A stretch of DNA of 64,000 nucleotides from a virus: IMG/VR virus record IMGVR_UViG_3300043446_004488, positions 1 through 64,000 of that record. One strand, 5' to 3'. The notes under the pieces were generated by a model. The model saw nothing but the letters and a program-made list of their open reading frames with translations, was not told the DNA's origin and searched no databases. Both the position numbers and the translations under genes were made by a program. Positions 1-64,000 of this stretch are shown here, in pieces. Within the stretch, counting starts at the first letter, position 1. Each line of letters opens with the position of its first letter.

Positions 1-872
1 CCTTGAGCACCTTGTGCTCCTTGAGGTCCTTGTGCTCCTTGAGCACCTGCAGTTCCTTGTGCTCCTGTTGGTCCCTGAGGTCCTTGTGCTCCTTGAGCAC
101 CTGCAGTTCCTTGTGCTCCTGTTGGTCCCTGAGGTCCTTGTGCTCCTTGAGAACCCTGTGCTCCTGCAGTTCCTTGAGCACCCTGTGCTCCTGTTGGTCC
201 CTGAGGTCCTTGTGCTCCTTGAGCACCTGCAGTTCCTTGAGCACCTGCAGCACCTTGTGCTCCTGTTGGTCCCTGAGGTCCTTGTGCTCCTTGAGCACCT
301 GCAGTTCCTTGAGCACCTTGTGCTCCCTGTGCTCCTGTTGGTCCCTGAGGTCCTTGTGCTCCTTGAGCACCTGCAGTTCCTTGAGCACCTTGTGCTCCTG
401 TTGGTCCCTGAGGTCCTTGTGCTCCTTGAGCACCTGCAGTTCCTTGAGCACCCTGTGCTCCTGCAGTTCCTTGAGCACCCTGTGCTCCTGTTGGTCCCTG
501 AGGTCCTTGTGCTCCTTGAGCACCTGCAGTTCCTTGAGCACCCTGTGCTCCTTGAGGTCCTTGTGCTCCTTGAGCACCTGCAGTTCCTTGAGCACCTTGT
601 GCTCCCTGTGCTCCTGTTGGTCCCTGAGGTCCTTGTGCTCCTTGAGGTCCTCTTGCTCCCTGTGCCCCTGTTAATCCTTGAGCACCTTGAGGACCATATG
701 GATTTAATGCAATAACTGTGGTCCCTATACCAACACCTAAGGTATCTTGACGAATGAATAACTTTCCATCGTAATGATTAATTGCTACTTCGCCTAGTCC
801 CAGTTGTGCAACTTCTGGAACTTTTCCCTGTACTAGCGAACGCTTAACTCTTACAACAGGATTAGTATTCAT
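1..872 (-). CDS. Collagen-like tail fibre protein (C-terminus beyond window)
   Basis: Virion fibre protein, truncated by the window start; about 290 codons are visible. The ATG at 872 opens a unique N-terminal region of about 60 residues ([12 protein letters not shown], then [16 protein letters not shown]) that resembles the major-tropism-determinant N-terminal domain also seen at the start of the 1118-3718 protein. From about residue 60 it is an uninterrupted Gly-X-Y array built from GAQ, GPQ, GTA and GPT triplets, expected to form a collagen-like triple helix. The DNA of the first 680 bases is highly repetitive because the triplet code is reused almost exactly. Host-receptor or shaft role is inferred. 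The start is supported by family-like residues; a GGGGA stretch precedes it. Confidence 0.85.
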
Positions 873-900
873 TCATCCCCATAGGTGGTATATACCTTAA

Positions 901-918
901 GTCCAATATTTATTGGAC
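901..918 (-). promoter_or_regulatory. Palindrome with embedded late-promoter-like box
   Basis: A perfect 8-bp inverted repeat (GTCCAATA, 2-base centre, TATTGGAC) lies between the 62-residue gene and the collagen-like gene. The minus strand reads CAATAAATA inside it, and a second CATAAATA lies just upstream near 930. It could be the late promoter of the fibre gene at 872 or an mRNA hairpin; there is no T-run for a terminator. Confidence 0.4.
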
Positions 919-929
919 ATTTGATTTAT

Positions 930-1118
930 TTATGAATAATCCTCTAGTTTTTTTCTTGTTGTCTTTTGATTTTCTAACTTTTCTATTTTGGAAATCAACT
1001 CACTATTTGTTGATGATAAAGAATTAATTTTGGCTTCATAAACAATCACTTGATTAATCAACTCAGAAACTTTTTTTTGATATGAAGATAATAAAGCTTG
1101 ATAATCAATATCATTCAT
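930..1118 (-). CDS. Small coiled-coil protein (62 aa)
   Basis: Unrecognised 62-residue protein. Residues about 5-55 have a heptad-like pattern with many Leu, Ile, Lys and Glu, so a single helical coiled coil is likely; the C-terminus is basic. Its ATG overlaps the stop of the upstream fibre gene by one base (TGATG), so the two are translationally coupled. Position between two fibre genes suggests a fibre-assembly or minor virion role, but this is inference from context only. Confidence 0.6.
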   Translation of the reverse strand: MNDIDYQALLSSYQKKVSELINQVIVYEAKINSLSSTNSELISKIEKLENQKTTRKKLEDYS

Positions 1119-3718
1119 CAGAATGTTCCAGCATCTACAGTTATATTATTTAAGAATCTTTCTCCTGAAGTACAAGAAATAACTTCAGATTGTCCTGCAC
1201 AATCATTAACCCAAAGAGAACCAATTTCAATTGCTGCCCAGTTATTTACACTCAATACTCCTGTTGATTCAGTTACATCAGAAGCAATTCCAACTCTTTG
1301 AGCACTATCATCCCAGAATACTGATGCTTTTTTAGAAGAACCAGAATACCAATTAAGTAATATACCAATATCAAGATTTAAATCTGAAGATGGTGGGACA
1401 AGAACACCACCACTATTAACTAAACCTAAATCAACTAAAGTATCTTCTACTTTCAGAGTTGATGTATTAACTTCAGTAGTTGTTCCAAGAACATATAAAT
1501 CACCACTGATAGTTACACTATTAGCAAATCCAACTGCACCTGTTCCATCAGTAATTGTAATTGATGTTGTACCATCTTTTGCTTTCAGATTAGTAACTTC
1601 AACAGTAGGAACATCAAGTAATGTCGTGATGTTTACTGTAGAAGGAAGTCCAATTGTAACTGTTTGTCCAGAAACAGATGTTTCTACTTCATTTGCAGTC
1701 CCAGAAATAGTGAGAGTTTGTGAAGTATTAACAGTGCTTGGACCACCACCGTCAGCATTTAATCCAAGAGTTAAGTCAACAGCATCTACATATGCCTTAA
1801 CTGCTTTTTGTGTTGGTAAATAAGAATCACTGTTTTCTGCAAGAGTTGTGCTTGTAGAAATACCAGTAATACCAATACCAGAAGTTCCATTTAATTTAAA
1901 AGTTCCAGTAGTTGTAATTCCAGTAACTTTTATGTCTCTTGCAAAAGTTGCATCAAGATCTGATAAAGTAATTAATGTAGTTGCGTTAGAAGAACTTCTA
2001 ATTTCATTTACAATTGCCTTTGCCTGGAATGACACATCACCATTAGCATACATATAAAGTGCATTAGATCCACCACCTGCTTTAATGTAAGAAGTTAATG
2101 CTCCAGGATTACCTACACTTAAAATTCCACGAGTTTTTACAGAACCATCTGAAGGATTGACTGATAACCCTGCACCAACTCTTAATGTTTCTGATGTTTG
2201 TCCTGCAAGAGTGTCTACAAATGTTACATAATAGTCTGCATTTGTAGATGTTCCTGTAGTATCAACTAATGTTGCTCTAGTAGAAGTTGTAGCAGTCCCT
2301 GTTAATGTTCCTTGAACCTCTACATTTCCTGTAAAAAGCGCGTGTTGAGTAGTAAAGGTATTTGTGCCAGGATTGTAGTAAATACCATCATCAGTATAAA
2401 CAGTTTCTGCAGTTGCAGAACCATTATGACTATCAACAAAAGTTACATAATAAGTTCCTGCAGAATCGCTTGCAGTAACTGTTTTAACTTGTGTTGAAAT
2501 TCCTGCATTATCTGCATAAGTTGCTGTTGCAACATTACCACTTACAGTACCATTAAAAGTACCATTAAAAGTTCCATACATATTGGTTGCACTGATTGCA
2601 TTATCAGTCATGGTGATACCAGAACCAACAGCAAGGCGAATTCCACTCGCCATTGTAGTGGTTCCAATTGCCAATCCATAATTGAATGCAAAAGCATCAG
2701 TTGAGAATCCAAGAGTTCCACTCTTGAACCACATCAGTTGTTTATAAGTGTCTGGAAGTGTATTAATTCCAGAAGCAGCAAATGAAGTTAATGGACTTCC
2801 TACTGTTGATGCGATTGCAACACCTGCATGATTTGCAGTATCATCATTTGGAGTGATTGAGGTAGTATATCCAAGAATAATATCTTTGTTCTCAATGTAA
2901 ACATCTTGACCTTTCAGCGAAACAAATGTTCCACCAATAGTCACATTTCCAATTACATTTAAATTTCCTCCAACATTTACATTTTTCTGAACTCCAAGTC
3001 CACCATCAAGAACAACTGCACCATTATCATAAGTAGTGGATTGAGTAGAATTGGTAAAAGATGCAATTCCAGAAAATACTGATTCAGAATCAGCACGAAA
3101 ATAACCATCTACATCAAGAGTTTGACTAACACCCAAATTATTGGTAATTTGTAAATTATAAACAGTAGAATATCCAGAAACATTCATTCCATTATTATCA
3201 ACTACTAATCCATTAAATGTAGAAAGTCCTGCTACATAGATATTTCCACCAATATTAACTGATTTCTCAATACCTACACCACCTTCAATGACTACAGCAC
3301 CATTATCTTTAGTAGTTGAATCTGTAGTATCAGAGAATGTTGTGATGCCACTAAAAGTAGCATTATTTGATCCACTTCCCCAAGAAAGATTTCCACTTCC
3401 ATCATTAGTCAGAACAGTTCCATTAATCCCTTGAGTTGCTGGAAAGTAATAGGTAACTGCTGCACCTACTGATGCTGGTGCTGCAAGTGTAATAAAATCT
3501 GAACCACTTGTCGATTCTACAAGATTAACTCCACTTCCTCTAGAAGCTGTTTCTTTTCTCCAATATCTATGAGAACCAACAAACTTATTGTTATTTGTTG
3601 TACTATCAATACCTACATAAAAATCAAATGAATCTGTGGTAAAGGCTGGTTCACCTGCTCTTAATCCTGGCAGATTTGATAAAGCACCTCTTTTAACCTG
3701 TACTACTGGTGCTGGCAT
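1118..3718 (-). CDS. Large tail-fibre-like virion protein (866 aa)
   Basis: Predicted virion fibre or adhesin. The N-terminus (residues about 3-40, VVQVKRGALSNLPGLRAGEP) matches the major-tropism-determinant N-terminal fold type, which attaches fibres to the tail. The rest is Ser/Thr/Gly/Asn-rich beta structure. Two copies of a DNGAVVxxGGxGxxKxVNxGGN motif occur near residues 130 and 225, a repeat I associate with cyanophage fibres. The C-terminus ends in DAGTF, as does the next protein upstream (3755-4069). A CATAAATA box at 3742-3749 precedes the ATG. The exact role, shaft or receptor binding, cannot be told from sequence. Confidence 0.75.
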   Translation of the reverse strand: MPAPVVQVKRGALSNLPGLRAGEPAFTTDSFDFYVGIDSTTNNNKFVGSHRYWRKETASRGSGVNLVESTSGSDFITLAAPASVGAAVTYYFPATQGINGTVLTNDGSGNLSWGSGSNNATFSGITTFSDTTDSTTKDNGAVVIEGGVGIEKSVNIGGNIYVAGLSTFNGLVVDNNGMNVSGYSTVYNLQITNNLGVSQTLDVDGYFRADSESVFSGIASFTNSTQSTTYDNGAVVLDGGLGVQKNVNVGGNLNVIGNVTIGGTFVSLKGQDVYIENKDIILGYTTSITPNDDTANHAGVAIASTVGSPLTSFAASGINTLPDTYKQLMWFKSGTLGFSTDAFAFNYGLAIGTTTMASGIRLAVGSGITMTDNAISATNMYGTFNGTFNGTVSGNVATATYADNAGISTQVKTVTASDSAGTYYVTFVDSHNGSATAETVYTDDGIYYNPGTNTFTTQHALFTGNVEVQGTLTGTATTSTRATLVDTTGTSTNADYYVTFVDTLAGQTSETLRVGAGLSVNPSDGSVKTRGILSVGNPGALTSYIKAGGGSNALYMYANGDVSFQAKAIVNEIRSSSNATTLITLSDLDATFARDIKVTGITTTGTFKLNGTSGIGITGISTSTTLAENSDSYLPTQKAVKAYVDAVDLTLGLNADGGGPSTVNTSQTLTISGTANEVETSVSGQTVTIGLPSTVNITTLLDVPTVEVTNLKAKDGTTSITITDGTGAVGFANSVTISGDLYVLGTTTEVNTSTLKVEDTLVDLGLVNSGGVLVPPSSDLNLDIGILLNWYSGSSKKASVFWDDSAQRVGIASDVTESTGVLSVNNWAAIEIGSLWVNDCAGQSEVISCTSGERFLNNITVDAGTF

Positions 3719-3741
3719 CTTCTATTCTACGTAGTTTTTAC

Positions 3742-3749
3742 TATTTATG
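3742..3749 (-). promoter_or_regulatory. Late-type promoter box (CATAAATA)
   Basis: The minus strand reads CATAAATA about 24 bases before the ATG at 3718. T4 late promoters use TATAAATA as their only essential box, recognised by the phage late sigma factor with gp33. It is the first of a series of similar boxes ahead of virion genes in this window. Confidence 0.5.
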
Positions 3750-3754
3750 AATCC

Positions 3755-4069
3755 TCAAAAAGTACCTGCATCCAAATCTATTCTATTATCTAAATCTACA
3801 TCCAATACATTTTCAAAATCAGCAGGAAGTCCAGGTTGAATAGTTTCTGTAGAAGATGCTGATGAAAGAACCTTATCTGGATTTACAAGTTTGTAAGTTT
3901 GTGTTGTTGCATCATACATAATCACATATTGATCGTTCTTATCTGCATCATTAAAATCCAATAAATCTCCAAAGTTAATTGCAGTCACGTTTGGTACTAC
4001 CTCTATTGTTTGTGGAGAATCTAAATTAATACTTGAAATTGAAGATATTACTTCTACTTCTATTTCCAT
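3755..4069 (-). CDS. Small virion-associated protein (104 aa)
   Basis: Unrecognised 104-residue acidic protein. Residues about 35-65 (FGDLLDFNDADKNDQYVIMYDATTQTYKLVNPD) resemble a short module I associate with cyanophage structural proteins. The C-terminus (LDNRIDLDAGTF) resembles that of the larger fibre protein at 1118-3718. Its ATG overlaps the TAA of the gene upstream (TAATG), so it is co-translated with it. A structural role is inferred from neighbours. Confidence 0.6.
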   Translation of the reverse strand: MEIEVEVISSISSINLDSPQTIEVVPNVTAINFGDLLDFNDADKNDQYVIMYDATTQTYKLVNPDKVLSSASSTETIQPGLPADFENVLDVDLDNRIDLDAGTF

Positions 4070-4407
4070 TAGGATGCAGTTCCTCTTACTAAAACTGTCC
4101 CTTCTATAACTTTTGTAGTCACTGTAGAAACCCCACTTGAAGTAATTAAAACATCATAATAGTATCTTCCAGGAGGAATGGTTCCTGTAATTGTATTGCC
4201 CATCCCCACTGAAATGATTCCAGAAGAAAGGGGTGCCACAGCCTCAACATCAAATTCATAAGAAGTTGTTGCTGCATAATGCTTTCGCATTTTTGCAGTA
4301 AATGTATATCCAGTCAAATTGATAGGAGCACCATCAGACTTCAGTTTAAATTTTGTAGAAAAATCAGTTTCTTTTTCTATAACAATGTTGACTGCTGGAA
4401 CTGCCAT
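4069..4407 (-). CDS. Small beta-rich virion protein (112 aa)
   Basis: 112-residue protein rich in beta-strand pattern. It contains DGAPINLTGYTFTAKMRK and IPPGRYYYDVLIT, features I associate with small baseplate-upper-protein-like domains in phage tails (short lipocalin-like or Ig-like adaptors). It lies directly downstream of the large collagen-like fibre and overlaps the 104-residue gene. Probable fibre or baseplate adaptor; family assignment is tentative. Confidence 0.6.
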   Translation of the reverse strand: MAVPAVNIVIEKETDFSTKFKLKSDGAPINLTGYTFTAKMRKHYAATTSYEFDVEAVAPLSSGIISVGMGNTITGTIPPGRYYYDVLITSSGVSTVTTKVIEGTVLVRGTAS

Positions 4408-4415
4408 TTTTATTT

Positions 4416-7400
4416 TTATTTATTTTTTAAATCATCAATCTCTTTTTGAAGAGTTTTTACAGCATCAATCAAAATAGAAATGATAGGAATATAACTTACA
4501 GTTTTTGTATTATCTATTTCATTAGTATTGACCAATTCTGGTAAAACTTTTTCTAATTGTTGTGCAATTACACCATAACTCTTTCGTCCATCTTTTTTCC
4601 AATTAAAGGAAACTGGATTGATTTTATTTAATATTTCAATACCATTAAAGATATCTTGAATATTGTCTTTGAAGACTAAATCAGATGTTGAATTTAAGTC
4701 CTGGCAAGTTACTGTTCCACTTACAGTTAAGTTTCCATTATTTGGATTAATTTTAAAGTTTGCAGTTGCTCTGGCTGTTTGATTTGTTCCTGCTCCTGCA
4801 ACAAACACTGGGAACTGATCAGCATCTGTAGTATCACTTGTAGCATTAATAGTTCCTGATGGTCCTGCAGTTCCTTGAGGGCCTTGGAATCCTTGAGCAC
4901 CCTGTGCTCCTGCAGTTCCTTGAGCACCCTGTGCTCCTGCAGTTCCTTGAGAACCTTGAGAACCTTGAGAACCTTGAGAACCTTGATTTCCTTGATTTCC
5001 TTGAGATCCTTGATTTCCTTGAGATCCTTGAGCACCATCTGAACCTGGACTCCCAACAGAACCTTGAGCACCTTGAGGTCCAGTTCCTTGAGGTCCTTGA
5101 ATACCTTGAGGTCCTCTTGGACCTTGAGGTCCTATTAGTCCCTGAGAACCTTGAGGTCCCTGAGAACCTTGAGTTCCTTGAGGTCCTTGGAATCCTTGAG
5201 GTCCAGTTCCCTGAGGTCCTTGAGAACCTTGAGGTCCTTGAGAACCTTGAGGTCCTTGAGGACCTATTAAACCTTGTGAACCTTGAGGTCCTACAACTCC
5301 TTGAGGCCCAACTCCTTGTGGACCTTGGAAACCTTGAGGTCCTCTTGCTCCTTGTGCCCCCTGAGGTCCTTGGAATCCTTGTGCTCCCTGAGGTCCTTGG
5401 AATCCTTGGAAACCTTGAGGTCCTTGAACACCTTGAGGTCCCTGTGCTCCTGTAGGTCCTTTAATTTGACCAACATTAGTCCAAATAGATCCATCAAATA
5501 CCCACAGATTTCCAGTATCTTGAGCAATTACACCATCTCCAGTCCCTGGAGGATACCATGGATAAGTATCATCAACGAATGGACTAGTTAATGCTGTAGA
5601 CCCTATTCCAGATGTTTTTGCTGGAATTGAACCTACGATTGTAACTGATGTTCCAGTAGCACCTTGAGAACCTTGTGGCCCTCTAGGTCCTTGAGGTCCT
5701 TGGAATCCCTGAGCACCTTGAGGTCCTTGGAATCCTTGAGCACCTTGATTTCCTTGTGCTCCTGTTGGACCTTGAGGTCCTTGGAATCCTTGAGGACCCT
5801 GGACTCCTTGAGGACCAGTGCTTCCAACACCACCTTGAGGTCCTTGGAAACCAGTATTTCCTTGATTTCCTTGTGCTCCTGTTGAACCTTGAGGTCCTAC
5901 TAATCCTTGAGAACCTTGAGGTCCTCTTGGTCCTTGTGGTCCTTGTGGACCAGGAGTTCCTACACTACCAGAAGCTCCTTGAGGACCAACACTTCCTTGT
6001 GGTCCTTGAACACCTTGTGGACCTGATAAACCTTGAGAACCTTGTGGTCCAATAAGTCCCTGATCACCTTGAGCCCCTTGAGGACCAGTAGAACCTTGAG
6101 GTCCAATTCTTCCTTGAGGTCCTTGGAATCCCTGTGCTCCTTGTGGACCTTGAGGACCTGTTCCTTGAGGACCTTGAACACCTTGAGGTCCTTGGAATCC
6201 TTGATATCCCTGTGCCCCTTGAGGACCTGTTCCCTGAGGACCTTGAACACCTTGTGGACCTTGAACACCTTGTGGACCTTGGAATCCTTGGAATCCTTGT
6301 GGACCTTGAAATCCTTGAAATCCTTGAGGACCTATTTGACCTTGTGGTCCTTGATTTCCTTGATTTCCTTGATATCCTTGTGCTCCTGTTGGACCTGGAG
6401 ATCCTTGAGGACCTATTCCTTGAGGACCTTGATATCCTTGTGCTCCTTGAGAACCTGCAGTACCCTGAGCACCTGCAGAACCCTGAGAACCTTGTGCTCC
6501 TGTAGGTCCTTGAGGACCTTGAGCACCCTGTGCTCCTGTTGCTCCTTGAGCACCTTGAGGTCCTACTGAACCTTGTGCTCCTGCTGAACCTTGAGCACCT
6601 GCAGTTCCTTGAGAACCAGTCCCACCTGCAGCACCTTGTGCTCCTGAAGCACCTTGAGCACCTGCAGAACCTTGTGCTCCTGTTGGTCCTTGAGGTCCTT
6701 GAGCACCCTGTGCTCCAGTTGAACCTTGAGGACCTATTGCACCTTGAGGTCCTATTGCACCCTGTGCTCCAGCATCTCCTTTAATTTGACCAACATTATT
6801 CCAAACAGTTCCAGAGTAAACCCAAAGGTTTCCTGTTGCCTGATCGATTACACCATTCCCTGCAACTGCTGAAGGAAAATAATATTTTAAAAGTCCATCT
6901 GGATTATTTGGTCCTCCTGTTGGATATACTGCATTTACATTAGCAACAGAACCAACAATCGTTACTGATGTTCCCGCAGTACCCTGAGCACCTTGTGCTC
7001 CTGTTACACCTTGAGGACCTTGAGCACCTGCAGCACCTTGAGAACCAGTAGCTCCTTGAGAACCTGCAGTTCCCTGTGATCCTGAAGCACCTTGAGAACC
7101 TGCAGCACCTTGAGCACCTGTAGCACCTTGAGCACCTGTTATTCCTTGAGGACCTTGAGCACCTGCAGCACCTTGAGCACCTGCAGCACCTTGAGCACCT
7201 GTTGGTCCTTGAGGACCTTGAGCACCCTGTGCTCCTGTTGCTCCTTGAGCACCTTGAGGTCCCTGAGCACCCTGTACCCCTTGAGGTCCTTGAGCACCCT
7301 GTGCTCCTTGAGGACCTGATAAACCTTGTGCTCCTTGAAATCCCTGTGGACCTAAAGGACCAGAAGCATATGCCCAAGTAAATCCTAAACCAGGACCAAG

Positions 7401-8006
7401 AGAAGTTAATACTTTATCAGCATCACCACTTATTCCATCTTTGTTTAAAATATCAGCATTAATTCTGACAGCATTTAAACTAATATCTAATCTATATACT
7501 GGTTGTGTAATACCAATACCAAGATTTTGAGAACTTGGATAGTAAACTAGAGTAGTTGGGTCAATATCAAAATAATCTAATACTCCATTTTCCCTAATAC
7601 TTGTGAATCCAATAAATCTTGGTTCAGAATCATCAGGTTCTCTAACTATAGGATTTGATATAGTTATAGTAGCAATGCCAATTCCAGACGTGACAGTACC
7701 TGCTACTGATACTCCTGGACCTACAAAGTTTAATTGTGTAATTGAGTTTGCAACACCAACAACATTGCCCTCATCTCTAACTGTAATTCCTTGAGAAAAA
7801 ATAGCTGGAGGTACAGGAATCCAATATCTTTGAGAATATCCAGCAATTGCAATTGGAACATATTGTTCTCCAACAGGAATATTTCCATCTCCTGGTGGTT
7901 GACCCAAGTTTGGCTCAGCATCAGCTAACTTAAGATACTGATATCTAAAATCAGGTAATCTTGATTGTGGAGTTACTGGTACTCTTCTACTTAGATACTT
8001 AGCCAT
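4416..8006 (-). CDS. Collagen-like tail fibre with S74 chaperone end (1196 aa)
   Basis: Long fibre protein. Residues 1 to about 210 form a unique N-terminal region ([13 protein letters not shown]), followed by hundreds of Gly-X-Y triplets in three blocks. Two related non-collagen modules of about 65 residues interrupt the array, each starting TSVTIVGS and ending NVGQIKG. The last about 100 residues ([22 protein letters not shown], then [16 protein letters not shown]) match the intramolecular chaperone of endosialidase (peptidase S74), which trimerises fibres and then cleaves itself off. A TAATAAATA box lies at 8039-8047. The GC-skewed repeat DNA produces long false open frames on the other strand. 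Confidence 0.88.
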
Positions 8007-8038
8007 ACTTGGGTTCCACTATCCCCCTGTTATAAGGT

Positions 8039-8047
8039 TATTTATTA
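8039..8047 (-). promoter_or_regulatory. Late-type promoter box (TAATAAATA)
   Basis: The minus strand reads TAATAAATA about 33 bases before the ATG at 8006, overlapping the 3' end of the upstream gene. It has the same form and spacing as the other late-type boxes in the window. Confidence 0.45.
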
Positions 8048-8425
8048 CTGATTTAGAGTCTCTAAAATACTAACAGTATATTTCAAAGTATTTGGAGTTT
8101 CTGAAGAAACTCCTACCATTCTAATACTATCAGTTTTAAGAGCAGTTCTTTCTAAAACCAATCTTCCATCAAGTAAAATTAATGCATCATTATCTGGAAC
8201 AAGAGCATTTTTAATAATTTCAGTGGTTTCTGTAGTAATCCCTGACTGACTTCTAGTTTCTCTTCTATGGTAAAAAGTTACAGTTCCAACTCCAACTCCA
8301 GTATTAGCAACTTGTGCATAAAGAACAATACTGGTATATCCAGTTTTAGTCTTATAAACTTCTGTTTCAGTTGTACTGACTACTCCTACAACTGTTTTAT
8401 ATGTATTAAGTGGTTGTTGAGCCAT
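8045..8425 (-). CDS. Small virion protein (126 aa)
   Basis: 126-residue protein with alternating hydrophobic and polar residues typical of a beta sandwich (VLYAQVANTGVGVGTVTFYHRRE, then LILLDGRLVLERTALKTDSIRM). It resembles small cyanophage structural proteins found next to fibre genes, but I cannot name a family. It sits 7 bases downstream of the 952-residue virion protein and is probably in the same transcript. Confidence 0.6.
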   Translation of the reverse strand: MAQQPLNTYKTVVGVVSTTETEVYKTKTGYTSIVLYAQVANTGVGVGTVTFYHRRETRSQSGITTETTEIIKNALVPDNDALILLDGRLVLERTALKTDSIRMVGVSSETPNTLKYTVSILETLNQ

Positions 8426-8431
8426 GATTGG

Positions 8432-11290
8432 TTATTGTTGAAGTGCAATAATTAAAGGTGTAACTTCTGCCTGTAAACTTTTACTAAATGCTTGTCCAGT
8501 GATGGTTCCAGTATTTTGATTAATTGTAATTCCTTCACTAATTCTAAAGTTTCCTCCTTGGTCAGTGCTTGTAAATGGAACTTTACCTCCATTTGTAGCA
8601 ACTATCTGATTTTCTGTAATTGGAATAGCACCTTTAGAAGGAACAGCATTTGTAATAGTAGTTCCTGTACCTATATATTCAAATGTGATACTACTTGCAA
8701 TAATCTTACTGGATTGGAAGAAATAAACAGTTGTTCCAGCACTCACAGGATAAGTAATAAATTCATCAAAAGTTACAGTTGTAGTCCCTCCAACAGATAC
8801 TTGTGTTGCTGAAACTGGATTAAAGAAATATTTTTCCATTACTGCATGAGCAGTTGCTTGTGTATAAGGAGCAGGAGGAGGAGCAATAGTTACAGTTGGA
8901 GGAGTTGATGTATATCCTGTTCCAGAGACAAGAATAGTCACATTTCCAATTGAACCATCATCATTAATATCAGTTTCAAAAACAGCTGCCTCTGCAGGAA
9001 TAAAATAATCAGGGTCATCTGGAAGGTCAATTGTAACTTCAACTGGAATATTTGGGTCATATCCAGACCCTGGTTGGTCAATTACAATTTCTTTAATGAA
9101 ATAATACTGTTCTCCAACATAAGCCACTTGACCATCATAAGGTCTTTGTCCTTTTGGAAGTTCTAATGCTGGAGCAGAATTTGTTCCAACTCCAACAATA
9201 CTTGTGATAATTCCTGCTCTATTTGATATGAAGGATTGAACATTTGTAGAGTATGTCTTGGAGAGATCTTTTGTTTGTGATACAGAACCAATTCCAGATT
9301 GATAACTTACTGGGAGATTTAAATTTTGTGCCACATAAGTTGCAATTCCAGCAATATAATTAACTATTGCAACCTCACCATTCTTGACATATCCAGCAGT
9401 AAATCCTGAAGGGACTGGTGAAGAATCATTCAGATAAGTGAGTGTTCCACCTACAGAATCTCTATAGGCAAGTCCTGCATTAATAGAGTTTGCATTTCCA
9501 AGAGTCAAAATATCAGAACAAATAGATTCTACAATAATTTGTCCATCACGAATGCACTTAGACCTTCCAACAATAGATCCACCATAATCAAAGTTAGGAC
9601 CATTTGCACCATAAGGTCCTGAAGTGCTGGTCAAAAATCCTACTGCCTCTGAAGCAATAAATTCTTTATTTTCTCTTAAAAGTGCAACAGTATCAATAAA
9701 TTCTTGGGATGCTCCTACCCCAACATTAATCACCAAACTGTCTACATTATCTTCAGTTGGTGCTTCAACTACAGTTCCTGTAAATTGAAGAGGAGTTGCT
9801 CCATTAGACACTAATCCATAATTACCAAAAGATGAGTTGGAGTTATTGAGGTCACAAACTCCACCAGTATCACAGAATACTGCAGTATCACAGCAAATTG
9901 TGAAAAGGGAAACTAACTGTGCATATCCAAAGTTTGTAATGGAAACTCCAATTCCACCTTGATTATATTGAGTAAATGCATCCAGAACCATAGATTTAAA
10001 TCCACCAGCTCTGTTTCCATCAACTCTCATTCCAATACTGTCTGGAACAAAATTGGTACAGTTCTGAACATAAGGTGACTGCCAATTTTCTTCTGTTCCA
10101 TCAGCAAATCCATTCCCTTGAGTTGGGAATGAAACCATAGCCTTTCCAGGATTACTTGGTCCTACAAATGATTGATGTGAAATATAACAACCTCTTCTGA
10201 CATGATACAAATCAGTTGAACCAGATGTAGTTACAAGAGTTCTTCTTAAATCTTCCCCAACAATAGCAACTCTTTCTGGAACTTGAATAGGACCATCTTC
10301 TGTATAAAGTCCAGCAAATACTCTGATAGTATCTCCAGGTTCTGCCACTGAACAAGCTTTTTTAATAGTTAAAAATGCATCTCCAGGACTTCTACCAAAA
10401 TTATCATCACTTCCAAGTTTGTTTACAAAATATTCATTTCCAATTCTTGCACCAGGAGGATTCCATAATAATCTACCATCACCAGAGGAAGCTAAAACAG
10501 AATATGCATATCCTACATTATTTTGCGCATCTACAACTTCTCCACGAACTCTAATATCCCCTGCAACATCTAATGTTCTTGTTGGAGTAATAGTATTAAT
10601 TCCAACCAGAGGAGTAATAGTTTTACTATCACTATCATATCTCCCAGAAACAACAAGAGTTTCTGTGGTTGTTGCAAAGTTATCTGCAGTTAAAATTGTT
10701 CCACCAATTCCTACATCAAGAACTGCTGTAGTAGTGATTCCTGTAACCTCAAGAAACTCTATAGTAGAAATTCCAACAATTTCTTGAGAAATTATGGCAG
10801 TGGTAATTGTGGATAATCCTACCCTTTCTAATCCAATTGAACCAATTCCAATTGTTGCAATTCCAGTGTAAGATTGTGAAGATGTTACAAGTCCAGAAAT
10901 TCTTGTATCACCAACAATATCAACTCTATATCCTCTTGGAGTAGTTGTTCCAACACCAACAGAACCAATTCCTGTAATGACTACAGATTGTGTTGCTGCT
11001 GCACCAACTTGAACTGCTTGTGTTGGTCTTGTAGTTCCAATACCAATAGAACTTGAAATGTATGCAGAACCTATAACATCAAGTTGTTGATAATTTGATG
11101 TAGTTCCAATACCAATATTATCTTCTGCATAAACTGCATCTTCTGCATAGATGTCTCCTATGACATCTAAAGAGTAGTTTGCAGTTGTTTTACCAATAGC
11201 AACTCTTTTTGAGGCACCATCAGCATATAGTGCTTGAGTGCCTACACCAATACCTTTTCTAACTACAAAATAGTTATCTTGTGAAGCCAT
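8432..11290 (-). CDS. Tail-fibre-like protein with pectin-lyase-type helix (952 aa)
   Basis: Predicted virion spike or fibre. The N-terminal third has repeats of IGIGTT and VGVGTT with short beta units. Around residues 285-350 (NEYFVNKLGSDDNFGRSPGD, then ACSVAEPGDTIRVFAG) it matches the start of right-handed beta-helix proteins of the DUF1565/pectin-lyase type, common in phage tailspikes. Near residue 755 and 790 are PGSGY and GTGYTSTPP repeats also present in gp5 and the 1684-residue protein. It may bind or cut surface polysaccharide; no catalytic residues are identified. Confidence 0.72.
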   Translation of the reverse strand: MASQDNYFVVRKGIGVGTQALYADGASKRVAIGKTTANYSLDVIGDIYAEDAVYAEDNIGIGTTSNYQQLDVIGSAYISSSIGIGTTRPTQAVQVGAAATQSVVITGIGSVGVGTTTPRGYRVDIVGDTRISGLVTSSQSYTGIATIGIGSIGLERVGLSTITTAIISQEIVGISTIEFLEVTGITTTAVLDVGIGGTILTADNFATTTETLVVSGRYDSDSKTITPLVGINTITPTRTLDVAGDIRVRGEVVDAQNNVGYAYSVLASSGDGRLLWNPPGARIGNEYFVNKLGSDDNFGRSPGDAFLTIKKACSVAEPGDTIRVFAGLYTEDGPIQVPERVAIVGEDLRRTLVTTSGSTDLYHVRRGCYISHQSFVGPSNPGKAMVSFPTQGNGFADGTEENWQSPYVQNCTNFVPDSIGMRVDGNRAGGFKSMVLDAFTQYNQGGIGVSITNFGYAQLVSLFTICCDTAVFCDTGGVCDLNNSNSSFGNYGLVSNGATPLQFTGTVVEAPTEDNVDSLVINVGVGASQEFIDTVALLRENKEFIASEAVGFLTSTSGPYGANGPNFDYGGSIVGRSKCIRDGQIIVESICSDILTLGNANSINAGLAYRDSVGGTLTYLNDSSPVPSGFTAGYVKNGEVAIVNYIAGIATYVAQNLNLPVSYQSGIGSVSQTKDLSKTYSTNVQSFISNRAGIITSIVGVGTNSAPALELPKGQRPYDGQVAYVGEQYYFIKEIVIDQPGSGYDPNIPVEVTIDLPDDPDYFIPAEAAVFETDINDDGSIGNVTILVSGTGYTSTPPTVTIAPPPAPYTQATAHAVMEKYFFNPVSATQVSVGGTTTVTFDEFITYPVSAGTTVYFFQSSKIIASSITFEYIGTGTTITNAVPSKGAIPITENQIVATNGGKVPFTSTDQGGNFRISEGITINQNTGTITGQAFSKSLQAEVTPLIIALQQ

Positions 11291-11318
11291 TGGGTTCCCT
11301 ATCCCCCTTTTATATTGT

Positions 11319-11325
11319 TATTTAG
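11319..11325 (-). promoter_or_regulatory. Late-type promoter box (CTAAATA)
   Basis: The minus strand reads CTAAATA about 29 bases before the ATG at 11290 and overlaps the stop of the 1684-residue gene. CTAAATA is the second common form of the late box in this window. Confidence 0.4.
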
Positions 11326-14300
11326 GCAATCCTCATAATAAAGGCAAGTGCATAGTATGGAGGCAGATTTGCATTTGTTCCAGAAGAACCTGTGGAATTA
11401 GTTGTAAATGTATGAGTGTGTCTGCCATTAACATCAGTGTCTCCAAGATGTGCTTCTCCAATTTGTTGTCCTATTGTCTCATTAGCAACTCCAAGTGTTC
11501 CATTTCCAGTAATTGAACCAGTATCAGTAAGAAATCCTCCAGTTCCACCATCTACACTAGGATCTCCACTATCAGTTGATATTTGAATCGTGTGTGTATG
11601 TCTTCCAGAAGCAACTGTAGTTCCTGTATGAGTGTGAGCAACTACAATAGCATCTGTGCTACCCCCAGTTCCTGCAACTGAATAGTTACTTCCAGCACCA
11701 ACAACAAATCTATCTCTCAGGTTTGGTGTTCCATTAGTTCCATCACAAAGATTCCATCCTGTTGGAATAGATGCAATTGTTCCAGACCACATGATGATAC
11801 CTCCAACTGGAATTGTTCCATTTCCAATAAATGAAGACCCAGCACCCACTGTTAAATCTCCACTTACATCTACATCAGAATTAAATGTAGAAATTCCAGA
11901 AACATTTAAACTTTTTACTGATCCTGGTGCAGTTGATGAATCAAGTTCAGAATTTACAATCAAATTATTAACAATTAATGTATCAAAACTAGCTTCTTGA
12001 GATCCTGCTCCTCCACCAGTAGATATAGTTCCATCATCACCAACTTCAAGACCTGTTGCAGCATCCCATCTCTTTCTTCCAATAAAGAATTCACCATTAC
12101 TATTCATTCCACTATAAACTATTAATCCACCTTTATTTGAAAGTGCTTGAGAAATTCTAGTTTCATCTTGAGTCAGAACTTTTGTCTGATTGCTGGGCAT
12201 TGCAGTGGAATAATTTCCAGGACCAAATCCAACATATTCGAATGTATGTCCAGATGCTCTTAGAATTGAAGGTCTTCTCAATTCTACTGGAATAATTTGA
12301 ATTGTTTTAACTGAAGTATTTGCAGAATGTTCTACTGCTTGTGTCCCAAATAAACCTCTTCTTACATAAACTGTACCTCCAGTAATTCTGGTCACTAACA
12401 TAATCTCATTTGAAACCTGAATAAAGTCACCTTTTTTCAGTCCTTGAAGATTATTTACAGCAATTGAAGAGGAAGAAACAGTAACTAATGTAGAGACCTC
12501 ACTCTTAAATAAAGAATATGGAACAAAAGCTCTTGTGTTTAAATTTTCATTTTGAGAATTTGTATCCTTAAGAGTTGGAATGAATCCAACAGAATACACT
12601 CTAGTAGCTGAACTGACATTTCCCTCTACAGTAAATGTAGTAACTCCAGTTACACTGGTAACTGTACAAATTCCAAGAGCACTGTTATCAAATATAACTT
12701 TATTTCCTACAGCAAATGAATGAGGAGTTGGTGGAACAGAAGGAGTAGTGATTGTGGTAATTCCTGTGGTGGAATTATAAACTGCAGATGCAATTGGATA
12801 TCCAACACCAGACATTACAAAGACTGCATTTGTTGTTGCCTCTGTAGCACCAGAAGAATTTTCAAATGTAATTGTATTTGGTGTTACTGAAGAAATTACA
12901 AATACTCCATTATTTCCAGAGTTTGTTGCTCCAAAAATTTGAATTGTATCTGGGTCACTTGCATCAAAGTTTAATCCTTGAGATGCTTGAATTTGTACAG
13001 TAGTTGTTGAAGTTGACCCAGGTATTCCTTTGATGGTCAATGACTCTCCTGAAGCATATCCAGAACCTGGATTTGAAATTTCAAAACTACCTGGAATACC
13101 TCCACTTACAGTCAGATTTACAGTAGCACCTTCTCCACTTCCACCACAAAGAGGGATATCATAGTATGTGCCATTTGAATATCCAGAACCAGCAGAAAGA
13201 ATATTAACTTTTCTAATTCCTCCTAATCCATGATTTTGTGTAGTTGTAATCGTGACATTATTACCAGATTTTGAGAATCCAGAAATTGTTTTTCCTAAAT
13301 CAAAATCTTTTAAAAATTGAACAATCCCTTCTTTTGTAGAACTTAAATATGGGTCATTAATATTAACTAATCCAATTGTGCTTCTTGAAGCTGCAGTTGT
13401 AGAGGGATCTGGATCTACATTTAGATTATCAGGGTCTTTTTGAGGATAAACATTATCTAAACTCTGTCCAAACTTATAATCATCAGAAGAAGAGAATGGA
13501 GAAGAAGAAGGAGTATTTTTAAATACATCTAATGTAATGTGATAAATTCCATCTGTAGAACCTTCAACATATTTTTGTATTTGTTTAATGTTATATGCTT
13601 GATAGTGATTTTCAATTTGATCGCAAGTAAAGAAAGGAAGATCACCTCTATTAGAATCATAAATTGTATATGGTGCAACCTCAAAACTAGAAGATTGTGA
13701 ACAATCTCTTGGAAGACTTAACCAATTTGCAGTTGTAGAAACTCCTGCAGTAATTGTTCCAGGATCTACTGAAATTGTATATGTAAATGTTAACTCATCA
13801 ACTACAGAAGCAACTTCAAACTCTCCATTAAATCCTGTTCCAGTTCCAAGTCCAACTGGTGTTGGTTCATTAGAACTTTTTAAATTATAAATGCTTACTT
13901 TGTTTCCAACCTTAAGATTGTGAGGGTTCTTTGTTGCAATAGTAACATCCCCACCTGTAGAAACTCCAACAAAAGAAGCATCAATAATTACATTTTTATT
14001 CCTTACCTGAGAAATTCCTTGAGTTAATTCAGTATTTGTTGATTGAGGATAAACATCATTTAACAGACTTCCAGATTTTTGGAAGATAAATCCTGATGCT
14101 GGAACTGAAGCATTTGTAGCATCTTTTGGAACTACATATCTAATTCTATATGCTCTGTCATCATTTGATCTAGAATCAAAAATTCTTTTTAAGTAAACTA
14201 CAGAATCTGCTACTCCAGAAACAAATCCTGCAGAAGGAGATGTAATTGAAATATACCAATTCTTATTGGTATCATCCCACTGTACTGGGCTTCCAACACT

Positions 14301-16376
14301 TCCAGAGGATCTATCAGATACTCTACTTACAAGATATAAATTATTTGCAGTAACTCCTACTGAACTTGTAATATCTACAGGACCAGATCCTGCATTACAA
14401 CTTGTAAGATTTTCATAAATTTCTACATTATTTCCAGAAATTGGTCTTACAAAATATGTTTGATTATGAACAATACCATCAGGAAGTAATGAATTCTTTG
14501 CTATAATTTTTACTGCTAATCCAGTGCTAATTCCAGAAACACTAGACAAAGTTAATCTATCAGTAGAGGTATTAATAGATGTAATATTTGTTTCTATTTT
14601 ACCATTTGGACTAATGGTTGCACTATACTCAACATCCCCAATATTATAGTAAATTTTATCATCTGTTCTACCACCAATTGCATATCCTCTAATTTTATTT
14701 TTTGGTGGACTTAAAATATCATTATATCCATCCAAATAAATCTTGGAACTTGTATTTGTTATGGAAGAGGTAATTGTATAAACATTAATGTTTTGTTCAT
14801 TAAGTGCAACATCCTTTGGAGGAATTAAATGCGTTATAAATCCATGATCATCTTTGGGGAATGCATTTGCTTTAAATCCTTTAGAGAATAATGCATTTTG
14901 ACCAAAGTTGGAGTTAGAGTTTGTAATACTTTGGTCTCCACCAGTGTCAGAAACAAATTGATTTGCATATCCAATTGCAAAAATTGAGACGCACTGAATA
15001 AATGCATCATTAGATGCTTTAATGTGGAAACTTGACCACTCTGGCCTATAAACAGAATCAGATTCTTGATGTAAAAATTCAGTAAAACCACTTTGATATA
15101 AGTAATTTCCAGTTGTTTCATCATATTTTACAAATGCTCTGTCATCTTTCTGAAGAGAAATACCTGTAAATTGAGCAGTCACCATGGATCTGAATCCAGT
15201 TGCCTTAGACCCATCTGCATGAAGTCCATTCATACCATAAACAGACTTCAGGCTACAGTTGAAAATGTATGGTGAAGATGAAGTTGTAGTATCCGAAATA
15301 ACTTTAACTGATGCTCCACTTACACTTGGGTTTAAAGTTGATACAGGAGCTGTAACTGTTAAATATGTAAATCTTGTTGATGAAAGAACTTGAGATACTA
15401 TAAAGTTTCCATTATATTCTGCTGGATCTGCATCAAGACCCACTCCAGAAATTAAAATTGGAGTAAGTGGTGATAATTCATGTTCTGTTTCTGTATCTAC
15501 TGTAATTACATTAGAACCAACAGTCCCAGTTACATCAGAAATATTAATTGCTCCTGCACCAAGTTCTCCAACAATTCTATATTCATCTGTATTTGGTTGG
15601 AAATTTAAATATCCATCAATTACACTTCTTCCTGATTGCTGACCATATCCAAGAGCCAACTTGTAATAATACATCTCAAGGTCAGTATGACCAGTATCAA
15701 CAGAATTTTTAATTACATGATTCACACCATCTGCATATTCAAATGCAGTCAGTTTGTGGTGAGAATATGATGGAGTAACTTTATTTGTACCATAAGTATT
15801 AAAAACTTTACCCAGAGGATCACCATCATAAATGGTAAATCCAAAAAAGTAGCAAGAACCAGTTAATCTAAAAATTGCAGTTTTTTCATAATCATCATTT
15901 TCAGGATCTGGAACATATAATGGACGAATTTTTGTTTTTCTTAAATCCGTTGCAACAAGTGAAGTTCCTTTGGGAAGAATGACTCCACCATTTATACTAT
16001 TATAAACATAAAGTTCATTATCAACATCTGTAATATCAAAATTACTTAGAATGTTAAATTCAGAAATTGTTTTTGTTGAACCATTAATATCTTTAACAAC
16101 ATTACTTGAATCAACATAGTATCCAGGTCTATTATCAATGTAATGTGTTCCTGGAGAAATCATAATTGTAGTCTGGTCAAACAGGTCGTTGTTTGATCCA
16201 GCAACATATGAAAATCTAGCTGCCTCTAAAAGTGCTCTTTGGATTGTCTTGAATGGACGTAATCTTGAATTTCCTCTATTTTCAATTGAATCAGTTGCAT
16301 CTAACTCATTTGGATCTACATATAAGGTATTACCACTCAGATTTTTAAGAAAATTCTCTAATCGTGCTAAAGGCAT
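11322..16376 (-). CDS. Giant tail-fibre protein with tail-collar C-terminus (1684 aa)
   Basis: The largest gene in the window. The N-terminal 100 residues (GNTLYVDPNELDATDSIENRG, then FKTIQRALLEAAR) look like the start of a beta-helix fibre domain. The middle is long, Ser/Thr-rich beta structure with PGSGY-type repeats near residues 1065-1100. The C-terminal about 150 residues (GGIIMWSGTIASIPTGWNLCDG, then HTHT and GRHTHT) match the phage tail-collar domain, whose His-x-His motifs bind metal in T4-type short and long fibres. This end probably makes the receptor contact. It diverges from the plus-strand gene at 16446. Confidence 0.8.
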   Translation of the reverse strand: MPLARLENFLKNLSGNTLYVDPNELDATDSIENRGNSRLRPFKTIQRALLEAARFSYVAGSNNDLFDQTTIMISPGTHYIDNRPGYYVDSSNVVKDINGSTKTISEFNILSNFDITDVDNELYVYNSINGGVILPKGTSLVATDLRKTKIRPLYVPDPENDDYEKTAIFRLTGSCYFFGFTIYDGDPLGKVFNTYGTNKVTPSYSHHKLTAFEYADGVNHVIKNSVDTGHTDLEMYYYKLALGYGQQSGRSVIDGYLNFQPNTDEYRIVGELGAGAINISDVTGTVGSNVITVDTETEHELSPLTPILISGVGLDADPAEYNGNFIVSQVLSSTRFTYLTVTAPVSTLNPSVSGASVKVISDTTTSSSPYIFNCSLKSVYGMNGLHADGSKATGFRSMVTAQFTGISLQKDDRAFVKYDETTGNYLYQSGFTEFLHQESDSVYRPEWSSFHIKASNDAFIQCVSIFAIGYANQFVSDTGGDQSITNSNSNFGQNALFSKGFKANAFPKDDHGFITHLIPPKDVALNEQNINVYTITSSITNTSSKIYLDGYNDILSPPKNKIRGYAIGGRTDDKIYYNIGDVEYSATISPNGKIETNITSINTSTDRLTLSSVSGISTGLAVKIIAKNSLLPDGIVHNQTYFVRPISGNNVEIYENLTSCNAGSGPVDITSSVGVTANNLYLVSRVSDRSSGSVGSPVQWDDTNKNWYISITSPSAGFVSGVADSVVYLKRIFDSRSNDDRAYRIRYVVPKDATNASVPASGFIFQKSGSLLNDVYPQSTNTELTQGISQVRNKNVIIDASFVGVSTGGDVTIATKNPHNLKVGNKVSIYNLKSSNEPTPVGLGTGTGFNGEFEVASVVDELTFTYTISVDPGTITAGVSTTANWLSLPRDCSQSSSFEVAPYTIYDSNRGDLPFFTCDQIENHYQAYNIKQIQKYVEGSTDGIYHITLDVFKNTPSSSPFSSSDDYKFGQSLDNVYPQKDPDNLNVDPDPSTTAASRSTIGLVNINDPYLSSTKEGIVQFLKDFDLGKTISGFSKSGNNVTITTTQNHGLGGIRKVNILSAGSGYSNGTYYDIPLCGGSGEGATVNLTVSGGIPGSFEISNPGSGYASGESLTIKGIPGSTSTTTVQIQASQGLNFDASDPDTIQIFGATNSGNNGVFVISSVTPNTITFENSSGATEATTNAVFVMSGVGYPIASAVYNSTTGITTITTPSVPPTPHSFAVGNKVIFDNSALGICTVTSVTGVTTFTVEGNVSSATRVYSVGFIPTLKDTNSQNENLNTRAFVPYSLFKSEVSTLVTVSSSSIAVNNLQGLKKGDFIQVSNEIMLVTRITGGTVYVRRGLFGTQAVEHSANTSVKTIQIIPVELRRPSILRASGHTFEYVGFGPGNYSTAMPSNQTKVLTQDETRISQALSNKGGLIVYSGMNSNGEFFIGRKRWDAATGLEVGDDGTISTGGGAGSQEASFDTLIVNNLIVNSELDSSTAPGSVKSLNVSGISTFNSDVDVSGDLTVGAGSSFIGNGTIPVGGIIMWSGTIASIPTGWNLCDGTNGTPNLRDRFVVGAGSNYSVAGTGGSTDAIVVAHTHTGTTVASGRHTHTIQISTDSGDPSVDGGTGGFLTDTGSITGNGTLGVANETIGQQIGEAHLGDTDVNGRHTHTFTTNSTGSSGTNANLPPYYALAFIMRIA

Positions 16377-16410
16377 TTCAGATTATCCTTTAATTATACT
16401 TCTTCTGTCT

Positions 16411-16426
16411 TATTTATCAATAAATA
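16411..16426. promoter_or_regulatory. Divergent pair of late-type promoter boxes
   Basis: Between the divergent genes starting at 16376 (minus) and 16446 (plus), the minus strand reads GATAAATA (16411-16418) and the plus strand reads CAATAAATA (16418-16426). The two boxes are back to back, each 20-35 bases from its start codon, as expected for a bidirectional late promoter. Confidence 0.55.
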
Positions 16427-16445
16427 GGATTACCAATATTTTTGA

Positions 16446-17171
16446 ATGATGGCAATCAGCACGCAAACTGAAGCACTTATTGAGTTATATAATCAAAAAA
16501 TTACCTTAGATACTCAACAGATAAATCAAGTCAATTATGTTCAGGCAGGATATGTAATTCAAACTGGTGTAGGAGATACTGAAAGATTTAAAGTTTGGGG
16601 AACTAATGAGATTATAGAAAATTATAATTATTCTATTTCAAAATTAGACAATCAAATTATTGCTTTAAATACTGAAATTCAAGACTTGCAGAATGATATT
16701 TTAAATGTAAAACAAACTGCAAATAGTAATGGATGTCCTGGTGCTATTTGGCAAATTGGTTTTACAACAACCACTGAGTATGAAGATACTTTAAATTATG
16801 TTGGATATGGATTTACTGCACCAAATCCATTTTCTTCAATTTCTGGAATACTCACCACATCAAATGCTGGAATTGGAACATACAACTACACATCACAATC
16901 TTCCATTGGACAATATTTTGAACCAATAACTGGTGGAGGATGTACAAGTTATGTAAGTCAAATTAATGACCTTGAAACTCAAGTATCTTCTTTACAAGGA
17001 GAAAGAGATAACTTAATTATTAAAGTTAATACTCTTAAGGCAAGTAGAGTTTCAGCTGAATTACAAAATTATGCATACAATCAGTCAAAAAACCAACTTA
17101 ATGAATCAATTGCAACTAATACTGCAATTCTAACTTTCCTTCAAGATCCTGCAAATGCAGGATTTTTATGA
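16446..17171 (+). CDS. Coiled-coil virion-type protein (241 aa)
   Basis: Unrecognised 241-residue protein. Helical coiled-coil segments at about residues 5-30, 60-95 and 175-230 flank a Gly/Asn/Thr-rich central domain (about 95-170) with three cysteines. This helix-domain-helix layout suggests a trimeric fibre or whisker, but the function is inferred. It is alone on the plus strand between minus-strand fibre and hub genes, with a late-type box upstream and a terminator-like hairpin directly after the stop. Translation may start at either of two adjacent ATGs (16446 or 16449). Confidence 0.65.
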   Translation: MMAISTQTEALIELYNQKITLDTQQINQVNYVQAGYVIQTGVGDTERFKVWGTNEIIENYNYSISKLDNQIIALNTEIQDLQNDILNVKQTANSNGCPGAIWQIGFTTTTEYEDTLNYVGYGFTAPNPFSSISGILTTSNAGIGTYNYTSQSSIGQYFEPITGGGCTSYVSQINDLETQVSSLQGERDNLIIKVNTLKASRVSAELQNYAYNQSKNQLNESIATNTAILTFLQDPANAGFL

Positions 17172-17220
17172 AAAACCCTACAGGTCATTTTTTACCTGGA
17201 AATTTTCGAGGGGGTTTTTG
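17171..17220 (+). terminator. Terminator-like hairpin after the coiled-coil gene
   Basis: Directly after the stop, AAAAACCC pairs with GGGTTTTT at the far end, and an inner CAGGT pairs with ACCTG. The stem ends in a T-run on the plus strand, so this probably ends the plus-strand transcript. The symmetric A/T tails mean it could also work for minus-strand transcripts passing through the tRNA. Confidence 0.55.
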
Positions 17221-17242
17221 GAATTAAAAGTCAATTTTGATA

Positions 17243-17327
17243 TAGGAGTAGGGAGGGTCGAACTCCCACGGGATTAACTCCCAACGGATTTTAAGTCCGG
17301 TGCGTCTACCTATTCCGCCATACTCCC
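17243..17327 (-). tRNA. tRNA-Leu (anticodon UAA)
   Basis: On the minus strand the 85-nt segment folds as a class II tRNA. A 7-bp acceptor stem (GGGAGTA with TACTCC plus a G-U pair) closes it, with a D-arm, an anticodon loop reading ACTTAAAATCC (anticodon TAA), a long variable arm and a T-arm GGGAGTTCGACCCTCCC. CCA is not encoded. A UAA anticodon reads UUA, a frequent leucine codon in this AT-rich genome, so it may supplement the host pool. Confidence 0.93.
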
Positions 17328-17424
17328 AGATGAGGACTTACCCAGCCTCAGGTTTCCCTTCATAGGCACGGTGCCTCAGCACTTCCTTCACACCCAATTA
17401 TTTTAGAAGAAGAAGCAACCTTTG

Positions 17425-17595
17425 TCAACCATCATAGACCAGTTGACCACGAAGTTCTGCAAGTTTTGCCTGTGCAAAGCACTCCACACAAGTCCAATAG
17501 ACCTCACCACTGACCATATTGGAATCAGCAAAATGTGCAGCAATATCTTCCTGAAGTCCTTTCAGTTCTTCCAGTTGGTCACGATCAATGTGCAT
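17425..17595 (-). CDS. Small CxxC protein (56 aa)
   Basis: Unrecognised 56-residue protein, MHIDRDQLEE to RGQLVYDG. It is acidic and helical, with one WTCVECF motif (CxxC) near residue 36 that could bind zinc or act in thiol chemistry. The DNA is more GC-rich than surrounding genes, with host-like codons, and the gene lies beside the tRNA, which suggests a recent acquisition. No clear Shine-Dalgarno sequence is seen. Confidence 0.6.
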   Translation of the reverse strand: MHIDRDQLEELKGLQEDIAAHFADSNMVSGEVYWTCVECFAQAKLAELRGQLVYDG

Positions 17596-17631
17596 AGTTG
17601 ATAGGGGGTTGCTTACCTATCCATCATAGCA

Positions 17632-18330
17632 CTAGGAGCAGCATTCTGCAAGCTTGGTGGACAGTTCTTGAATCGTCTCCTTGAGTGAATTAATTTGTTC
17701 TTGTTGTTCTTTCATTCCTTCAATTAAAAGTGCAACAAGATTTTCATATTTAATACTTTTTAATGTTTGACTTTCTATAGTTTCATTTCTAACAACTTCT
17801 GGAATAATTTCTTCTACTTCTTGTGCTATTAATCCTATCTGTCTATCTTCTTCTTTTGCTCTTTGTGGAACAACAGTTTCATCCCAATCAAAACTAACTC
17901 CTCTCAAATTTAAAACTTTTTCTAAGGAATTTATAAGTGGTTCTACATTCTTTTTTGCTGTTTGATCTGAACATGGAGCAACACAAATGGATGATCCATT
18001 CTTTTTCCAAGGTCCCCAAAGATTTCCATTTGGGGAAGAACTATTTGAGGTTGGAGTAACATTATCTTGAGTTGGTTCTACATTTAATTGACCACCAACA
18101 CCAGTTTTAAATCCAAGTAGATTACTGAGTCCAGTAATAGATTGTAATCCAAGTCCACCAAAAAGTCCTTGGGCAAGCAAAGCACCATTTATATTGGTAA
18201 TTCCAGTTGACTGTAAACTAAAAGGAACTGTTGGGTCTAAAGATGGCCAAGCGTCTATTGTGGCAATAGGAGGTGCTAATGCTGTTCCAGTTTGAATTGA
18301 TTCTGATTCAATAGTATTAATAGTTGCCAT
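17632..18330 (-). CDS. Virion protein with S74 endosialidase-chaperone domain (232 aa)
   Basis: The C-terminal half (residues about 120-225: SDQTAKKNVEPLINSLEKVL, then IGLIAQEVEEIIPEVV and LVALLIEGMKEQQEQI) matches the intramolecular chaperone of endosialidase. The N-terminal about 110 residues are low-complexity Gly/Ser/Asn. Such short proteins may be tail-tip or fibre subunits that trimerise and self-cleave. It lies 3 bases downstream of the beta-helical hub protein and is the last gene of the hub operon. It ends in a short coiled coil. Confidence 0.8.
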   Translation of the reverse strand: MATINTIESESIQTGTALAPPIATIDAWPSLDPTVPFSLQSTGITNINGALLAQGLFGGLGLQSITGLSNLLGFKTGVGGQLNVEPTQDNVTPTSNSSSPNGNLWGPWKKNGSSICVAPCSDQTAKKNVEPLINSLEKVLNLRGVSFDWDETVVPQRAKEEDRQIGLIAQEVEEIIPEVVRNETIESQTLKSIKYENLVALLIEGMKEQQEQINSLKETIQELSTKLAECCS

Positions 18331-18333
18331 AAG

Positions 18334-18888
18334 TTAATATCCAAATAAATTTGTAGCTAAGGTTTGAACAATGCTTAAAAGATTAGATGGACACAAAGAT
18401 ACTTTTGGTTCTACAATTGAAACACCAGCATTTGAATTTATATAGATTGGTCCAGGAGAACGAAGAAGCATTCTTGTTCTTGCACCAATTGCTACCACAG
18501 ATCCATCAAGTTTAATGGTATCATTTGCTTCTAATTGAAGATTTCCTTTAGATCTTATGACAAGATTTTGATCACTTCCAGAGGATTCAAATCTTATAGT
18601 TCTTGCAGATAGTGTAATTTCACCATTTCCAGCATCAAATCTTATATTATTTGCTTTTACTACTAATCCATCCTTAGATTGACTTAAGATATTATCAGCC
18701 TTGGTTGCACTTGATTGACTTTGTATTTCAAATCCACCATCCTTAAAAAGTTTTAGACAAGCATTTGATGCTGCATGTAATTCTATTTGGCGTTGTCTTT
18801 TGTCAGGAGTATCTTCTCCAATAAAAATAGTTCCATAATTTGCATCATTAATTACATAACCATCCTTTGGTGGTTGATAATCAGACAT
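18334..18888 (-). CDS. Baseplate-hub beta-helix protein (184 aa)
   Basis: Predicted hub spike component. Residues about 60-150 contain successive short strands (GLVVKANNIRFDAGNGEITLS, then LVIRSKGNLQLEANDTIKL) like the triple-stranded beta-helix of T4 gp5C/VgrG needles. It follows gp5 with an 8-base overlap, so it may supply the needle portion as a separate chain; this is inference. I chose the ATG at 18888 (MSDYQPPKDG) with AGAAG before it; a GTG at 18900 would add four residues. Confidence 0.65.
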   Translation of the reverse strand: MSDYQPPKDGYVINDANYGTIFIGEDTPDKRQRQIELHAASNACLKLFKDGGFEIQSQSSATKADNILSQSKDGLVVKANNIRFDAGNGEITLSARTIRFESSGSDQNLVIRSKGNLQLEANDTIKLDGSVVAIGARTRMLLRSPGPIYINSNAGVSIVEPKVSLCPSNLLSIVQTLATNLFGY

Positions 18889-20929
18889 GATCTTCTGCAC
18901 AAAGTACTACTTGTTTTATCTTATTTGCATCAGTTTCTCCAGTAACTGGTTCAACTGGTTTAAACTCTAAGATAGGTTGAAGAATTGCTCCTTCTCCACT
19001 TTGGGTATTTATGATGAGTTCAGGAAGTGTTCTAACTGAACTTCCAGGATTTACAATAGTTACATCAATAATTCTTCCATCCAAATCAACCTTTGGATAA
19101 ATTTCAATATCACTATTTGAACATACACTATCTGTAATTAAATCAGTAGTTTGATATCCAATACCAGTTGTAAGAACTTTAACTCCAACAATAGTTCCAA
19201 TAACTTCTGATCCTGTTTGATCAATTGGATTTGTTGAACAAGGATCTCCTCCAGGGGTTAAGTATCCAGATCCAGGAGTATCCACAATTACAGAAACAAC
19301 TTTACCATCTTTAATAACTGCTGTTGCACTAGCTCCATTTCCATTTCCACAAGAATCTTCAACTGAAATATATGGAGGACTTGAATAACCAGTTCCAGAA
19401 TTTTGAACTGTAATTCCTATTAATTGTCCAAGAGCATCCACTACAGCAAGTCCTGTAGCTCCTGATCCCCCACCACCAAAAAATTGAATTGTTGGAAGAC
19501 CACAATCTAAATTTACTGCATCACAATATCCATAAGAAGATGACAAGTATGAAGATGTCTGATCAGATCCTGCACCAACAATTCCCAACCAAGTTTCAGC
19601 TGCTTGTTTACCATCTTGAATTGTCTGAGTTGGATAATTTAAAATCTTTTGAACATTTTCAATTGTTTCTTGAGGAATATATCCTTTATTCATTTGGTAA
19701 TTATAAACTGTTTTACATTCTGCTGATTCACAATCTAAGAAACTTAATGCTTGATTTGCATAATTTAATGCCTGAAAAACATAGTTATTAATTTCTCCAA
19801 TTGTTCCAGATAATGATGAAGTAAATTCACTCAATGCTGGTCCAATTGCATCACTAATTTCATTTGTGACTGTTGAAATAATACTTCCAACAAATGCCTC
19901 TGCTGCACAAATTGGAATATTAGTAATTGCACCAGCCAATTGCATCAAAAAATTAAAAACAAATTCTCCAATTCCTTTTAAAACTTTGGAAAATGCACAC
20001 CAAATACTATCAGCAACTTTATCTACAGCAAGTTGTTTTAATATTTTAATATCTTTAGGAAGAATTGAATTAATTGCTCCCTCCAACCAACTATAGAGAG
20101 ATTTCATAACTAAATCTCTCATATACTTAATATAATCACTAAACAAATCTGATAATGCAATTGCTGCTTCTTGTGCTAAACCAGGAAGGTCAGTAATCTT
20201 ATTAAAAATTGGATCAATAAATCCACTTTGAACTTGAAGATATGTATTTAAAACTCTAATAAATTTTCTTAGGGTTTGTACAATTTTAGAGTATGTAGAA
20301 TTTGAATTTTTACAAACTGGAGGTACTGATAATATTTGTTCCTGCCCAGGTCTATTTAAATCTACAGATTCTGCACCTTGAGTAGTTTGAAAAACTGCTG
20401 TACTTCCTATTCCTGAGTTTACTTTATTATCAACCAATGGAGATTTAGTAGATCCATTAGAATTAAAAGATCTACCAGTCAAATCTTTATTGTTTGGATT
20501 AAATGATGTAGTTCTTTTCTTAAATGGTTTAAATCCATTTGTACCTTCATTCCATCCATTAGAATGTTCTATTGTATACCCAGACCCTAAAGCACCTATG
20601 ATGACTGGTTGTTGTCCATTGTCACCATCAATAAAAAATCCTATAACTGTTTCTCCTCCTTTAGGAACATTATAGAAAACATTTCCTCCAGTTCCAGTTC
20701 CCATATTTAAAGGAACTAAAACATGTGCCCAAGGAAGTTCATCATCAGGAATTACTTTATTTGAATCTGGATGATATCCTATAATTCTAACTTTTGCTTT
20801 AAATCCCGAACCAACTTTATCTTGAGAAGAATCCAAGACAGAAACATATTGAGTTACTAATCCTATAAACCACCTAAAAGATTCTTTTCCTAAAAAGTTG
20901 GGACTAATTAGGGATTGTTCAAGCATCAT
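18881..20929 (-). CDS. 5: Baseplate hub protein gp5-like (682 aa)
   Basis: Homologue of T4 gp5, the central tail spike. Residues about 15-130 (FRWFIGLVTQY, then VRIIGYHP, LPWAHVLVPLN, GGETVIGFFIDGD) match the gp5 OB-fold domain. No T4-lysozyme domain follows; instead there is a helical region (about 210-420) and three beta modules near 500-620 with NSGTGYSSPP, TPGSGY and TTGIGY repeats. Lysozyme activity appears to be carried by the neighbouring 24185-25813 gene. It starts at ATG 20929 or 20926, overlapping the CP12-like gene. Partner of gp27 (21135-22493). Confidence 0.85.
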   Translation of the reverse strand: MMLEQSLISPNFLGKESFRWFIGLVTQYVSVLDSSQDKVGSGFKAKVRIIGYHPDSNKVIPDDELPWAHVLVPLNMGTGTGGNVFYNVPKGGETVIGFFIDGDNGQQPVIIGALGSGYTIEHSNGWNEGTNGFKPFKKRTTSFNPNNKDLTGRSFNSNGSTKSPLVDNKVNSGIGSTAVFQTTQGAESVDLNRPGQEQILSVPPVCKNSNSTYSKIVQTLRKFIRVLNTYLQVQSGFIDPIFNKITDLPGLAQEAAIALSDLFSDYIKYMRDLVMKSLYSWLEGAINSILPKDIKILKQLAVDKVADSIWCAFSKVLKGIGEFVFNFLMQLAGAITNIPICAAEAFVGSIISTVTNEISDAIGPALSEFTSSLSGTIGEINNYVFQALNYANQALSFLDCESAECKTVYNYQMNKGYIPQETIENVQKILNYPTQTIQDGKQAAETWLGIVGAGSDQTSSYLSSSYGYCDAVNLDCGLPTIQFFGGGGSGATGLAVVDALGQLIGITVQNSGTGYSSPPYISVEDSCGNGNGASATAVIKDGKVVSVIVDTPGSGYLTPGGDPCSTNPIDQTGSEVIGTIVGVKVLTTGIGYQTTDLITDSVCSNSDIEIYPKVDLDGRIIDVTIVNPGSSVRTLPELIINTQSGEGAILQPILEFKPVEPVTGETDANKIKQVVLCAEDHV

Positions 20930-21138
20930 AAGTCAAACACCCTACACTCTAATGCATTTGGATTTTGATCACAGTACAATTCTAAAGAACTTGGATCATG
21001 ATCATCTTCAGGATGATTGGCATGATAGGTTTCTAAAGATTTTAATTCATCTTCTACATGTCTACGTCTTTGAGATGAAATCATTGGATTATGAAGTTCA
21101 TCTTTATCTTTTTGAATGTGATCGTTGATGTTGGTCAT
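20926..21138 (-). CDS. CP12-like protein in the baseplate operon (70 aa)
   Basis: The C-terminus SLELYCDQNPNALECRVFDL closely fits the C-terminal half of cyanobacterial CP12, including a Cys-x8-Cys pair and the ECRVYD-like tail that docks on GAPDH. A VEDELKSLE segment sits where CP12 has its VEEL motif, though the N-terminal cysteine pair is absent. CP12 shuts down Calvin-cycle enzymes GAPDH and PRK, and cyanophages are known to encode it to shift host carbon flow. Here it lies between gp27 and gp5 and overlaps gp27 (ATGA). A virion role or a chance resemblance cannot be excluded. Confidence 0.65.
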   Translation of the reverse strand: MTNINDHIQKDKDELHNPMISSQRRRHVEDELKSLETYHANHPEDDHDPSSLELYCDQNPNALECRVFDL

Positions 21139-22493
21139 TGTGGTGGAGCGCCATAGGAATCTCTGATAAGTTTAAGACCAGTATATCCTTGGTTTTGTTC
21201 GAATAAGTGTGATAACTCTTTAATTAAATAATAACCAGATTTTAACTGATCTTTTGTTCCCCTTTCACTTTCACTTTTAGTTATAGTACCAAAATCCAGT
21301 TCAATTATATCACCAACAGTTAGATTTAAATTTAGTGGGACTGTAATATTTAATTTCTGAGAAAAAGCTAAGTTATATCTGGACAGCGATGCTGCTTGAT
21401 ATAAAGGAGTCTTATCTTCGTTATTTAGTGCAGATTCTCTGCTTGTGTTTGCGGGATCTGAGTTATAATTATCAAGAATTCTAACCATCAATCTGGAAGG
21501 ATGCTCTTTAGAATCCAACTCTAAAGGAACTGGAGGAGTTACATTTGAGCTTGATGCATGATCCATTAATTTATAACTATCTTTAAGTGTATATGTGTGT
21601 TCATAAAACTTTCTACCATCAATATCAAAAAAGTAATTCAAACTTGAGTACATACCAATTCTCAAGTTTTCCATAATATTTACATTTTTTTCAAAGACTG
21701 GAACAGTTAATACTTTAAAATTTGAATTTGGATCTGCTGCTACATCAGTTCTAGCTTTATATACATACTTGATAATATTTTTTTTATTTGCTGTATTTGC
21801 CTCAAATCCACTCATTAATGTGTCAATACTTTTAAAATTAAATCCTTCTTTGTTTTGATAAAAAAGATATCCTGCAGTACCTTGTGTTGGACTAGAAGAG
21901 GTTGTATTAGAAATTGCTGCTGGTATTGACTTAGGACATAACCAAGTCAATACAGTAAAAGGTCTTTTTATATTACCATAAAATACATAACTGTTTGATG
22001 TTGGTTCTATATTCTTTTCATTATAATTTGTGGTTTGCAAAACATCCTTTAAAATAGTGCTAACACTATCTTTTATATTACCCTTATATTTTCTAATTAC
22101 TCTTGAGGTTTCATTTTTAAAAACTTCAGCAGGACACAACTCTACAATCAATGCTTCTCTGGTAGATTCAGTTGTTGAAGCATAAACTTTATAGATGTAA
22201 TAAGTATTCTTAGTTTCATCAAGTTTAATAAGTTGTCCTGTTGCTGGTTGTTCTATTTCTAAACTTACTCTTTCACCACCTTTAATTCCAGGTTGCATAG
22301 AAGAATTTTTATTTGTCAATCTTGTTAGAATTCCTTCAGTATCAACCAAAAGAATAGATACAAAAATTGCTGGAGAAAATAAATCTTCATAGTACTGCAC
22401 AGAAGAAACGCATTGAGTCACATCAATTATAGATGAACCATCATAAGATTCAATCAAAAATTGTTTAATTTTATAATTAAGATATGATTGCAT
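21135..22493 (-). CDS. 27: Baseplate hub protein gp27-like (452 aa)
   Basis: Predicted homologue of T4 gp27, which forms a trimer ring that joins gp5 to the tail tube. Size and position next to gp5 fit, and the N-terminus (residues about 5-60: YLNYKIKQFLIESYDGSSIID, then FSPAIFVSILLVDTEG) matches the tube-like first domain. The C-terminal part (NLNLTVGDIIELDFGT) resembles a further barrel. No catalytic motif is expected. It overlaps its neighbours by 1-4 bases, indicating translation in step with the rest of the hub. Confidence 0.75.
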   Translation of the reverse strand: MQSYLNYKIKQFLIESYDGSSIIDVTQCVSSVQYYEDLFSPAIFVSILLVDTEGILTRLTNKNSSMQPGIKGGERVSLEIEQPATGQLIKLDETKNTYYIYKVYASTTESTREALIVELCPAEVFKNETSRVIRKYKGNIKDSVSTILKDVLQTTNYNEKNIEPTSNSYVFYGNIKRPFTVLTWLCPKSIPAAISNTTSSSPTQGTAGYLFYQNKEGFNFKSIDTLMSGFEANTANKKNIIKYVYKARTDVAADPNSNFKVLTVPVFEKNVNIMENLRIGMYSSLNYFFDIDGRKFYEHTYTLKDSYKLMDHASSSNVTPPVPLELDSKEHPSRLMVRILDNYNSDPANTSRESALNNEDKTPLYQAASLSRYNLAFSQKLNITVPLNLNLTVGDIIELDFGTITKSESERGTKDQLKSGYYLIKELSHLFEQNQGYTGLKLIRDSYGAPPQ

Positions 22494-24181
22494 TATGCTA
22501 CAGTATTCAGAAGTACTCTCTTATAAAAACTATTTAACAGTTCCTGTTCAGAAGGACCAGGAAGAATCATAGATTCTGTCTCTGTAGGTTGCATCATCCT
22601 CTGCATTTGTTGAGGAATAGGTAATGGAATAACTTCACCCCTTTTATATGGACTTGGAGAATAATTTGTATAAGAAGCAACCTCTCTTAATTTTGGTGGA
22701 GGAGTTGTTAATCCAAAAGAAGATCTTGCTGTTTTATAATTAAGGTTCCCCTTTCCAGAAATCACATTTTGTTTTTTTAAAAACTCTAAAGGATTTACTG
22801 TTCCAGAAAATCCAGATGTTCCTGGTTTTCTATATTCTAAATGAGTTACTCCTGTGGGACCTTCTCCAGTAGAAATTACTTGTCCTGGTGCTACTCTTGC
22901 TCCAACTTTAATTCCTGGTGCAAGAGATCCAAGTTCTGCCAATCTTTCAATATATCCAGTTGGTGTCATAATATCTACAAAAGTATAATATCCTCCAGGG
23001 TTATTACCAATATAATTTACAGTTCCTCCTAGAAATGTAACTTGCTTGTCTCTTGGTCCTAAATCCAAATCTACTCCAGCGTGTTGTCTTCCTGGTCTTG
23101 GATCTCCATACTGTTGTCCAGAAATAGTGCCAGTTCTATATTGCCCAACTTGTTGCATTTCTCCTGGAACTATCGGACCTGGAGGAACTATTGGAGATGG
23201 AGGAGTGACTGTAAATGAATATGAAGAAAACTTATTGACTACCTTTTCATATTTGTCTAATGAACTTGCAAAAGATTTATTTCCAAATGTCCCTGATGAT
23301 TTATTGGCACCAGTAATCATATCTACCAATCCACCAGCAAGTGATCCCCCTAACCAAGCACCAGCACCACCAACAACAGCACCAATAATTGCTCCAGGAA
23401 TTGCTCCAACTCCACCAAAAGCAGATCCAATAGCAGCACCTAATGCTGCTCCTGCTTGAAATCCTGCATAAGCACCTATTGCTCCCGCTCCTGCTCCAAG
23501 TCCTGCTTGTAAAATATTTTGCCCCTCTTGTCTTCTATTTTGAAAATCCCAAGCTGCCAAGGCAACATTTAATATTGGACCAAGAAATCTAAGTCCACCT
23601 CTACCAACTCCTTCTGCAGATTCTCCTACTCCTCTTGCAGTTGCTCTTTCTCCAGAACCTAATACTTTAGTTTCTGTAGATGGAACTTTAGCAACTTCAA
23701 CAGATTTTATAACTCCCCTCATTAAAGCACTTCCACCCATTTTTAAAAGTTTTGGTCCAAATAAAATAGATGCAGCAGTCAATCCAGGTCCAATTGTTCC
23801 CATTACATCTCCCCTTGCCAATTTAGTTACAGAATTAAATACAGCAAGTTGTGCTATTGACTTTAATGGGTCTGCATTTGGTTTAAAAAATGTTCCAACA
23901 AAAGGTTTTATTTTTGGAAAAATTCCTTTTGATTTATCCTTCTTTCTTTTTTCTAATCTCTTTTCATTATCTTTATTGATTGCATCTAATCTTTTTTTAT
24001 ACCTATTAAGAACAGATAATTGTGTTCTTTTTTGATAAGTATTTGTTTCAAATAATTTTCTTAACTTGATTGATGTTTTTTTAGATTGATTAGAAACTTT
24101 GACAAGATTGTTTATTTTAGATACTTTAACAACAATTCTTGGTTTTACTGCTGGTGCATTTAAAAGTGTTTGAGTATCCAT
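22493..24181 (-). CDS. Baseplate hub protein with degenerate M23 domain (562 aa)
   Basis: Hub-associated protein. Residues 1-130 are strongly basic. Residues about 200-310 are Gly/Ala-rich and hydrophobic (GAGAGAIGAYAGFQ), like membrane or glycine-zipper segments. Residues about 350-460 match an M23/LytM peptidase fold, with the first zinc motif HAGVD near 367, but the second reads THLEYR instead of H-x-H. Missing that His suggests a peptidoglycan-binding rather than cutting role. It lies between gp27 and the tail lysozyme gene, so it probably rides on the tail tip during cell-wall penetration. Confidence 0.7.
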   Translation of the reverse strand: MDTQTLLNAPAVKPRIVVKVSKINNLVKVSNQSKKTSIKLRKLFETNTYQKRTQLSVLNRYKKRLDAINKDNEKRLEKRKKDKSKGIFPKIKPFVGTFFKPNADPLKSIAQLAVFNSVTKLARGDVMGTIGPGLTAASILFGPKLLKMGGSALMRGVIKSVEVAKVPSTETKVLGSGERATARGVGESAEGVGRGGLRFLGPILNVALAAWDFQNRRQEGQNILQAGLGAGAGAIGAYAGFQAGAALGAAIGSAFGGVGAIPGAIIGAVVGGAGAWLGGSLAGGLVDMITGANKSSGTFGNKSFASSLDKYEKVVNKFSSYSFTVTPPSPIVPPGPIVPGEMQQVGQYRTGTISGQQYGDPRPGRQHAGVDLDLGPRDKQVTFLGGTVNYIGNNPGGYYTFVDIMTPTGYIERLAELGSLAPGIKVGARVAPGQVISTGEGPTGVTHLEYRKPGTSGFSGTVNPLEFLKKQNVISGKGNLNYKTARSSFGLTTPPPKLREVASYTNYSPSPYKRGEVIPLPIPQQMQRMMQPTETESMILPGPSEQELLNSFYKRVLLNTVA

Positions 24182-24184
24182 TTA

Positions 24185-25813
24185 TCAAACAATCTGATAG
24201 ATTAATTTTGAATATAATGCTAAAAAGTTTTCAGAATAAGTTGTATTGATTGCAGGAACTACATCATTATTTGAAATTGATGATGATGTTTGAGGAGATT
24301 CAGTTTCTCCAACAGAAAGAGGAACTATTGTTGGTCCACTTCTCATTGGGGGTGCAGTCAATGCTAATCTCCCACGAGATGAAGTTGGAGGAGGCAAAAT
24401 TGGTGCTGGTGGAGGAGTTGTAGAAGATCCACCCTTTCCATATAAATTTAAAACATCTCTAGCAAATGCAATTCTATTAATATCCATTGCTTCTGCTTCA
24501 CTTGGCCTTTCATATTGCTTTCTAAAAATAACAGCAGCAGATTCAAGATTTTTTTGAGATTGTAATGTGGATAGACTTAATCCACCTTCACTAGTAGATA
24601 ATTCTTTATAAATGAATTGCAATTGTGTTTGAAAATCATTAGGACTTAATCCTTTTTCCTTTGCAAATCTTTCCAAATTTCTCCATCTATTTTGATCCCA
24701 TTGAGCAATTCCTTTCATTCCTATTGAATTTGTCAAAGTTGGATCCATTGCACGATTTTCTTGTAAAAGATTTCCAACTATTCCTGCAGAAACTTGTGGA
24801 GATAATCCCTTACTTTGAAAATAAGAAAATGCTTGTTGAGATCTTGTTGATCCAGAAAAAGATCCTGAAGTGTCTATATTTCCATCACCAGGATCTCCTC
24901 CTCCTCTACTTAAAAGACGATCTACAGATTGTTCAAACTTTTTGTTTATTTCATCAAACTTCTTCAATAGATCAGCAGGCATTAATAAATCTGCTCCACC
25001 TTCACCCTCTTGCTTTGGGGTTATAATATCTTGAACTCTTTGTGCTTGTCCTCCACCACCAAAGATTTTACTTCCAATAGCAAATGCAGCAGTAGCAAGA
25101 CCTGCTCCTAATGCCAATCTCCCACCACCTCTTGCTAATCCTGCTAATGGTCTTGCTCCTCTGGAAAATCCTCCTGTTGCTCTTGCTCCACCTTTAAAAA
25201 TACTTTGAACTACTTTTCCACCAACAGCCATTCCAATAGCAGGAAGATAAGATGCTGTGATTCCAGTCAATCCTCCCAATATTTTTATTGGATTTCCTGT
25301 CATTATGCCTTCAAGAATATTCAATCCAGCAAGTGATCTAATAGCACCTCCTGCCCCACTGAAAAATGATCCTACATACTTTTTAATAAGTCCAGCAAGA
25401 TCAGTTTTCCTATCTCCAAATTCTTTCTTTCCTAAAGTTCTTCCTCTATTCGCTATTCTTTTTCTATATTCTTCAACTTCCTTTTTATTAATTTCTTTTG
25501 TAGTTTTGAAATCATCTTTAATGATTTCTGAAATTCTACTTAAATTATTATTAACTATTTCAAGATCTAAAGTTAATTTTCCTAATGAAGATATAACTCT
25601 TCTGGGAACTTCTATATTTTCTTGTATTGCTTTTTGTTCTACATCTTGATCATTAGAAATCTTTTGGATTACATCTCCAGGAAGAGATCTTTTAGGAATA
25701 ATTCCAGATAAACTAGTAAACTTATATTTAATTTTTTTCGAAGTGAATCCAGATTCTTTAGATGCTCCTAAGAATTTTTTAATTCTTTCTTTTTTTAAAT
25801 CTTCTGAATTCAT
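24185..25813 (-). CDS. Tail lysozyme / baseplate hub protein (542 aa)
   Basis: Virion-associated peptidoglycan hydrolase. Residues about 320-470 match the phage tail lysozyme (lysozyme2) domain: FSYFQSKGLSPQVSAGIVGN, LLQENRAMDPT with a catalytic-type Glu, then MKGIAQWDQNRWRNLERFA. The N-terminal 130 residues are basic and coiled, and 130-270 are Gly-rich and hydrophobic, the same design as the neighbouring M23-like protein. This fits local wall digestion during injection. Its ATG overlaps the stop of the gp26 frameshift product (ATGA at 25810-25813). Confidence 0.78.
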   Translation of the reverse strand: MNSEDLKKERIKKFLGASKESGFTSKKIKYKFTSLSGIIPKRSLPGDVIQKISNDQDVEQKAIQENIEVPRRVISSLGKLTLDLEIVNNNLSRISEIIKDDFKTTKEINKKEVEEYRKRIANRGRTLGKKEFGDRKTDLAGLIKKYVGSFFSGAGGAIRSLAGLNILEGIMTGNPIKILGGLTGITASYLPAIGMAVGGKVVQSIFKGGARATGGFSRGARPLAGLARGGGRLALGAGLATAAFAIGSKIFGGGGQAQRVQDIITPKQEGEGGADLLMPADLLKKFDEINKKFEQSVDRLLSRGGGDPGDGNIDTSGSFSGSTRSQQAFSYFQSKGLSPQVSAGIVGNLLQENRAMDPTLTNSIGMKGIAQWDQNRWRNLERFAKEKGLSPNDFQTQLQFIYKELSTSEGGLSLSTLQSQKNLESAAVIFRKQYERPSEAEAMDINRIAFARDVLNLYGKGGSSTTPPPAPILPPPTSSRGRLALTAPPMRSGPTIVPLSVGETESPQTSSSISNNDVVPAINTTYSENFLALYSKLIYQIV

Positions 25814-25995
25814 CTATTTGCCTTAGCTGCTTTTTCTTCCTCTTCTTTAATATGATTTTCTAACAAAGCTAAGTAGATCTCACGTTCCCAAGGCATCATA
25901 CTTTCAATATCACTCAAAGAGTATTTATGATACTGCATGAGAGCGAAATTGATCCTATAGTATGATTCCAAATCTTCATGACTAATGACTATCCG
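25810..25995 (-). CDS. Frameshift extension of gp26 (61 codons, no good start of its own)
   Basis: In the -1 frame relative to gp26, this stretch encodes RIVISHEDLESYYRINFAL to KAAKANR and ends at TGA 25810. The pattern YYRINFALMQYHKYSLSDIE then MPWEREIYLALL is typical of the extension made by frameshifting in tail-assembly chaperone genes. Conserved-looking residues begin before the first in-frame ATG (25938), and that ATG has no Shine-Dalgarno sequence. A slippery T TTT TTC lies at 25995-26001, two codons before the gp26 stop. I infer a gp26-extension fusion made by -1 slippage. Confidence 0.7.
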   Translation of the reverse strand, partial: RIVISHEDLESYYRINFALMQYHKYSLSDIESMMPWEREIYLALLENHIKEEEEKAAKANR

Positions 25996-26720
25996 AAAAA
26001 ACTGGACAAACCCTCCAAAACTATTTCACTTTCAACACCAGTTTTTGGATTTGTAACTTTTAAAGTATGAGAAAGTTTGGGCATAGTTTCAAAAAAGTTT
26101 TCAATTTTTTTGAATTGATTTGAATCAAATGTCCCTAACCATTCAACAATTTCCTTTTTAGTTACATCACTTGCTGACCAAGATTCATCTTTTGTATAAA
26201 CCATATCAATGCAAGATGCTACAATTTCAAAAGATTTGTTGATAGTATCTTCACTATTAGATGAATTTTTAAAATCAAAATTGTTGTCAATAAATTCTTG
26301 AAGTGATGGATACTTCATCTTAATGACAATGGTATCATCAACTTTTATTTCTGAAGTATGATTCTCTGGAATAACAACCTCAATTTCATCAATATTTACA
26401 ACTTCTTCAACTTGAGTTTCTCCATCATCAGGGCAAGTAACAATTAATTCTACTGATTCACCAACTGACTTCGCTCTAATATTTAAGAACAAATATTCAA
26501 TATCAAAACTTGGAAGTGAATCAATCTTAATTCCTCTGGTTAAAATGCAATTTTTTAATACATCCTTAACTGCATTTGTAATCTGAGTAGTATCACCACT
26601 CTCCATAGCAATAATTAGAATTTTTTCTTCTTTAACAAGAAATGGTCTATACTTAACTGCTTTTTTATTTGAAGGTAGAATCAACTCATAAGTTGGAGTT
26701 ACAATCTTTGGTAAAGGCAT
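25989..26720 (-). CDS. 26: Baseplate hub assembly protein gp26-like (243 aa)
   Basis: The protein (MPLPKIVTPTYELILPSNKK, then YRPFLVKEEKILIIAMESGD and CPDDGE) matches the T4 base plate protein family that includes gp26. In T4 this acts during hub assembly. The normal stop is TAG at 25989, preceded by SSFFG and a slippery heptamer at 25995-26001, so a minor longer form to 25810 is likely. A CATAAATA box lies at 26747-26754. In other tailed phages the gene pair in this position makes tail tape-measure chaperones. Confidence 0.82.
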   Translation of the reverse strand: MPLPKIVTPTYELILPSNKKAVKYRPFLVKEEKILIIAMESGDTTQITNAVKDVLKNCILTRGIKIDSLPSFDIEYLFLNIRAKSVGESVELIVTCPDDGETQVEEVVNIDEIEVVIPENHTSEIKVDDTIVIKMKYPSLQEFIDNNFDFKNSSNSEDTINKSFEIVASCIDMVYTKDESWSASDVTKKEIVEWLGTFDSNQFKKIENFFETMPKLSHTLKVTNPKTGVESEIVLEGLSSFFG

Positions 26721-26746
26721 TTTAAAATATACAATTCAGGTGTGAT

Positions 26747-26754
26747 TATTTATG
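26747..26754 (-). promoter_or_regulatory. Late-type promoter box (CATAAATA)
   Basis: The minus strand reads CATAAATA about 27 bases before the gp26 ATG and overlaps the end of the gp54-like gene. It could give the hub operon its own late promoter. Confidence 0.45.
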
Positions 26755-27418
26755 GTGTAACTACTGATGCTTTATATCTTTGTCCAGCATGTTGTTGAAT
26801 GGTGTACCTATCATAATTAAATGTAATAGACATTCTTAAAACAGAAGATTGATCAAATGAAACTGGAATAGCACTTACATTAGTTGGATAAGCATTAATT
26901 AATGTATATGTAATTGAATTTGGGTCATTCAATCCACCACCTTCTTTTAATCTTTCACTTGAAGGTCTTATATCCCTTTCATATTTTATAATGTTAATAT
27001 TTTTTTTGTATGTATTTGGATATGCAAATTTAAAGTATGAGGTTTGTTGAAGTTCTCCCCCATTTAATGGAGATATACTTCTAACCCAATCATCAAAATA
27101 TCCAATTGTTTGATAGCTTGATTGAACATAAAAACTAATATCTACTGGAGAAAAAGTTCTTCTGTTTGCAAATGTTTCAGTAACTCCTTGCCTATCTCCA
27201 AATACATCTGTAGTTTGAAAAGATGTTCCTGGAAGTGATGCTTCATAAGCTAAAAAAGAAACTGGGGTTGCACTGGCAGCATTTCTATCATCTTTAATAT
27301 TAACTGCAAAAGTAGACGACAGTGATAGAGATCCTAAAATACCATAAATGACTTCATCAGTATATTTGTTGTAAAGATCTGTATTAATATAAGAACTGTT
27401 TGGTGATACTGCTACCAT
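26750..27418 (-). CDS. 54: Tail-tube initiator gp54-like (222 aa)
   Basis: Predicted T4 gp54/gp19-family protein. The core (YFKFAYPNTYKKNINIIKYERD, then YTLINAYPTNVSAIPVSFD and LRMSITFNYDRY) matches tail-tube fold proteins, which start tube growth on the baseplate. Length is shorter than T4 gp54 (about 320), so it may be a smaller tube-like hub protein. It is first in the minus-strand hub operon and diverges from gp4 at 27450. Confidence 0.65.
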   Translation of the reverse strand: MVAVSPNSSYINTDLYNKYTDEVIYGILGSLSLSSTFAVNIKDDRNAASATPVSFLAYEASLPGTSFQTTDVFGDRQGVTETFANRRTFSPVDISFYVQSSYQTIGYFDDWVRSISPLNGGELQQTSYFKFAYPNTYKKNINIIKYERDIRPSSERLKEGGGLNDPNSITYTLINAYPTNVSAIPVSFDQSSVLRMSITFNYDRYTIQQHAGQRYKASVVTP

Positions 27419-27425
27419 CTAAATA
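27419..27425 (+). promoter_or_regulatory. Late-type promoter box (CTAAATA) for gp4
   Basis: The plus strand reads CTAAATA 25 bases before the gp4 ATG, in the 31-base gap between divergent gp54 and gp4. It is the likely start of the plus-strand gp4-gp53 transcript. Confidence 0.5.
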
Positions 27426-27449
27426 CTTTGAAGTGCCTATATTATATGT

Positions 27450-27884
27450 ATGAGCTATAAGGGAATATATAAACCTTCAAATCCACAAAAGTATATTGGT
27501 GACCCAAACAATATTATTTACAGGTCTTTGTGGGAAAGAAAGTTTATGTATTATTGTGATGTAAATGAAAATATTTTGAAGTGGGCTTCAGAGGAAATCT
27601 GGATTCCTTATGTATCCCCAATAGACAGAAGAGTTCACAAATATTATCCTGACTTTTATATTAAGTATAAAGATTCAAAGGGAAATCTTAAAGAAAGTTT
27701 GATTGAAGTCAAACCAAAAAGGCAAGTTGAAGGTCCTAAACCACAAAAAAGAATGACTCAAAAGCAAATGTATGAGATCAAAGAGTTTGCAAAGAATCAA
27801 GCAAAGTGGAAATCTGCAAAAGAATTTTGTGCTGATAGAAGATGGGAGTTTCAGATTCTAACGGAGGATAATCTTGGCATATAA
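27450..27884 (+). CDS. 4: Head completion protein gp4-like (144 aa)
   Basis: Homologue of T4 gp4 (150 residues), which finishes the packaged head before tail joining. It shows the family's nuclease-like core: WERKFMYYCDVN, VSPIDRRVHKYYPDFYIKYKD and IEVKPKRQVEGP, with D and E-x-K of a restriction-type fold. First gene of the plus-strand block gp4, gp2-like, gp48, gp53. It overlaps the next gene by 11 bases and contains the next gene's Shine-Dalgarno sequence. Confidence 0.85.
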   Translation: MSYKGIYKPSNPQKYIGDPNNIIYRSLWERKFMYYCDVNENILKWASEEIWIPYVSPIDRRVHKYYPDFYIKYKDSKGNLKESLIEVKPKRQVEGPKPQKRMTQKQMYEIKEFAKNQAKWKSAKEFCADRRWEFQILTEDNLGI

Positions 27885-28413
27885 AACACTCTTTGAACAA
27901 ATACAAGAAAAGACTGGGGGTAAAAGTAAATCCAGAGAATGGTATAGAAGAGAGTTAGAAAATGCTGCACCAAAAAATATCATCACGGATGAAAGGTCTG
28001 ATGATGTTGGAGATGTGTTTGAACGTGATGAAAACAAAGTCACATCATTTCCAAGATTATACAATCTAATGTACTATGATTATAAAGCAAAGTGGAGAAG
28101 AGATCTTCCTTACTATGACAAACATCCTTTAGTATTTGTTCTAGAAATAGATGGTAAATCATTCTTTGGAGTCAATCTACACTACTATTCTCCAGAAGAA
28201 CGTATGGGAATTGCTATGACACTGGCAGAAGATAGGATTCCAAGGTTTACCAAAGGAGCACATAAATACTTATTATCAGAGGTAAGAAGTCCTTATCTTA
28301 TTTTAGCACAGCAAGAATGGCAAACCATGTGTCTACTACCAGTAGAAGAATTTGTAAGGGACTTGGGTGGGGTAGAAATACCAATTCAATCGCAAAGAGT
28401 GTGGGGTAGATAA
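27874..28413 (+). CDS. Probable DNA end protector gp2-like (179 aa), TTG start
   Basis: Contains MYYDYKAKWRRDLPYYDKHP, then LVFVLEIDGKSFFGVNLHYY, a pattern I associate with phage proteins named gp2 (DNA end protector) though the assignment is tentative. T4 gp2 protects packaged DNA ends from host RecBCD and sits next to gene 4, as here. Translation starts at TTG (27874): no ATG fits, and a strong GGAGG ends six bases before it, inside gp4. The gene ends immediately before the gp48 ATG. Confidence 0.6.
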   Translation: MAYKTLFEQIQEKTGGKSKSREWYRRELENAAPKNIITDERSDDVGDVFERDENKVTSFPRLYNLMYYDYKAKWRRDLPYYDKHPLVFVLEIDGKSFFGVNLHYYSPEERMGIAMTLAEDRIPRFTKGAHKYLLSEVRSPYLILAQQEWQTMCLLPVEEFVRDLGGVEIPIQSQRVWGR

Positions 28414-29745
28414 ATGGCAACACCAAACACTGATCCAAGTGCTGCTCAATATACTCCAGGACCAAACGGAAGTTCATCTACTGGAGGAGAAACTCAAATT
28501 TCTTCTGATGCTATTCCAACCAGCGAATCTTTATATCAAGAAGATAACAATTATGGAAATCTTTATTACCCAGAAGATATTGGAAAAACTCCAAATCAAG
28601 ATTATGTTTATATAACTCAATATAGATATAAAAGTCCAGATTTTCTCAGTGTAGGAGGAAATAATGGAGATATTAATAAAATTTTAAGTGGTTATTTATC
28701 AACATTTCAAGACATTGCATACACAGATGTTTTAGGATCTGTCACTTTGCCCATGGTCAACAATTTAACTGAAACAAATCAAACTGGATGGGGGTCTGAT
28801 AATTTATCTTCTATTGCTGCTGCATTAATGACTGGTGGTGCTGAAGCAGTTGCAAAAGCAGGAGGAGGAGATATTATTGGATCTGCTGGAGAATTAATAG
28901 GAACTCTTAAAGATACACTTACAAACACTGGAGTAGAAGGAAGAACAAAAACATATTTAACTACAAGAGCTGCTGCAAGTGTAATTCAAAAAATAGGAAT
29001 TCAAATTAATCCTGAGTCATACATTACAAGAGCAACTGGAACAATTCCAAATCCAAACTTAGAACTTTTATTTAATGGACCAAAATTAAGATCATTTGAA
29101 ATGGCATTCAAACTAACTCCAAGAAGTTCTAAAGAAGCATTCCAAATAAGAAAAATTATTAAATTTTTTAAAAAAGGAATGTCTCCAAGAAGAAGTTTGC
29201 AGTCAGAGCAATCCTTTTTCTTAGGAACTCCAAATGTTTTTAAAGTTCAATTTAAGTCTGCAGAAAATAACCTTGGAAGTTTAGTTGAATATAAAACTTG
29301 TGCATTAGTAACTTGCCAAGTTAATTATACTCCTGATGGATTTTATGCAGCTTATATTGATCCAAATACAGGATCTCAACCAATTGCAGTTACCCTTCAA
29401 TTAGGATTTGCTGAACTTACTCCAGTATATAATGATCAATATAATTTAAATTCTGACACTGTTGGTCCAGATAGAGGAACATCCAAGAATCCTGGATTTG
29501 AAGCATTCCAGTATGAAATACCTGAAAGATCAACAACAACACCACCTACATCTACTGAGGCTGTTTCAGGAAATCCATCACTCAATCAAAGATCAGGAAG
29601 AGCACCAGTTCTTGGTGGAGAAGGAACTGCAAGAAGAGCTGGAGAACAAGGAGTATATTCTGAATGGAACGAAAAGTTTTTAAGAAGAGAAACTACATTA
29701 ACTTTCCAACAATATAAACAACGTTTTTATCCAAATTTACCATAA
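28414..29745 (+). CDS. 48: Baseplate tail-tube cap gp48-like (443 aa)
   Basis: Predicted homologue of T4 gp48, which caps the baseplate and starts the tail tube with gp54. Residues about 195-380 show tube-type strands: INPESYITRATGTIPNPNLEL, then MAFKLTPRSSKEAFQIRKII and VNYTPDGFYAAYIDPNTGSQ. The N-terminal about 60 residues are low-complexity and the middle is Ala/Gly-rich. It directly follows the gp2-like gene and precedes gp53 by 3 bases. Confidence 0.78.
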   Translation: MATPNTDPSAAQYTPGPNGSSSTGGETQISSDAIPTSESLYQEDNNYGNLYYPEDIGKTPNQDYVYITQYRYKSPDFLSVGGNNGDINKILSGYLSTFQDIAYTDVLGSVTLPMVNNLTETNQTGWGSDNLSSIAAALMTGGAEAVAKAGGGDIIGSAGELIGTLKDTLTNTGVEGRTKTYLTTRAAASVIQKIGIQINPESYITRATGTIPNPNLELLFNGPKLRSFEMAFKLTPRSSKEAFQIRKIIKFFKKGMSPRRSLQSEQSFFLGTPNVFKVQFKSAENNLGSLVEYKTCALVTCQVNYTPDGFYAAYIDPNTGSQPIAVTLQLGFAELTPVYNDQYNLNSDTVGPDRGTSKNPGFEAFQYEIPERSTTTPPTSTEAVSGNPSLNQRSGRAPVLGGEGTARRAGEQGVYSEWNEKFLRRETTLTFQQYKQRFYPNLP

Positions 29746-29748
29746 GAA

Positions 29749-30411
29749 ATGACATATTTCAGAGAAGTATCGGACTTACTTTATCAGTCCCAACAACCAA
29801 ACAGAAACTCTTCATATGATTATGCAAGAGTCAAAAATCTCTTTAGAAGAGCAAAAATTCGTGATGACTTCTTTCAAAATGCCACCGTCTTTACAAAATA
29901 CAAAATCATTGGAGAAGAACGTCCTGAACAAGTAGCAGAAAAACTTTATGGAAGTCCTACTTATGATTGGGTAGTTCTTATCTCAAATAACATTCTAAAT
30001 GTAAGAACTGAATGGCCACTGTCTGATTCAGAGTTCTCAACATACTTAGAAAGAAAATATACAGAAGCAGAACTTACATCTCCACATCACTATGAAACTA
30101 CTGCAGTAATTGATTCAAGAGGGAAACTCATCATTCCTGCAGGTAAAATTGTAGATTCTGATTTCTCAATTACATATACTGACGACTTATCTGGACTTAC
30201 CCTCACAGAGAATCCAGTCAAACTTGTAAGTATATATGAATATGAGATTGCACAGAATGATAAGAAAAGAAATATCTATGTTCTTCGTCAAAGATTCTTA
30301 CAAACTGCAATTGATGATATGAGAAGAATTATGTCTTATGGATTCTCTTCACAATATGTAGATGATAATACTAAAAAGGGAGAGAACTTAAGAGTTCTCT
30401 CCCCAAGATAA
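29749..30411 (+). CDS. 53: Baseplate wedge protein gp53-like (220 aa)
   Basis: Matches the T4 gp53 baseplate wedge family: TYFREVSDLLYQSQ, VKNLFRRAKIRDDF, KIIGEERPEQVAEKLYGSPTY and WVVLISNNILN. T4 gp53 links wedges around the hub. The ratio of basic to acidic residues is as in the family and the length is close to T4's 196. Its last codons (KKGENLRVLSPR) overlap an 11-bp hairpin that probably ends gp32 transcription from the other strand. Confidence 0.88.
   Translation: MTYFREVSDLLYQSQQPNRNSSYDYARVKNLFRRAKIRDDFFQNATVFTKYKIIGEERPEQVAEKLYGSPTYDWVVLISNNILNVRTEWPLSDSEFSTYLERKYTEAELTSPHHYETTAVIDSRGKLIIPAGKIVDSDFSITYTDDLSGLTLTENPVKLVSIYEYEIAQNDKKRNIYVLRQRFLQTAIDDMRRIMSYGFSSQYVDDNTKKGENLRVLSPR
30372..30403 (-). 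terminator. gp32 terminator inside the end of gp53
   Basis: GGGAGAGAACT pairs perfectly with AGTTCTCTCCC across a 4-base loop (30378-30403). On the minus strand the stem is followed by TTTTT, a classic intrinsic terminator. It starts just past the gp32 stop codon (30412), yet lies wholly within the gp53 coding sequence. Confidence 0.75.
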
Positions 30412-31329
30412 TCATTCCTCAGCTAGCCTCTGGAAATAACTCAGAGTATCATCTTCTTCTTCAAAAGATGCAGAACGACTTTGTGATGGAGTTCCACCAG
30501 ACTTTCCCTGCACAACCTCCTCTACAGTAGGAGAAGGTCCACGATCATCGTCCTCGTCTTCAAAGGATTCATCTACAGGTTTGGATACTTTTTGACCAAG
30601 AACAGATTTCAGACGAGTAGAAAGTTGTTCATAGGTTTTCATCTTCTCTGGATCAGTAAATTCTACAAGAGAATAAGTTTTCTTCCAGACAGATTCCATA
30701 GCATCATCATCATCAAAGAGTGGTGCCTGATCACCAAACTCTGATTTATCATAGTTCCAATAACCATCCTTCTTGGTAATCTTCAGTTTGAAGTTTGCAC
30801 CTTGCCAGAAGTCAAAAGGATTGATTGGAGTTTCGTCATCAAACTCAGGTTGCATAGCAGCCATAATCTTATCAAAGATTTTCTTACCATACTTGTAAAG
30901 AAAAACTTTTCCTTCATTTTCTGGATGTGCTTTGTCCTGAACAACATAGATATTGGAATAGTAAGACAATTTGCGCTTACGATCACGAACAATATCTTGA
31001 TTTGCTTTACTGCCAGTATTCCAAAGTTCACGATTTGCTTCGCAAACTGGGCAGTTCTGATTGATGGTAGTCAGACAGTTATCAATAAACCATCCACCAG
31101 TACCTTGAAAGGCGTGGGTATAGACTTTTGCCCAAGGAAGATCTTCCCCCTGTGGTGCAGACAGAAAACGAATTACTGCAAATCCATTTCCTGATTTATC
31201 TACTTCTGGTTTCCAGAAACGATCATCTGTAGATCCACTAGATGATGAATTCATTTTCTCTACTTCTTGAACAAGTTTAGAAGTCAGAGAACCCAGAGTA
31301 GATTTCTTTTTAAGTTCAGTAAACGACAT
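30412..31329 (-). CDS. 32: Single-stranded DNA binding protein gp32
   Basis: T4 gp32 homologue (305 aa; T4 has 301). It binds ssDNA in replication, repair and recombination. The zinc ligands are visible as H72-x12-C85-x7-C93-x2-C96. The N-terminal basic LAST-like start, core and acidic C-terminal tail (EDEDDDRG to DDTLSYFQRLAEE), which contacts partner proteins, are all present. It has its own sigma70-type promoter (31378-31406) and its own terminator (30372-30403). gp59, its partner for helicase loading, is just upstream. Confidence 0.93.
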   Translation of the reverse strand: MSFTELKKKSTLGSLTSKLVQEVEKMNSSSSGSTDDRFWKPEVDKSGNGFAVIRFLSAPQGEDLPWAKVYTHAFQGTGGWFIDNCLTTINQNCPVCEANRELWNTGSKANQDIVRDRKRKLSYYSNIYVVQDKAHPENEGKVFLYKYGKKIFDKIMAAMQPEFDDETPINPFDFWQGANFKLKITKKDGYWNYDKSEFGDQAPLFDDDDAMESVWKKTYSLVEFTDPEKMKTYEQLSTRLKSVLGQKVSKPVDESFEDEDDDRGPSPTVEEVVQGKSGGTPSQSRSASFEEEDDTLSYFQRLAEE

Positions 31330-31377
31330 TGGATTACCTCGGATTGATTGGATTAATTGGATTGTTTATCCACAGAT

Positions 31378-31406
31378 ATCATAACAAAGCGAAGGTTATC
31401 TGTCAA
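31378..31406 (-). promoter_or_regulatory. Sigma70-type promoter of gp32 (TTGACA-N17-TATGAT)
   Basis: On the minus strand TTGACA (31406-31401) and TATGAT (31383-31378) are separated by exactly 17 bases. The -35 box lies in the loop of a hairpin made by GCGGAGGTT and AACCTTCGC, which is followed by TTTG and may end the upstream transcript. Confidence 0.8.
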
Positions 31407-31731
31407 CCTCCGCTTCCCTTTTAATTTTCTTAATGACATTCTGCATATTATCAAACAACTTATTCATGTCTGATGGATCTCCATATCCCAAAAGTCTTGA
31501 TGACTCTATAATTCTTTCCTTCATTTCAATTGCCTTAGGATCATCAGAAAGAGTCAATCTTGTATACAATATCTTTTGCTTCTCTAACAAATCAGACAGA
31601 AGATTTACATGTTCCATCTTCTCATCCTTAGACATAATAGGGAATCTCAATACGCTTCTTGTCAATTCCCTTTGAAGTCTTTCAATAGTCTTCATTTCAT
31701 TCTGAACAATCTCTGAATCAAAGAAATCCAT
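31396..31731 (-). CDS. DUF1825-like small protein (111 aa)
   Basis: Begins MDFFDSEIVQNEMK, close to cyanobacterial DUF1825 proteins (FFDSEIVQxE), and continues as a helical domain with LLSDLLEKQKILYTRLTLSD. Related cyanophage proteins are sometimes annotated as the late-transcription factor gp33, but the 85-residue gene at 32320 fits gp33 better. It sits between gp32 and gp59 with 1-base spacing to the latter. Function unknown; a transcription-related role is possible because of the position. Confidence 0.7.
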   Translation of the reverse strand: MDFFDSEIVQNEMKTIERLQRELTRSVLRFPIMSKDEKMEHVNLLSDLLEKQKILYTRLTLSDDPKAIEMKERIIESSRLLGYGDPSDMNKLFDNMQNVIKKIKREAEVDR

Positions 31732-31732
31732 A

Positions 31733-32323
31733 TTACCTCTCTACAATACTCTTTAGAACTTTTTTATAGCTCTTTACATCAGTATTTAGAAATGGTGAAT
31801 ACTTTTGTATCTTTAAAGACACTATCTCCCATACTGGATCTAAAAGTTGTTGGTCAAATTTATTCCTGAAGAGGAAAATTTTATTCCAAATAGTAAATGT
31901 TTCTATACAAATATTTCCACTCAGGAATTTTTTAAGAATGATTGGATGTTGCCTTGAGGCATCAAGAATTTCCTCCAGGTTGCCTTCAGACAACAAACTT
32001 TCAGATTCCTGTTTGAAGATATACATCAAACTCTGTTGTCTTTTCATCCATTCTTTATAACAACTCTCACCTTCTCTAATCAGTTGACCAATCCAAACTG
32101 CTTGTGGATTATCTAAAGCAACAAAGTTTGAGAGAAAAAAATCTTTTACCTCATCATCATTCTTCTGTCTACTGATTCTTTCAAACCAATACTTATCTTT
32201 GCGTTTATTGAATGATTCTACTGATGCTCTTGACTTACCTGCATATTTGAAGTAATCATACTTTGGTTTACTGAAATGATTTTTGAGTGCCAGATAAATT
32301 TTATAGGCATCAAAAGGTGTCAT
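31733..32323 (-). CDS. 59: DNA helicase loader gp59
   Basis: T4 gp59 homologue (196 aa; T4 has 217), which loads the gp41 helicase on gp32-coated forks. Recognised by MTPFDAYKIYLALKNHFS at the N-terminus and KYDYFKYAGKSRASVESFNK. The order gp32, gp59, gp33 matches T4. It overlaps the gp33-like gene by 4 bases. Confidence 0.85.
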   Translation of the reverse strand: MTPFDAYKIYLALKNHFSKPKYDYFKYAGKSRASVESFNKRKDKYWFERISRQKNDDEVKDFFLSNFVALDNPQAVWIGQLIREGESCYKEWMKRQQSLMYIFKQESESLLSEGNLEEILDASRQHPIILKKFLSGNICIETFTIWNKIFLFRNKFDQQLLDPVWEIVSLKIQKYSPFLNTDVKSYKKVLKSIVER

Positions 32324-32577
32324 ATTAAAAGTTTAGCTCTAGATGTTCTTTTTAAAAAATTTAAATTAATGGCATCACACTTAAGCTTTTCTTTCAGTGG
32401 TTTGCTAATCAGCTTACTTACAGAATCAACCTCTAAGTTATTTTGTTCGCAGTAAAAAACTATTGCATCTATGTAATTCATATCATCATTAGTTTTCACA
32501 ATCTCTTCAATAATTTGTGCAAACTTTGATGGGCATAAGAACTTTAATTCTAATGCATCTTTTAATTTATCTTCCAT
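32320..32577 (-). CDS. 33: Late-transcription coactivator gp33-like (85 aa)
   Basis: Residues about 20-75 (IIEEIVKTNDDMNYIDAIVF, then YCEQNNLEVDSVSKLISKPL and EKLKCDAINLNFL) line up with the C-terminal half of T4 gp33, which bridges the late sigma factor and the RNA polymerase beta flap. Size and position after gp59 agree. It would act on the ATAAATA/CTAAATA boxes seen across this window, with the late sigma encoded elsewhere. It overlaps the nuclease gene by 11 bases. Confidence 0.75.
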   Translation of the reverse strand: MEDKLKDALELKFLCPSKFAQIIEEIVKTNDDMNYIDAIVFYCEQNNLEVDSVSKLISKPLKEKLKCDAINLNFLKRTSRAKLLI

Positions 32578-33247
32578 ATTCTTTTAATTTTGATTGAATA
32601 AACTCTTTAATGTATCCATTAAGTAACTTAATATACTTCATTTTATCATACTCTTCATACACAACGCAATCCCCATCTTCACATGCCATTAAGATAACTA
32701 ACTTTTTGACTGGAATATCTGTTATCTCATAGAACATACAAGCATAAGCAGCACACTGAACAAAGTAATGTTCAATCCACTCTTTTGGTTTTGGTTTCTT
32801 TGATGTCTTAAAGTCTATGACTGCAAGTTCACCATTATATTCTGCAATACAATCTACAGTTCCTGCAATACCTAACTGTTTGCTATAAAGAGAACTTTCA
32901 AGAGCATAGATATTATTTATATTTTTTAACTCTTTTTTGAGATTTTTAAATAAGAAATATGAAAGGGGTTGAGTTTGTGGAAGAGTTTCAGCATTATTTA
33001 AATGTCCCTCAACCAAAGTGTGCAAATCAGTTCCACGACTTGTTGCCTGTCTGTTAACTCTATTTGCTTCTTCTTCACCTACCTTTTTTCTCCATTCTTC
33101 AAAGATATGTCTATTGTGAAAACTGGTGACTGATGTAATAGAAACTAACCTGGAGAGTTTGTCTTCCCCAGGCAGTCTGTAATATCTTACTCCATCAATT
33201 TCTTCCCTTTCAAGTTTGGGAAGATTCATATCAATATGATTGAACAT
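32567..33247 (-). CDS. PD-(D/E)XK nuclease-superfamily protein (226 aa)
   Basis: Matches RecB/MGME1-like exonucleases. The core is IAGTVDCIAEYNGELAVIDFKTSK, with D, DxK-type catalytic residues, followed by the helix WIEHYFVQCAAYACMFYE (Q motif). A probable role is processing DNA ends in replication or recombination. It overlaps phoH by 1 base and gp33 by 11. T4 itself has no close equivalent at this position. Confidence 0.8.
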   Translation of the reverse strand: MFNHIDMNLPKLEREEIDGVRYYRLPGEDKLSRLVSITSVTSFHNRHIFEEWRKKVGEEEANRVNRQATSRGTDLHTLVEGHLNNAETLPQTQPLSYFLFKNLKKELKNINNIYALESSLYSKQLGIAGTVDCIAEYNGELAVIDFKTSKKPKPKEWIEHYFVQCAAYACMFYEITDIPVKKLVILMACEDGDCVVYEEYDKMKYIKLLNGYIKEFIQSKLKEYGR

Positions 33248-34008
33248 TAAAATCCTGCTGCCATTTTATTTACAATATAAGATTTGACAAGTCCTGAACG
33301 AACAATATCTTCAACACCAAATTCAACACACTCAAACTCTGGCATTCTCTGAATGATTTTCATAAAATCAAGAATACCATTTCTTTCATTAGACTTAGTA
33401 AGGTCTGTTTGAGTAGCATCACCACAGAACATAATCTTAGAGTTGTCACCAACTCTTGTAATTATACTATCAAGTTCATGGAAATTCAAGTTCTGGCATT
33501 CATCCACAATAATAATAGAGTTGTCTAAAGTTGTACCTCTGATAAAAGATGTACTCCAAAACTTAATTGTTTCTTGTGTCTTCAGATTTCCATAGAGCAT
33601 TTCAAAATCTGAATCACTAGGAAGTTCAAACATATACTTTACCATATTCTTATATGGAATCTGATAAAGTGATGACTTGTCTTCATGGTCTCCAGGAAGA
33701 AATCCAATCTCTCTTGTGGCAACAAGTGACCTGACAATTACAATCTTATCATAAGGAGTTAGTTCATCAAGAACATCCTTGAGTGCCAGATACAAAGCAC
33801 AGAATGTTTTTCCTGTACCAGCACAACCATAAACAAAAAGGTGCTTATTCAAATCATAAGCATCAAAAAGAACTGTTTGATTTTTAGTTAATGGTTGAAT
33901 ATCAACTAAACTTTCTGAACTAATTGGTTTCCTTTTTTTTCTATTTCTTGCTGTAGTACCAATTCCAATAGGAGAATCTCCTGAGTTTCTTCTTCTGTTT
34001 CTTGCCAT
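33247..34008 (-). CDS. phoH: PhoH-like ATPase
   Basis: PhoH-family P-loop ATPase: Walker A GCAGTGKT at residues 61-68, Walker B IIIVDECQN near 165-173 and sensor FCGDATQTDL. The first 30 residues are basic. PhoH is induced by phosphate starvation in E. coli and is common in marine phages, but the function in phage is not settled. Recent work suggests RNA helicase or RNase roles for PhoH proteins. It is cotranscribed with the nuclease and the 80-residue gene (1-base overlaps). Confidence 0.9.
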   Translation of the reverse strand: MARNRRRNSGDSPIGIGTTARNRKKRKPISSESLVDIQPLTKNQTVLFDAYDLNKHLFVYGCAGTGKTFCALYLALKDVLDELTPYDKIVIVRSLVATREIGFLPGDHEDKSSLYQIPYKNMVKYMFELPSDSDFEMLYGNLKTQETIKFWSTSFIRGTTLDNSIIIVDECQNLNFHELDSIITRVGDNSKIMFCGDATQTDLTKSNERNGILDFMKIIQRMPEFECVEFGVEDIVRSGLVKSYIVNKMAAGF

Positions 34009-34250
34009 TAGATTTTCTTTACTCGTGAACCAGGGGCTTTACTTGCTTTTTCAAGAACATCATTCCATCCAGGTTTTTTGCTGATTAGTTTATCACGCCA
34101 ATCACCAACTTCCCCTGGAGTTGCACATCCTTCAGACCAATCCCTTTTCCATTCAGGATTGTCTTTATACCACTGAGTGATATCATGAACACTCATTTCA
34201 ATCACTTTCTTTTCGCCAGTTTCTACATGAACAATAGGATAAATTGCCAT
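34008..34250 (-). CDS. Conserved small phage protein (80 aa)
   Basis: The start (MAIYPIVHVETGEKKVIEMS, then VHDITQWYKDNPEW) resembles FmdB-like small proteins that phages carry, but without zinc cysteines; one Cys is present. The C-terminal half is GW and KAP-rich (GEVGDWRDKLISKKPGWNDV). It is translationally coupled to phoH. No function can be assigned; the motif is familiar from cyanophage genomes. Confidence 0.7.
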   Translation of the reverse strand: MAIYPIVHVETGEKKVIEMSVHDITQWYKDNPEWKRDWSEGCATPGEVGDWRDKLISKKPGWNDVLEKASKAPGSRVKKI

Positions 34251-34274
34251 AAGTTAAAAATCAATATGTATTAT

Positions 34275-34910
34275 TTAGACCCATTCAAGAGCTTCTGAGA
34301 CTGAAGGGAACTGCTCTACAAACACTTTCTTACATTCCAAAGCAATGTCCATATGCTCTTTTTGAGTTCCATTAGCAGACCTAAGATTAATATAATGAAT
34401 CCAACTTCTACAAGAACCTGTCATATAAATTCTTGTTGGAGTTGCTAAAGGAAGAACAAATCTTGCACACTCTTTTGCTACACCTGCTTCCAACATTCTT
34501 TTATAAAGATTATTTGCTTGTGTAAAATGTTCTGCAATTTCTGTTTGAAACTTAAGTTTTACATAATCTCCCAAATCATCTGTAGAATTTTGACGATTTT
34601 TTGTATCTTGTTTACGTAAGTCTGGGATAGGAATTTTCTCAGTCAGCAAGCTAGTATCAGCATATCTTTGAGAAAACTCTTGAAATGTAAAAGATCTGTG
34701 CCTGAGAATCTGAGCAGCAATTCCTCTTGTAGTTTCAATTTCAAGACTCATAGAAGACTGTTCAAACACAGACCAATGGTTGTGCTTAATGCAATAACGA
34801 AGAAGTCCTGCATAGTTTTCATTATCCTGGTTAGAAGGATTAGAAACCCTGGCAATATATGCCATAGTCCTTTCTGCATCTGGAGTAACGCTAATAAGTC
34901 TGACAGTCAT
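34275..34910 (-). CDS. thyX: Flavin-dependent thymidylate synthase ThyX
   Basis: ThyX makes dTMP from dUMP using FAD and methylene-tetrahydrofolate. The signature RHR-x7-S is at residues 70-80 (RHRSFTFQEFSQRY), and Arg/Tyr substrate residues follow (QRYAD, then CRSWIHYINLRSANGTQKEH). Length 211 fits phage and cyanobacterial forms. It supplies dTTP for phage replication. Its ATG overlaps the stop of the 54-residue gene (ATGA). Confidence 0.95.
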   Translation of the reverse strand: MTVRLISVTPDAERTMAYIARVSNPSNQDNENYAGLLRYCIKHNHWSVFEQSSMSLEIETTRGIAAQILRHRSFTFQEFSQRYADTSLLTEKIPIPDLRKQDTKNRQNSTDDLGDYVKLKFQTEIAEHFTQANNLYKRMLEAGVAKECARFVLPLATPTRIYMTGSCRSWIHYINLRSANGTQKEHMDIALECKKVFVEQFPSVSEALEWV

Positions 34911-35071
34911 TTTTTACCAAATCCTTTGTAATCTCTATGTTCTAATCTTTTAAGTTCACTTTCAATCACATCAAGTTGATGCTTCATATAATTTAATTCT
35001 TTTTCAGTATAAATTGAAGATTGTTCTTCTGTAATCCTTTTCAGATACTTTACCATTTTTTTAAGTTTCAT
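34907..35071 (-). CDS. Small helical protein (54 aa)
   Basis: MKLKKMVKYL to HRDYKGFGKK. It is basic and nearly all helical with a Leu/Ile heptad pattern (residues about 20-45), so a short coiled coil is likely. It is coupled to thyX by an ATGA overlap and to the upstream 51-residue gene by TGATG. No function is known. Confidence 0.6.
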   Translation of the reverse strand: MKLKKMVKYLKRITEEQSSIYTEKELNYMKHQLDVIESELKRLEHRDYKGFGKK

Positions 35072-35226
35072 CAACTAAAAACCTCATCATAATCTTCAGT
35101 AAAAGGAGTCACCATAGAATCTTCATCCATTGAAATTTGCATAGGAGGTTCTTCTATTTCGTGCTTTAAAGATTGGACTAGAAGTTCCATGTTTCTAACA
35201 ATCATTCTAACTTTTTCTTTATCCAT
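35071..35226 (-). CDS. Small acidic protein (51 aa)
   Basis: MDKEKVRMIV to EDYDEVFS. An N-terminal helix (residues 2-25) is followed by an acidic, probably disordered tail. It is the first gene of a small unit ending with thyX, placed just after a terminator (35257-35286). No function is recognised. Start ATG at 35226; there is no strong Shine-Dalgarno sequence. Confidence 0.55.
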   Translation of the reverse strand: MDKEKVRMIVRNMELLVQSLKHEIEEPPMQISMDEDSMVTPFTEDYDEVFS

Positions 35227-35256
35227 TTAATTTATTATTATCCTCCAAATTTTACA

Positions 35257-35286
35257 CAAAAAAAGAGGGGAAGTCAATTCCCCTCC
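35257..35286 (-). terminator. Intrinsic terminator after the 34-aa gene
   Basis: GAGGGGAA and TTCCCCTC form an 8-bp stem with a 5-base loop. On the minus strand it is followed by TTTTTTT. It ends the small transcript that carries the 34-residue gene. Confidence 0.8.
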
Positions 35287-35290
35287 TTAA

Positions 35291-35395
35291 TTATACAACT
35301 TGATATTTGGCTTTTGCCATATTCACTTGGGCATTGTGAAGTTTAGATTCTTTCTTTGCTTTATTTTTTAAATATTGAATAAAAGTAATTTTCAT
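35291..35395 (-). CDS. Small basic protein with strong RBS (34 aa)
   Basis: MKITFIQYLK to AKAKYQVV. Very basic and helical. AGGAG lies 7 bases before the ATG, one of the best Shine-Dalgarno sequences in the region, and a strong terminator follows 5 bases after the stop. These support a real, separately expressed gene. No family is recognised. Confidence 0.65.
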   Translation of the reverse strand: MKITFIQYLKNKAKKESKLHNAQVNMAKAKYQVV

Positions 35396-35451
35396 AGGTC
35401 TGCTCCTTTACTTAAGTGTAATGGTGCGTTCCTTCGGATTTCCTACTTCCG

Positions 35452-35519
35452 TTTGCTATTTGCAGATAGCAAATGAACGTGTTTTATGTATACAAGTAAT
35501 TTTGTATCTTTTGATACAA
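35452..35519 (-). ncRNA. Structured leader with two hairpins upstream of the 34-aa gene
   Basis: Two perfect stems lie in the leader. One is TTTGCTAT with ATAGCAAA (35452-35473, 6-base loop); the other is TTGTATC with GATACAA (35502-35519, TTTT loop). Neither is followed by a T-run on the minus strand, so they are probably RNA structures rather than terminators. Whether this is a leader or a small RNA is open. Confidence 0.35.
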
Positions 35520-35521
35520 TT

Positions 35522-35719
35522 TTATTCAATCTCCCAACACCTTTCAAATTTTCCCCTCAACTCATTGAGCTTCATTTCTTCAGAGTATGTTAAAAGGTGT
35601 TGGTTTATTTCTTGCTCTTGCTCAGTAAATTCCAATCTATACTTATGTTTAATAATAAAGAGTTTTTCCATATCATCCAAGAATGTTGTTGGTTGATCCA
35701 AAAACTCTTCGTAGGTCAT
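35522..35719 (-). CDS. Small phage protein (65 aa)
   Basis: MTYEEFLDQPTTFLDDMEKL to KFERCWEIE. Acidic, helical, with many Glu/Lys; no known motif. It overlaps the 106-residue gene upstream by 1 base. It is in the middle of a run of short genes typical of cyanophage genomes. Function unknown. Confidence 0.6.
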   Translation of the reverse strand: MTYEEFLDQPTTFLDDMEKLFIIKHKYRLEFTEQEQEINQHLLTYSEEMKLNELRGKFERCWEIE

Positions 35720-36039
35720 TAATCTCTTTGCCTCCAGTCATCTGGTTTATCTTCACAAAACCATTCTACTATATCATCTGGACCATCAAATCTTCCTCTA
35801 CCAAATCTTTCATGTCCCAGTCCACCAATATCAAGTTGATTCAAAAAATCATCTAAATCTCCTTCCTGCATATCAGGGTTCTCTGCACGTCTTCTTGCCT
35901 GCCTCAAGATTGTAGCAGCAGAACGATTTGCCTTTGCTAACTTCTCTGCCCAAATCATATCTTCTAGACTCACCTCTTGATGTTGTGCAATCTTCTCACA
36001 GATTGCTTCAAGACGAAGACGATATTGGGTTGATAGCAT
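35719..36039 (-). CDS. Conserved cyanophage-type protein (106 aa)
   Basis: MLSTQYRLRLEAICEKIAQH to KPDDWRQRD. Residues 1-55 are helical with many Ala, Arg and Gln; residues 60-105 are acidic and Gly-rich (DIGGLGHERFGRGRFDGPDD). I recognise the pattern from cyanophage genomes but know no function. AAGGAG stands 6 bases before the ATG. It is coupled to the 65-residue gene. Confidence 0.65.
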   Translation of the reverse strand: MLSTQYRLRLEAICEKIAQHQEVSLEDMIWAEKLAKANRSAATILRQARRRAENPDMQEGDLDDFLNQLDIGGLGHERFGRGRFDGPDDIVEWFCEDKPDDWRQRD

Positions 36040-36069
36040 AAGAATCTCCTTTTATTTACATATTTAGTG

Positions 36070-36396
36070 TTATCTTTCTATGTAACTCAGAGTATGACTG
36101 GTTGCATAAAGTTGTTGTATGATTATATCACATCCAATTTTTGGATTACAATCTCCACAAGTATAAACATCTACTGCTGCCTTTCCTTCCTCTGGCCAAG
36201 TATGAATTGAAATGTGACTTTCTGACAGTAAGCAAAGCACTGTGACCCCTTGAGGTTCAAACTTTTTTGAGATGGTCTGAACCACAGTTGCACCACTTGC
36301 TGCTGCTGCATTTTCTAACAAATCTATAAGGCAAAGTTCATCATCAAGAATGACAAATGAACATCCATATAGATTTAACAAATAATGCTTTCCCAT
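36070..36396 (-). CDS. speD: S-adenosylmethionine decarboxylase SpeD
   Basis: Prokaryotic class 1B AdoMetDC, which makes the aminopropyl donor for spermidine. The self-cleavage site is LSES-HISIHTWPE: Glu59-Ser60, where Ser60 becomes the pyruvoyl group, and His65 is the processing base. Length (108) fits the family. SpeD is a known cyanophage auxiliary gene. I choose ATG at 36396, overlapping the upstream TGA (TGATG); a GTG three bases earlier is possible. Confidence 0.92.
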   Translation of the reverse strand: MGKHYLLNLYGCSFVILDDELCLIDLLENAAAASGATVVQTISKKFEPQGVTVLCLLSESHISIHTWPEEGKAAVDVYTCGDCNPKIGCDIIIQQLYATSHTLSYIER

Positions 36397-36650
36397 CACT
36401 TACCCTTTTTCTTTGGTGTAGATCCATAAATTTTTGGATTGACTCTACCATCAGTCCAATTTATTGCAAGGACCTTTCCATATTCATCATAATAATGGTC
36501 AAAAATATTGACACGAGTTCCTTGGACAATATCATACATAATTTTATCCACAGAACAATACTTCACCAAATAGGAATTAATTGGGAGGGATTTATCTTTC
36601 GATAAAGATGAATCACAGTTTTTATGTATAATTTTAATACTCCCCTCCAT
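36396..36650 (-). CDS. Hypothetical protein (84 aa)
   Basis: MEGSIKIIHKNCDSSLSKDK to GSTPKKKGK. It has a possible beta-rich middle (YLVKYCSVDKIMYDIVQGTR, then FDHYYDEYGKVLAINWTDG) and a basic tail. This looks like a small barrel, but I cannot name a family. It is coupled to speD by a 1-base overlap, 4 bases after the 144-residue gene. Confidence 0.6.
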   Translation of the reverse strand: MEGSIKIIHKNCDSSLSKDKSLPINSYLVKYCSVDKIMYDIVQGTRVNIFDHYYDEYGKVLAINWTDGRVNPKIYGSTPKKKGK

Positions 36651-36653
36651 TTA

Positions 36654-37088
36654 TCATCCCCAAATAATATCAGGAAAAGCTTCTTGAACAACTACTTTAG
36701 TGAGTTTATATCTTTTATGCAGCTGCTTATCCTTCAAAAGACACATAAGTTCTGCTTCAGACTCATGGAGTGCCTCCAACATCTGAATGAACATGGTTTC
36801 TCTTTTAGTTTGTTTAATATCGCTTACTCCTTTTACGAAGTAATTAAACTTTCTCCACTCATGAATCAGTTTTGTATGTTCTGTTCCAATAGGGGCATCA
36901 TTTTTATTGTAAGGAACTTCTCCTTCTGGAAGTGCTGATTCAACTCTTGAATCAAAATTCCAAATTAAAACAGACCTTAGAGCAGGACTGTCATAATGTC
37001 TTAAAATATGTATCTTTTCGTCTCTAGTTTTTGCATTAGAAACTCTTTGAATGATTTCAGACACCAATAAATCTGGTGGTAATTTCAT
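36654..37088 (-). CDS. DUF6433-type cyanophage protein (144 aa)
   Basis: MKLPPDLLVSEIIQRVSNAK, then HILRHYDSPALRSVLIWNFD and RKFNYFVKGVSDIKQTKRET. All helical. It fits a small family of cyanomyovirus proteins that I know as DUF6433; the number is from memory. No enzyme motif. Its neighbours are speD and a membrane protein in the same transcript. Confidence 0.65.
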   Translation of the reverse strand: MKLPPDLLVSEIIQRVSNAKTRDEKIHILRHYDSPALRSVLIWNFDSRVESALPEGEVPYNKNDAPIGTEHTKLIHEWRKFNYFVKGVSDIKQTKRETMFIQMLEALHESEAELMCLLKDKQLHKRYKLTKVVVQEAFPDIIWG

Positions 37089-37104
37089 AAGTCAACTCCA
37101 TTAA

Positions 37105-37329
37105 TTAATCTTCAGAATCTTCATCCTCCTCTAACATATCAGTATTTTCAAATCTAAATGCTATGAGTTCATCTGGAAGAACATTTCCATTTTCATCAAA
37201 CATTTCTGGATGATATGTGTATGGTTCTCTTTGGGAAAGATGCTGTTTAGTAGCCCATCCAAATAAGAATCCAATCATCACACCAAAAATAACAAATAAT
37301 ACTGAAAAAACAAGGGTTAATGCTAACAT
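37105..37329 (-). CDS. Small single-pass membrane protein (74 aa)
   Basis: Residues 1-27 (LALTLVFSVLFVIFGVMIGF) form a clear transmembrane segment. The soluble C-terminal part is acidic (MLEEDEDSED end). The hydrophobic start and acidic tail suggest an inner-membrane anchor. It has no known function; a superinfection or lysis role would be speculation. AGGAG lies just before the ATG. Confidence 0.65.
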   Translation of the reverse strand: MLALTLVFSVLFVIFGVMIGFLFGWATKQHLSQREPYTYHPEMFDENGNVLPDELIAFRFENTDMLEEDEDSED

Positions 37330-37385
37330 AGTACTTCTCCTAAACTACTTTTGTTTTCCTATATTCAAGGAAAAATTAAAGTAGA

Positions 37386-37415
37386 TGGTTATTTCTTTTT
37401 TAAAGAAAGGAACCA
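37386..37415. other. Bulged hairpin in a 180-base gap
   Basis: In the gap 37330-37523, TGGTT and AACCA close an inner TTTCTTT/AAAGAAA stem with a small loop. A GATAAATA box also lies near 37510 on the minus strand. An AAGGAGG stretch near 37460 has no fitting start codon. The gap therefore looks regulatory rather than coding. Confidence 0.3.
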
Positions 37416-37523
37416 CCCTCTCAAAACATATTGAAAATGTTTTTTTGTTTGGGGTCCTCCTTTTTAATACTAATTCAACACCCCTGTTAATGGGAGGAGT
37501 ATTACGACTATTTATCAAGGTCT

Positions 37524-37772
37524 TCAAACTAAATTATTTTCTTTGAGATACTTAACTGTATCAGAGCATCCACCAAGATGCTTATCATCTGCAATCACTT
37601 GAGGAAATGTAGACCCCTCTCCAAACTCTGCATAAAAATCTTCTTTAGTAAAATGAGTTCCTAAAACATATTCTCTAATTGAATATCCTTTTGACACACT
37701 TAAGGAAGACAAAACTTGAAGTACTTTTGTACAATAGGGGCAACCATGTTTAGTGTAAACTGTAAAATTCAT
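37524..37772 (-). CDS. grx: Glutaredoxin
   Basis: Thioredoxin-fold glutaredoxin of 82 residues with the CPYC dithiol at 11-14, TFPQVI (cis-Pro loop) near 55 and GGCSD for glutathione binding near 67. It reduces ribonucleotide reductase or other disulphides, like T4 NrdC. It follows the sugar cluster (6 bases after the fused glycosyltransferase-methyltransferase gene's stop side). Confidence 0.92.
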   Translation of the reverse strand: MNFTVYTKHGCPYCTKVLQVLSSLSVSKGYSIREYVLGTHFTKEDFYAEFGEGSTFPQVIADDKHLGGCSDTVKYLKENNLV

Positions 37773-37777
37773 AATTC

Positions 37778-39031
37778 TTAAATTCTTACTGGATGTGGAC
37801 GTCTTTTGTTTGATTTAATAGCACATAACCAAGCGTTGGTGACTGCAATATTGTCTTCCCACCAAGTTGTATCCAATCTAAATTCTTGAAATTTGATTGA
37901 AGTATTTCTAATAAATTGTGCCTTTTCGCTTCTTGTATAATACCAAAAACTATTTTGATTCCAATAACTTACGTGTGTTGGGTCCTGCCAAGCTCCCCTA
38001 CCATCAGTAGAAGGAACTTCAATAAATGCCCAACCACCATCACAAAGAACTCTATAAATTTCACTCATAGTTTTGATTGGGTCTTTTAGATGTTCAATTA
38101 CATGACTTGCATTAATCACGCCAACACTGTTATCTGGAAGTGGAATTCCCTCATTTAAATCACAAGTAATTTCTCCACCTTCTTGGTCAATTGTAACATA
38201 TCCTGGTCTTGGAAACAATCCTCCTCCAAGGTCTACTTTCATTAATCCATTCAAATCAGCATCACGTTCAGCAAGTTGCTGTGCATATTGATGAAACAAT
38301 TCAAAAGTTTTAATTTGAATTGCCTCATTTCTCTGAAGTTGAGTATTATCTCCTCCAGGAAGCCATCTATAATAATAGAGAACTTTTGGAATAAAACAAA
38401 ACTTTGTTTTCAAATATGTTCTAATTACTAACTCATGGTCATCACAAATATTTAATTCAGGATTATGACCTCCAAGTTCCTGATATACAGACTTTCTCCA
38501 AGCTCTTACATGATCTGGAGCATACCAAATAATACCAATACTATGACTTGTTGGAGGAAAGGCATCAATTTTAATAAAATCTTCCCCTCTAAAATTCATC
38601 CACTTATAAGTCCACCCATTATCAGAATTCCAAGGAATCTTATGTTCATCACCTCTCATATCATAAAGAAGGTCTTCACTATAGGCAAATCCAACTTCTT
38701 CATCTTGAAAAGCATTATTTAGTTCCTCTAAACAATCTTCAGATAACAAATCATCATGGTCTACTTCTACAAGAATATCTCCCCTTCCAAGTTGAAAAGC
38801 TTTATTTTTAATAAATCCTATATTAGGGTGAGTAATACCATTATGAATTTTAACTCTATCATCATCTCTCAATTCTTGAGGAAGATTTGAAACCTTACAA
38901 TTACCATTTAGATAAAGAATCCACTCCCAATTTGTATATGTTTGTGCTTTGATAGTTTCATAAAGTTCTATCAAAAATGGAATATTTTCTTTTTTATGTT
39001 CTGGAGTAATAATACTAAACTTATAATTCAT
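37778..39031 (-). CDS. Fused GT2 glycosyltransferase and SAM methyltransferase (417 aa)
   Basis: Residues 1 to about 230 form a GT2-type transferase: FSIITPEHKKENIPFLIELY, a nucleotide-sugar DxD-like VDHDD near 90 and GGHNPELNICDDHELVIR. Residues about 265-390 form a class I methyltransferase: VDLGGGLFPRPGYVTID (SAM loop), then NASHVIEHLKDP and YRVLCDGGWAFIEVP. It may glycosylate and methylate the same polysaccharide or glycoprotein. Translation starts at ATG 39031, just after the upstream stop. Confidence 0.82.
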   Translation of the reverse strand: MNYKFSIITPEHKKENIPFLIELYETIKAQTYTNWEWILYLNGNCKVSNLPQELRDDDRVKIHNGITHPNIGFIKNKAFQLGRGDILVEVDHDDLLSEDCLEELNNAFQDEEVGFAYSEDLLYDMRGDEHKIPWNSDNGWTYKWMNFRGEDFIKIDAFPPTSHSIGIIWYAPDHVRAWRKSVYQELGGHNPELNICDDHELVIRTYLKTKFCFIPKVLYYYRWLPGGDNTQLQRNEAIQIKTFELFHQYAQQLAERDADLNGLMKVDLGGGLFPRPGYVTIDQEGGEITCDLNEGIPLPDNSVGVINASHVIEHLKDPIKTMSEIYRVLCDGGWAFIEVPSTDGRGAWQDPTHVSYWNQNSFWYYTRSEKAQFIRNTSIKFQEFRLDTTWWEDNIAVTNAWLCAIKSNKRRPHPVRI

Positions 39032-39032
39032 A

Positions 39033-39617
39033 TCAATCAAAGAAAAACATATGGAATAATCTTGAGTCTTCTACATCTTTACCAAAGTATTGAGATGCAG
39101 CATGAATACACTTACCATTAAAGATAACTAATCTATTAAAAACATTTCCTACAGTATCTACTAATTCAAATTTAGTTCCATCATAAAATCCTCCATCAAA
39201 AGCAATGTCAATCCCAGGGTCAGTGCAATGTCTTGCTTTAGTTTCTTTATGTGCATACATAGATGTCCCAGATTGAAATGGTGCATCAGGAGTTAGATAA
39301 ACCATACCTGCCCACTGTTGTAGGTCAGTATGATATACAAGAGGATCTTCTGCATTACAGGTTTGAAAGACGCCATTCATATTATAGTCTTCCCAAATAG
39401 AAATTGATTGTCCAATAATACTTTCAAAAACTTTTTTTGTTCCAGGAACAAAAAATTTTTCTTGGGTTCTTTTACCTTTATAATACCTCAAATCTGCAAT
39501 AAACTCTTGCTGTAAAGCAAACTCTCTAACTGCATAGGGATCAGTATAAAAGTTATCTACTACAAAGATTCTTTTATCAAAATTGTAATTGATTGTACTG
39601 TTACTTAAAAACATCAT
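39033..39617 (-). CDS. 2OG-Fe(II) oxygenase-like protein (194 aa), copy 1
   Basis: Jelly-roll protein with facial-triad-like residues: YHTD near 98, distal IHAASQYFG near 172, and Arg in SRLFHMFFFD at the end. The pattern matches DUF6445-type cyanophage proteins, probably 2-oxoglutarate dioxygenases, and may hydroxylate a sugar or protein. A paralogue lies at 41730-42296 on the far side of a glycosyltransferase and the mutase. Two adjacent ATGs; the first is used here. Confidence 0.72.
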   Translation of the reverse strand: MMFLSNSTINYNFDKRIFVVDNFYTDPYAVREFALQQEFIADLRYYKGKRTQEKFFVPGTKKVFESIIGQSISIWEDYNMNGVFQTCNAEDPLVYHTDLQQWAGMVYLTPDAPFQSGTSMYAHKETKARHCTDPGIDIAFDGGFYDGTKFELVDTVGNVFNRLVIFNGKCIHAASQYFGKDVEDSRLFHMFFFD

Positions 39618-40690
39618 TGTAAGTTTTCTGTTGCTAATTTATGAAGGTGTTGAACATATTCTCCAGTATCATGGTAAGCAGAATTATGAATTAAAAATAC
39701 TAATTTTGGAAAAGGATTTTTTCTAGAAGGATTCATAAGAATATTAGTATAATACAACATATTTTCAAAATCTTCAAGTTCCCAATATGTTTCTGCAAGT
39801 CCGCAGAAATGTTCATTTCTTTCAATGCAGTAATTAGAACACTTTTGATATGCTTTGATTGCATTATCATAATCCTTACAGAATTTATAAGCATTTCCAA
39901 CTAAGTATTGTGCATAATAAACTACTTCATCCTTTGAATTTACATAATCTACAAATTGCTGGCAATAAAATATACACCTTCTTGCATACTCTTTCTGATG
40001 CTCATGTCCCAGTGGGAAATCACTGCTATAACAATCACTATAACTTTTACCCACATAGAAAAAATGATATAAGTCTTGCAGTAAAGTTCCTTTAGAGAGG
40101 TGTTGTGCTTCTAATTCTAAAGCATCTACCAAAAATTTAGTTGGGTCTACATATGAATTTCCTTCACTTGTAATAAACTGCCTAAATTTTGTATCTAAAC
40201 TTGGACGTTCAAAATCTTCTCCACAGTCAGGAAGAATAATACACTCATGACGTTTATCGTGTTTAAATCTCCAAGGAAGTTTTGCATTCCACAATCTTGC
40301 CCTAAACCAAGAAGCATTTCCAGTTGTAGCTACAACATTCCAAGCTTTAACATTAGTGTCTTCTAATACAGACCAATCAAAATCATCATCTACTTGCAAT
40401 TGTTCATCAGCATCAATTCTAAATAACCAATCACACTGATGATTTGCTTTATAACATTCTTGAACTAAATGGTCACTATTCCATCCAGGATATTGCCATT
40501 CTACATTATAACAGTATCCTGGAATGTTTTTATCTTCAAAAAATTTTTCTACAATCTCTTGGGTATTATCAGAACCATTGCATTGAATAATCCAATAATC
40601 AATATGTTTATAACAAGAATTTAAAACCCTTTCAATAATGTGAGATTCATTCCCCACCATCATATTCAAGCATAGTTTAGTTTTTTTCAT
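39614..40690 (-). CDS. Glycosyltransferase family 2 with TPR-like tail (358 aa)
   Basis: GT2/SunS-like start (KLCLNMMVGNESHIIERVLN, then WIIQCNGSDNTQEIVEKFF) with the metal motif FRIDADEQL near residue 92. Residues about 250-350 form helical repeats (YLVGNAYKFCKDYDNAIKAY, then FCGLAETYWELEDFENMLYY) like TPR units, usual in this transferase type. Overlaps both neighbours by 4 bases, so the sugar genes form one operon. Substrate unknown. Confidence 0.8.
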   Translation of the reverse strand: MKKTKLCLNMMVGNESHIIERVLNSCYKHIDYWIIQCNGSDNTQEIVEKFFEDKNIPGYCYNVEWQYPGWNSDHLVQECYKANHQCDWLFRIDADEQLQVDDDFDWSVLEDTNVKAWNVVATTGNASWFRARLWNAKLPWRFKHDKRHECIILPDCGEDFERPSLDTKFRQFITSEGNSYVDPTKFLVDALELEAQHLSKGTLLQDLYHFFYVGKSYSDCYSSDFPLGHEHQKEYARRCIFYCQQFVDYVNSKDEVVYYAQYLVGNAYKFCKDYDNAIKAYQKCSNYCIERNEHFCGLAETYWELEDFENMLYYTNILMNPSRKNPFPKLVFLIHNSAYHDTGEYVQHLHKLATENLQ

Positions 40691-41727
40691 TCTTCAATCT
40701 CTGTGTTTGGTGTTAGAATGTGATCCACAAATCCCATTCTCTTTAGTTTGTTTGCAGTTCTTGCAATAGTCTGATCAATAGTCAAATACTTATAAGTTGC
40801 AGTTCTTCCAACAAAAACTGTACTTTTTTCTGCTTGCATTAAAGGTTTATATTGTTCAAACTGTTCCAAATATTTTCCAAAGATCATTGGATAGTAAGGA
40901 TTATTCACACCCTCAACATGTTCTATAGGGTATTCTCTGGTGACTATTGTAGTCTCAACATCTTGATTGTACCAATAGGAATGATCAATTGCTCTGTTCC
41001 ACATATTATCCTTATTACACTCATTTAATTGAATGTATAGTGTTTTAGGACAATAGATGTGTTCAAAGTTTAATGATCTATAGGAAAGTGCTCCATACTC
41101 ATAATTGAAATAGTTGTCTACCTTTCCAGTAAAGACTAAAAGATCACATTTATCTTTGAGTTTTTTCCATTCATCTTTTGGGACATTCAAATGAACTGGA
41201 ATATCATCAAAGATATTTTTGAACATATCTACAAATCCATTCTTTGGAAGACCTTGATACTTTTGAGTTGTAAAAGAACCATCAGTTCCAGGCTTTCTTA
41301 CAGGAAGTCTATTCAAAATTCCCATAGGAAGTTCTTCCATTTTGACTCCCCACATTTTTTCAGAATAATCCCTGAAAACTAATTCTTTGATTTCAGTATC
41401 ATCCAATCTTCTTCCAATAATTTTATCTGAATTATCATTATATGGAATTGGGATTCTACCCATTTTTGTATTTGCCCAGACTTGAACTGAGAAGTTATTG
41501 AATGAGGCAAACTGATTCAACCATTTCCAAACACGCTCACTGTCAGTATGAATAGCATGTGGACCATGTGCATGAACTACACATCCAGTTTTTTCATCCA
41601 CATAATCATAACAATTTCCAGAAAGATATTTCCTAGTTTCAAATACTTCTACATTCCAACCATTATCTTTTAGAATTCTAGCAGAAGTTGCTCCTGCAGT
41701 TCCTGACCCAATTACATATGCTAACAT
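40687..41727 (-). CDS. glf: UDP-galactopyranose mutase
   Basis: FAD enzyme that converts UDP-galactopyranose to UDP-galactofuranose. Recognised by the dinucleotide site YVIGSGTAGATSARIL at the start, the RxL motif WGVKMEELP, YGALSYRSLNFEH near 205-217, and FVGRTATYKYLTIDQT near the end. It supplies Galf for the glycosyltransferases beside it, which suggests host-surface or virion glycan modification. ATG at 41727; a TTG two codons earlier is in frame. Confidence 0.9.
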   Translation of the reverse strand: MLAYVIGSGTAGATSARILKDNGWNVEVFETRKYLSGNCYDYVDEKTGCVVHAHGPHAIHTDSERVWKWLNQFASFNNFSVQVWANTKMGRIPIPYNDNSDKIIGRRLDDTEIKELVFRDYSEKMWGVKMEELPMGILNRLPVRKPGTDGSFTTQKYQGLPKNGFVDMFKNIFDDIPVHLNVPKDEWKKLKDKCDLLVFTGKVDNYFNYEYGALSYRSLNFEHIYCPKTLYIQLNECNKDNMWNRAIDHSYWYNQDVETTIVTREYPIEHVEGVNNPYYPMIFGKYLEQFEQYKPLMQAEKSTVFVGRTATYKYLTIDQTIARTANKLKRMGFVDHILTPNTEIEE

Positions 41728-41729
41728 TG

Positions 41730-42296
41730 TCAATATCTTGTATTAAAAAAGAATGTTTGAAATAATCTACCATTATACATGTTATCACCAAAATAATCTA
41801 TAGATGCATGAAATAACTTTCCTGGATATAGAATCAATCTATTATAAATGTTCCCTATTTTATCAACAACTTCCCACTTTGTATAATCATATCCATCTTC
41901 ACCATGGTCAACATTGTCAACAGACTTTCTTTCTCCAGTTCTTTTATGTCTGTATAAAGCAGTTCCACCACTCAAAGGAGCATCTGGAGTTAAATAACAC
42001 ACACCAGCCCACATATTATTGTAATCAGAGTGAATCCAAGTCCTATCCATAGCAGTACAGATTTGAAATGCTCCAGTATATCCATCACCATTTTCATCTA
42101 ATAACCAATCAGTTACTCCACCAGCAGCATGTGAAAGAAGATCATTAATCACTTCTTTATTACTTTCATTTAAAAATGACTTAGTTCTCATTCCTGGATA
42201 ATTTCCACGAACTGAAAATTCTTGTGATAAAGCAAAACTTCTCACATCATCAGGATTATTATAAAAATTATCAGCTATAATTAAATTTACATTCAT
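41730..42296 (-). CDS. 2OG-Fe(II) oxygenase-like protein (188 aa), copy 2
   Basis: Paralogue of 39033-39617. It shares IADNFYNNPDDVRSFALSQEF at the start, WIHSDYNNMWAGVCYLTPDAP with the His-x-Asp pair, and LYPGKLFHASIDYFG with the distal His, then RLFQTFFF. The start at ATG 42296 gives an ATGA overlap with the upstream gene and AGGAG ten bases earlier. Function is inferred from fold; substrate unknown. Confidence 0.7.
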   Translation of the reverse strand: MNVNLIIADNFYNNPDDVRSFALSQEFSVRGNYPGMRTKSFLNESNKEVINDLLSHAAGGVTDWLLDENGDGYTGAFQICTAMDRTWIHSDYNNMWAGVCYLTPDAPLSGGTALYRHKRTGERKSVDNVDHGEDGYDYTKWEVVDKIGNIYNRLILYPGKLFHASIDYFGDNMYNGRLFQTFFFNTRY

Positions 42297-43045
42297 CCAA
42301 CTATAGCTCCTGTTTTTGAACAATATTTTATATTGGGGTCAATATATTTAAATCCCTCCCACCCTGGTTCATTTTCTGCAACTCTTTTCCCATGAAAATA
42401 CTCTCCAATATGATTCACCATGATTTCTCCTTCTGAGGTTTTTAAAAGACCTGCACCAAGATTATACTTGTTTAAAAGATAATTTGCAATTACAGATTCT
42501 GATGGATTAAATCCTGTTTCTTCAAAAATAGGTTCTCTGGCAATCCATGCAGGGTATAAAGACATTAACATCCAAAAGTATGGAGTTGCCTTTTCATATC
42601 TATAGTCCTTAAAAATTACATCATCATCTTTAGGACCAATCTTTTCTGTTTCAAAGTCATACCAATTATTTCTTTTTAATTGTATTTGAGATAATGTACT
42701 GTCTTGTTGCAAAAGTTCAATCAAATCAATAACTTTTAATGGATTCATTAATTCTACATCATCTTCATGATGAAAAATATAATCATAATCTCTTTGTTTT
42801 ACTAGGTCAAAAAGTTGTTTCCAGGTTTTAGTTATACCTAAATTTTCTTCGTGAAAAATTAATTCATTATATCCATGAGAAATAACAAACTCTGCTAAAG
42901 AATCATTATCTCTCCCCATGGGATAATCATCAATAAACAAATGATGAACATCTAATCCACTGAAATCTAATTTTTTATTTGCCTCAAATGTTTTTTGAAG
43001 AAACTCTACTCTATTAGTGGAAAAAACTACATGAAGTAATTTCAT
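42293..43045 (-). CDS. GT-A type glycosyltransferase (250 aa)
   Basis: MKLLHVVFSTNRVEFLQKTF, then LDVHHLFIDDYPMGRDNDSL and YDYIFHHEDDVELM near residue 95 give the GT-A fold and DxD-like motif. The C-terminal half contains ASP-type donor contacts that I cannot resolve. The 250-residue size and neighbours fit a sugar transferase. It overlaps the exostosin-like gene upstream by 32 bases, an unusually long overlap. Confidence 0.75.
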   Translation of the reverse strand: MKLLHVVFSTNRVEFLQKTFEANKKLDFSGLDVHHLFIDDYPMGRDNDSLAEFVISHGYNELIFHEENLGITKTWKQLFDLVKQRDYDYIFHHEDDVELMNPLKVIDLIELLQQDSTLSQIQLKRNNWYDFETEKIGPKDDDVIFKDYRYEKATPYFWMLMSLYPAWIAREPIFEETGFNPSESVIANYLLNKYNLGAGLLKTSEGEIMVNHIGEYFHGKRVAENEPGWEGFKYIDPNIKYCSKTGAIVG

Positions 43046-44162
43046 ATCTTTGTATAAGATCTAAAGTTTTATTAAAAGAACTGTCCATTTTAAAATAATT
43101 TACCCATATATTTCTGTTACTTAGTTGAATATTTAATAGTTCTTTTTCAGTATGACTATTATGAAAGTTTTGAATCACTTTATCAATCTCAGTAAAATTA
43201 TTAGAATTTTCTTTGGTCACATAAACTGTATTTGTCTTATATGGTATTTCATTTTCAAAAGGCAAAATACATTCTGTGTCGATTAATACAGGTATTCTAC
43301 CCATCATAAAAGTTTCTTGCAACCTAAAAGAAAAATTACCTGCTCCCCTAACACAGAGGCTATATAAATTATTTTTTAAGTTATCAATATACTCACTTTT
43401 AAATTTATTTGGTGTTGTTTTATCTTTTGATATGTAATCATAACCATTAATACCACCCCAAAATACTCTTTCTATTAAATCAAAATATGAGTAATTTTTT
43501 AATTGATTTACAACATTATATCTAAAAAGTTTAGAATCAGATTTTGGATTTTCCAAATAAAATTTTTCAGCATCTTCTACTGTATTGCATCCAAAACGAT
43601 GAAAGCATTCATTATAATCTTTTACTTGACCACAAAATCCTACTGTTAATTGCTTATCAAGAAAATCATCTTTAAAATAATCTGCATTTGCTGTGGGGCA
43701 TCCAAAAATATTTTTTGATTTTTTGTTTTTATATCCACTTGGAGTAAATAAAATTATATCAGAATCAAAAAAACTTGGAATAGAAAAACTATTATCATCA
43801 GAATTTTGAAACAGTATGATTTTTTTATTTTGAGATTTTGCTTGTAAAATATCAAAAGTAATTGTTTGTTTTTCTATGGTTTCATTGGAAGAAATTATTG
43901 ATGTGTTTATTGTTTCTTTGACTGGAAGAACATCAACTACACAATCACATTCAGATAAATCATACAATGGGATATTTATATTAAATATATCAAAAAATAT
44001 ATTTTTACTTTCTTCATTCAAATAATTAAAAAGTTTAGATTTTAATTCAAAGGGAAGTAAACAAAAATAAAAGTAGTAATGAAATCCATCAAAATAATTT
44101 TGAGGTAGTATATTATAATTTAATAAAAAATTAAACTTATCCAGATTTATAAAAAATTTCAT
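43014..44162 (-). CDS. Exostosin-like glycosyltransferase (382 aa)
   Basis: The C-terminal part (CVRGAGNFSFRLQETFMMGR, then IPVLIDTECILPFENEI) matches exostosin/GT47 enzymes, whose E-x-x-x-x-G-x-I-P-V segment binds the nucleotide sugar. Residues 1-150 are AT-rich, Asn/Phe/Ile-rich and poorly conserved. Starts at ATG 44162; a TTG in frame at 44168 is less likely. First gene of the first sugar operon. Confidence 0.75.
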   Translation of the reverse strand: MKFFINLDKFNFLLNYNILPQNYFDGFHYYFYFCLLPFELKSKLFNYLNEESKNIFFDIFNINIPLYDLSECDCVVDVLPVKETINTSIISSNETIEKQTITFDILQAKSQNKKIILFQNSDDNSFSIPSFFDSDIILFTPSGYKNKKSKNIFGCPTANADYFKDDFLDKQLTVGFCGQVKDYNECFHRFGCNTVEDAEKFYLENPKSDSKLFRYNVVNQLKNYSYFDLIERVFWGGINGYDYISKDKTTPNKFKSEYIDNLKNNLYSLCVRGAGNFSFRLQETFMMGRIPVLIDTECILPFENEIPYKTNTVYVTKENSNNFTEIDKVIQNFHNSHTEKELLNIQLSNRNIWVNYFKMDSSFNKTLDLIQRYEITSCSFFH

Positions 44163-44164
44163 AT

Positions 44165-44494
44165 TCAATTAACTATAAAAGCTTTTTCTTTTCCTTGTGG
44201 AAGTTTTTTAACTGGTTGCATCGGTTGCCTTCCTCTTAGATTATAAGGATCAACTCCTTCTGGAATTGGATCATCCCACTTACTATCTGAATTAACAATC
44301 TCATTCGTAGGAAGTGCCTTTGGAGATTCAATATCAACTACAGGTCCCATTAATAATTTATTTGTAGTAATAATTCTATTTTTAGGATCAAAAGAAACCA
44401 TCATTAAAGCATCTTCTTTTTTAGCACAATCTACAATCTTTTTTCCAGTGTTTTTATTAATCACTGAATAATATTCCTCATTATATTTTTTCAT
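44165..44494 (-). CDS. Hypothetical protein (109 aa)
   Basis: MKKYNEEYYSVINKNTGKKI, then Pro-rich SPKALPTNEIV and a basic Pro-Gln end (GRQPMQPVKKLPQGKEKAF). Unrecognised. An upstream in-frame ATG at 44509 would lie inside a terminator hairpin (44495-44520), so I use 44494. No Shine-Dalgarno sequence fits, and the start directly abuts the terminator's T-run. Confidence 0.5.
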   Translation of the reverse strand: MKKYNEEYYSVINKNTGKKIVDCAKKEDALMMVSFDPKNRIITTNKLLMGPVVDIESPKALPTNEIVNSDSKWDDPIPEGVDPYNLRGRQPMQPVKKLPQGKEKAFIVN

Positions 44495-44520
44495 CAAAAA
44501 AGGGGGCATTAATATCCCCC
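44495..44520 (-). terminator. Intrinsic terminator
   Basis: GGGGG-N9-CCCCC forms a stem followed by TTTTTT on the minus strand. It ends the transcript containing the 55-residue gene (44550-44717) and probably also petE, which lies upstream in the same direction. Confidence 0.8.
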
Positions 44521-44549
44521 AGTATAACTTACTTTTATTTAATTGTCAA

Positions 44550-44717
44550 TCATGAAGATAGAATAGACCTACACATTCTCCTACAACTTTGAGTATCCTC
44601 ATCACATTCTGTCAAACATTCAAAATATTCTGCAACTATATCATTTGGACTTTCTCTAATATCACTCTCTGTTTGTTTCCAGTAGGCAAGTTGATTGTAA
44701 GAAATTAAGTTGTGCAT
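44550..44717 (-). CDS. Small Cys-rich protein (55 aa)
   Basis: MHNLISYNQLAYWKQTESDI to CRRMCRSILSS. Four cysteines in C-x3-C and C-x3-C spacing (FECLTECDE, then SCRRMCRS) suggest two disulphides or metal binding, like CHCH-type helical hairpins. I start at ATG 44717, which has GGAGG 6 bases before it. A longer frame to 44798 overlaps the next gene and is not used. Confidence 0.6.
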   Translation of the reverse strand: MHNLISYNQLAYWKQTESDIRESPNDIVAEYFECLTECDEDTQSCRRMCRSILSS

Positions 44718-44790
44718 AATGACCTCCATGCACCGTGAATAACATAATAAAGTTTTTTTAGATAGGTGTATTCTCACTCTTAGAACTTTA

Positions 44791-44919
44791 TCATTCATTC
44801 AATTCTTTGTCATCATCTTTTAATATATCTTCATCATTTTGTTTGATAGGTCTATAAAGTCCAGGCCATGTATCTCTAATAATTTCTGCAAGTTTATGTG
44901 GAGTTTCTGAACTAATCAT
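44791..44919 (-). CDS. Small acidic protein (42 aa)
   Basis: MISSETPHKLAEIIRDTWPG to DDDKELNE. One helix (residues 7-19) then an acidic tail. It is coupled to the upstream His-rich membrane peptide by an ATGA overlap and so belongs to the petE transcript. No function recognised. Confidence 0.5.
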   Translation of the reverse strand: MISSETPHKLAEIIRDTWPGLYRPIKQNDEDILKDDDKELNE

Positions 44920-45050
44920 GGATTATGATTTTTATTTTCTTGAATTTTTTTATATCCCCAGAAAGCAAGGGCACCTATACCTAGACCAGCAACGCAACAA
45001 ATAAACATATGAATAAGGTGAATACAAGTGTTATGATCGTGAGTGTGCAT
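44916..45050 (-). CDS. His/Cys-rich small membrane protein next to petE (44 aa)
   Basis: MHTHDHNTCIHLIHMFICCV then a Gly/Ala/Phe/Trp transmembrane helix and a short basic tail. The N-terminus has five His and three Cys within 20 residues, a likely metal (copper?) site, before one membrane span. It starts one base after the petE stop, so it is coexpressed with the copper protein plastocyanin. A copper-delivery role is attractive but unproven. Confidence 0.6.
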   Translation of the reverse strand: MHTHDHNTCIHLIHMFICCVAGLGIGALAFWGYKKIQENKNHNP

Positions 45051-45051
45051 A

Positions 45052-45375
45052 TTATGAAACGTGAATGTGTCCAATCATTCCTGCTGCTTTATGAGGATCG
45101 CACCAAAAGGTATAGTCGCCAGGAGTATCAAAAGAAATGTCAAAGGATTCTCCAGGCATAACAGCGAGTCCTTTGTGAGATAGTTCGGGATGACCGTCAA
45201 CAACAACATTGTGAGGAGGTAGCACATTGTTGATAAAATGAATGCTATCACCAGCACTGATAGAAATCTCATTTGGTTCAAATACAAGTTGTCCGTTGTT
45301 GCCCATCTGAACATCTACTGCCCAAGCAGGAAGGGTAAAGAAAAATGTAGCTAGAAGTGTGAAAATAAACTTCAT
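45052..45375 (-). CDS. petE: Plastocyanin
   Basis: Type I blue-copper electron carrier between cytochrome b6f and photosystem I. A signal peptide (residues 1 to about 19, ending AWA) sends it to the lumen. Copper ligands are H55 (PPHNVVV), C92, H95 and M100 (FWCDPHKAAGMIGH). Length is 107, about 87 mature, slightly short. A sigma70-type promoter with 17-base spacer sits at 45394-45422 and overlaps the psbA terminator. It is followed by the His-rich peptide. Confidence 0.95.
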   Translation of the reverse strand: MKFIFTLLATFFFTLPAWAVDVQMGNNGQLVFEPNEISISAGDSIHFINNVLPPHNVVVDGHPELSHKGLAVMPGESFDISFDTPGDYTFWCDPHKAAGMIGHIHVS

Positions 45376-45393
45376 ATAAGTTTACACAACTCC

Positions 45394-45422
45394 ATTATAT
45401 AGACAAAAAAAGAGGGAGTCAA
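45394..45422 (-). promoter_or_regulatory. Promoter of petE (TTGACT-N17-TATAAT)
   Basis: On the minus strand TTGACT (45422-45417) and TATAAT (45399-45394) are 17 bases apart. The -35 box lies in the loop of the psbA terminator hairpin, so the T-run forms part of the spacer. The leader to the ATG would be only about 10-15 nt. Confidence 0.75.
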
Positions 45423-45431
45423 TCCCCCTCT
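45404..45431 (-). terminator. psbA terminator (overlaps the petE promoter)
   Basis: AGAGGG pairs with CCCTCT across a 9-base loop, followed by TTTTTTT on the minus strand. It lies 20 bases after the psbA stop. Confidence 0.75.
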
Positions 45432-45450
45432 AATTTTATGTTATGATTTA

Positions 45451-46530
45451 TCAACCAATTGCAGGTGCCTTGAGAGCAACAGGAGTTGCTTCAGTGCTTG
45501 CAAGATCCAGAGGGAAGTTGTGTGCATTCCTTTCGTGAATTACCTCAAACCCGAGATTAGCACGATTCAATACATCTGCCCAGGTGTTAATCACATGACC
45601 CTGACTATCTTGAATAGATTGGTTAAAATTGAAACCATTCAAATTGAATGCCATTGTAGAAACACCCAGAGCAGTAAACCAGATGCCTACAACAGGCCAA
45701 GCAGCAAGGAAGAAGTGCAGTGAACGAGAGTTATTAAAGGAAGCATATTGGAAAATAAGGCGACCAAAATAACCATGGGCAGCAACAATGTTATATGTCT
45801 CTTCTTCTTGTCCAAACTTATAACCATAGTTTTGCGACTCATTTTCAGTAGTTTCACGAACCAGTGAAGAGGTTACAAGTGAACCATGCATAGCAGAGAA
45901 CAGAGAACCACCAAATACTCCAGCAACACCAAGCATATGGAATGGGTGCATCAAAATATTATGTTCTGCCTGAAACACAAGCATGTAGTTAAAAGTACCA
46001 CTGATACCCAGAGGCATACCATCAGAAAAAGAACCTTGACCAAAAGGATAGACCAGAAATACAGCAGTAGCAGCAGCAACAGGAGCACTGTAGGCAACCA
46101 TAATCCAAGGACGCATACCAAGACGGTAAGAGAGTTCCCATTCACGACCCATATAGCAGAAGACTCCAATAAGGAAGTGGAAAACTACAAGTTGGTAAGG
46201 ACCACCATTGTAGAGCCACTCATCAAGAGAAGCAGCTTCCCAGATAGGATAGAAGTGAAGACCAATAGCATTGGAAGAAGGAACAACAGCACCAGAGATA
46301 ATATTATTTCCATACATCAGAGAACCAGAAACAGGTTCACGAATACCATCAATGTCCACAGGAGGAGCACCAATGAATGCAATAATAAAGCAAGTTGTAG
46401 CAGCAAGTAGACAAGGAATCATAAGGACTCCGAACCAACCAACATAAAGACGATTATTGGTGGAAGTAACCCACTCGCAGAATTGATTCCAAGTATTTGT
46501 GGAACGTTGTTGTGAAATAGTAGCAGTCAT
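45451..46530 (-). CDS. psbA: Photosystem II D1 protein
   Basis: Complete 359-residue D1, core of the photosystem II reaction centre. It shows family stretches [20 protein letters not shown] and [17 protein letters not shown], the quinone and chlorophyll-binding regions ([20 protein letters not shown]), and a cleavable tail ([19 protein letters not shown]). No intron is present. Phage D1 replaces damaged host D1 during infection. It has a perfect sigma70-type promoter (46701-46729), a palindrome at 46661-46686, and a hairpin-rich leader. Confidence 0.98.
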
Positions 46531-46585
46531 TTGTTTGTTTAAAGGGTAAGTAATGTTCTGAGGGACGAACTTTACGGTATTATTT

Positions 46586-46653
46586 CCACACTACCCTCTA
46601 GTGTGGATATGAGAGACGTGTTTTACCCTCCCATAGGTCTCGGTTAACGGGAG
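46586..46653 (-). promoter_or_regulatory. Structured psbA 5' leader
   Basis: Two stems lie between promoter and start. CCACACTA/TAGTGTGG has a 5-base loop (46586-46606), and CTCCC/GGGAG has a long loop (46628-46653). They could stabilise psbA mRNA or tune its translation. No antisense gene or intron is visible. Confidence 0.45.
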
Positions 46654-46660
46654 CACAATT

Positions 46661-46686
46661 GTTAAGAAGTTGTAACAGTTCTTAAC
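46661..46686 (-). promoter_or_regulatory. GTTAAGAA-N10-TTCTTAAC palindrome below the psbA promoter
   Basis: A perfect 8-bp inverted repeat with a 10-base spacer begins 14 bases after the -10 box. The same element, with the same 10-base spacing, follows the porin promoter (59174-59199). It could be an operator or an mRNA 5' hairpin. Confidence 0.6.
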
Positions 46687-46700
46687 TTGTTGATGTATTT

Positions 46701-46729
46701 ATCATAACAGTGTTAGGAAATCCTGTCAA
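46701..46729 (-). promoter_or_regulatory. psbA promoter (TTGACA-N17-TATGAT)
   Basis: A perfect -35 box, a 17-base spacer and a TATGAT -10 that runs on as GATAAATA, which also looks like a late box. This is one of the best consensus promoters in the window and fits strong early or middle expression by host polymerase. Confidence 0.85.
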
Positions 46730-46751
46730 TAGAGACAATTACCTAAGTGTC

Positions 46752-47987
46752 CTAGATGCCGAATCGTCCTCTGGTTGTGTTAAAGTTTTGTTGAACTTCT
46801 GATGCTGTGAGTGCTCTGTTGTATTTTACAAAATTATAAATTTGAACATTTCCATATTCATCTCCTACACCCAATCTTAACACACTAGAACTATCTGTGG
46901 ATGCCATAGTTCCAGCAGATCCATATAAAGAACCATTTACATAACAGTTCACATTTCCAGAACCAGAATAGGTAAAAGTAATATGTTTTATAGTGCCAAT
47001 ATCTACTGTTGTAAATGATGTTTGTACATTATTATGTTTCCAAAGAACAGTGTTATCTGGTACATAATAAAAAATTAATATTCCAGATCCAGCACCAGAT
47101 CCTTTTGTGATAATTCCTGGATATGTATTAACAGACGAAACTATTTTATAAACTAAACTAAAAGACCATGGACTATCATGAGGAAATTGAGTATCAGAAT
47201 TATTAGATAATTGGCAACGATCAGTTGTTCCACTAAACACAATACTTCCACCATTAGAATTACTAAAAGTTGGTCCATTTAAAAGAGTTCCAGTATTACT
47301 TCTACCAGTCAAATCAGTTAATGTAGTTCCTCTGGTTTTTGCGGTAGAAGTTGTTGCGTAGTAATCTGTGGTGGTGTTTCCGATTTCAAGTTGTCTTCCC
47401 CAAACATAATTTGACCCAGAAGTATTACCAAAACGATTAATCATATCAACAAAAGTATTCACATTTGTGGTACTCGTTTTAAAAGTCAATGATAATCTAT
47501 ACCAACTATTCGTCAATTTAGTCGCAGTAGAACCCACAACTACTCCATCATTAGCAGCACCAGTTACACCAGTAGTTACACTTTCATTTGAATATGTAAA
47601 TGAAGCATAATATCTTTTTCCACTAAAACCATTTTCATCTATTGTAATTTGAAAATCTGGTTTAGTTCCTTGTTTAATATGAATACTATAAGTATACGTT
47701 GTATTTGTCGTCAACCCTACAGGAGCACCACTATATACATATCCTTGACTTAGACTTCCATTATTATCTAAGGTAGATGCTTGATTTGTCCCATTTGGGT
47801 CAGTAGTTGCCGTTGTATTTAATCCAATAATACCACCACCACTACCAGCAGCATATGTTGGTGTTAGTCCAATAGAAGAAGTATCTAATACTAAGTTCTC
47901 ATACTTATCATAACTCTTTAAACTTCCAGCATCCAAACATAAGACCAAACCATCTTCTTTTAAATCTGGTCCAGCAAATACTCCCAT
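46752..47987 (-). CDS. LamG/concanavalin-type virion protein (411 aa)
   Basis: The start GLVLCLDAGSLKSYDKYENL and the end YNRALTASEVQQNFNTTRGR are shared with the 49266 protein and are typical of LamG/ConA-like virion lectins. Residues about 240-410 form the lectin jelly roll (LTDLTGRSNTGTLLNGPTFS, then IVFSGTTDRCQL). A further beta domain precedes it. Probable head or tail adhesin binding sugars. A CTAAATA box lies at 48008-48014. Confidence 0.72.
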   Translation of the reverse strand: MGVFAGPDLKEDGLVLCLDAGSLKSYDKYENLVLDTSSIGLTPTYAAGSGGGIIGLNTTATTDPNGTNQASTLDNNGSLSQGYVYSGAPVGLTTNTTYTYSIHIKQGTKPDFQITIDENGFSGKRYYASFTYSNESVTTGVTGAANDGVVVGSTATKLTNSWYRLSLTFKTSTTNVNTFVDMINRFGNTSGSNYVWGRQLEIGNTTTDYYATTSTAKTRGTTLTDLTGRSNTGTLLNGPTFSNSNGGSIVFSGTTDRCQLSNNSDTQFPHDSPWSFSLVYKIVSSVNTYPGIITKGSGAGSGILIFYYVPDNTVLWKHNNVQTSFTTVDIGTIKHITFTYSGSGNVNCYVNGSLYGSAGTMASTDSSSVLRLGVGDEYGNVQIYNFVKYNRALTASEVQQNFNTTRGRFGI

Positions 47988-48007
47988 ATTACTCTTTGGT
48001 TTTTAGA

Positions 48008-48014
48008 TATTTAG
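48008..48014 (-). promoter_or_regulatory. Late-type promoter box (CTAAATA)
   Basis: Minus strand CTAAATA 21 bases before the ATG at 47987. It continues the series ahead of virion genes. Confidence 0.4.
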
Positions 48015-48015
48015 A

Positions 48016-49239
48016 TTAACTTGACAAAGATTGTATTAAAGAATTTGGAATGCGTGTTGGCCAATAAGTAATTCGAGATATTGTACCACAAAGTATATTA
48101 CTTCCTCCAGTTCCTCTTGGTCCACCTATTCTCATTGCAGTTACATTTTGAGCTATAGTTTTATTTGTAAGTGAATTATAAAGAACACCATTAACAGATA
48201 AACCAACATTATTATCTTGAATTGCAGTTGCCATTTTTATCTCATTAGAATAACTCAAACTATTACTATCAATTGCTCTTGCAGTATAATCGCCCGCGAG
48301 GGGAACTTCAATTCTTGCTTTTCCACCATTAAGATAATTTGGCATAATTGATACTCCATTTGCTGTTCCACTTCCTTCAACGTATGTTTCTAAAGCATTT
48401 CCCGATTGACTACCACTACTAGGAAGAAGTTTTGATTTTACAAGAAAAGTTCCTTGACTTTGATTATACCAACTCGAAAAGTTAGTTCCAGTAATATTTG
48501 GAACTTCAGCACTTCTTGTGACTTGAGAGGTTGTAGTGGGTATATAAGAGGTTGGGAAATCACCTTGTTCCACTTGTGCTCCCCATAGATATATTTGAGA
48601 TGACGCTCCGCTAGTATTTGTTCCTATTTCAAATCTCAATCCAGCAGTTCCACCAGCAGTTGTTCCAGTTGCTGATATTCTTTGCCAAGAATTAGTTAAA
48701 GTAATACTTCCAGAGCTTCCCCTAACTGTATCGGATTGCCAATCTTTAACTACAACAGAACAAGATGTTGCACTACTTCCAGTTTTTAATCTTGCGTACA
48801 CTGAACAAGTATATGTTGTATTTCCAGGACCTGGATTATAATCAAGAAAAAATCTTGCTCCAGATAATTGATCAAAAGTATTATACCCACCAACTGTACC
48901 ACCATTGGGATATAAAATTGAACTATCAGAAGTCCAATTTGAATATGCCATAGTAAAGAGATTATTTGAATTATTTGTATGATAATTAATCCTCTGCTCC
49001 TCCACCAACAACCCAAGACTTTCACCCGTCAATGGGTCGTGGTCAAATCTTGCTTCATTTGCAGAAGCAGTCTTAATCAGACCATCAGAACCAACATAAG
49101 TTCCAACACTATTTCTACTGAAAGTAATCAGATTATTACCAGAAATTCTATCTACTAAAGATTTCTTATTTGCAAAATCTAAAACTAAAGAAGGTTTTCC
49201 ATAAGTGATAAAATCTGCTTTACCGTAATATACTCCCAT
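48016..49239 (-). CDS. Head-spike/fibre-like protein (407 aa)
   Basis: The N-terminal segment ITFSRNSVGTYVGSDGLIKT, then EARFDHDPLTGESLGLLVEE matches domains I associate with phage spike or fibre proteins. Residues about 110-230 form a jelly-roll (TYTCSVYARLKTGSS, then QIYLWGAQVEQGDFPTSYIP) like a carbohydrate-binding module, and the C-terminal part looks lectin-like. It is one of three tandem sugar-binding virion genes with separate late boxes. Confidence 0.72.
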   Translation of the reverse strand: MGVYYGKADFITYGKPSLVLDFANKKSLVDRISGNNLITFSRNSVGTYVGSDGLIKTASANEARFDHDPLTGESLGLLVEEQRINYHTNNSNNLFTMAYSNWTSDSSILYPNGGTVGGYNTFDQLSGARFFLDYNPGPGNTTYTCSVYARLKTGSSATSCSVVVKDWQSDTVRGSSGSITLTNSWQRISATGTTAGGTAGLRFEIGTNTSGASSQIYLWGAQVEQGDFPTSYIPTTTSQVTRSAEVPNITGTNFSSWYNQSQGTFLVKSKLLPSSGSQSGNALETYVEGSGTANGVSIMPNYLNGGKARIEVPLAGDYTARAIDSNSLSYSNEIKMATAIQDNNVGLSVNGVLYNSLTNKTIAQNVTAMRIGGPRGTGGSNILCGTISRITYWPTRIPNSLIQSLSS

Positions 49240-49262
49240 TCTCTCTCAATATCTCTTTGTCT

Positions 49263-49269
49263 TATTTAG
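49263..49269 (-). promoter_or_regulatory. Late-type promoter box (CTAAATA)
   Basis: Minus strand CTAAATA about 24 bases before the ATG at 49239. It overlaps the stop of the 49266 gene. Confidence 0.4.
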
Positions 49270-49955
49270 ATTCCAAATCTTCCTCTATGTGCGTTGAAGT
49301 TTTGTTGGATTTCTGTTGCTGTGAGGACACGATTGTAGTATGAAACCGTAGAAATATTTCCCCCCATACATTCATTCAGAGCAGAATGATTTGCTCCTAT
49401 GTATGGAGTGGTTGAGGTAAAGTTATAATCAAATGTATAAGTACTACCTGCCTGAACTCCATTTTTGAATAATCTTAGAGTTCTTGAACCATTACTTCCA
49501 CCATTTCCTATAAATGAAACATATATCCAATTACCAAAAAATGATAAATCAGCATCTTGTATTCTAAATCCATTCGCATAATATGCTAAACCATTTCCAA
49601 CTCTTTTATCTAAACTAATTACTCCATAATCACTATTTGAACCAGTACCAGAAAAAAGTATAGAATAATCTTGTTGGGTTCTAGTACTCTTTGCCCAAAA
49701 ATTCCAAGTAAATGCTCCTGTTCCTGGAGCAATTTGAGAACTTGATAGAGTTACATAATCATTAGTCCCATCAAAAACAATAGACCCACCGTTCGCACTA
49801 CTATAAGTCGGTCCATTCGTAAGAGTTCCAGTATTCCCATTACCACTCAAATCAGTCCAAGTCGTTCCAGAACCAACATAAGACTTAGTATTACCCGCAT
49901 CCAAACATAAGACTAAACCATTCATCACTATGGATGGTGAGTGAGAAAGTGCCAT
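49266..49955 (-). CDS. LamG-type virion lectin (229 aa)
   Basis: Single LamG/ConA domain: MNGLVLCLDAGNTKSYVGSG, then WTDLSGNGNTGTLTNGPTYS and SIVFDGTNDYVTLSS at the start, and YYNRVLTATEIQQNFNAHRG at the end. It is a shorter version of the 46752 protein, suggesting duplication. Probable exposed virion lectin. Confidence 0.75.
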   Translation of the reverse strand: MALSHSPSIVMNGLVLCLDAGNTKSYVGSGTTWTDLSGNGNTGTLTNGPTYSSANGGSIVFDGTNDYVTLSSSQIAPGTGAFTWNFWAKSTRTQQDYSILFSGTGSNSDYGVISLDKRVGNGLAYYANGFRIQDADLSFFGNWIYVSFIGNGGSNGSRTLRLFKNGVQAGSTYTFDYNFTSTTPYIGANHSALNECMGGNISTVSYYNRVLTATEIQQNFNAHRGRFGI

Positions 49956-49973
49956 CGTATCAAATCTTTAAAA

Positions 49974-49996
49974 TATTTAGTGTTTATACCTAAATA
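49974..49996. promoter_or_regulatory. Divergent late-type boxes (CTAAATA on both strands)
   Basis: Minus CTAAATA (49974-49980) is 19 bases before the ATG at 49955. Plus CTAAATA (49990-49996) is 22 bases before the ATG at 50018. They lie in the 62-base gap between divergent genes. Confidence 0.5.
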
Positions 49997-50017
49997 TAAT
50001 GTTACAGGTATATAAAG

Positions 50018-50131
50018 ATGTCCAAGTCACCAAATAAGGGCAAAAAGGGTTCTGCTGGTGGTAAGCAGTCCAAACAGAATTCAGGTAATGCAACTGCGAA
50101 GAAAGCAAAGAATGGCGGCAAAAAGAAGTGA
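50018..50131 (+). CDS. Lys/Gly-rich basic peptide (37 aa)
   Basis: MSKSPNKGKKGSAGGKQSKQ to KNGGKKK. More than a third Lys and almost no hydrophobic residues. It is probably disordered and may bind nucleic acid or be packaged. It has a late-type box upstream and is the first gene of a short plus-strand unit. Codons are GC-richer than the neighbours. No family is named. Confidence 0.6.
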   Translation: MSKSPNKGKKGSAGGKQSKQNSGNATAKKAKNGGKKK

Positions 50132-50134
50132 CTT

Positions 50135-50329
50135 ATGCCCAGAGAATGGAATACTCCAAAGCGTGAGCCTTGGAATGCTCCCATACACTTTATTCTCAAA
50201 GCAATAGACAATCACACTCACGAGTATTTCAAGAGTGGTGATGTTTGGCATCTATATAAAGCAGATATGTTAAGACAATATCTTAGAGAATTAAAGACTT
50301 GGATACATCAACAGGAGGGTAGATTATGA
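50135..50329 (+). CDS. Hypothetical protein (64 aa)
   Basis: MPREWNTPKREPWNAPIHFI, then LKAIDNHTHEYFKSGDVWHL and LKTWIHQQEGRL. Helical with His and Trp residues, no known motif. Starts 3 bases after the basic peptide and overlaps the next gene by 4 bases. Function unknown. Confidence 0.55.
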   Translation: MPREWNTPKREPWNAPIHFILKAIDNHTHEYFKSGDVWHLYKADMLRQYLRELKTWIHQQEGRL

Positions 50330-50472
50330 GTGATGTAGTTTGGAGCGTCAATATACTTTTAGGTATTGGATTAATTGCAACTGCTTGGGTAATCTATTAT
50401 ATCCTAATGCTAGATAGAAATGAAGAAAAAAATTCTTCCCATACTGATTCTTCTGAGACTTCTGACTCATGA
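50326..50472 (+). CDS. Small membrane protein (48 aa)
   Basis: MSDVVWSVNILLGIGLIATA, then WVIYYILMLDRNEE and a Ser/Thr/Asp-rich tail. One transmembrane helix (about 6-28) with a charged cytoplasmic end. It overlaps the 64-residue gene (ATGA). GGAGGG about 10 bases before the ATG serves as ribosome site. A holin-like role is possible but not supported further. Confidence 0.6.
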   Translation: MSDVVWSVNILLGIGLIATAWVIYYILMLDRNEEKNSSHTDSSETSDS

Positions 50473-50593
50473 TGGGACCTTTTTAGAAAACAGAAGTCCT
50501 AAACCAAGAATTCAACCACCAGAAGTTCGTGCAGCAATTAGAAGAACTTGGAAAAGAGGTAGAAAGTTATTCTTTAAAGAGGTGGAAGTTTGA
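50420..50593 (+). CDS. Overlapping small gene, signal-like start and basic tail (57 aa)
   Basis: In the +1 frame relative to the 48-residue gene, ATG 50420 opens MKKKILPILILLRLLTHDGT, then PRIQPPEVRAAIRRTWKRGR and KLFFKEVEV. It overlaps that gene by 53 bases. Its first 15 residues are hydrophobic like a signal peptide, then a basic helix follows. It overlaps the metallopeptidase gene's end by 20 bases. Ribosome site is weak, so the true start may be internal. Confidence 0.4.
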   Translation: MKKKILPILILLRLLTHDGTFLENRSPKPRIQPPEVRAAIRRTWKRGRKLFFKEVEV

Positions 50594-51035
50594 ATAAGTT
50601 TGGATAAGCATGGTCAAAGTTTCTCATAATAATTGAAGCTCTTGCACTTGCTTCATTCTCTGTAGGACTTCCTGTTTCTCCAGTTCCATGAACTCCAGTC
50701 ACATGTTGATGATAGTGACAAAGTTCATGTGCAAGAGTTCTAAGTGCATCAATAGGATGTCTATTTTCTACATTCACTACAATTCTATTCTTCTTACTAG
50801 TTTGTCCAAATGTACTTTGAACCTGACTAAACCCAGAATCTTTGACTACTGTGATTCCAGGAATATCTTCCACATGAAGTCCATCTTTTCCATTATGAAA
50901 ATGTAGAGGTGGAATAGATTTTAATTTTAATTCTTTCAAAACAAATGGAATAAATTTACGAACAAGTTCTTGAAATTGTTTCATACTTGTTCTTTTGTCA
51001 GTTGCTTCTGATAAAAACTGATTAAAAGTTTTCAT
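50574..51035 (-). CDS. HExxH metallopeptidase-like protein (153 aa)
   Basis: Contains LAHELCHYHQ, giving zinc motif H103-E104-x2-H107, and ENEASARASI about 25 residues later with a possible third ligand. It starts MKTFNQFLSEAT, a start I associate with virion-packaged cyanophage proteins. Probable zinc peptidase acting on wall or virion proteins. Starts at ATG 51035 (ATGA overlap with endolysin stop). Confidence 0.7.
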   Translation of the reverse strand: MKTFNQFLSEATDKRTSMKQFQELVRKFIPFVLKELKLKSIPPLHFHNGKDGLHVEDIPGITVVKDSGFSQVQSTFGQTSKKNRIVVNVENRHPIDALRTLAHELCHYHQHVTGVHGTGETGSPTENEASARASIIMRNFDHAYPNLFKLPPL

Positions 51036-51646
51036 CTTTTCCAAAGTTCTCCTTCTGCTTTTCGTCTACGAGCAAGTCCTTTTTCCACATTACTTCCAGG
51101 ATTTCTATAAAGATATAATGCTTCAGGAACTTTGTCCCATTCTTTATTATTTAATACTTTGGTTATGGTATTAAAATTGGGATTCCCAAAGAAATTAGCA
51201 CCAAGATTATAAGCAAAAGATAAAAGTGCTCCTTGTTGATTTTCATTCATTTCATTCCAATGAGGAATTTTTTTAAGTGATGGAAGATAATCTTTACGAA
51301 GTTGATAATAAAGTAAGTCATCTGCTTCTGCCTGACTAATCTTATTACCAATCATAAAACGTGTTCCATCCTTTCTACGAGTAGAACCCCACCCTATAGT
51401 AATTGGAAGTCCTCCTGTATGAGGGTCATAATAGGCAGAGAGCACACATCCCTCAAACTCTTTGATAAGATAGATTCCTGGCTCTGAAAGACCTTCTAGA
51501 GTAGGTTCTATTGATTCATTGCGATACAATCTTGCAAACTCATCCAAAACTTCTTTATGGACAGTTGCCTGAAGAAAATTCCAGGCATCAATTTGATGTG
51601 GAAGATCTTTATGATTTTTTACTGCGTCAATAAATTTGATAGTCAT
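51032..51646 (-). CDS. GH24 endolysin (204 aa)
   Basis: T4-lysozyme-type endolysin. Catalytic triad pattern E65 (KEFEGCVLSAYYD), D74 and T83 (PITIGWGST), plus the end motif EKGLARRRKAEGELW. The N-terminal about 55 residues (FIDAVKNHKDLPHQIDAWNF) form an extra domain, perhaps for wall binding. It cuts peptidoglycan at host lysis. ATG 51646 with AGG before it; a TTG start upstream is less likely. Confidence 0.85.
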   Translation of the reverse strand: MTIKFIDAVKNHKDLPHQIDAWNFLQATVHKEVLDEFARLYRNESIEPTLEGLSEPGIYLIKEFEGCVLSAYYDPHTGGLPITIGWGSTRRKDGTRFMIGNKISQAEADDLLYYQLRKDYLPSLKKIPHWNEMNENQQGALLSFAYNLGANFFGNPNFNTITKVLNNKEWDKVPEALYLYRNPGSNVEKGLARRRKAEGELWKR

Positions 51647-51687
51647 AATCAACCTATAATAGAGTTTTCCAATCTTCAATCATATTT

Positions 51688-52365
51688 TCATGTGCCGCCA
51701 CGTGATTCATCATGACCATACCAATCTGATTTTATTCTTCCTCTAAGCCCAGCACCTCCTCTTTTAGTTGGACCCTTTTGAGTTGTTCTCATAGTCACTT
51801 CACCAGTTTTACGATTTATTCTTTCTAGTGGTTGTCCTTCTCTACCAAGAGCAATTCTTCGTGCTAAAGGAGTTCCTTTGGCAAGTGCTATCTCTTTTCT
51901 TGGACCAGTCAATTCTTCAACAATATCCTTCCTCCACTCTTCACTCATATTCACCATAATTGCTTTTGCTGCTTCTGGTGTTTCAGCATATCCTTCATCA
52001 AGTAAGTGTGAAAGGATGATGTCGTAAATATCTACTTCTTCTTTGTTGAGTTCCGCAGCACGTCTTTTTGCTTTGTTTCCACTACCTCTATCTGCTTCAT
52101 AACCAGGCCAATCAGTTTTTCTTTCTCCTTTATCTTCTTCCCCTCCTCTTTTAGTTGGTGCCTTTGTGGTTGTTCTCATAGTTACATTACCACTACGATT
52201 TCTTCTTTCTACTGGTTGCCCTTCCTTTCCACTAGCAACCCTGTTTGCTAAATATCCTCCCTTTTCTAAGGCTCTTTTCTTTCTTTCACCAGTCAGTTCT
52301 TCATCAAGTTCCTGATAAACTTCCAAATATGCTTCTTGAAGACTACGAAGTTCTTGTGAGTCCAT
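51688..52365 (-). CDS. Protein with two internal repeats (225 aa)
   Basis: Two similar about 55-residue blocks (near 23-76 and 152-204) share LTGxRKxxALxKG, then LAxRxAxGxEGQPxER and VTMRTTxKxPTKRGG. Between them is VDIYDIILSHLLDEGYAETP, then EAAKAIMVNMSEEWRKDIVE, a helix I associate with cyanophage proteins. Very charged and basic. Function unknown; a head or internal virion protein is possible. TATAAATA box at 52389-52396. Confidence 0.6.
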   Translation of the reverse strand: MDSQELRSLQEAYLEVYQELDEELTGERKKRALEKGGYLANRVASGKEGQPVERRNRSGNVTMRTTTKAPTKRGGEEDKGERKTDWPGYEADRGSGNKAKRRAAELNKEEVDIYDIILSHLLDEGYAETPEAAKAIMVNMSEEWRKDIVEELTGPRKEIALAKGTPLARRIALGREGQPLERINRKTGEVTMRTTQKGPTKRGGAGLRGRIKSDWYGHDESRGGT

Positions 52366-52388
52366 TTTATTAATACTTTTTATAATTT

Positions 52389-52396
52389 TATTTATA
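52389..52396 (-). promoter_or_regulatory. Canonical late promoter box (TATAAATA)
   Basis: The minus strand carries exactly the T4 late box TATAAATA, about 24 bases before the ATG at 52365. Confidence 0.55.
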
Positions 52397-53087
52397 ATTT
52401 AAAAATACGTCCCCAACCAGTTTTATCTTTACCATTAGACAACCAACGATGTTGAAGATCTGATTTCTTATACACAGCACCTTTACCATTTGTAACTGCG
52501 CCAGTATATCCATCATTCAAAGAACCATAAGGATCATTGACTACATAATCTTCACCTTTCTTACCTATCACTACAACCATGTGACCGCCAGTAGGAGCAG
52601 ATAAAGTGCCCCTATGCAAAATGCCGATAACCACAGGTCTCCCAGAAGAAAGCTCACGATCAAGGTCAGAAAACCCAAGATTATACCTAAACTCAGAGTT
52701 AACTTTATAATCTCTAAGAACACGGGTTTGCACATCATGATTTGTTGTGTCACCGATGGCAAACACCTTTTCAATGTATGCATCATCTCCCTTTGCTCCT
52801 TTTAGAGTACCTGGTCTCAGAAACTCAAGGCACATTGCACAAGAAGATGAATTACAGGTTCGACTTGCATCTCTGTAATTATCTGTCTGTGGAAAATAAG
52901 GAACACCCAAAATTCCAGGAATGACTGGTTCTACTTTAGTCCTAAAAACTCTAACCCAGTTAGCACTATCATCCAGAATATATGCTAACTTAGATCCAAG
53001 TTCTTTTTCAAGTTCTTCTACTGCAGCAACGTGTTTGGGATTTTTTTCATCATAAAATTGAAAAAAGTTATGCAGATCAACTTTCAT
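52392..53087 (-). CDS. C39-like cysteine peptidase (231 aa)
   Basis: Papain-fold peptidase C39 type 2: GVPYFPQTDNYRDASRTCNS with C78, GGHMVVVIGKKGEDYVVNDP with H169 and D185. In phages this fold acts as a peptidoglycan or protein peptidase. The N-terminal about 55 residues are helical. With the metallopeptidase and endolysin it forms a lysis or wall-access group. CTAAATA box at 53110. Confidence 0.72.
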   Translation of the reverse strand: MKVDLHNFFQFYDEKNPKHVAAVEELEKELGSKLAYILDDSANWVRVFRTKVEPVIPGILGVPYFPQTDNYRDASRTCNSSSCAMCLEFLRPGTLKGAKGDDAYIEKVFAIGDTTNHDVQTRVLRDYKVNSEFRYNLGFSDLDRELSSGRPVVIGILHRGTLSAPTGGHMVVVIGKKGEDYVVNDPYGSLNDGYTGAVTNGKGAVYKKSDLQHRWLSNGKDKTGWGRIFKL

Positions 53088-53108
53088 TTGAATACAAAAT
53101 TCTATATT

Positions 53109-53183
53109 TTATTTAGATAAAGATGCTTGTATTACTAATATTATTAATACAATTACAAAATAAACTAGAAAAATAGATAGCAT
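53109..53183 (-). CDS. Possible 24-residue membrane peptide
   Basis: MLSIFLVYFVIVLIILVIQA then SLSK. Entirely hydrophobic, so a single membrane helix. It lies in the 130-base gap before the C39-like gene and contains that gene's late box (53110-53116). No Shine-Dalgarno sequence. It could be a holin-like or photosystem-type mini-subunit, or a chance frame in AT-rich DNA. Confidence 0.25.
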   Translation of the reverse strand: MLSIFLVYFVIVLIILVIQASLSK

Positions 53184-53217
53184 GATTGCTTTTAATTTAG
53201 TGCTAATTTTATGATAA

Positions 53218-53841
53218 TTAAAAAATCAAATTCATAAAATATTTAAAAGTTTGATAATCTTTTTTATAAAATTTTTTTATATATTTTTTTATTTTGGGAT
53301 TTAATTCGTATTCATTTTTTATTTCCCATTCAAATTTTTTATAATTTACTTCTTGTAGTTTTAATTTAATTTTAGTTTTATTAAAAACCCATTTTAAAAA
53401 ATTATCTCCAAATCCCCATTCATATTTCCAATAATGGGTTTTTGGAGAAATAAATTTATGTTGAGGAAGAAACCAATTATTATGATAACTATTATTTTTT
53501 ATTTCACAATCTATAAATTTTAAAAATGAATTCTCATCAGTAATGATGTTATTATAATCTATTCTATGAGAAGAATTCATACTTTTAATAGAAGAAACAA
53601 ATTTATCAAAAGGATTTCTAACAACTGTTATGTGAGGTATGGAGTTTACATCAAAATATTGAGTATATAATGGATAGTGTAAATGAGTAACATCAATGTT
53701 ATTAATTCTCAAAGTATGAATTTTATGATATTCACATTCCATATCATCAGAATTTTGAAATAAGGAAGATACATATCTTCCACCAGTTCTAGGAATGTGA
53801 ATAAAATAACAACTATTATTTCCTTGAGTAAATATTGCCAT
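53218..53841 (-). CDS. Sulfotransferase-like protein (207 aa)
   Basis: PAPS-dependent sulfotransferase fold: 5'-phosphosulfate loop YFIHIPRTGGRYVSSLF near residues 12-27, and 3'-phosphate motif ITVVRNPFDKFVSSI near 75-89. The remaining residues are AT-biased and Lys/Asn-rich. It probably adds sulfate to a sugar in line with the sugar clusters, but is placed apart from them. No promoter is evident. Confidence 0.78.
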   Translation of the reverse strand: MAIFTQGNNSCYFIHIPRTGGRYVSSLFQNSDDMECEYHKIHTLRINNIDVTHLHYPLYTQYFDVNSIPHITVVRNPFDKFVSSIKSMNSSHRIDYNNIITDENSFLKFIDCEIKNNSYHNNWFLPQHKFISPKTHYWKYEWGFGDNFLKWVFNKTKIKLKLQEVNYKKFEWEIKNEYELNPKIKKYIKKFYKKDYQTFKYFMNLIF

Positions 53842-53856
53842 TATAATATTTAACTA

Positions 53857-54384
53857 TTAAACTTCTGCAAGCTCTCTAGTTTTAGTTTTCAAATAAAACA
53901 TTACTGCTTCTGGTGTAGATGCCTCATAAGGATCATCAGAAGAATTATCACATTTTCCAGTTTCTTCAAAAAGTTTTTCAATTATACCATCATCTACCAC
54001 AGCAGCATATCGCCAAGAACGCTCACCAAAACCAAGATTGGTCTTGGCAACGAGTTGACCCATAGAGCGAGTGAAGTAAGCGTTACCATCGGGAATAAGT
54101 TTTACGTTTTGAATGTTTTGGTCTTGTGCCCAAGCGTTCATCACAAAACCATCATTGACTGAAATGCAGTAGATTTCATCAATACCAAGTGCTTTAAATT
54201 CTTCATACTTTTCTTCAAATCCAGGAAGTTGGTAAGCAGAGCAAGTAGGAGTAAAAGCACCAGGAAGTGAGAAAATCACTACACGCTTGCCTTTAAAAAG
54301 TTCAAAGGAATTGCGAGTTACAAACTCACCAGATTCACGAAATACAAATTGAACTTGAGGAATTTCGTATCCTTCTTTACGCAT
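53857..54384 (-). CDS. Peroxiredoxin (Prx5-like)
   Basis: AhpC/TSA family: FSLPGAFTPTCSAYQLPGFE holds peroxidatic C48 with T45. Then YCISVNDGFVMNAWA, FTRSMGQLV and RSWRYAAVVDDG match Prx5-like proteins of about 160-175 residues. It detoxifies peroxides, which arise from photosynthetic stress during infection. I use ATG 54384, which has GGAG 6 bases before it; an upstream ATG adds four residues. DNA is more GC-rich than neighbours, consistent with transfer from a host. Confidence 0.88.
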   Translation of the reverse strand: MRKEGYEIPQVQFVFRESGEFVTRNSFELFKGKRVVIFSLPGAFTPTCSAYQLPGFEEKYEEFKALGIDEIYCISVNDGFVMNAWAQDQNIQNVKLIPDGNAYFTRSMGQLVAKTNLGFGERSWRYAAVVDDGIIEKLFEETGKCDNSSDDPYEASTPEAVMFYLKTKTRELAEV

Positions 54385-54409
54385 AGAAATCTCCATATCT
54401 ATATACAGT

Positions 54410-54913
54410 TTATTTTAATTTAAGTCCTAAAACTAACACTCTTTTGTTTGAAAAAGTTTTATTAGCACTGTGATAAATTGTTGAGGAAAACATTATACTC
54501 TTTCCTTTTTCAGGGAAACAAGTGTGTGTAATGTTTCTTTTTTGGTTTATATAAAATAATGTTTCACCGTCTTCACAAGTATTTAAATATACAATAATCG
54601 AAAAATCTTCATTATGATCATGTTTATGTAATTGTTGATGTCTATTATTTTTATATTCAATTAAATGTGACCAATGATAATAAAGATTAGTTTCGCATTT
54701 TTTTTCAATTTTATTTTTCAAAATATTCAAATAATGTTCAACATCTTTATCATCAAAATTTAGCATATTACAGGTTTGAATGCCATTAATAGTTGCTGAA
54801 CTATTTTCTGGGATAAAAAAATTTTTATTTGATTTATAAAAATCTAATTTGTCATTAAAAAAATCTATGATATCATTATCAACAAAAAATTCATAATAAT
54901 ATGGAAGATCCAT
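54410..54913 (-). CDS. 2OG-Fe(II) oxygenase-like protein (167 aa)
   Basis: Jelly-roll residues HKHDHNEDFSIIVYLNTCED with His-x-Asp, then SIMFSSTIYHSANKTFSNKR with the distal His and Arg that binds 2-oxoglutarate. N-terminal half is AT-biased. Likely small dioxygenase, differing from the DUF6445-type pair. Next to hli; substrate unknown. Confidence 0.72.
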   Translation of the reverse strand: MDLPYYYEFFVDNDIIDFFNDKLDFYKSNKNFFIPENSSATINGIQTCNMLNFDDKDVEHYLNILKNKIEKKCETNLYYHWSHLIEYKNNRHQQLHKHDHNEDFSIIVYLNTCEDGETLFYINQKRNITHTCFPEKGKSIMFSSTIYHSANKTFSNKRVLVLGLKLK

Positions 54914-54916
54914 TTA

Positions 54917-55036
54917 TCAAAATACACCAGGAATGATTTGACCAGTGGTAAGATAAGAAGCAGCAGCTGCAACAAATCCAATCATAGCAGCACGACCATT
55001 CAATTTTTCAGCAGCTTCAGAAAAGATTTTTCCCAT
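54917..55036 (-). CDS. hli: High-light inducible protein (39 aa)
   Basis: Single-helix chlorophyll-binding Hli/SCP: MGKIFSEAAEKLNGRAAMIG, the conserved ExxNGRAAMIGF core, then a Gly/Ala helix. It quenches excess light and protects photosystem II. Starts at ATG 55036 with GGAG 8 bases before; a longer frame to 55051 overlaps the 90-residue gene. Second hli at 55692. Confidence 0.93.
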   Translation of the reverse strand: MGKIFSEAAEKLNGRAAMIGFVAAAASYLTTGQIIPGVF

Positions 55037-55037
55037 T

Positions 55038-55310
55038 TTAGTTTTCTCCATTATAGGAATGTTGTTGTTTAAGTTCAGGATTAGGTTGAGAAAAAACCAT
55101 AGGACTTCTGGTTTTATTTTTGATAACTATAAAAGCATCATTTTGATAGGTTATAGTTCCAAATGGTTTTGCCCATTTTGCATTAGCATTTGGATGAGTC
55201 GCAGTTCCTGTAACTGCTACACCACCAATTTCTACAGAGAGTTCATCGTCAGCACTCCATCCAAGTTTTTGAATAGCAAGAGAAAATTGCCCTAGCATTC
55301 CAGCACTCAC
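55038..55310 (-). CDS. Conserved protein in the petF-hli operon (90 aa), GTG start
   Basis: [20 protein letters not shown], then [20 protein letters not shown] and [17 protein letters not shown]: a small beta domain of unknown family. It starts with GTG 55310 (GTGA overlap with petF stop) and AGGAG 5 bases before it. Codon use is like petF. It lies between ferredoxin and hli, suggesting a photosynthesis role, but no motif supports this. Confidence 0.6.
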
Positions 55311-55600
55311 AGATTCTCCTCCTGTTCAGTCAGGATGACGCAATCGGACTTGGGATATGCCACACAAAGGAGAGAAAATCCATCTGCCATTTGGTCATCA
55401 TCAAGAAAAGATTGTTCTTCATTATCAATTTCACCAGACACAACCTTTCCAGCACAAGAGGAACAAGCACCAGCCTTACATGAGTAAGGGAGGTCTAGTC
55501 CTGCTTCCTCTGCTGCCTCAAGAATGTATTGGTCTTCAGGGCATTCAATCGTAGTTGAGGTTCCGTCAGGAGATTGAAGAGTGACTTGATAAGTTGCCAT
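55307..55600 (-). CDS. petF: Ferredoxin, 2Fe-2S plant type
   Basis: 97-residue [2Fe-2S] ferredoxin with ligands C41-x4-C46-x2-C49 and C79 ([13 protein letters not shown], then FSLLCVAYP). It accepts electrons from photosystem I for NADPH formation or phage enzymes such as those making bilins. Start ATG 55600. Coupled downstream to the GTG gene. Confidence 0.96.
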
Positions 55601-55605
55601 AAAAT

Positions 55606-55692
55606 TTAGTAGGTTTCAGCAAGTTGTTCTATAGAATAACACAGAAGCACGAAGAATGCAACTGAGGTAATGGTCCAAATTGCTTCAGTCAT
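55606..55692 (-). CDS. 28-residue membrane peptide between hli and petF
   Basis: [20 protein letters not shown] then IEQLAETY. One membrane helix. Its ATG overlaps the hli stop (TGATG), strongly suggesting real translation. Size is like small photosystem or cytochrome b6f subunits, but the sequence does not clearly match PetL, PetM, PetN, PsbM or PsbT as I remember them. Confidence 0.55.
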
Positions 55693-55886
55693 CAGAAGAT
55701 ACCGAAGAAGAAGTTGCCAGTGATAGCATAAGAAATGATACCAGCAACAAAGCCGACCATTGCCCAACGTCCATTAGTACGCTCCTTAATTTCATTAGGG
55801 GTTAGAAGTCCATAATTTTCATAATACATCGTGGGCTCTTTTGCGAACATATTCATTTGTCCACGATCATTGGTTGTAACAGTCAT
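55692..55886 (-). CDS. hli: High-light inducible protein (64 aa)
   Basis: The C-terminal half ERTNGRWAMVGFVAGIISYA is the Hli core helix. The N-terminal about 30 residues are polar (TNDRGQMNMFAKEPTMYYEN). First gene of the hli, peptide, petF, hypothetical, hli operon. Promoter candidate at 55911-55939. Confidence 0.94.
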   Translation of the reverse strand: MTVTTNDRGQMNMFAKEPTMYYENYGLLTPNEIKERTNGRWAMVGFVAGIISYAITGNFFFGIF

Positions 55887-55910
55887 TTGAATTTTATGAA
55901 GAACTGTAAC

Positions 55911-55939
55911 ATTATATAGGAAATCTAAAGAAAAAACAA
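55911..55939 (-). promoter_or_regulatory. Promoter candidate for the hli-petF operon (TTGTTT-N17-TATAAT)
   Basis: Good TATAAT (55916-55911) with 17-base spacing to a poor -35 (TTGTTT, 55939-55934). The -35 overlaps the terminator stem below, the same layout as at petE and gp32. Confidence 0.5.
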
Positions 55940-55959
55940 GGGGGGAAACTCCCCCTTGT
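55930..55959 (-). terminator. Terminator before the hli operon
   Basis: ACAAGGGGG and CCCCCTTGT pair, with TTTTTT following on the minus strand. It ends transcripts from the 56001 gene or pstS. Confidence 0.75.
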
Positions 55960-56000
55960 CAGAAAATCCTAACTTTGTTAGGTATAAATTACTACTGAAA

Positions 56001-56483
56001 TCAATCACTCAAATATTTAAGTCCCATCATCACTCGACTTTGTTCAATATTTTGAGATGCTCCCAAGAACTCACCATACACTTTCAGTCTTGGAGTTCCA
56101 TATTCAACCCCAGTAATAATGAATGGATTTTTGATTACAGTTCCATCTTTTTCTTTAGTATCAAAATCTTCGTGGTGAATGGAAGCACCCACATAAGCAG
56201 TAGTTTTTTCATTCATAGGGATAAGATACTTTACTCCAACGTGACTGAATCCCCAATCAGTATCATCAGGAATACTACTGATGTGTTCAGCAAAAACCCT
56301 GACTTTCTTTTTGATATCATATTGAATTCCCATAACACCACCTGGATTTTGGAACTCAATTTTGTTTGGGTCTGAGTATCCCACATTAATTCCAACATAA
56401 CTATTGATTGGTGTGAGATGCCCCACCAATTGAGTTCCAGCAAGAATAGCCCATCCATACCAGGGCATCAAGAAAACAGACAT
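56001..56483 (-). CDS. Predicted outer-membrane or surface beta protein (160 aa)
   Basis: MSVFLMPWYGWAILAGTQLV then PINSYVGINVGYSDPN: a hydrophobic start and alternating beta strands (AYVGASIHHEDF, then IITGVEYGTPRLKVYGEF) ending in MGLKYLSD. It looks like a small beta-barrel with a signal-like N-terminus. ATG 56483 follows the pstS terminator; a longer frame into pstS is rejected. Neighbouring porin and pstS support an outer-surface role. Exact function unknown. Confidence 0.6.
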   Translation of the reverse strand: MSVFLMPWYGWAILAGTQLVGHLTPINSYVGINVGYSDPNKIEFQNPGGVMGIQYDIKKKVRVFAEHISSIPDDTDWGFSHVGVKYLIPMNEKTTAYVGASIHHEDFDTKEKDGTVIKNPFIITGVEYGTPRLKVYGEFLGASQNIEQSRVMMGLKYLSD

Positions 56484-56514
56484 AATAACGAAGGTATCTG
56501 AAAGGATTATAGAT

Positions 56515-56541
56515 GGAAAAGGGGGGTCATGACAACCCCCC
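56515..56541 (-). terminator. pstS terminator
   Basis: GGGGGG-N9-CCCCCC stem with TTTT after it on the minus strand, 7 bases after the pstS stop. Confidence 0.8.
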
Positions 56542-56547
56542 ATCATA

Positions 56548-57513
56548 TTATTCTTTGATTTGATTAACCGCTGCTTGTGCCTTTGCCTGAATAGCATCCT
56601 TGAGAGGGACATAACCCAGATCATCAGCAAGTGCCTGTGCCTTATCACTCAACATATAATTGATTACATCTTTGATAGCATCAGTCTTAGCACCATTACC
56701 AGTTCTATAGGCAAGTAGATAGGTCAGAGTAGCAATTGGATACGCACCTTGGGCAGAAGGATTTGGATTTTGTCCTGATAGGTTTTTATCCAAAACAATA
56801 CCACTCAATGCCTTAGCACCAGAAGCATAGTTAGGTAGTACAAATTCACCCGACTTGTTCTGAACTGCTGCTGCTTTGATTTTCCCCTTTACAAAAGATT
56901 GATTGAGATATCCAATAGAACCAGAAGTTGTGGAGAGAACACCAGCAACACCATCATTACCCTTAGCACCCACGCCAGTTTTCCAATTTACAGACTTAGC
57001 AGTTCCAAGTGTCCATTCTTTGGAGAATGCTTTGAGAGACTCTGTAAATGCAGCAGTCGTACCAGAACCATCGGAACGATACACAACATTGATTTTACCT
57101 GCGGGGCAACCAAGTTCTTTCCAATTATCAATGGAACCCATAAAAACTGATACTACTTGCTTTTGGGTGAGTTTCAGTTTGCAAGAAGGATTGTTATAGG
57201 CAACTGCAATTGTTCCACCAACAATAGGAATTTGTACAACACCACGAGAAACCTTAGCACGGTCTTTATCACTAATTGGGTCGTCAGTAGCACCAAGAGC
57301 AACTGTCTGGTCAATAAATGCCTTACGACCACCACCAGAACCAATTGCCTGATAGTTCACCTTAGGACCGCCAGATTTAGCGAGGTTAGAGAACCAACGA
57401 GTGTAGATGGTTTCTGGGAATGTAGCACCAGCAACATTTAGTCTTACAGGTGCGGCAAATGCTGCTGCTGGTGTAAGAGCAAGAGCAACAGCAATAAAAT
57501 TTTTGAGTTTCAT
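56548..57513 (-). CDS. pstS: Phosphate-binding protein PstS
   Basis: Periplasmic phosphate-binding protein of the Pst transporter (321 aa). A signal peptide is at 1-20 (ending AAAFA). Recognised by GATFPETIYTRWFSNLAKSG, AIGSGGGRKAFIDQTVALGA with phosphate contacts, and YRSDGSGTTAAFTESL. It raises phosphate uptake of the infected cell. Upstream lies a Pho-box candidate (57576-57594) and the porin terminator. GC-richer than phage neighbours. Confidence 0.95.
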   Translation of the reverse strand: MKLKNFIAVALALTPAAAFAAPVRLNVAGATFPETIYTRWFSNLAKSGGPKVNYQAIGSGGGRKAFIDQTVALGATDDPISDKDRAKVSRGVVQIPIVGGTIAVAYNNPSCKLKLTQKQVVSVFMGSIDNWKELGCPAGKINVVYRSDGSGTTAAFTESLKAFSKEWTLGTAKSVNWKTGVGAKGNDGVAGVLSTTSGSIGYLNQSFVKGKIKAAAVQNKSGEFVLPNYASGAKALSGIVLDKNLSGQNPNPSAQGAYPIATLTYLLAYRTGNGAKTDAIKDVINYMLSDKAQALADDLGYVPLKDAIQAKAQAAVNQIKE

Positions 57514-57575
57514 AAAAGTTTGTTTAGAAGTAAAATAGACTTCACAGAAATCATAAGAAAATATGAAATAGAAGT

Positions 57576-57594
57576 CAACTAAGATTTGGTTAAA
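57576..57594 (-). promoter_or_regulatory. Pho box candidate for pstS
   Basis: The minus strand reads TTTAACCA-AAT-CTTAGTTG, two 8-base half sites 3 bases apart. The first fits the cyanobacterial Pho consensus Py-TTAA-Py-Py-(T/A) fully, the second at 6 of 8. Host PhoB/PhoR control of cyanophage pstS is established. It lies 63 bases before the ATG. Confidence 0.55.
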
Positions 57595-57612
57595 GAGTCT
57601 TTACCTAATCAT

Positions 57613-57639
57613 AAAAAAACCACCCAAAAATTGGGTGGT
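57613..57639 (-). terminator. Porin terminator
   Basis: CCACCC/GGGTGG stem, then TTTTTTT on the minus strand, 24 bases after the porin stop. Confidence 0.85.
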
Positions 57640-57662
57640 AGTACTCATTTTGGGAGTGATTA

Positions 57663-59147
57663 TCAGAACCTGAAAGTGGTTTGAACAACTCCACCCCACT
57701 GCGATTCGTTTTGGAAACGCTGGTTGTTAGAGACATAGAACAGAGCAGGTGTGATGCTGATGTTATCAGACACACGATACTTGTAGAAGATTTCCACCAT
57801 TTGGGCATCTTCACTAATGTTCTCAGAGTTTCCTGGTTGTCCAAAAGCAACACCAGCAGCATTGCCAGGAAGGAACACATCAGACCACTGAAGTCCAACC
57901 ATCCAAGACTGAGAATTGGTAGCACCCTTTTTAGAAGAGTTGTAACCATCTACTTCATTCACACCATATCCCAGAGAGATAGAAGGAATTGCCTTAGATT
58001 GAAGAGGTTGCCAATAGGCATTCAGAGCAACGCTGTTAGAAGTTTGACCTGCCACAAGAGCAGCAGAACCACCACCAAGAGCATTGAAGTTACGGAAACG
58101 AGTTCCCTCAGTTCCATAACGATAACCCACAGCAGCACCCCAGTTGGGAGCACGATATCCAACCTGAGCAAGGAAGTTTACGCCACCCTCCTCATTAAAG
58201 ACACCCTTAGATGAGTCATTACCACTTTGAGCAACGTAGTTTACGTTGGCAACAAAGCCTCCTTGACCCTTGGGAACTTGTTGCTTCCATTGAGCACCAA
58301 ATCCAGCACCAGTTGCCTTGTTATAGACACCTGAGGCACCACCAAGTTGGAAGAAGTCAAGGATATCCGACTTATAAGCAGAAGGAATCCAAGCCATTTC
58401 AGTATTACGAACCAGAGGTCCAGCAGTCAGAGTTACACTTTGACCAACTGGGAACTGATAATACAAACGATCAATGACTGCTTGATTGTCATAAGTTTCT
58501 GCTCTATCCAGTTTGAACAGAGAAGAACTTGAACCAAATGGATCAGAACTAAAGTTACCAGAACGAATACGAGTGCGAAGCAGATCCTTACCAGTGAATG
58601 AAGTATCAAAATTAAGGCGGACATCATAGTTGAAGACGGTGTTGCCAACGTTTCCACCATCATTCGTTTCTAGACCAGGAACTCCACCTAACATAAAGTT
58701 AACTTCACCCTTGAGTTTGGTAGTTGTAGAGAATTGAGTTGCCTCAAGTCTACCAACTTTTGATTCCAAACCATCTACACGAGAAGTAAGAACTGTCAGT
58801 TCTACATCAAACTCTGCAAGAAGTTTGCTAAGTTCATCAGTTTTTTCAGTTACACGATCCAAGCAAGCATTCAGAAGAGCAGCTGCTTCAAAGCGAGTCA
58901 TTCCTTTTGAACCACCAAAGGTGCCATTAGGATAACCAGCAACGCAACCATAACGCTCTACCAGATTGCTAAGCGCCTGGTATGCCCAGTCAGTAGGACG
59001 AACATCACTAAATTGTGAAACACTTGTGACCTGTTCTTGAGAAGAGTATTGATTGACACCCTCAAGGTTGAGGTCTGCAGCATTCACAGCAGGGGCAATC
59101 ATTCCCAAAGCAACGGGTGCAAGCATCAGTTGTTTGAAGAATTTCAT
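57663..59147 (-). CDS. Outer-membrane porin with SLH domain (494 aa)
   Basis: Cyanobacterial SOM/OprB-type porin. Signal peptide 1-23 (ending VNA); SLH domain about 44-100 (FSDVRPTDWAYQALSNLVER, then YGCVAGYPNGTFGG and MTRFEAAALLNACLD); coiled coil 100-135; beta barrel 135-494 ending in a terminal aromatic (TTFRF). Phages rarely carry whole porins. It lies beside pstS, so phosphate or nutrient entry is likely. It has a perfect sigma70 promoter at 59209-59237 and the psbA-like palindrome. Confidence 0.9.
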   Translation of the reverse strand: MKFFKQLMLAPVALGMIAPAVNAADLNLEGVNQYSSQEQVTSVSQFSDVRPTDWAYQALSNLVERYGCVAGYPNGTFGGSKGMTRFEAAALLNACLDRVTEKTDELSKLLAEFDVELTVLTSRVDGLESKVGRLEATQFSTTTKLKGEVNFMLGGVPGLETNDGGNVGNTVFNYDVRLNFDTSFTGKDLLRTRIRSGNFSSDPFGSSSSLFKLDRAETYDNQAVIDRLYYQFPVGQSVTLTAGPLVRNTEMAWIPSAYKSDILDFFQLGGASGVYNKATGAGFGAQWKQQVPKGQGGFVANVNYVAQSGNDSSKGVFNEEGGVNFLAQVGYRAPNWGAAVGYRYGTEGTRFRNFNALGGGSAALVAGQTSNSVALNAYWQPLQSKAIPSISLGYGVNEVDGYNSSKKGATNSQSWMVGLQWSDVFLPGNAAGVAFGQPGNSENISEDAQMVEIFYKYRVSDNISITPALFYVSNNQRFQNESQWGGVVQTTFRF

Positions 59148-59173
59148 AGATTTTGTTTTTAATAAACTACAAT

Positions 59174-59199
59174 GTTAAGAATTATAAAAAATTCTTAAC
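59174..59199 (-). promoter_or_regulatory. GTTAAGAA-N10-TTCTTAAC palindrome before the porin
   Basis: The same palindrome as at psbA, with arms extending to 10 bp (GTTAAGAATT/AATTCTTAAC). It begins 9 bases after the -10 box and also contains Pho-box-like CTTAAC halves. Confidence 0.6.
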
Positions 59200-59208
59200 T
59201 CAATATTT

Positions 59209-59237
59209 ATCATATTATATTTTTTTTATTTTGTCAA
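59209..59237 (-). promoter_or_regulatory. Porin promoter (TTGACA-N17-TATGAT)
   Basis: Perfect -35, 17-base spacer, TATGAT -10 continuing as GATAAATA exactly as at psbA. The -35 overlaps the stop of the GT25 gene. Confidence 0.85.
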
Positions 59238-60016
59238 CCTACCAAAGGTTCCCAAAATCCATAGTAATCATAATCTAACATTTCTTTTGTTCCAAGTTCT
59301 GGTGGTCTATTTTTCCAGAAATTAAGAACTCCCTCTACATTGTTTTTGTGGAAGATTTCAATATGATCCTGATGAATTCCAGAATCAAAATCATATCTAT
59401 AAGTAAACAAAGGAATAGAATATGTTCTTCCAGTATTGTAAATAATTTCCTCTGATGTAGCCCTTGGCTTGAGTTTTTGGTCTAATCTAAACTTATCTCC
59501 CTTCACATGCAGTTTTAAAATCTTTGCTGCATGATGTCTGGTAATAATATAAAAAGCTGCACAGAAATCATTAATCAATCTTGGATGAAGATTTGCCCTT
59601 AAATTTTTGGTGCTGGTAATTGCACACTGTAATACATCCCAATCATATGGAGCAGCAGCCATAAATCCACCCCAAGTAAAAGGCCAATAAGGGACCGTAT
59701 CAAATACAATATCATCTTCACATATAATAATATAATCTAAATCAGTTTGTTCATAAAAATATTTGATTGCCTTTAAATGTGACATAGTACATCCAAGTTC
59801 ACCTTGAGTGATTAATTCTGGAAACTTTCCTACTAATAAATCACTTACATCATTATCTCCTCTTGCATCAATAGCAGAAATTCTAGTATGAGGAATTTCA
59901 TAAAAATCCAACAAACTAGTCATATGCTCCTTTCTATTCACTTCTGTATCAAGATTAATCCAAAGTATTGGACCCATCCCTTTAAGTTTCTTTTTGATTG
60001 TAGAAGTATCAGTCAT
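59234..60016 (-). CDS. GT25 glycosyltransferase (260 aa)
   Basis: Matches LPS-type GT25: LWINLDTEVNRKEHMTSLLD, GELGCTMSHLKAIKYFYEQT and IIICEDDIVFD, a DxD-like donor site. Adds a sugar, often galactose, to LPS or a protein. Second GT25 at 60894. Overlaps the epimerase gene (ATGA). Part of the second sugar operon. Confidence 0.85.
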   Translation of the reverse strand: MTDTSTIKKKLKGMGPILWINLDTEVNRKEHMTSLLDFYEIPHTRISAIDARGDNDVSDLLVGKFPELITQGELGCTMSHLKAIKYFYEQTDLDYIIICEDDIVFDTVPYWPFTWGGFMAAAPYDWDVLQCAITSTKNLRANLHPRLINDFCAAFYIITRHHAAKILKLHVKGDKFRLDQKLKPRATSEEIIYNTGRTYSIPLFTYRYDFDSGIHQDHIEIFHKNNVEGVLNFWKNRPPELGTKEMLDYDYYGFWEPLVG

Positions 60017-60894
60017 TTATTTTTAATCCAATCCAAAACATTTATACTATAATTCCAACAAAAATCATTTTTAATTTTATCAATAGATGCTCTAGAATGC
60101 AACACTTCTCCAGGTCGTTCTGAAATTCTAATTTGATTTGAAGAGATTGAGTCAGCTATTTCTTTGATTGTTGTTCCCATACCAGTACCAACATTATAGA
60201 CCTCTCCATAATTCTTTGAATCTTTTTGATAAGCAAGAACATTTGCAAGAACTACATCAGAAACATGAATAAAATCTCTAGTCTGATTTCCATCTCCTAT
60301 TACAGTTAAAGGTTCTCCTTTTTCCTTTTGAGATTTAAATATAGACATGACTGGAGCATATTGCCCTGCTTTATGTTGCCCCTCCCCATAAACATTAAAG
60401 TACCTAAACATTATAGTTTTAAGTCCATAAAGTTCATAGTACATTTTACAAAGTTCTTCTCCAGTATATTTTGAAATGGAATATGTATTTAAACATTGAA
60501 CTTGATTTGTTTCATAACTGGGTATGAATAATGTATTTCCATAAACTGCAGAAGTTGATGAGAAAATAAATTTATTCACATTATGAATTCTAGAACATTC
60601 CAAAACATTCATGGTAGATAAAACATTATTTGCCATGCTTTCATTTGGTCTTTCTACACAATATGGTATAGAAACTTCAGAAGCTAAATGAAAAACATTA
60701 TCAACACCATCAAATAAATGCAGATATTTTGTATAATCTTCAGAAAGATTTTGTAGATAATATGTGGCAGACTGATTTTTAATTTTTGGATGAACTCTAT
60801 CTAAAACTATAACTTCATGTCCTATCCCCACCAAACGATTTACAAGGTGGGATCCAATAAATCCACAACCACCAGTCACTAAACTTTTCATCAT
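60013..60894 (-). CDS. NAD-dependent nucleotide-sugar epimerase (293 aa)
   Basis: Extended SDR: TGGCGFIGSHLVNRLVG for NAD, then FSSTSAVYGN (Ser/Thr) and TYSISKYTGEELC with Tyr-x3-Lys. Like UDP-glucose 4-epimerase or dehydratases. Starts at ATG 60894 next to the upstream TAA (TAATG). The sugar substrate is unknown; a related gene lies at the right edge (63375-64000). Confidence 0.85.
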   Translation of the reverse strand: MMKSLVTGGCGFIGSHLVNRLVGIGHEVIVLDRVHPKIKNQSATYYLQNLSEDYTKYLHLFDGVDNVFHLASEVSIPYCVERPNESMANNVLSTMNVLECSRIHNVNKFIFSSTSAVYGNTLFIPSYETNQVQCLNTYSISKYTGEELCKMYYELYGLKTIMFRYFNVYGEGQHKAGQYAPVMSIFKSQKEKGEPLTVIGDGNQTRDFIHVSDVVLANVLAYQKDSKNYGEVYNVGTGMGTTIKEIADSISSNQIRISERPGEVLHSRASIDKIKNDFCWNYSINVLDWIKNK

Positions 60895-61541
60895 TATGGC
60901 TTCCCCCATTGAGGATATCTATGTGCCTTTAGAAATGAATAATCAACATTCACTTTTTCAATATCAGAGTAACTATTTCTTTGCCAAGTTAAATGTGGAA
61001 TAATTACATATGCATTAATCTCTTTATGTGCTTCTGCATAGTGAACATCGCATGGTTTAGTAATATTAATTAAATTGTCAATGAATCTATCAAAAACTGT
61101 AGAATTAATTGCAACTGAATGTGCACATAAAGTATACTCACACTTAAAGACATGTTCAGATACTTGTTGTAAATTCATTCCATGAAAATGCTGACCTCCA
61201 AGATATAACATATCCCAATCAGATGGAACTTCTAAAATATATTGAGAGAAAAGATTATTCACATCACTATCAAATTCAATATCATCTTCTAAAAGAAGAA
61301 ATTTATTTAAATTTAATTGTTTAGCATATTTCAAACAAAATAATTGCGACAAAGCACACCCAACTGCACCTTCTTTAATTTCTGGAGGAAAATCAAGATT
61401 CATTTTTGAACCTTCAATTCCAGGAACTCTTTCTACATTTAAAGAATGCTTTTTAAATTCTTTCTGTGCTTCTTTCCATCTATCTTTTCTAGAATCTAAA
61501 TTAATACAAAAAGTTTTATCAAAATAATCAGTTAAAATCAT
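60894..61541 (-). CDS. GT25 glycosyltransferase (215 aa)
   Basis: Similar to 59234: FCINLDSRKDRWKEAQKEFK, VGCALSQLFCLKYAKQ and FLLLEDDIEFDSDVN. The start at ATG 61541 gives an ATGA overlap with the fucosyltransferase gene; a GTG at 61553 is in frame. Probably builds a phage-specified surface glycan. Confidence 0.82.
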   Translation of the reverse strand: MILTDYFDKTFCINLDSRKDRWKEAQKEFKKHSLNVERVPGIEGSKMNLDFPPEIKEGAVGCALSQLFCLKYAKQLNLNKFLLLEDDIEFDSDVNNLFSQYILEVPSDWDMLYLGGQHFHGMNLQQVSEHVFKCEYTLCAHSVAINSTVFDRFIDNLINITKPCDVHYAEAHKEINAYVIIPHLTWQRNSYSDIEKVNVDYSFLKAHRYPQWGKP

Positions 61542-62338
61542 ATTCTTTCCCACCCATCACAATAAAGATCAGAAGTATCATGCTGAAGCAATGAAGGTCC
61601 AAACCATGTTTTTGGTGCTATAACTTTTTTTGATTGTGCTAACCATGCTCCCCACCAACTAAAAGAGCTATTTGCAATTACATGATACTTACACATAGAC
61701 ATTAAGCACATATCAAAATCAGAAGTATTTAATTGAGAAATCAAAAATCTATCATCATCAAATAATTCCTGATTCATACACCAATCAGGATCATCAGAAA
61801 ATACAATCACAGTCAAATTAGGAAGTCTTTTTAATGCTTCTTTATAGTATTCAATTGGCGGTGTTGGATGAAATGTTTGTAAGTTTAAATAATCACCACG
61901 TCTAATATGCAAAGAAATAACTTCTCTGTCTGAATCAATTTCCTCTACAAATTCTTTACAATCTTTTGTCAATTGATAAGAAAAAGAAAAATCTTTTCTG
62001 ATTTGCTTTTCAATATTTTTAAAATATTTTTCAGTTTGAAAATACCCAAGCAAATCCACATTATCTTCACAAGTATTAAATAATTTTTGATCAAAACTAT
62101 AACTAGATTCTTGCAATACTTTATTTGTAGTTTGACCAGTATTCACCCAAGAAATCTTAAATGTATTGTGAATATTAGAATCTGATTGTTTTACGTTCAA
62201 ATCAGTTGATCCAAAAACATCTTCTGAAGGAATACAAAAATCAAATCCTCTATTTGCAGCAATACCCCTCAAAGAGGCATACTGAAACATTTGATTTCCC
62301 AATCTACCATAATTACCAAGATTATTAAATGATAACAT
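61538..62338 (-). CDS. Alpha-1,2-fucosyltransferase, GT11 (266 aa)
   Basis: GT11 hallmarks: GRLGNQMFQYASLRGIA near residue 11, HIRRGDY near 148 (GDP-sugar site) and IANSSFSWWGAWLAQ near 220. Transfers fucose or a similar sugar from GDP. GDP-fucose enzymes are not in the window. Starts at ATG 62338, overlapping the cupin gene's stop. Confidence 0.88.
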   Translation of the reverse strand: MLSFNNLGNYGRLGNQMFQYASLRGIAANRGFDFCIPSEDVFGSTDLNVKQSDSNIHNTFKISWVNTGQTTNKVLQESSYSFDQKLFNTCEDNVDLLGYFQTEKYFKNIEKQIRKDFSFSYQLTKDCKEFVEEIDSDREVISLHIRRGDYLNLQTFHPTPPIEYYKEALKRLPNLTVIVFSDDPDWCMNQELFDDDRFLISQLNTSDFDMCLMSMCKYHVIANSSFSWWGAWLAQSKKVIAPKTWFGPSLLQHDTSDLYCDGWERI

Positions 62339-62700
62339 TAATCACCAACCTCAATTCTATAACTATCTTCATCAAAGTGTTGAGTAGAAAATTCAAATAA
62401 TTCAGTGTCCTCTAAAGCAATCATTTGATGTCTTAGTCCCCTGTAGACATGAAACTTATCACCTTTACAAAGAACAACTATTTTTGCCTTTTCAATATCA
62501 TCTTCATGAGAATATTTTAAAGCAATCTTTCCACTTTGAATATAAAAGACTTCATCTTTGAGTTTATGATAATGCCATGAACATTTTTTATCCTTTACAA
62601 AGTAAAGAATCTTTCCACAATACTCTTCACAATTTACAATCCACTTTTCAAATCCCCATCCTTTTGGAACAAATTTAATTTCTGAAGAAGTCATTTGCAT
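62338..62700 (-). CDS. Cupin, mannose-6-phosphate isomerase type (120 aa)
   Basis: Small cupin barrel: KILYFVKDKKCSWHYHKLKD with H-x-H-x-K, DEVFYIQSGKIALKY, then HQMIALEDTELFEFSTQHFD. Similar to sugar isomerase/epimerase cupins. AAGGA lies 4-5 bases before ATG 62700; further ATGs at 62694 and 62715 are in frame. Overlaps the HAD gene by about 26 bases. Confidence 0.75.
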   Translation of the reverse strand: MQMTSSEIKFVPKGWGFEKWIVNCEEYCGKILYFVKDKKCSWHYHKLKDEVFYIQSGKIALKYSHEDDIEKAKIVVLCKGDKFHVYRGLRHQMIALEDTELFEFSTQHFDEDSYRIEVGD

Positions 62701-62995
62701 CAATTCCTTTGTCATCTATGTAATAATCTCCAGAGGGTTTGCCAAGAATTAATTCATGATATTTACATCCCCACATTTTAAGTTGTAGTTCTGTAATTTG
62801 ATAGAATCTTGCTCTTGCCAGGTTTGCATCATTCTGATACCTACCCATTCCCCTGGCTGTAAAATATATGATTTGGTGTCCTTCATCATATAATTTATTT
62901 ATTTTATTAATTCTATTGACTATTGGAAGTGCCTTTGTATAATCACCATCAGTTTGAGAACAGATTGTTCCATCAATATCTACAATATACTTCAT
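62675..62995 (-). CDS. HAD-family phosphatase (106 aa)
   Basis: DIDGT at 6-10 (nucleophile Asp), IYFTARG near 44 (Thr) and GKPSGDYYIDDK near 85 (Lys and acid pair) define a small HAD of the capsule-synthesis type. It could remove phosphate from a heptose or other sugar phosphate in the HldE/HldD pathway. Overlaps its neighbours. Confidence 0.85.
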   Translation of the reverse strand: MKYIVDIDGTICSQTDGDYTKALPIVNRINKINKLYDEGHQIIYFTARGMGRYQNDANLARARFYQITELQLKMWGCKYHELILGKPSGDYYIDDKGIDANDFFRN

Positions 62996-63378
62996 CTTCC
63001 TAAAATTTTAGTTGTTGAATAATCTCCAATTCTATCAAAGAAAACTAATTCTTTTGCATATTCAGACCCAATTACAGGTTTACCTTTCCAATCAGATCCA
63101 ACCATCATTATATCTGGATTATAAACATAAATCAAATATTTTAATTCATCAGAAGTTTCAAAAAATAAAACTTCATCTATGTGTCTAATAGATTGTAAAA
63201 CATATTTTCTATCTTCCTGATTATTGAATGGCCTATCTTTGCCCTTGAGTTTTTTAACTCTTACATCAGCATCAATAGCAACCATTAAATAATCTCCTAA
63301 TGATTTTGCATATGAAAATAATTCTATATGTCCTCTATGAAGAACATCAAAACATCCATTTACAAAAACTAACTTCAT
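62992..63378 (-). CDS. HldE-type nucleotidyltransferase (128 aa)
   Basis: Cytidylyltransferase fold: GCFDVLHRGHIELFSYAKSL (HxGH), VMVAIDAD-like, RPFNNQEDRKYVLQSIRHID and STTKIL end. Like the C-terminal half of HldE, which makes ADP-heptose. The kinase half is absent. Works with the HldD-like gene next to it. Confidence 0.85.
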   Translation of the reverse strand: MKLVFVNGCFDVLHRGHIELFSYAKSLGDYLMVAIDADVRVKKLKGKDRPFNNQEDRKYVLQSIRHIDEVLFFETSDELKYLIYVYNPDIMMVGSDWKGKPVIGSEYAKELVFFDRIGDYSTTKILGR

Positions 63379-64000
63379 TTTAAATATTCTTTTACAGTAG
63401 TAAATTTATAATCGTCCCACTCCCTTTTAGCACAAGTATAAGTTTGATATTTGCCAACTAAATGTTCTGGAAAAGGGACTATATTAATTTTACCATTATA
63501 CTTATTTGCAACACATTCTGCAACATGTTGAAAACTTACTGGATTACTTGTTCCCAAATCATAAATTCCAGATGGTTTATCATTGTTTAATACTATATCA
63601 ACCAAATCATCTACACAAACAAAATCTCTTAAAAAGTTATCAGACCCTTCAAATAAATTAAGACAACCAGTTTCTTGAATTTGTTTTGTAAATTTACTTA
63701 CTGGACTTGCTTGATCTCCTTTATCATCTTCTCCTTCACCATAAACATTAAAATATCTAAAACCTTGTATTGAAGAAAAATTATCTAAATTATCTTGAAC
63801 AAAATAATCTATTTGGAGTTTACTAATTGCATAATAATTTAAAGGATTAATGTCACCTTGAGTATTTCCATAGACTGATGCTGATGATGCATACTTAACT
63901 GGGATTTGATACATCAATGCATAATGAAACAATTGTAATGTAAATGCTACATTATAATGATGTAATGAGTATATATTTTTTTCTACTGTGGAAGATATAG
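63375..64000 (-). CDS. HldD-like epimerase (N-terminus beyond window)
   Basis: Extended SDR cut by the window end. Visible: KYASSASVYGN, NYYAISKLQIDYF with Tyr-x3-Lys, RYFNVYGEGEDDKGDQASPV, which resembles ADP-heptose 6-epimerase HldD. In-frame residues continue to the edge (SSTVEKNIYSLHHYNVAFTL), so the first ATG at 63932 is internal. With HldE-like and HAD genes it suggests heptose synthesis. Confidence 0.78.
   Translation of the reverse strand, partial: ISSTVEKNIYSLHHYNVAFTLQLFHYALMYQIPVKYASSASVYGNTQGDINPLNYYAISKLQIDYFVQDNLDNFSSIQGFRYFNVYGEGEDDKGDQASPVSKFTKQIQETGCLNLFEGSDNFLRDFVCVDDLVDIVLNNDKPSGIYDLGTSNPVSFQHVAECVANKYNGKINIVPFPEHLVGKYQTYTCAKREWDDYKFTTVKEYLK

Follow-up and report, generated by a model that had tools for sequence, protein, structure and literature searches.

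Comparative sequence evidence for programmed −1 frameshifting at the end of gp26, a probable tail assembly chaperone gene, in a T4-like cyanophage lineage

The gp26 gene of a virus known from a 76,456-base IMG/VR record ends in a run of six T close to its stop codon, and from that point on a second reading frame, displaced by −1, is open. This arrangement raises the question of whether ribosomes enter the second frame from gp26 by a programmed shift, in which case one gene would yield two products, or whether the frame is a small gene with a start of its own. A preliminary description of the stretch analyzed here (64 kb of the record, hereafter referred to as the window) had read the arrangement as a probable programmed −1 frameshift, and this reading is now supported by conservation among relatives, by selection in the −1 frame and by putative stimulatory signals. 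The features of the locus are listed in Table 1.

Table 1. Coordinates of the features at the gp26–gp51 junction in the window
Feature	Position	Strand	Basis
gp26, TAC-N (short tail assembly chaperone), 243 aa, PF12322 T4_baseplate	25989..26720	-	Pfam, phrog
Putative Shine-Dalgarno-like frameshift stimulator, GGAGGG, 9-10 nt 5' of the heptamer	26011..26016	-	sequence
Slippery heptamer T_TTT_TTC, gp26 frame	25995..26001	-	sequence
Zero-frame TAG stop, terminating gp26 in unshifted ribosomes	25989..25991	-	sequence
Weak hairpin AGTC-ATGAA-GATT, 11 nt 3' of the heptamer	25971..25983	-	folding z
-1 frame extension, gp51 / TAC-C domain, 61 aa after FF	25810..25995	-	translation, phrog_634
ATGA overlap, extension stop / downstream gene start	25810..25813	-	sequence
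Downstream tail gene, 542 aa, Phage_lysozyme2 domain	24185..25813	-	Pfam E=3.6e-27

The first of the two frames matches the Pfam family PF12322 (T4_baseplate) with E=1.3e-74 and phrog_150 (“baseplate hub”) with 1.6e-80. On the minus strand its 3' end reads TTG GAG GGT TTG TCC AGT TTT TTC GGA TAG, so that the heptamer (26001-25995) lies in frame, as had been claimed, and GGA is the single sense codon between it and the TAG. Translation of 26001-25810 gives FFRIVISHEDLESYYRINFALMQYHKYSLSDIESMMPWEREIYLALLENHIKEEEEKAAKANR followed by a stop, with 61 residues after FF, which confirms the earlier statement that the −1 frame is open for 61 codons and ends in an overlap with the next gene; the TGA of the extension occupies 25812-25810, the ATG of that gene begins at 25813, and an AAGG of its own is found at 25824-25821. 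The designation of the downstream gene as a tail lysozyme was likewise borne out by its Pfam match. As a control for chance, the open frames of at least 80 codons in the window were inspected for T_TTT_TTC near the stop, and only 1 other of the 131, at about 43014 on the minus strand, ends in this way; there, the heptamer is located three codons before the stop and the −1 extension is 8 nt long.

The extension corresponds to gp51. It matches phrog_634, “baseplate hub assembly catalyst” (gp51), with E=7.5e-28, and a Pfam search with the 62-residue extension returned no family. A further match (E=1.9e-9), which covers the final 51 positions of phrog_150, implies that the same phrog family that contains gp26 includes proteins with both parts in one chain.

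The comparison of homologous loci that had been proposed for the heptamer was performed on 190 loci, the window included, drawn from IMG/VR and from named phages. The taxa sampled comprise Kyanoviridae, Straboviridae (nt-1, Aeh1), Emdodecavirus (phiM19), Pootjesviridae (phiM9) and others, along with Stenotrophomonas phage Yut2 and Caulobacter phage Cr30; the gp26 queries from nt-1, Cr30 and Ochrobactrum OC gave few loci (2, 2 and 7, respectively). A T_TTT_TTN motif is present in the gp26 frame, in the last codons before the stop, at 189 of the 190 loci, mostly as TTTTTTC and at a few loci as TTTTTTT or TTTTTTG, and the −1 frame is kept, with an extension of 152-203 nt in all complete loci that carry the motif. 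The sole exception is Vibrio phage 1.255.O, where the sequence is CTT TTT CGC and a slip from TTT to TTT is still possible. Codon statistics were obtained from 146 non-redundant loci, 145 of which have the six T. The phenylalanine pair is encoded by TTT TTC in 137 of these 145, compared to 21.5% expected from how phenylalanine is encoded elsewhere in gp26, with the reservation that the phages are related, so that locus counts are not independent and p-values overstate independence. The first phenylalanine codon is TTC in 0% and the second in 95% of the loci, and the share of TTC at ten other conserved phenylalanine columns ranges from 5% to 63%. The preceding codon, which encodes Ser, Ala, Asp or Asn, ends in T in 145 of 145 loci, by construction, as the loci were selected for six T.

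Selection on the −1 frame was assessed upstream of any possible start. The first ATG of this frame in the window, at 25938-25936, has no ribosome site, as had been reported, and the first near-cognate start is a TTG at 25971. In the clade of the window (13 sequences), the 17-codon stretch that separates the gp26 stop from the first ATG has a pN/pS of 0.19 in the −1 frame, compared to 1.03 and 2.26 in the alternative frames, which agrees with the earlier impression that residues before the ATG are conserved; for the rest of the extension, after the ATG, the value is 0.12. Two further clades show 0.26 and 0.08 in the −1 frame before the ATG, and the other frames reach 1.0 or more in all three clades. 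These substitution patterns indicate that the residues of the extension are under purifying selection where no ATG exists upstream.

Upstream of the heptamer, the window carries a strong Shine-Dalgarno-like element that is absent from the preliminary description. GGAGG or GAGG is found 10 nt 5' of the heptamer at 98 of 145 loci, with Shine-Dalgarno-like variants at most of the others, and the spacing reported for −1 stimulation by such elements is 9-14 nt (PMC5009743). The codons for the conserved Glu-Gly of the LEGL motif supply this element. The glutamate codon at this place is GAG in 75% of cases, compared to 12-37% at ten other conserved glutamate columns, and the enrichment over all gp26 glutamate codons corresponds to an odds ratio of 8.4. 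Hence, codon choice in the family is skewed toward keeping the Shine-Dalgarno element.

The third signal, an RNA hairpin, differs among the clades. When 40-nt segments along the locus were folded and scored as z, the family mean was −2.05 in the 40 nt immediately 3' of the heptamer, against a background mostly between −0.5 and +0.6, with the exceptions of the overlapping +10 segment (−1.51) and the −120 segment (−0.83). Among 64 cyanophage sequences of a neighboring group, the stem GUAUGGCUCA...UGAGUCAUAC is paired at 88.8%, compared to 26-48% when the arms are slid, and both-sided changes in this stem amount to 21 cells, compared to 5.4 in shuffles that carry no phylogenetic correction, 0 of 500 of which reach the observed number. 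The best covariation runs through UA, GC and AU, with a silent position of an alanine codon tracking an amino-acid change on the opposite side. A single hairpin in a fixed register throughout the family was considered and rejected, given that about half of the 145 loci form the GUAUGGCUCA/UGAGUCAUAC stem and the others use other registers. The clade of the window does not keep this stem, and some of its members have a short alternative hairpin. For the window itself, a weak stem had been suggested as a possible aid to slippage; the weakness held, with z about +0.8 to +1.3, not stabler than shuffled sequence, and a strong hairpin in the window is therefore rejected, but the stem corresponds, in degenerate form, to the hairpin that related cyanophages conserve.

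Together, the comparative evidence for programmed −1 frameshifting at the end of gp26 is very strong, and the locus is, with high probability, a tail assembly chaperone gene that makes both gp26 and a gp26–gp51 fusion. The sequence contains a zero-frame X_XXY_YYZ motif before the stop, a −1 frame under selection and a putative stimulatory element, and the family displays the short form and the C-terminally extended long form with a common N-terminus that characterize tail assembly chaperones (from the profile described below and phrog_150).

The early start codons of many relatives need to be weighed against this reading, because an ATG 2-14 nt past the gp26 stop is present at 102 of 146 loci. 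Some relatives might use both routes, producing the frameshift fusion and, in addition, a free gp51 by reinitiation, and the frequent occurrence of an AUG at +5 within a large group of cyanophages (72 loci) is compatible with this proposal. This AUG, however, lies inside the hairpin, and the methionine is replaced elsewhere by Leu, Ile or Val, like an ordinary residue; dual use is thus unlikely in these relatives and is inapplicable to the window, where the early AUG is absent. It is considerably less probable still that gp51 is simply a small gene of its own, whose translation begins just past the gp26 stop through coupling or reinitiation. Many annotations do treat the extension as a gene with its own start, an outcome named in the preliminary description as contrary to frameshifting: a separate gp51 is annotated in S-SM1, P-SSM2, nt-1, phiM9 and others, and stop-start overlaps (TAATG, TGATG) occur in nt-1, phiM9 and Cr30. 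Yet a Shine-Dalgarno sequence is absent at 100 of the 102 early ATGs, and at 44 of the 146 loci, the window included, the −1 frame has no ATG for at least 35 nt past the stop, and the first third of the extension is ATG-free. A separate gene would account neither for the purifying selection on the codons before the ATG nor for the slippery site, the Shine-Dalgarno spacing and the hairpin, and T4 carries the same domain fused in frame.

The fusion could in principle also arise from transcriptional slippage on the T run or from an extra base in the DNA. The run is indeed present, but six T are few compared to the runs of 9 A or T on which slippage has been described in bacteria (PMC5009743), and a strict NNT TTT TTC phase, together with a Shine-Dalgarno element and a hairpin at this spacing, is typical of a ribosomal shift, which makes this route very improbable. 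An error of sequencing or the decay of the gene in this assembly, conceivable for an IMG/VR record, has a negligible probability, as the frame breaks at the identical base in 190 loci, isolate genomes included, and sequencing error was rejected on this ground.

Under programmed frameshifting, the majority of ribosomes would terminate at the TAG and release gp26 (TAC-N). A minority would slip at U_UUU_UUC, with the phenylalanine tRNAs in the P and A sites re-pairing with UUU one base back, and would read 61 more codons to give the gp26–gp51 fusion (TAC-NC). GGAGGG would pair with the 3' end of 16S rRNA and is probably the main stimulator in the phage of the window, which combines a strong element of this type with a weak hairpin; in relatives, the downstream hairpin would add to the Shine-Dalgarno stimulation. 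Both the occurrence and the rate of slippage are what we infer from these signals. A more tentative proposal, which is possible although the odds are against it, is that T4-like cyanophages share a cassette of three parts similar to that of dnaX (a Shine-Dalgarno element, T_TTT_TTC and a hairpin), in which one part is traded off against another from clade to clade. With a decayed hairpin, as seen in the window, a strong Shine-Dalgarno element would carry the signal, and the proportion of short and long chaperone would be tuned in this way. No description of such a cassette was found in the accessible literature.

Tail assembly chaperone genes are expected to follow the tube gene and to directly precede the gene for the tape measure. 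In the window, the gene for the tail tube protein lies at 26750-27418, upstream of gp26, and large tail genes lie downstream. A 562-aa tail gene with an M23 peptidase-like domain occupies 22493-24181 on the minus strand, and both this and the 542-aa gene have long Gly/Ala-rich hydrophobic stretches. By analogy with lambda gpG/gpGT, the two products of the chaperone gene would chaperone the tape-measure protein and recruit the tube protein. The 542-aa Phage_lysozyme2 gene is a candidate for the tape-measure/hub protein; in Caulobacter phage Cr30, the annotated tape measure is two genes further on. Since the window showed no tape measure resembling T4 gp29, either the 562-aa or the 542-aa gene may be an enzyme-bearing tape measure. 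Elsewhere in the window, at about 62990-63998 on the minus strand, an ORF recognized by eye as resembling NAD-dependent epimerases overlaps an ORF resembling RfaE nucleotidyltransferases, a pair that suggests phage-encoded sugar-nucleotide metabolism.

Frameshifting would also clarify earlier annotation. The gp51 of cyanophages has been described as reduced, with the first ~200 residues missing, and gp51 has been described as absent from Aeromonas phage Aeh1, with neither observation explained (PMC3037559). Aeh1 has an unannotated gp51-like −1 frame after GAT TTT TTC GAC TGA (locus L090, after position 2717), so the missing part of the short cyanophage gp51 would be gp26 and the absence from Aeh1 would reflect an unannotated −1 frame. 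The gp51 extension is also unannotated in ACG-2014e and S-PRM1, and in Ochrobactrum OC and DSL-LC02 only a truncated, late-starting ORF is annotated for it. With correct annotation, what are now two “baseplate hub” entries would become a single chaperone gene that yields two products.

T4 itself has gene 26 and gene 51 as separate, divergently oriented genes, both of which match PF12322. A profile of 145 in-silico gp26–gp51 fusions (298 positions) matches T4 gp51 from position 23 to 284, through the junction, and likewise runs through the junction in 44RR gp51, whereas T4 gp26 is matched only up to position 239, which is the junction. Thus, T4 gp26 corresponds to the short form and T4 gp51 to a gp26-like domain plus the extension, and neither a slippery heptamer nor a Shine-Dalgarno element was found at the junction in T4 genes 26 and 51. 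Matches covering at least 80% of T4 gp51 were detected in 1,334 phage records. Judging from these alignments, T4 encodes in two genes what the lineage of the window would make by frameshifting, and comparison of the two lineages could be used to test the importance of the product ratio.

Searches with the sequences of gp26 and T4 gp51 against solved structures gave nothing meaningful. For the AlphaFold2 model of gp26 (pLDDT 85.6), the PDB entry that ranks highest is 2ob9, the HK97 tail assembly chaperone (ranks 1 and 3), at non-significant E=0.94 and 1.2, so that the resemblance of the predicted fold to this chaperone is suggestive only; among predicted viral proteins, the matches to the model are baseplate hub proteins from many myoviruses. 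The slippery site of lambda is G_GGA_AAG, and the gpG/gpGT system thus differs in its site from the T_TTT_TTC of the window. In 2022, Vladimirov, Gautam and Davidson (Virology 566:9-15) reportedly found frameshifting to be conserved in several T4-like groups, with T4 using genes 26 and 51. Passages citing this work mention that some T4-like phages have separate short and long TAC genes (PRFect, PMC10885494) and that polyT slippery sequences occur in TAC-N genes of T4-like phages (phage Adele, PMC12846349). Going by these passages, the frameshift in the window belongs to a class already described for T4-like phages in 2022, and its presentation as unfamiliar for cyanophage gp26 does not stand. 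The TAC locus of the Vandenendeviridae/Andersonviridae to which the Adele study refers (PMC12846349) shares with the window a polyT slip site, there GTTTTT, at the end of TAC-N and an open −1 frame, and differs in phage families and site sequence. Finally, E. coli dnaX shares with the gp26 family an upstream Shine-Dalgarno element, a homopolymeric X_XXY_YYZ and a downstream hairpin (PMC5009743); in dnaX, however, the run consists of A and the shift shortens the protein, whereas in the window the run consists of T, the hairpin is weak and the shift would lengthen the protein.
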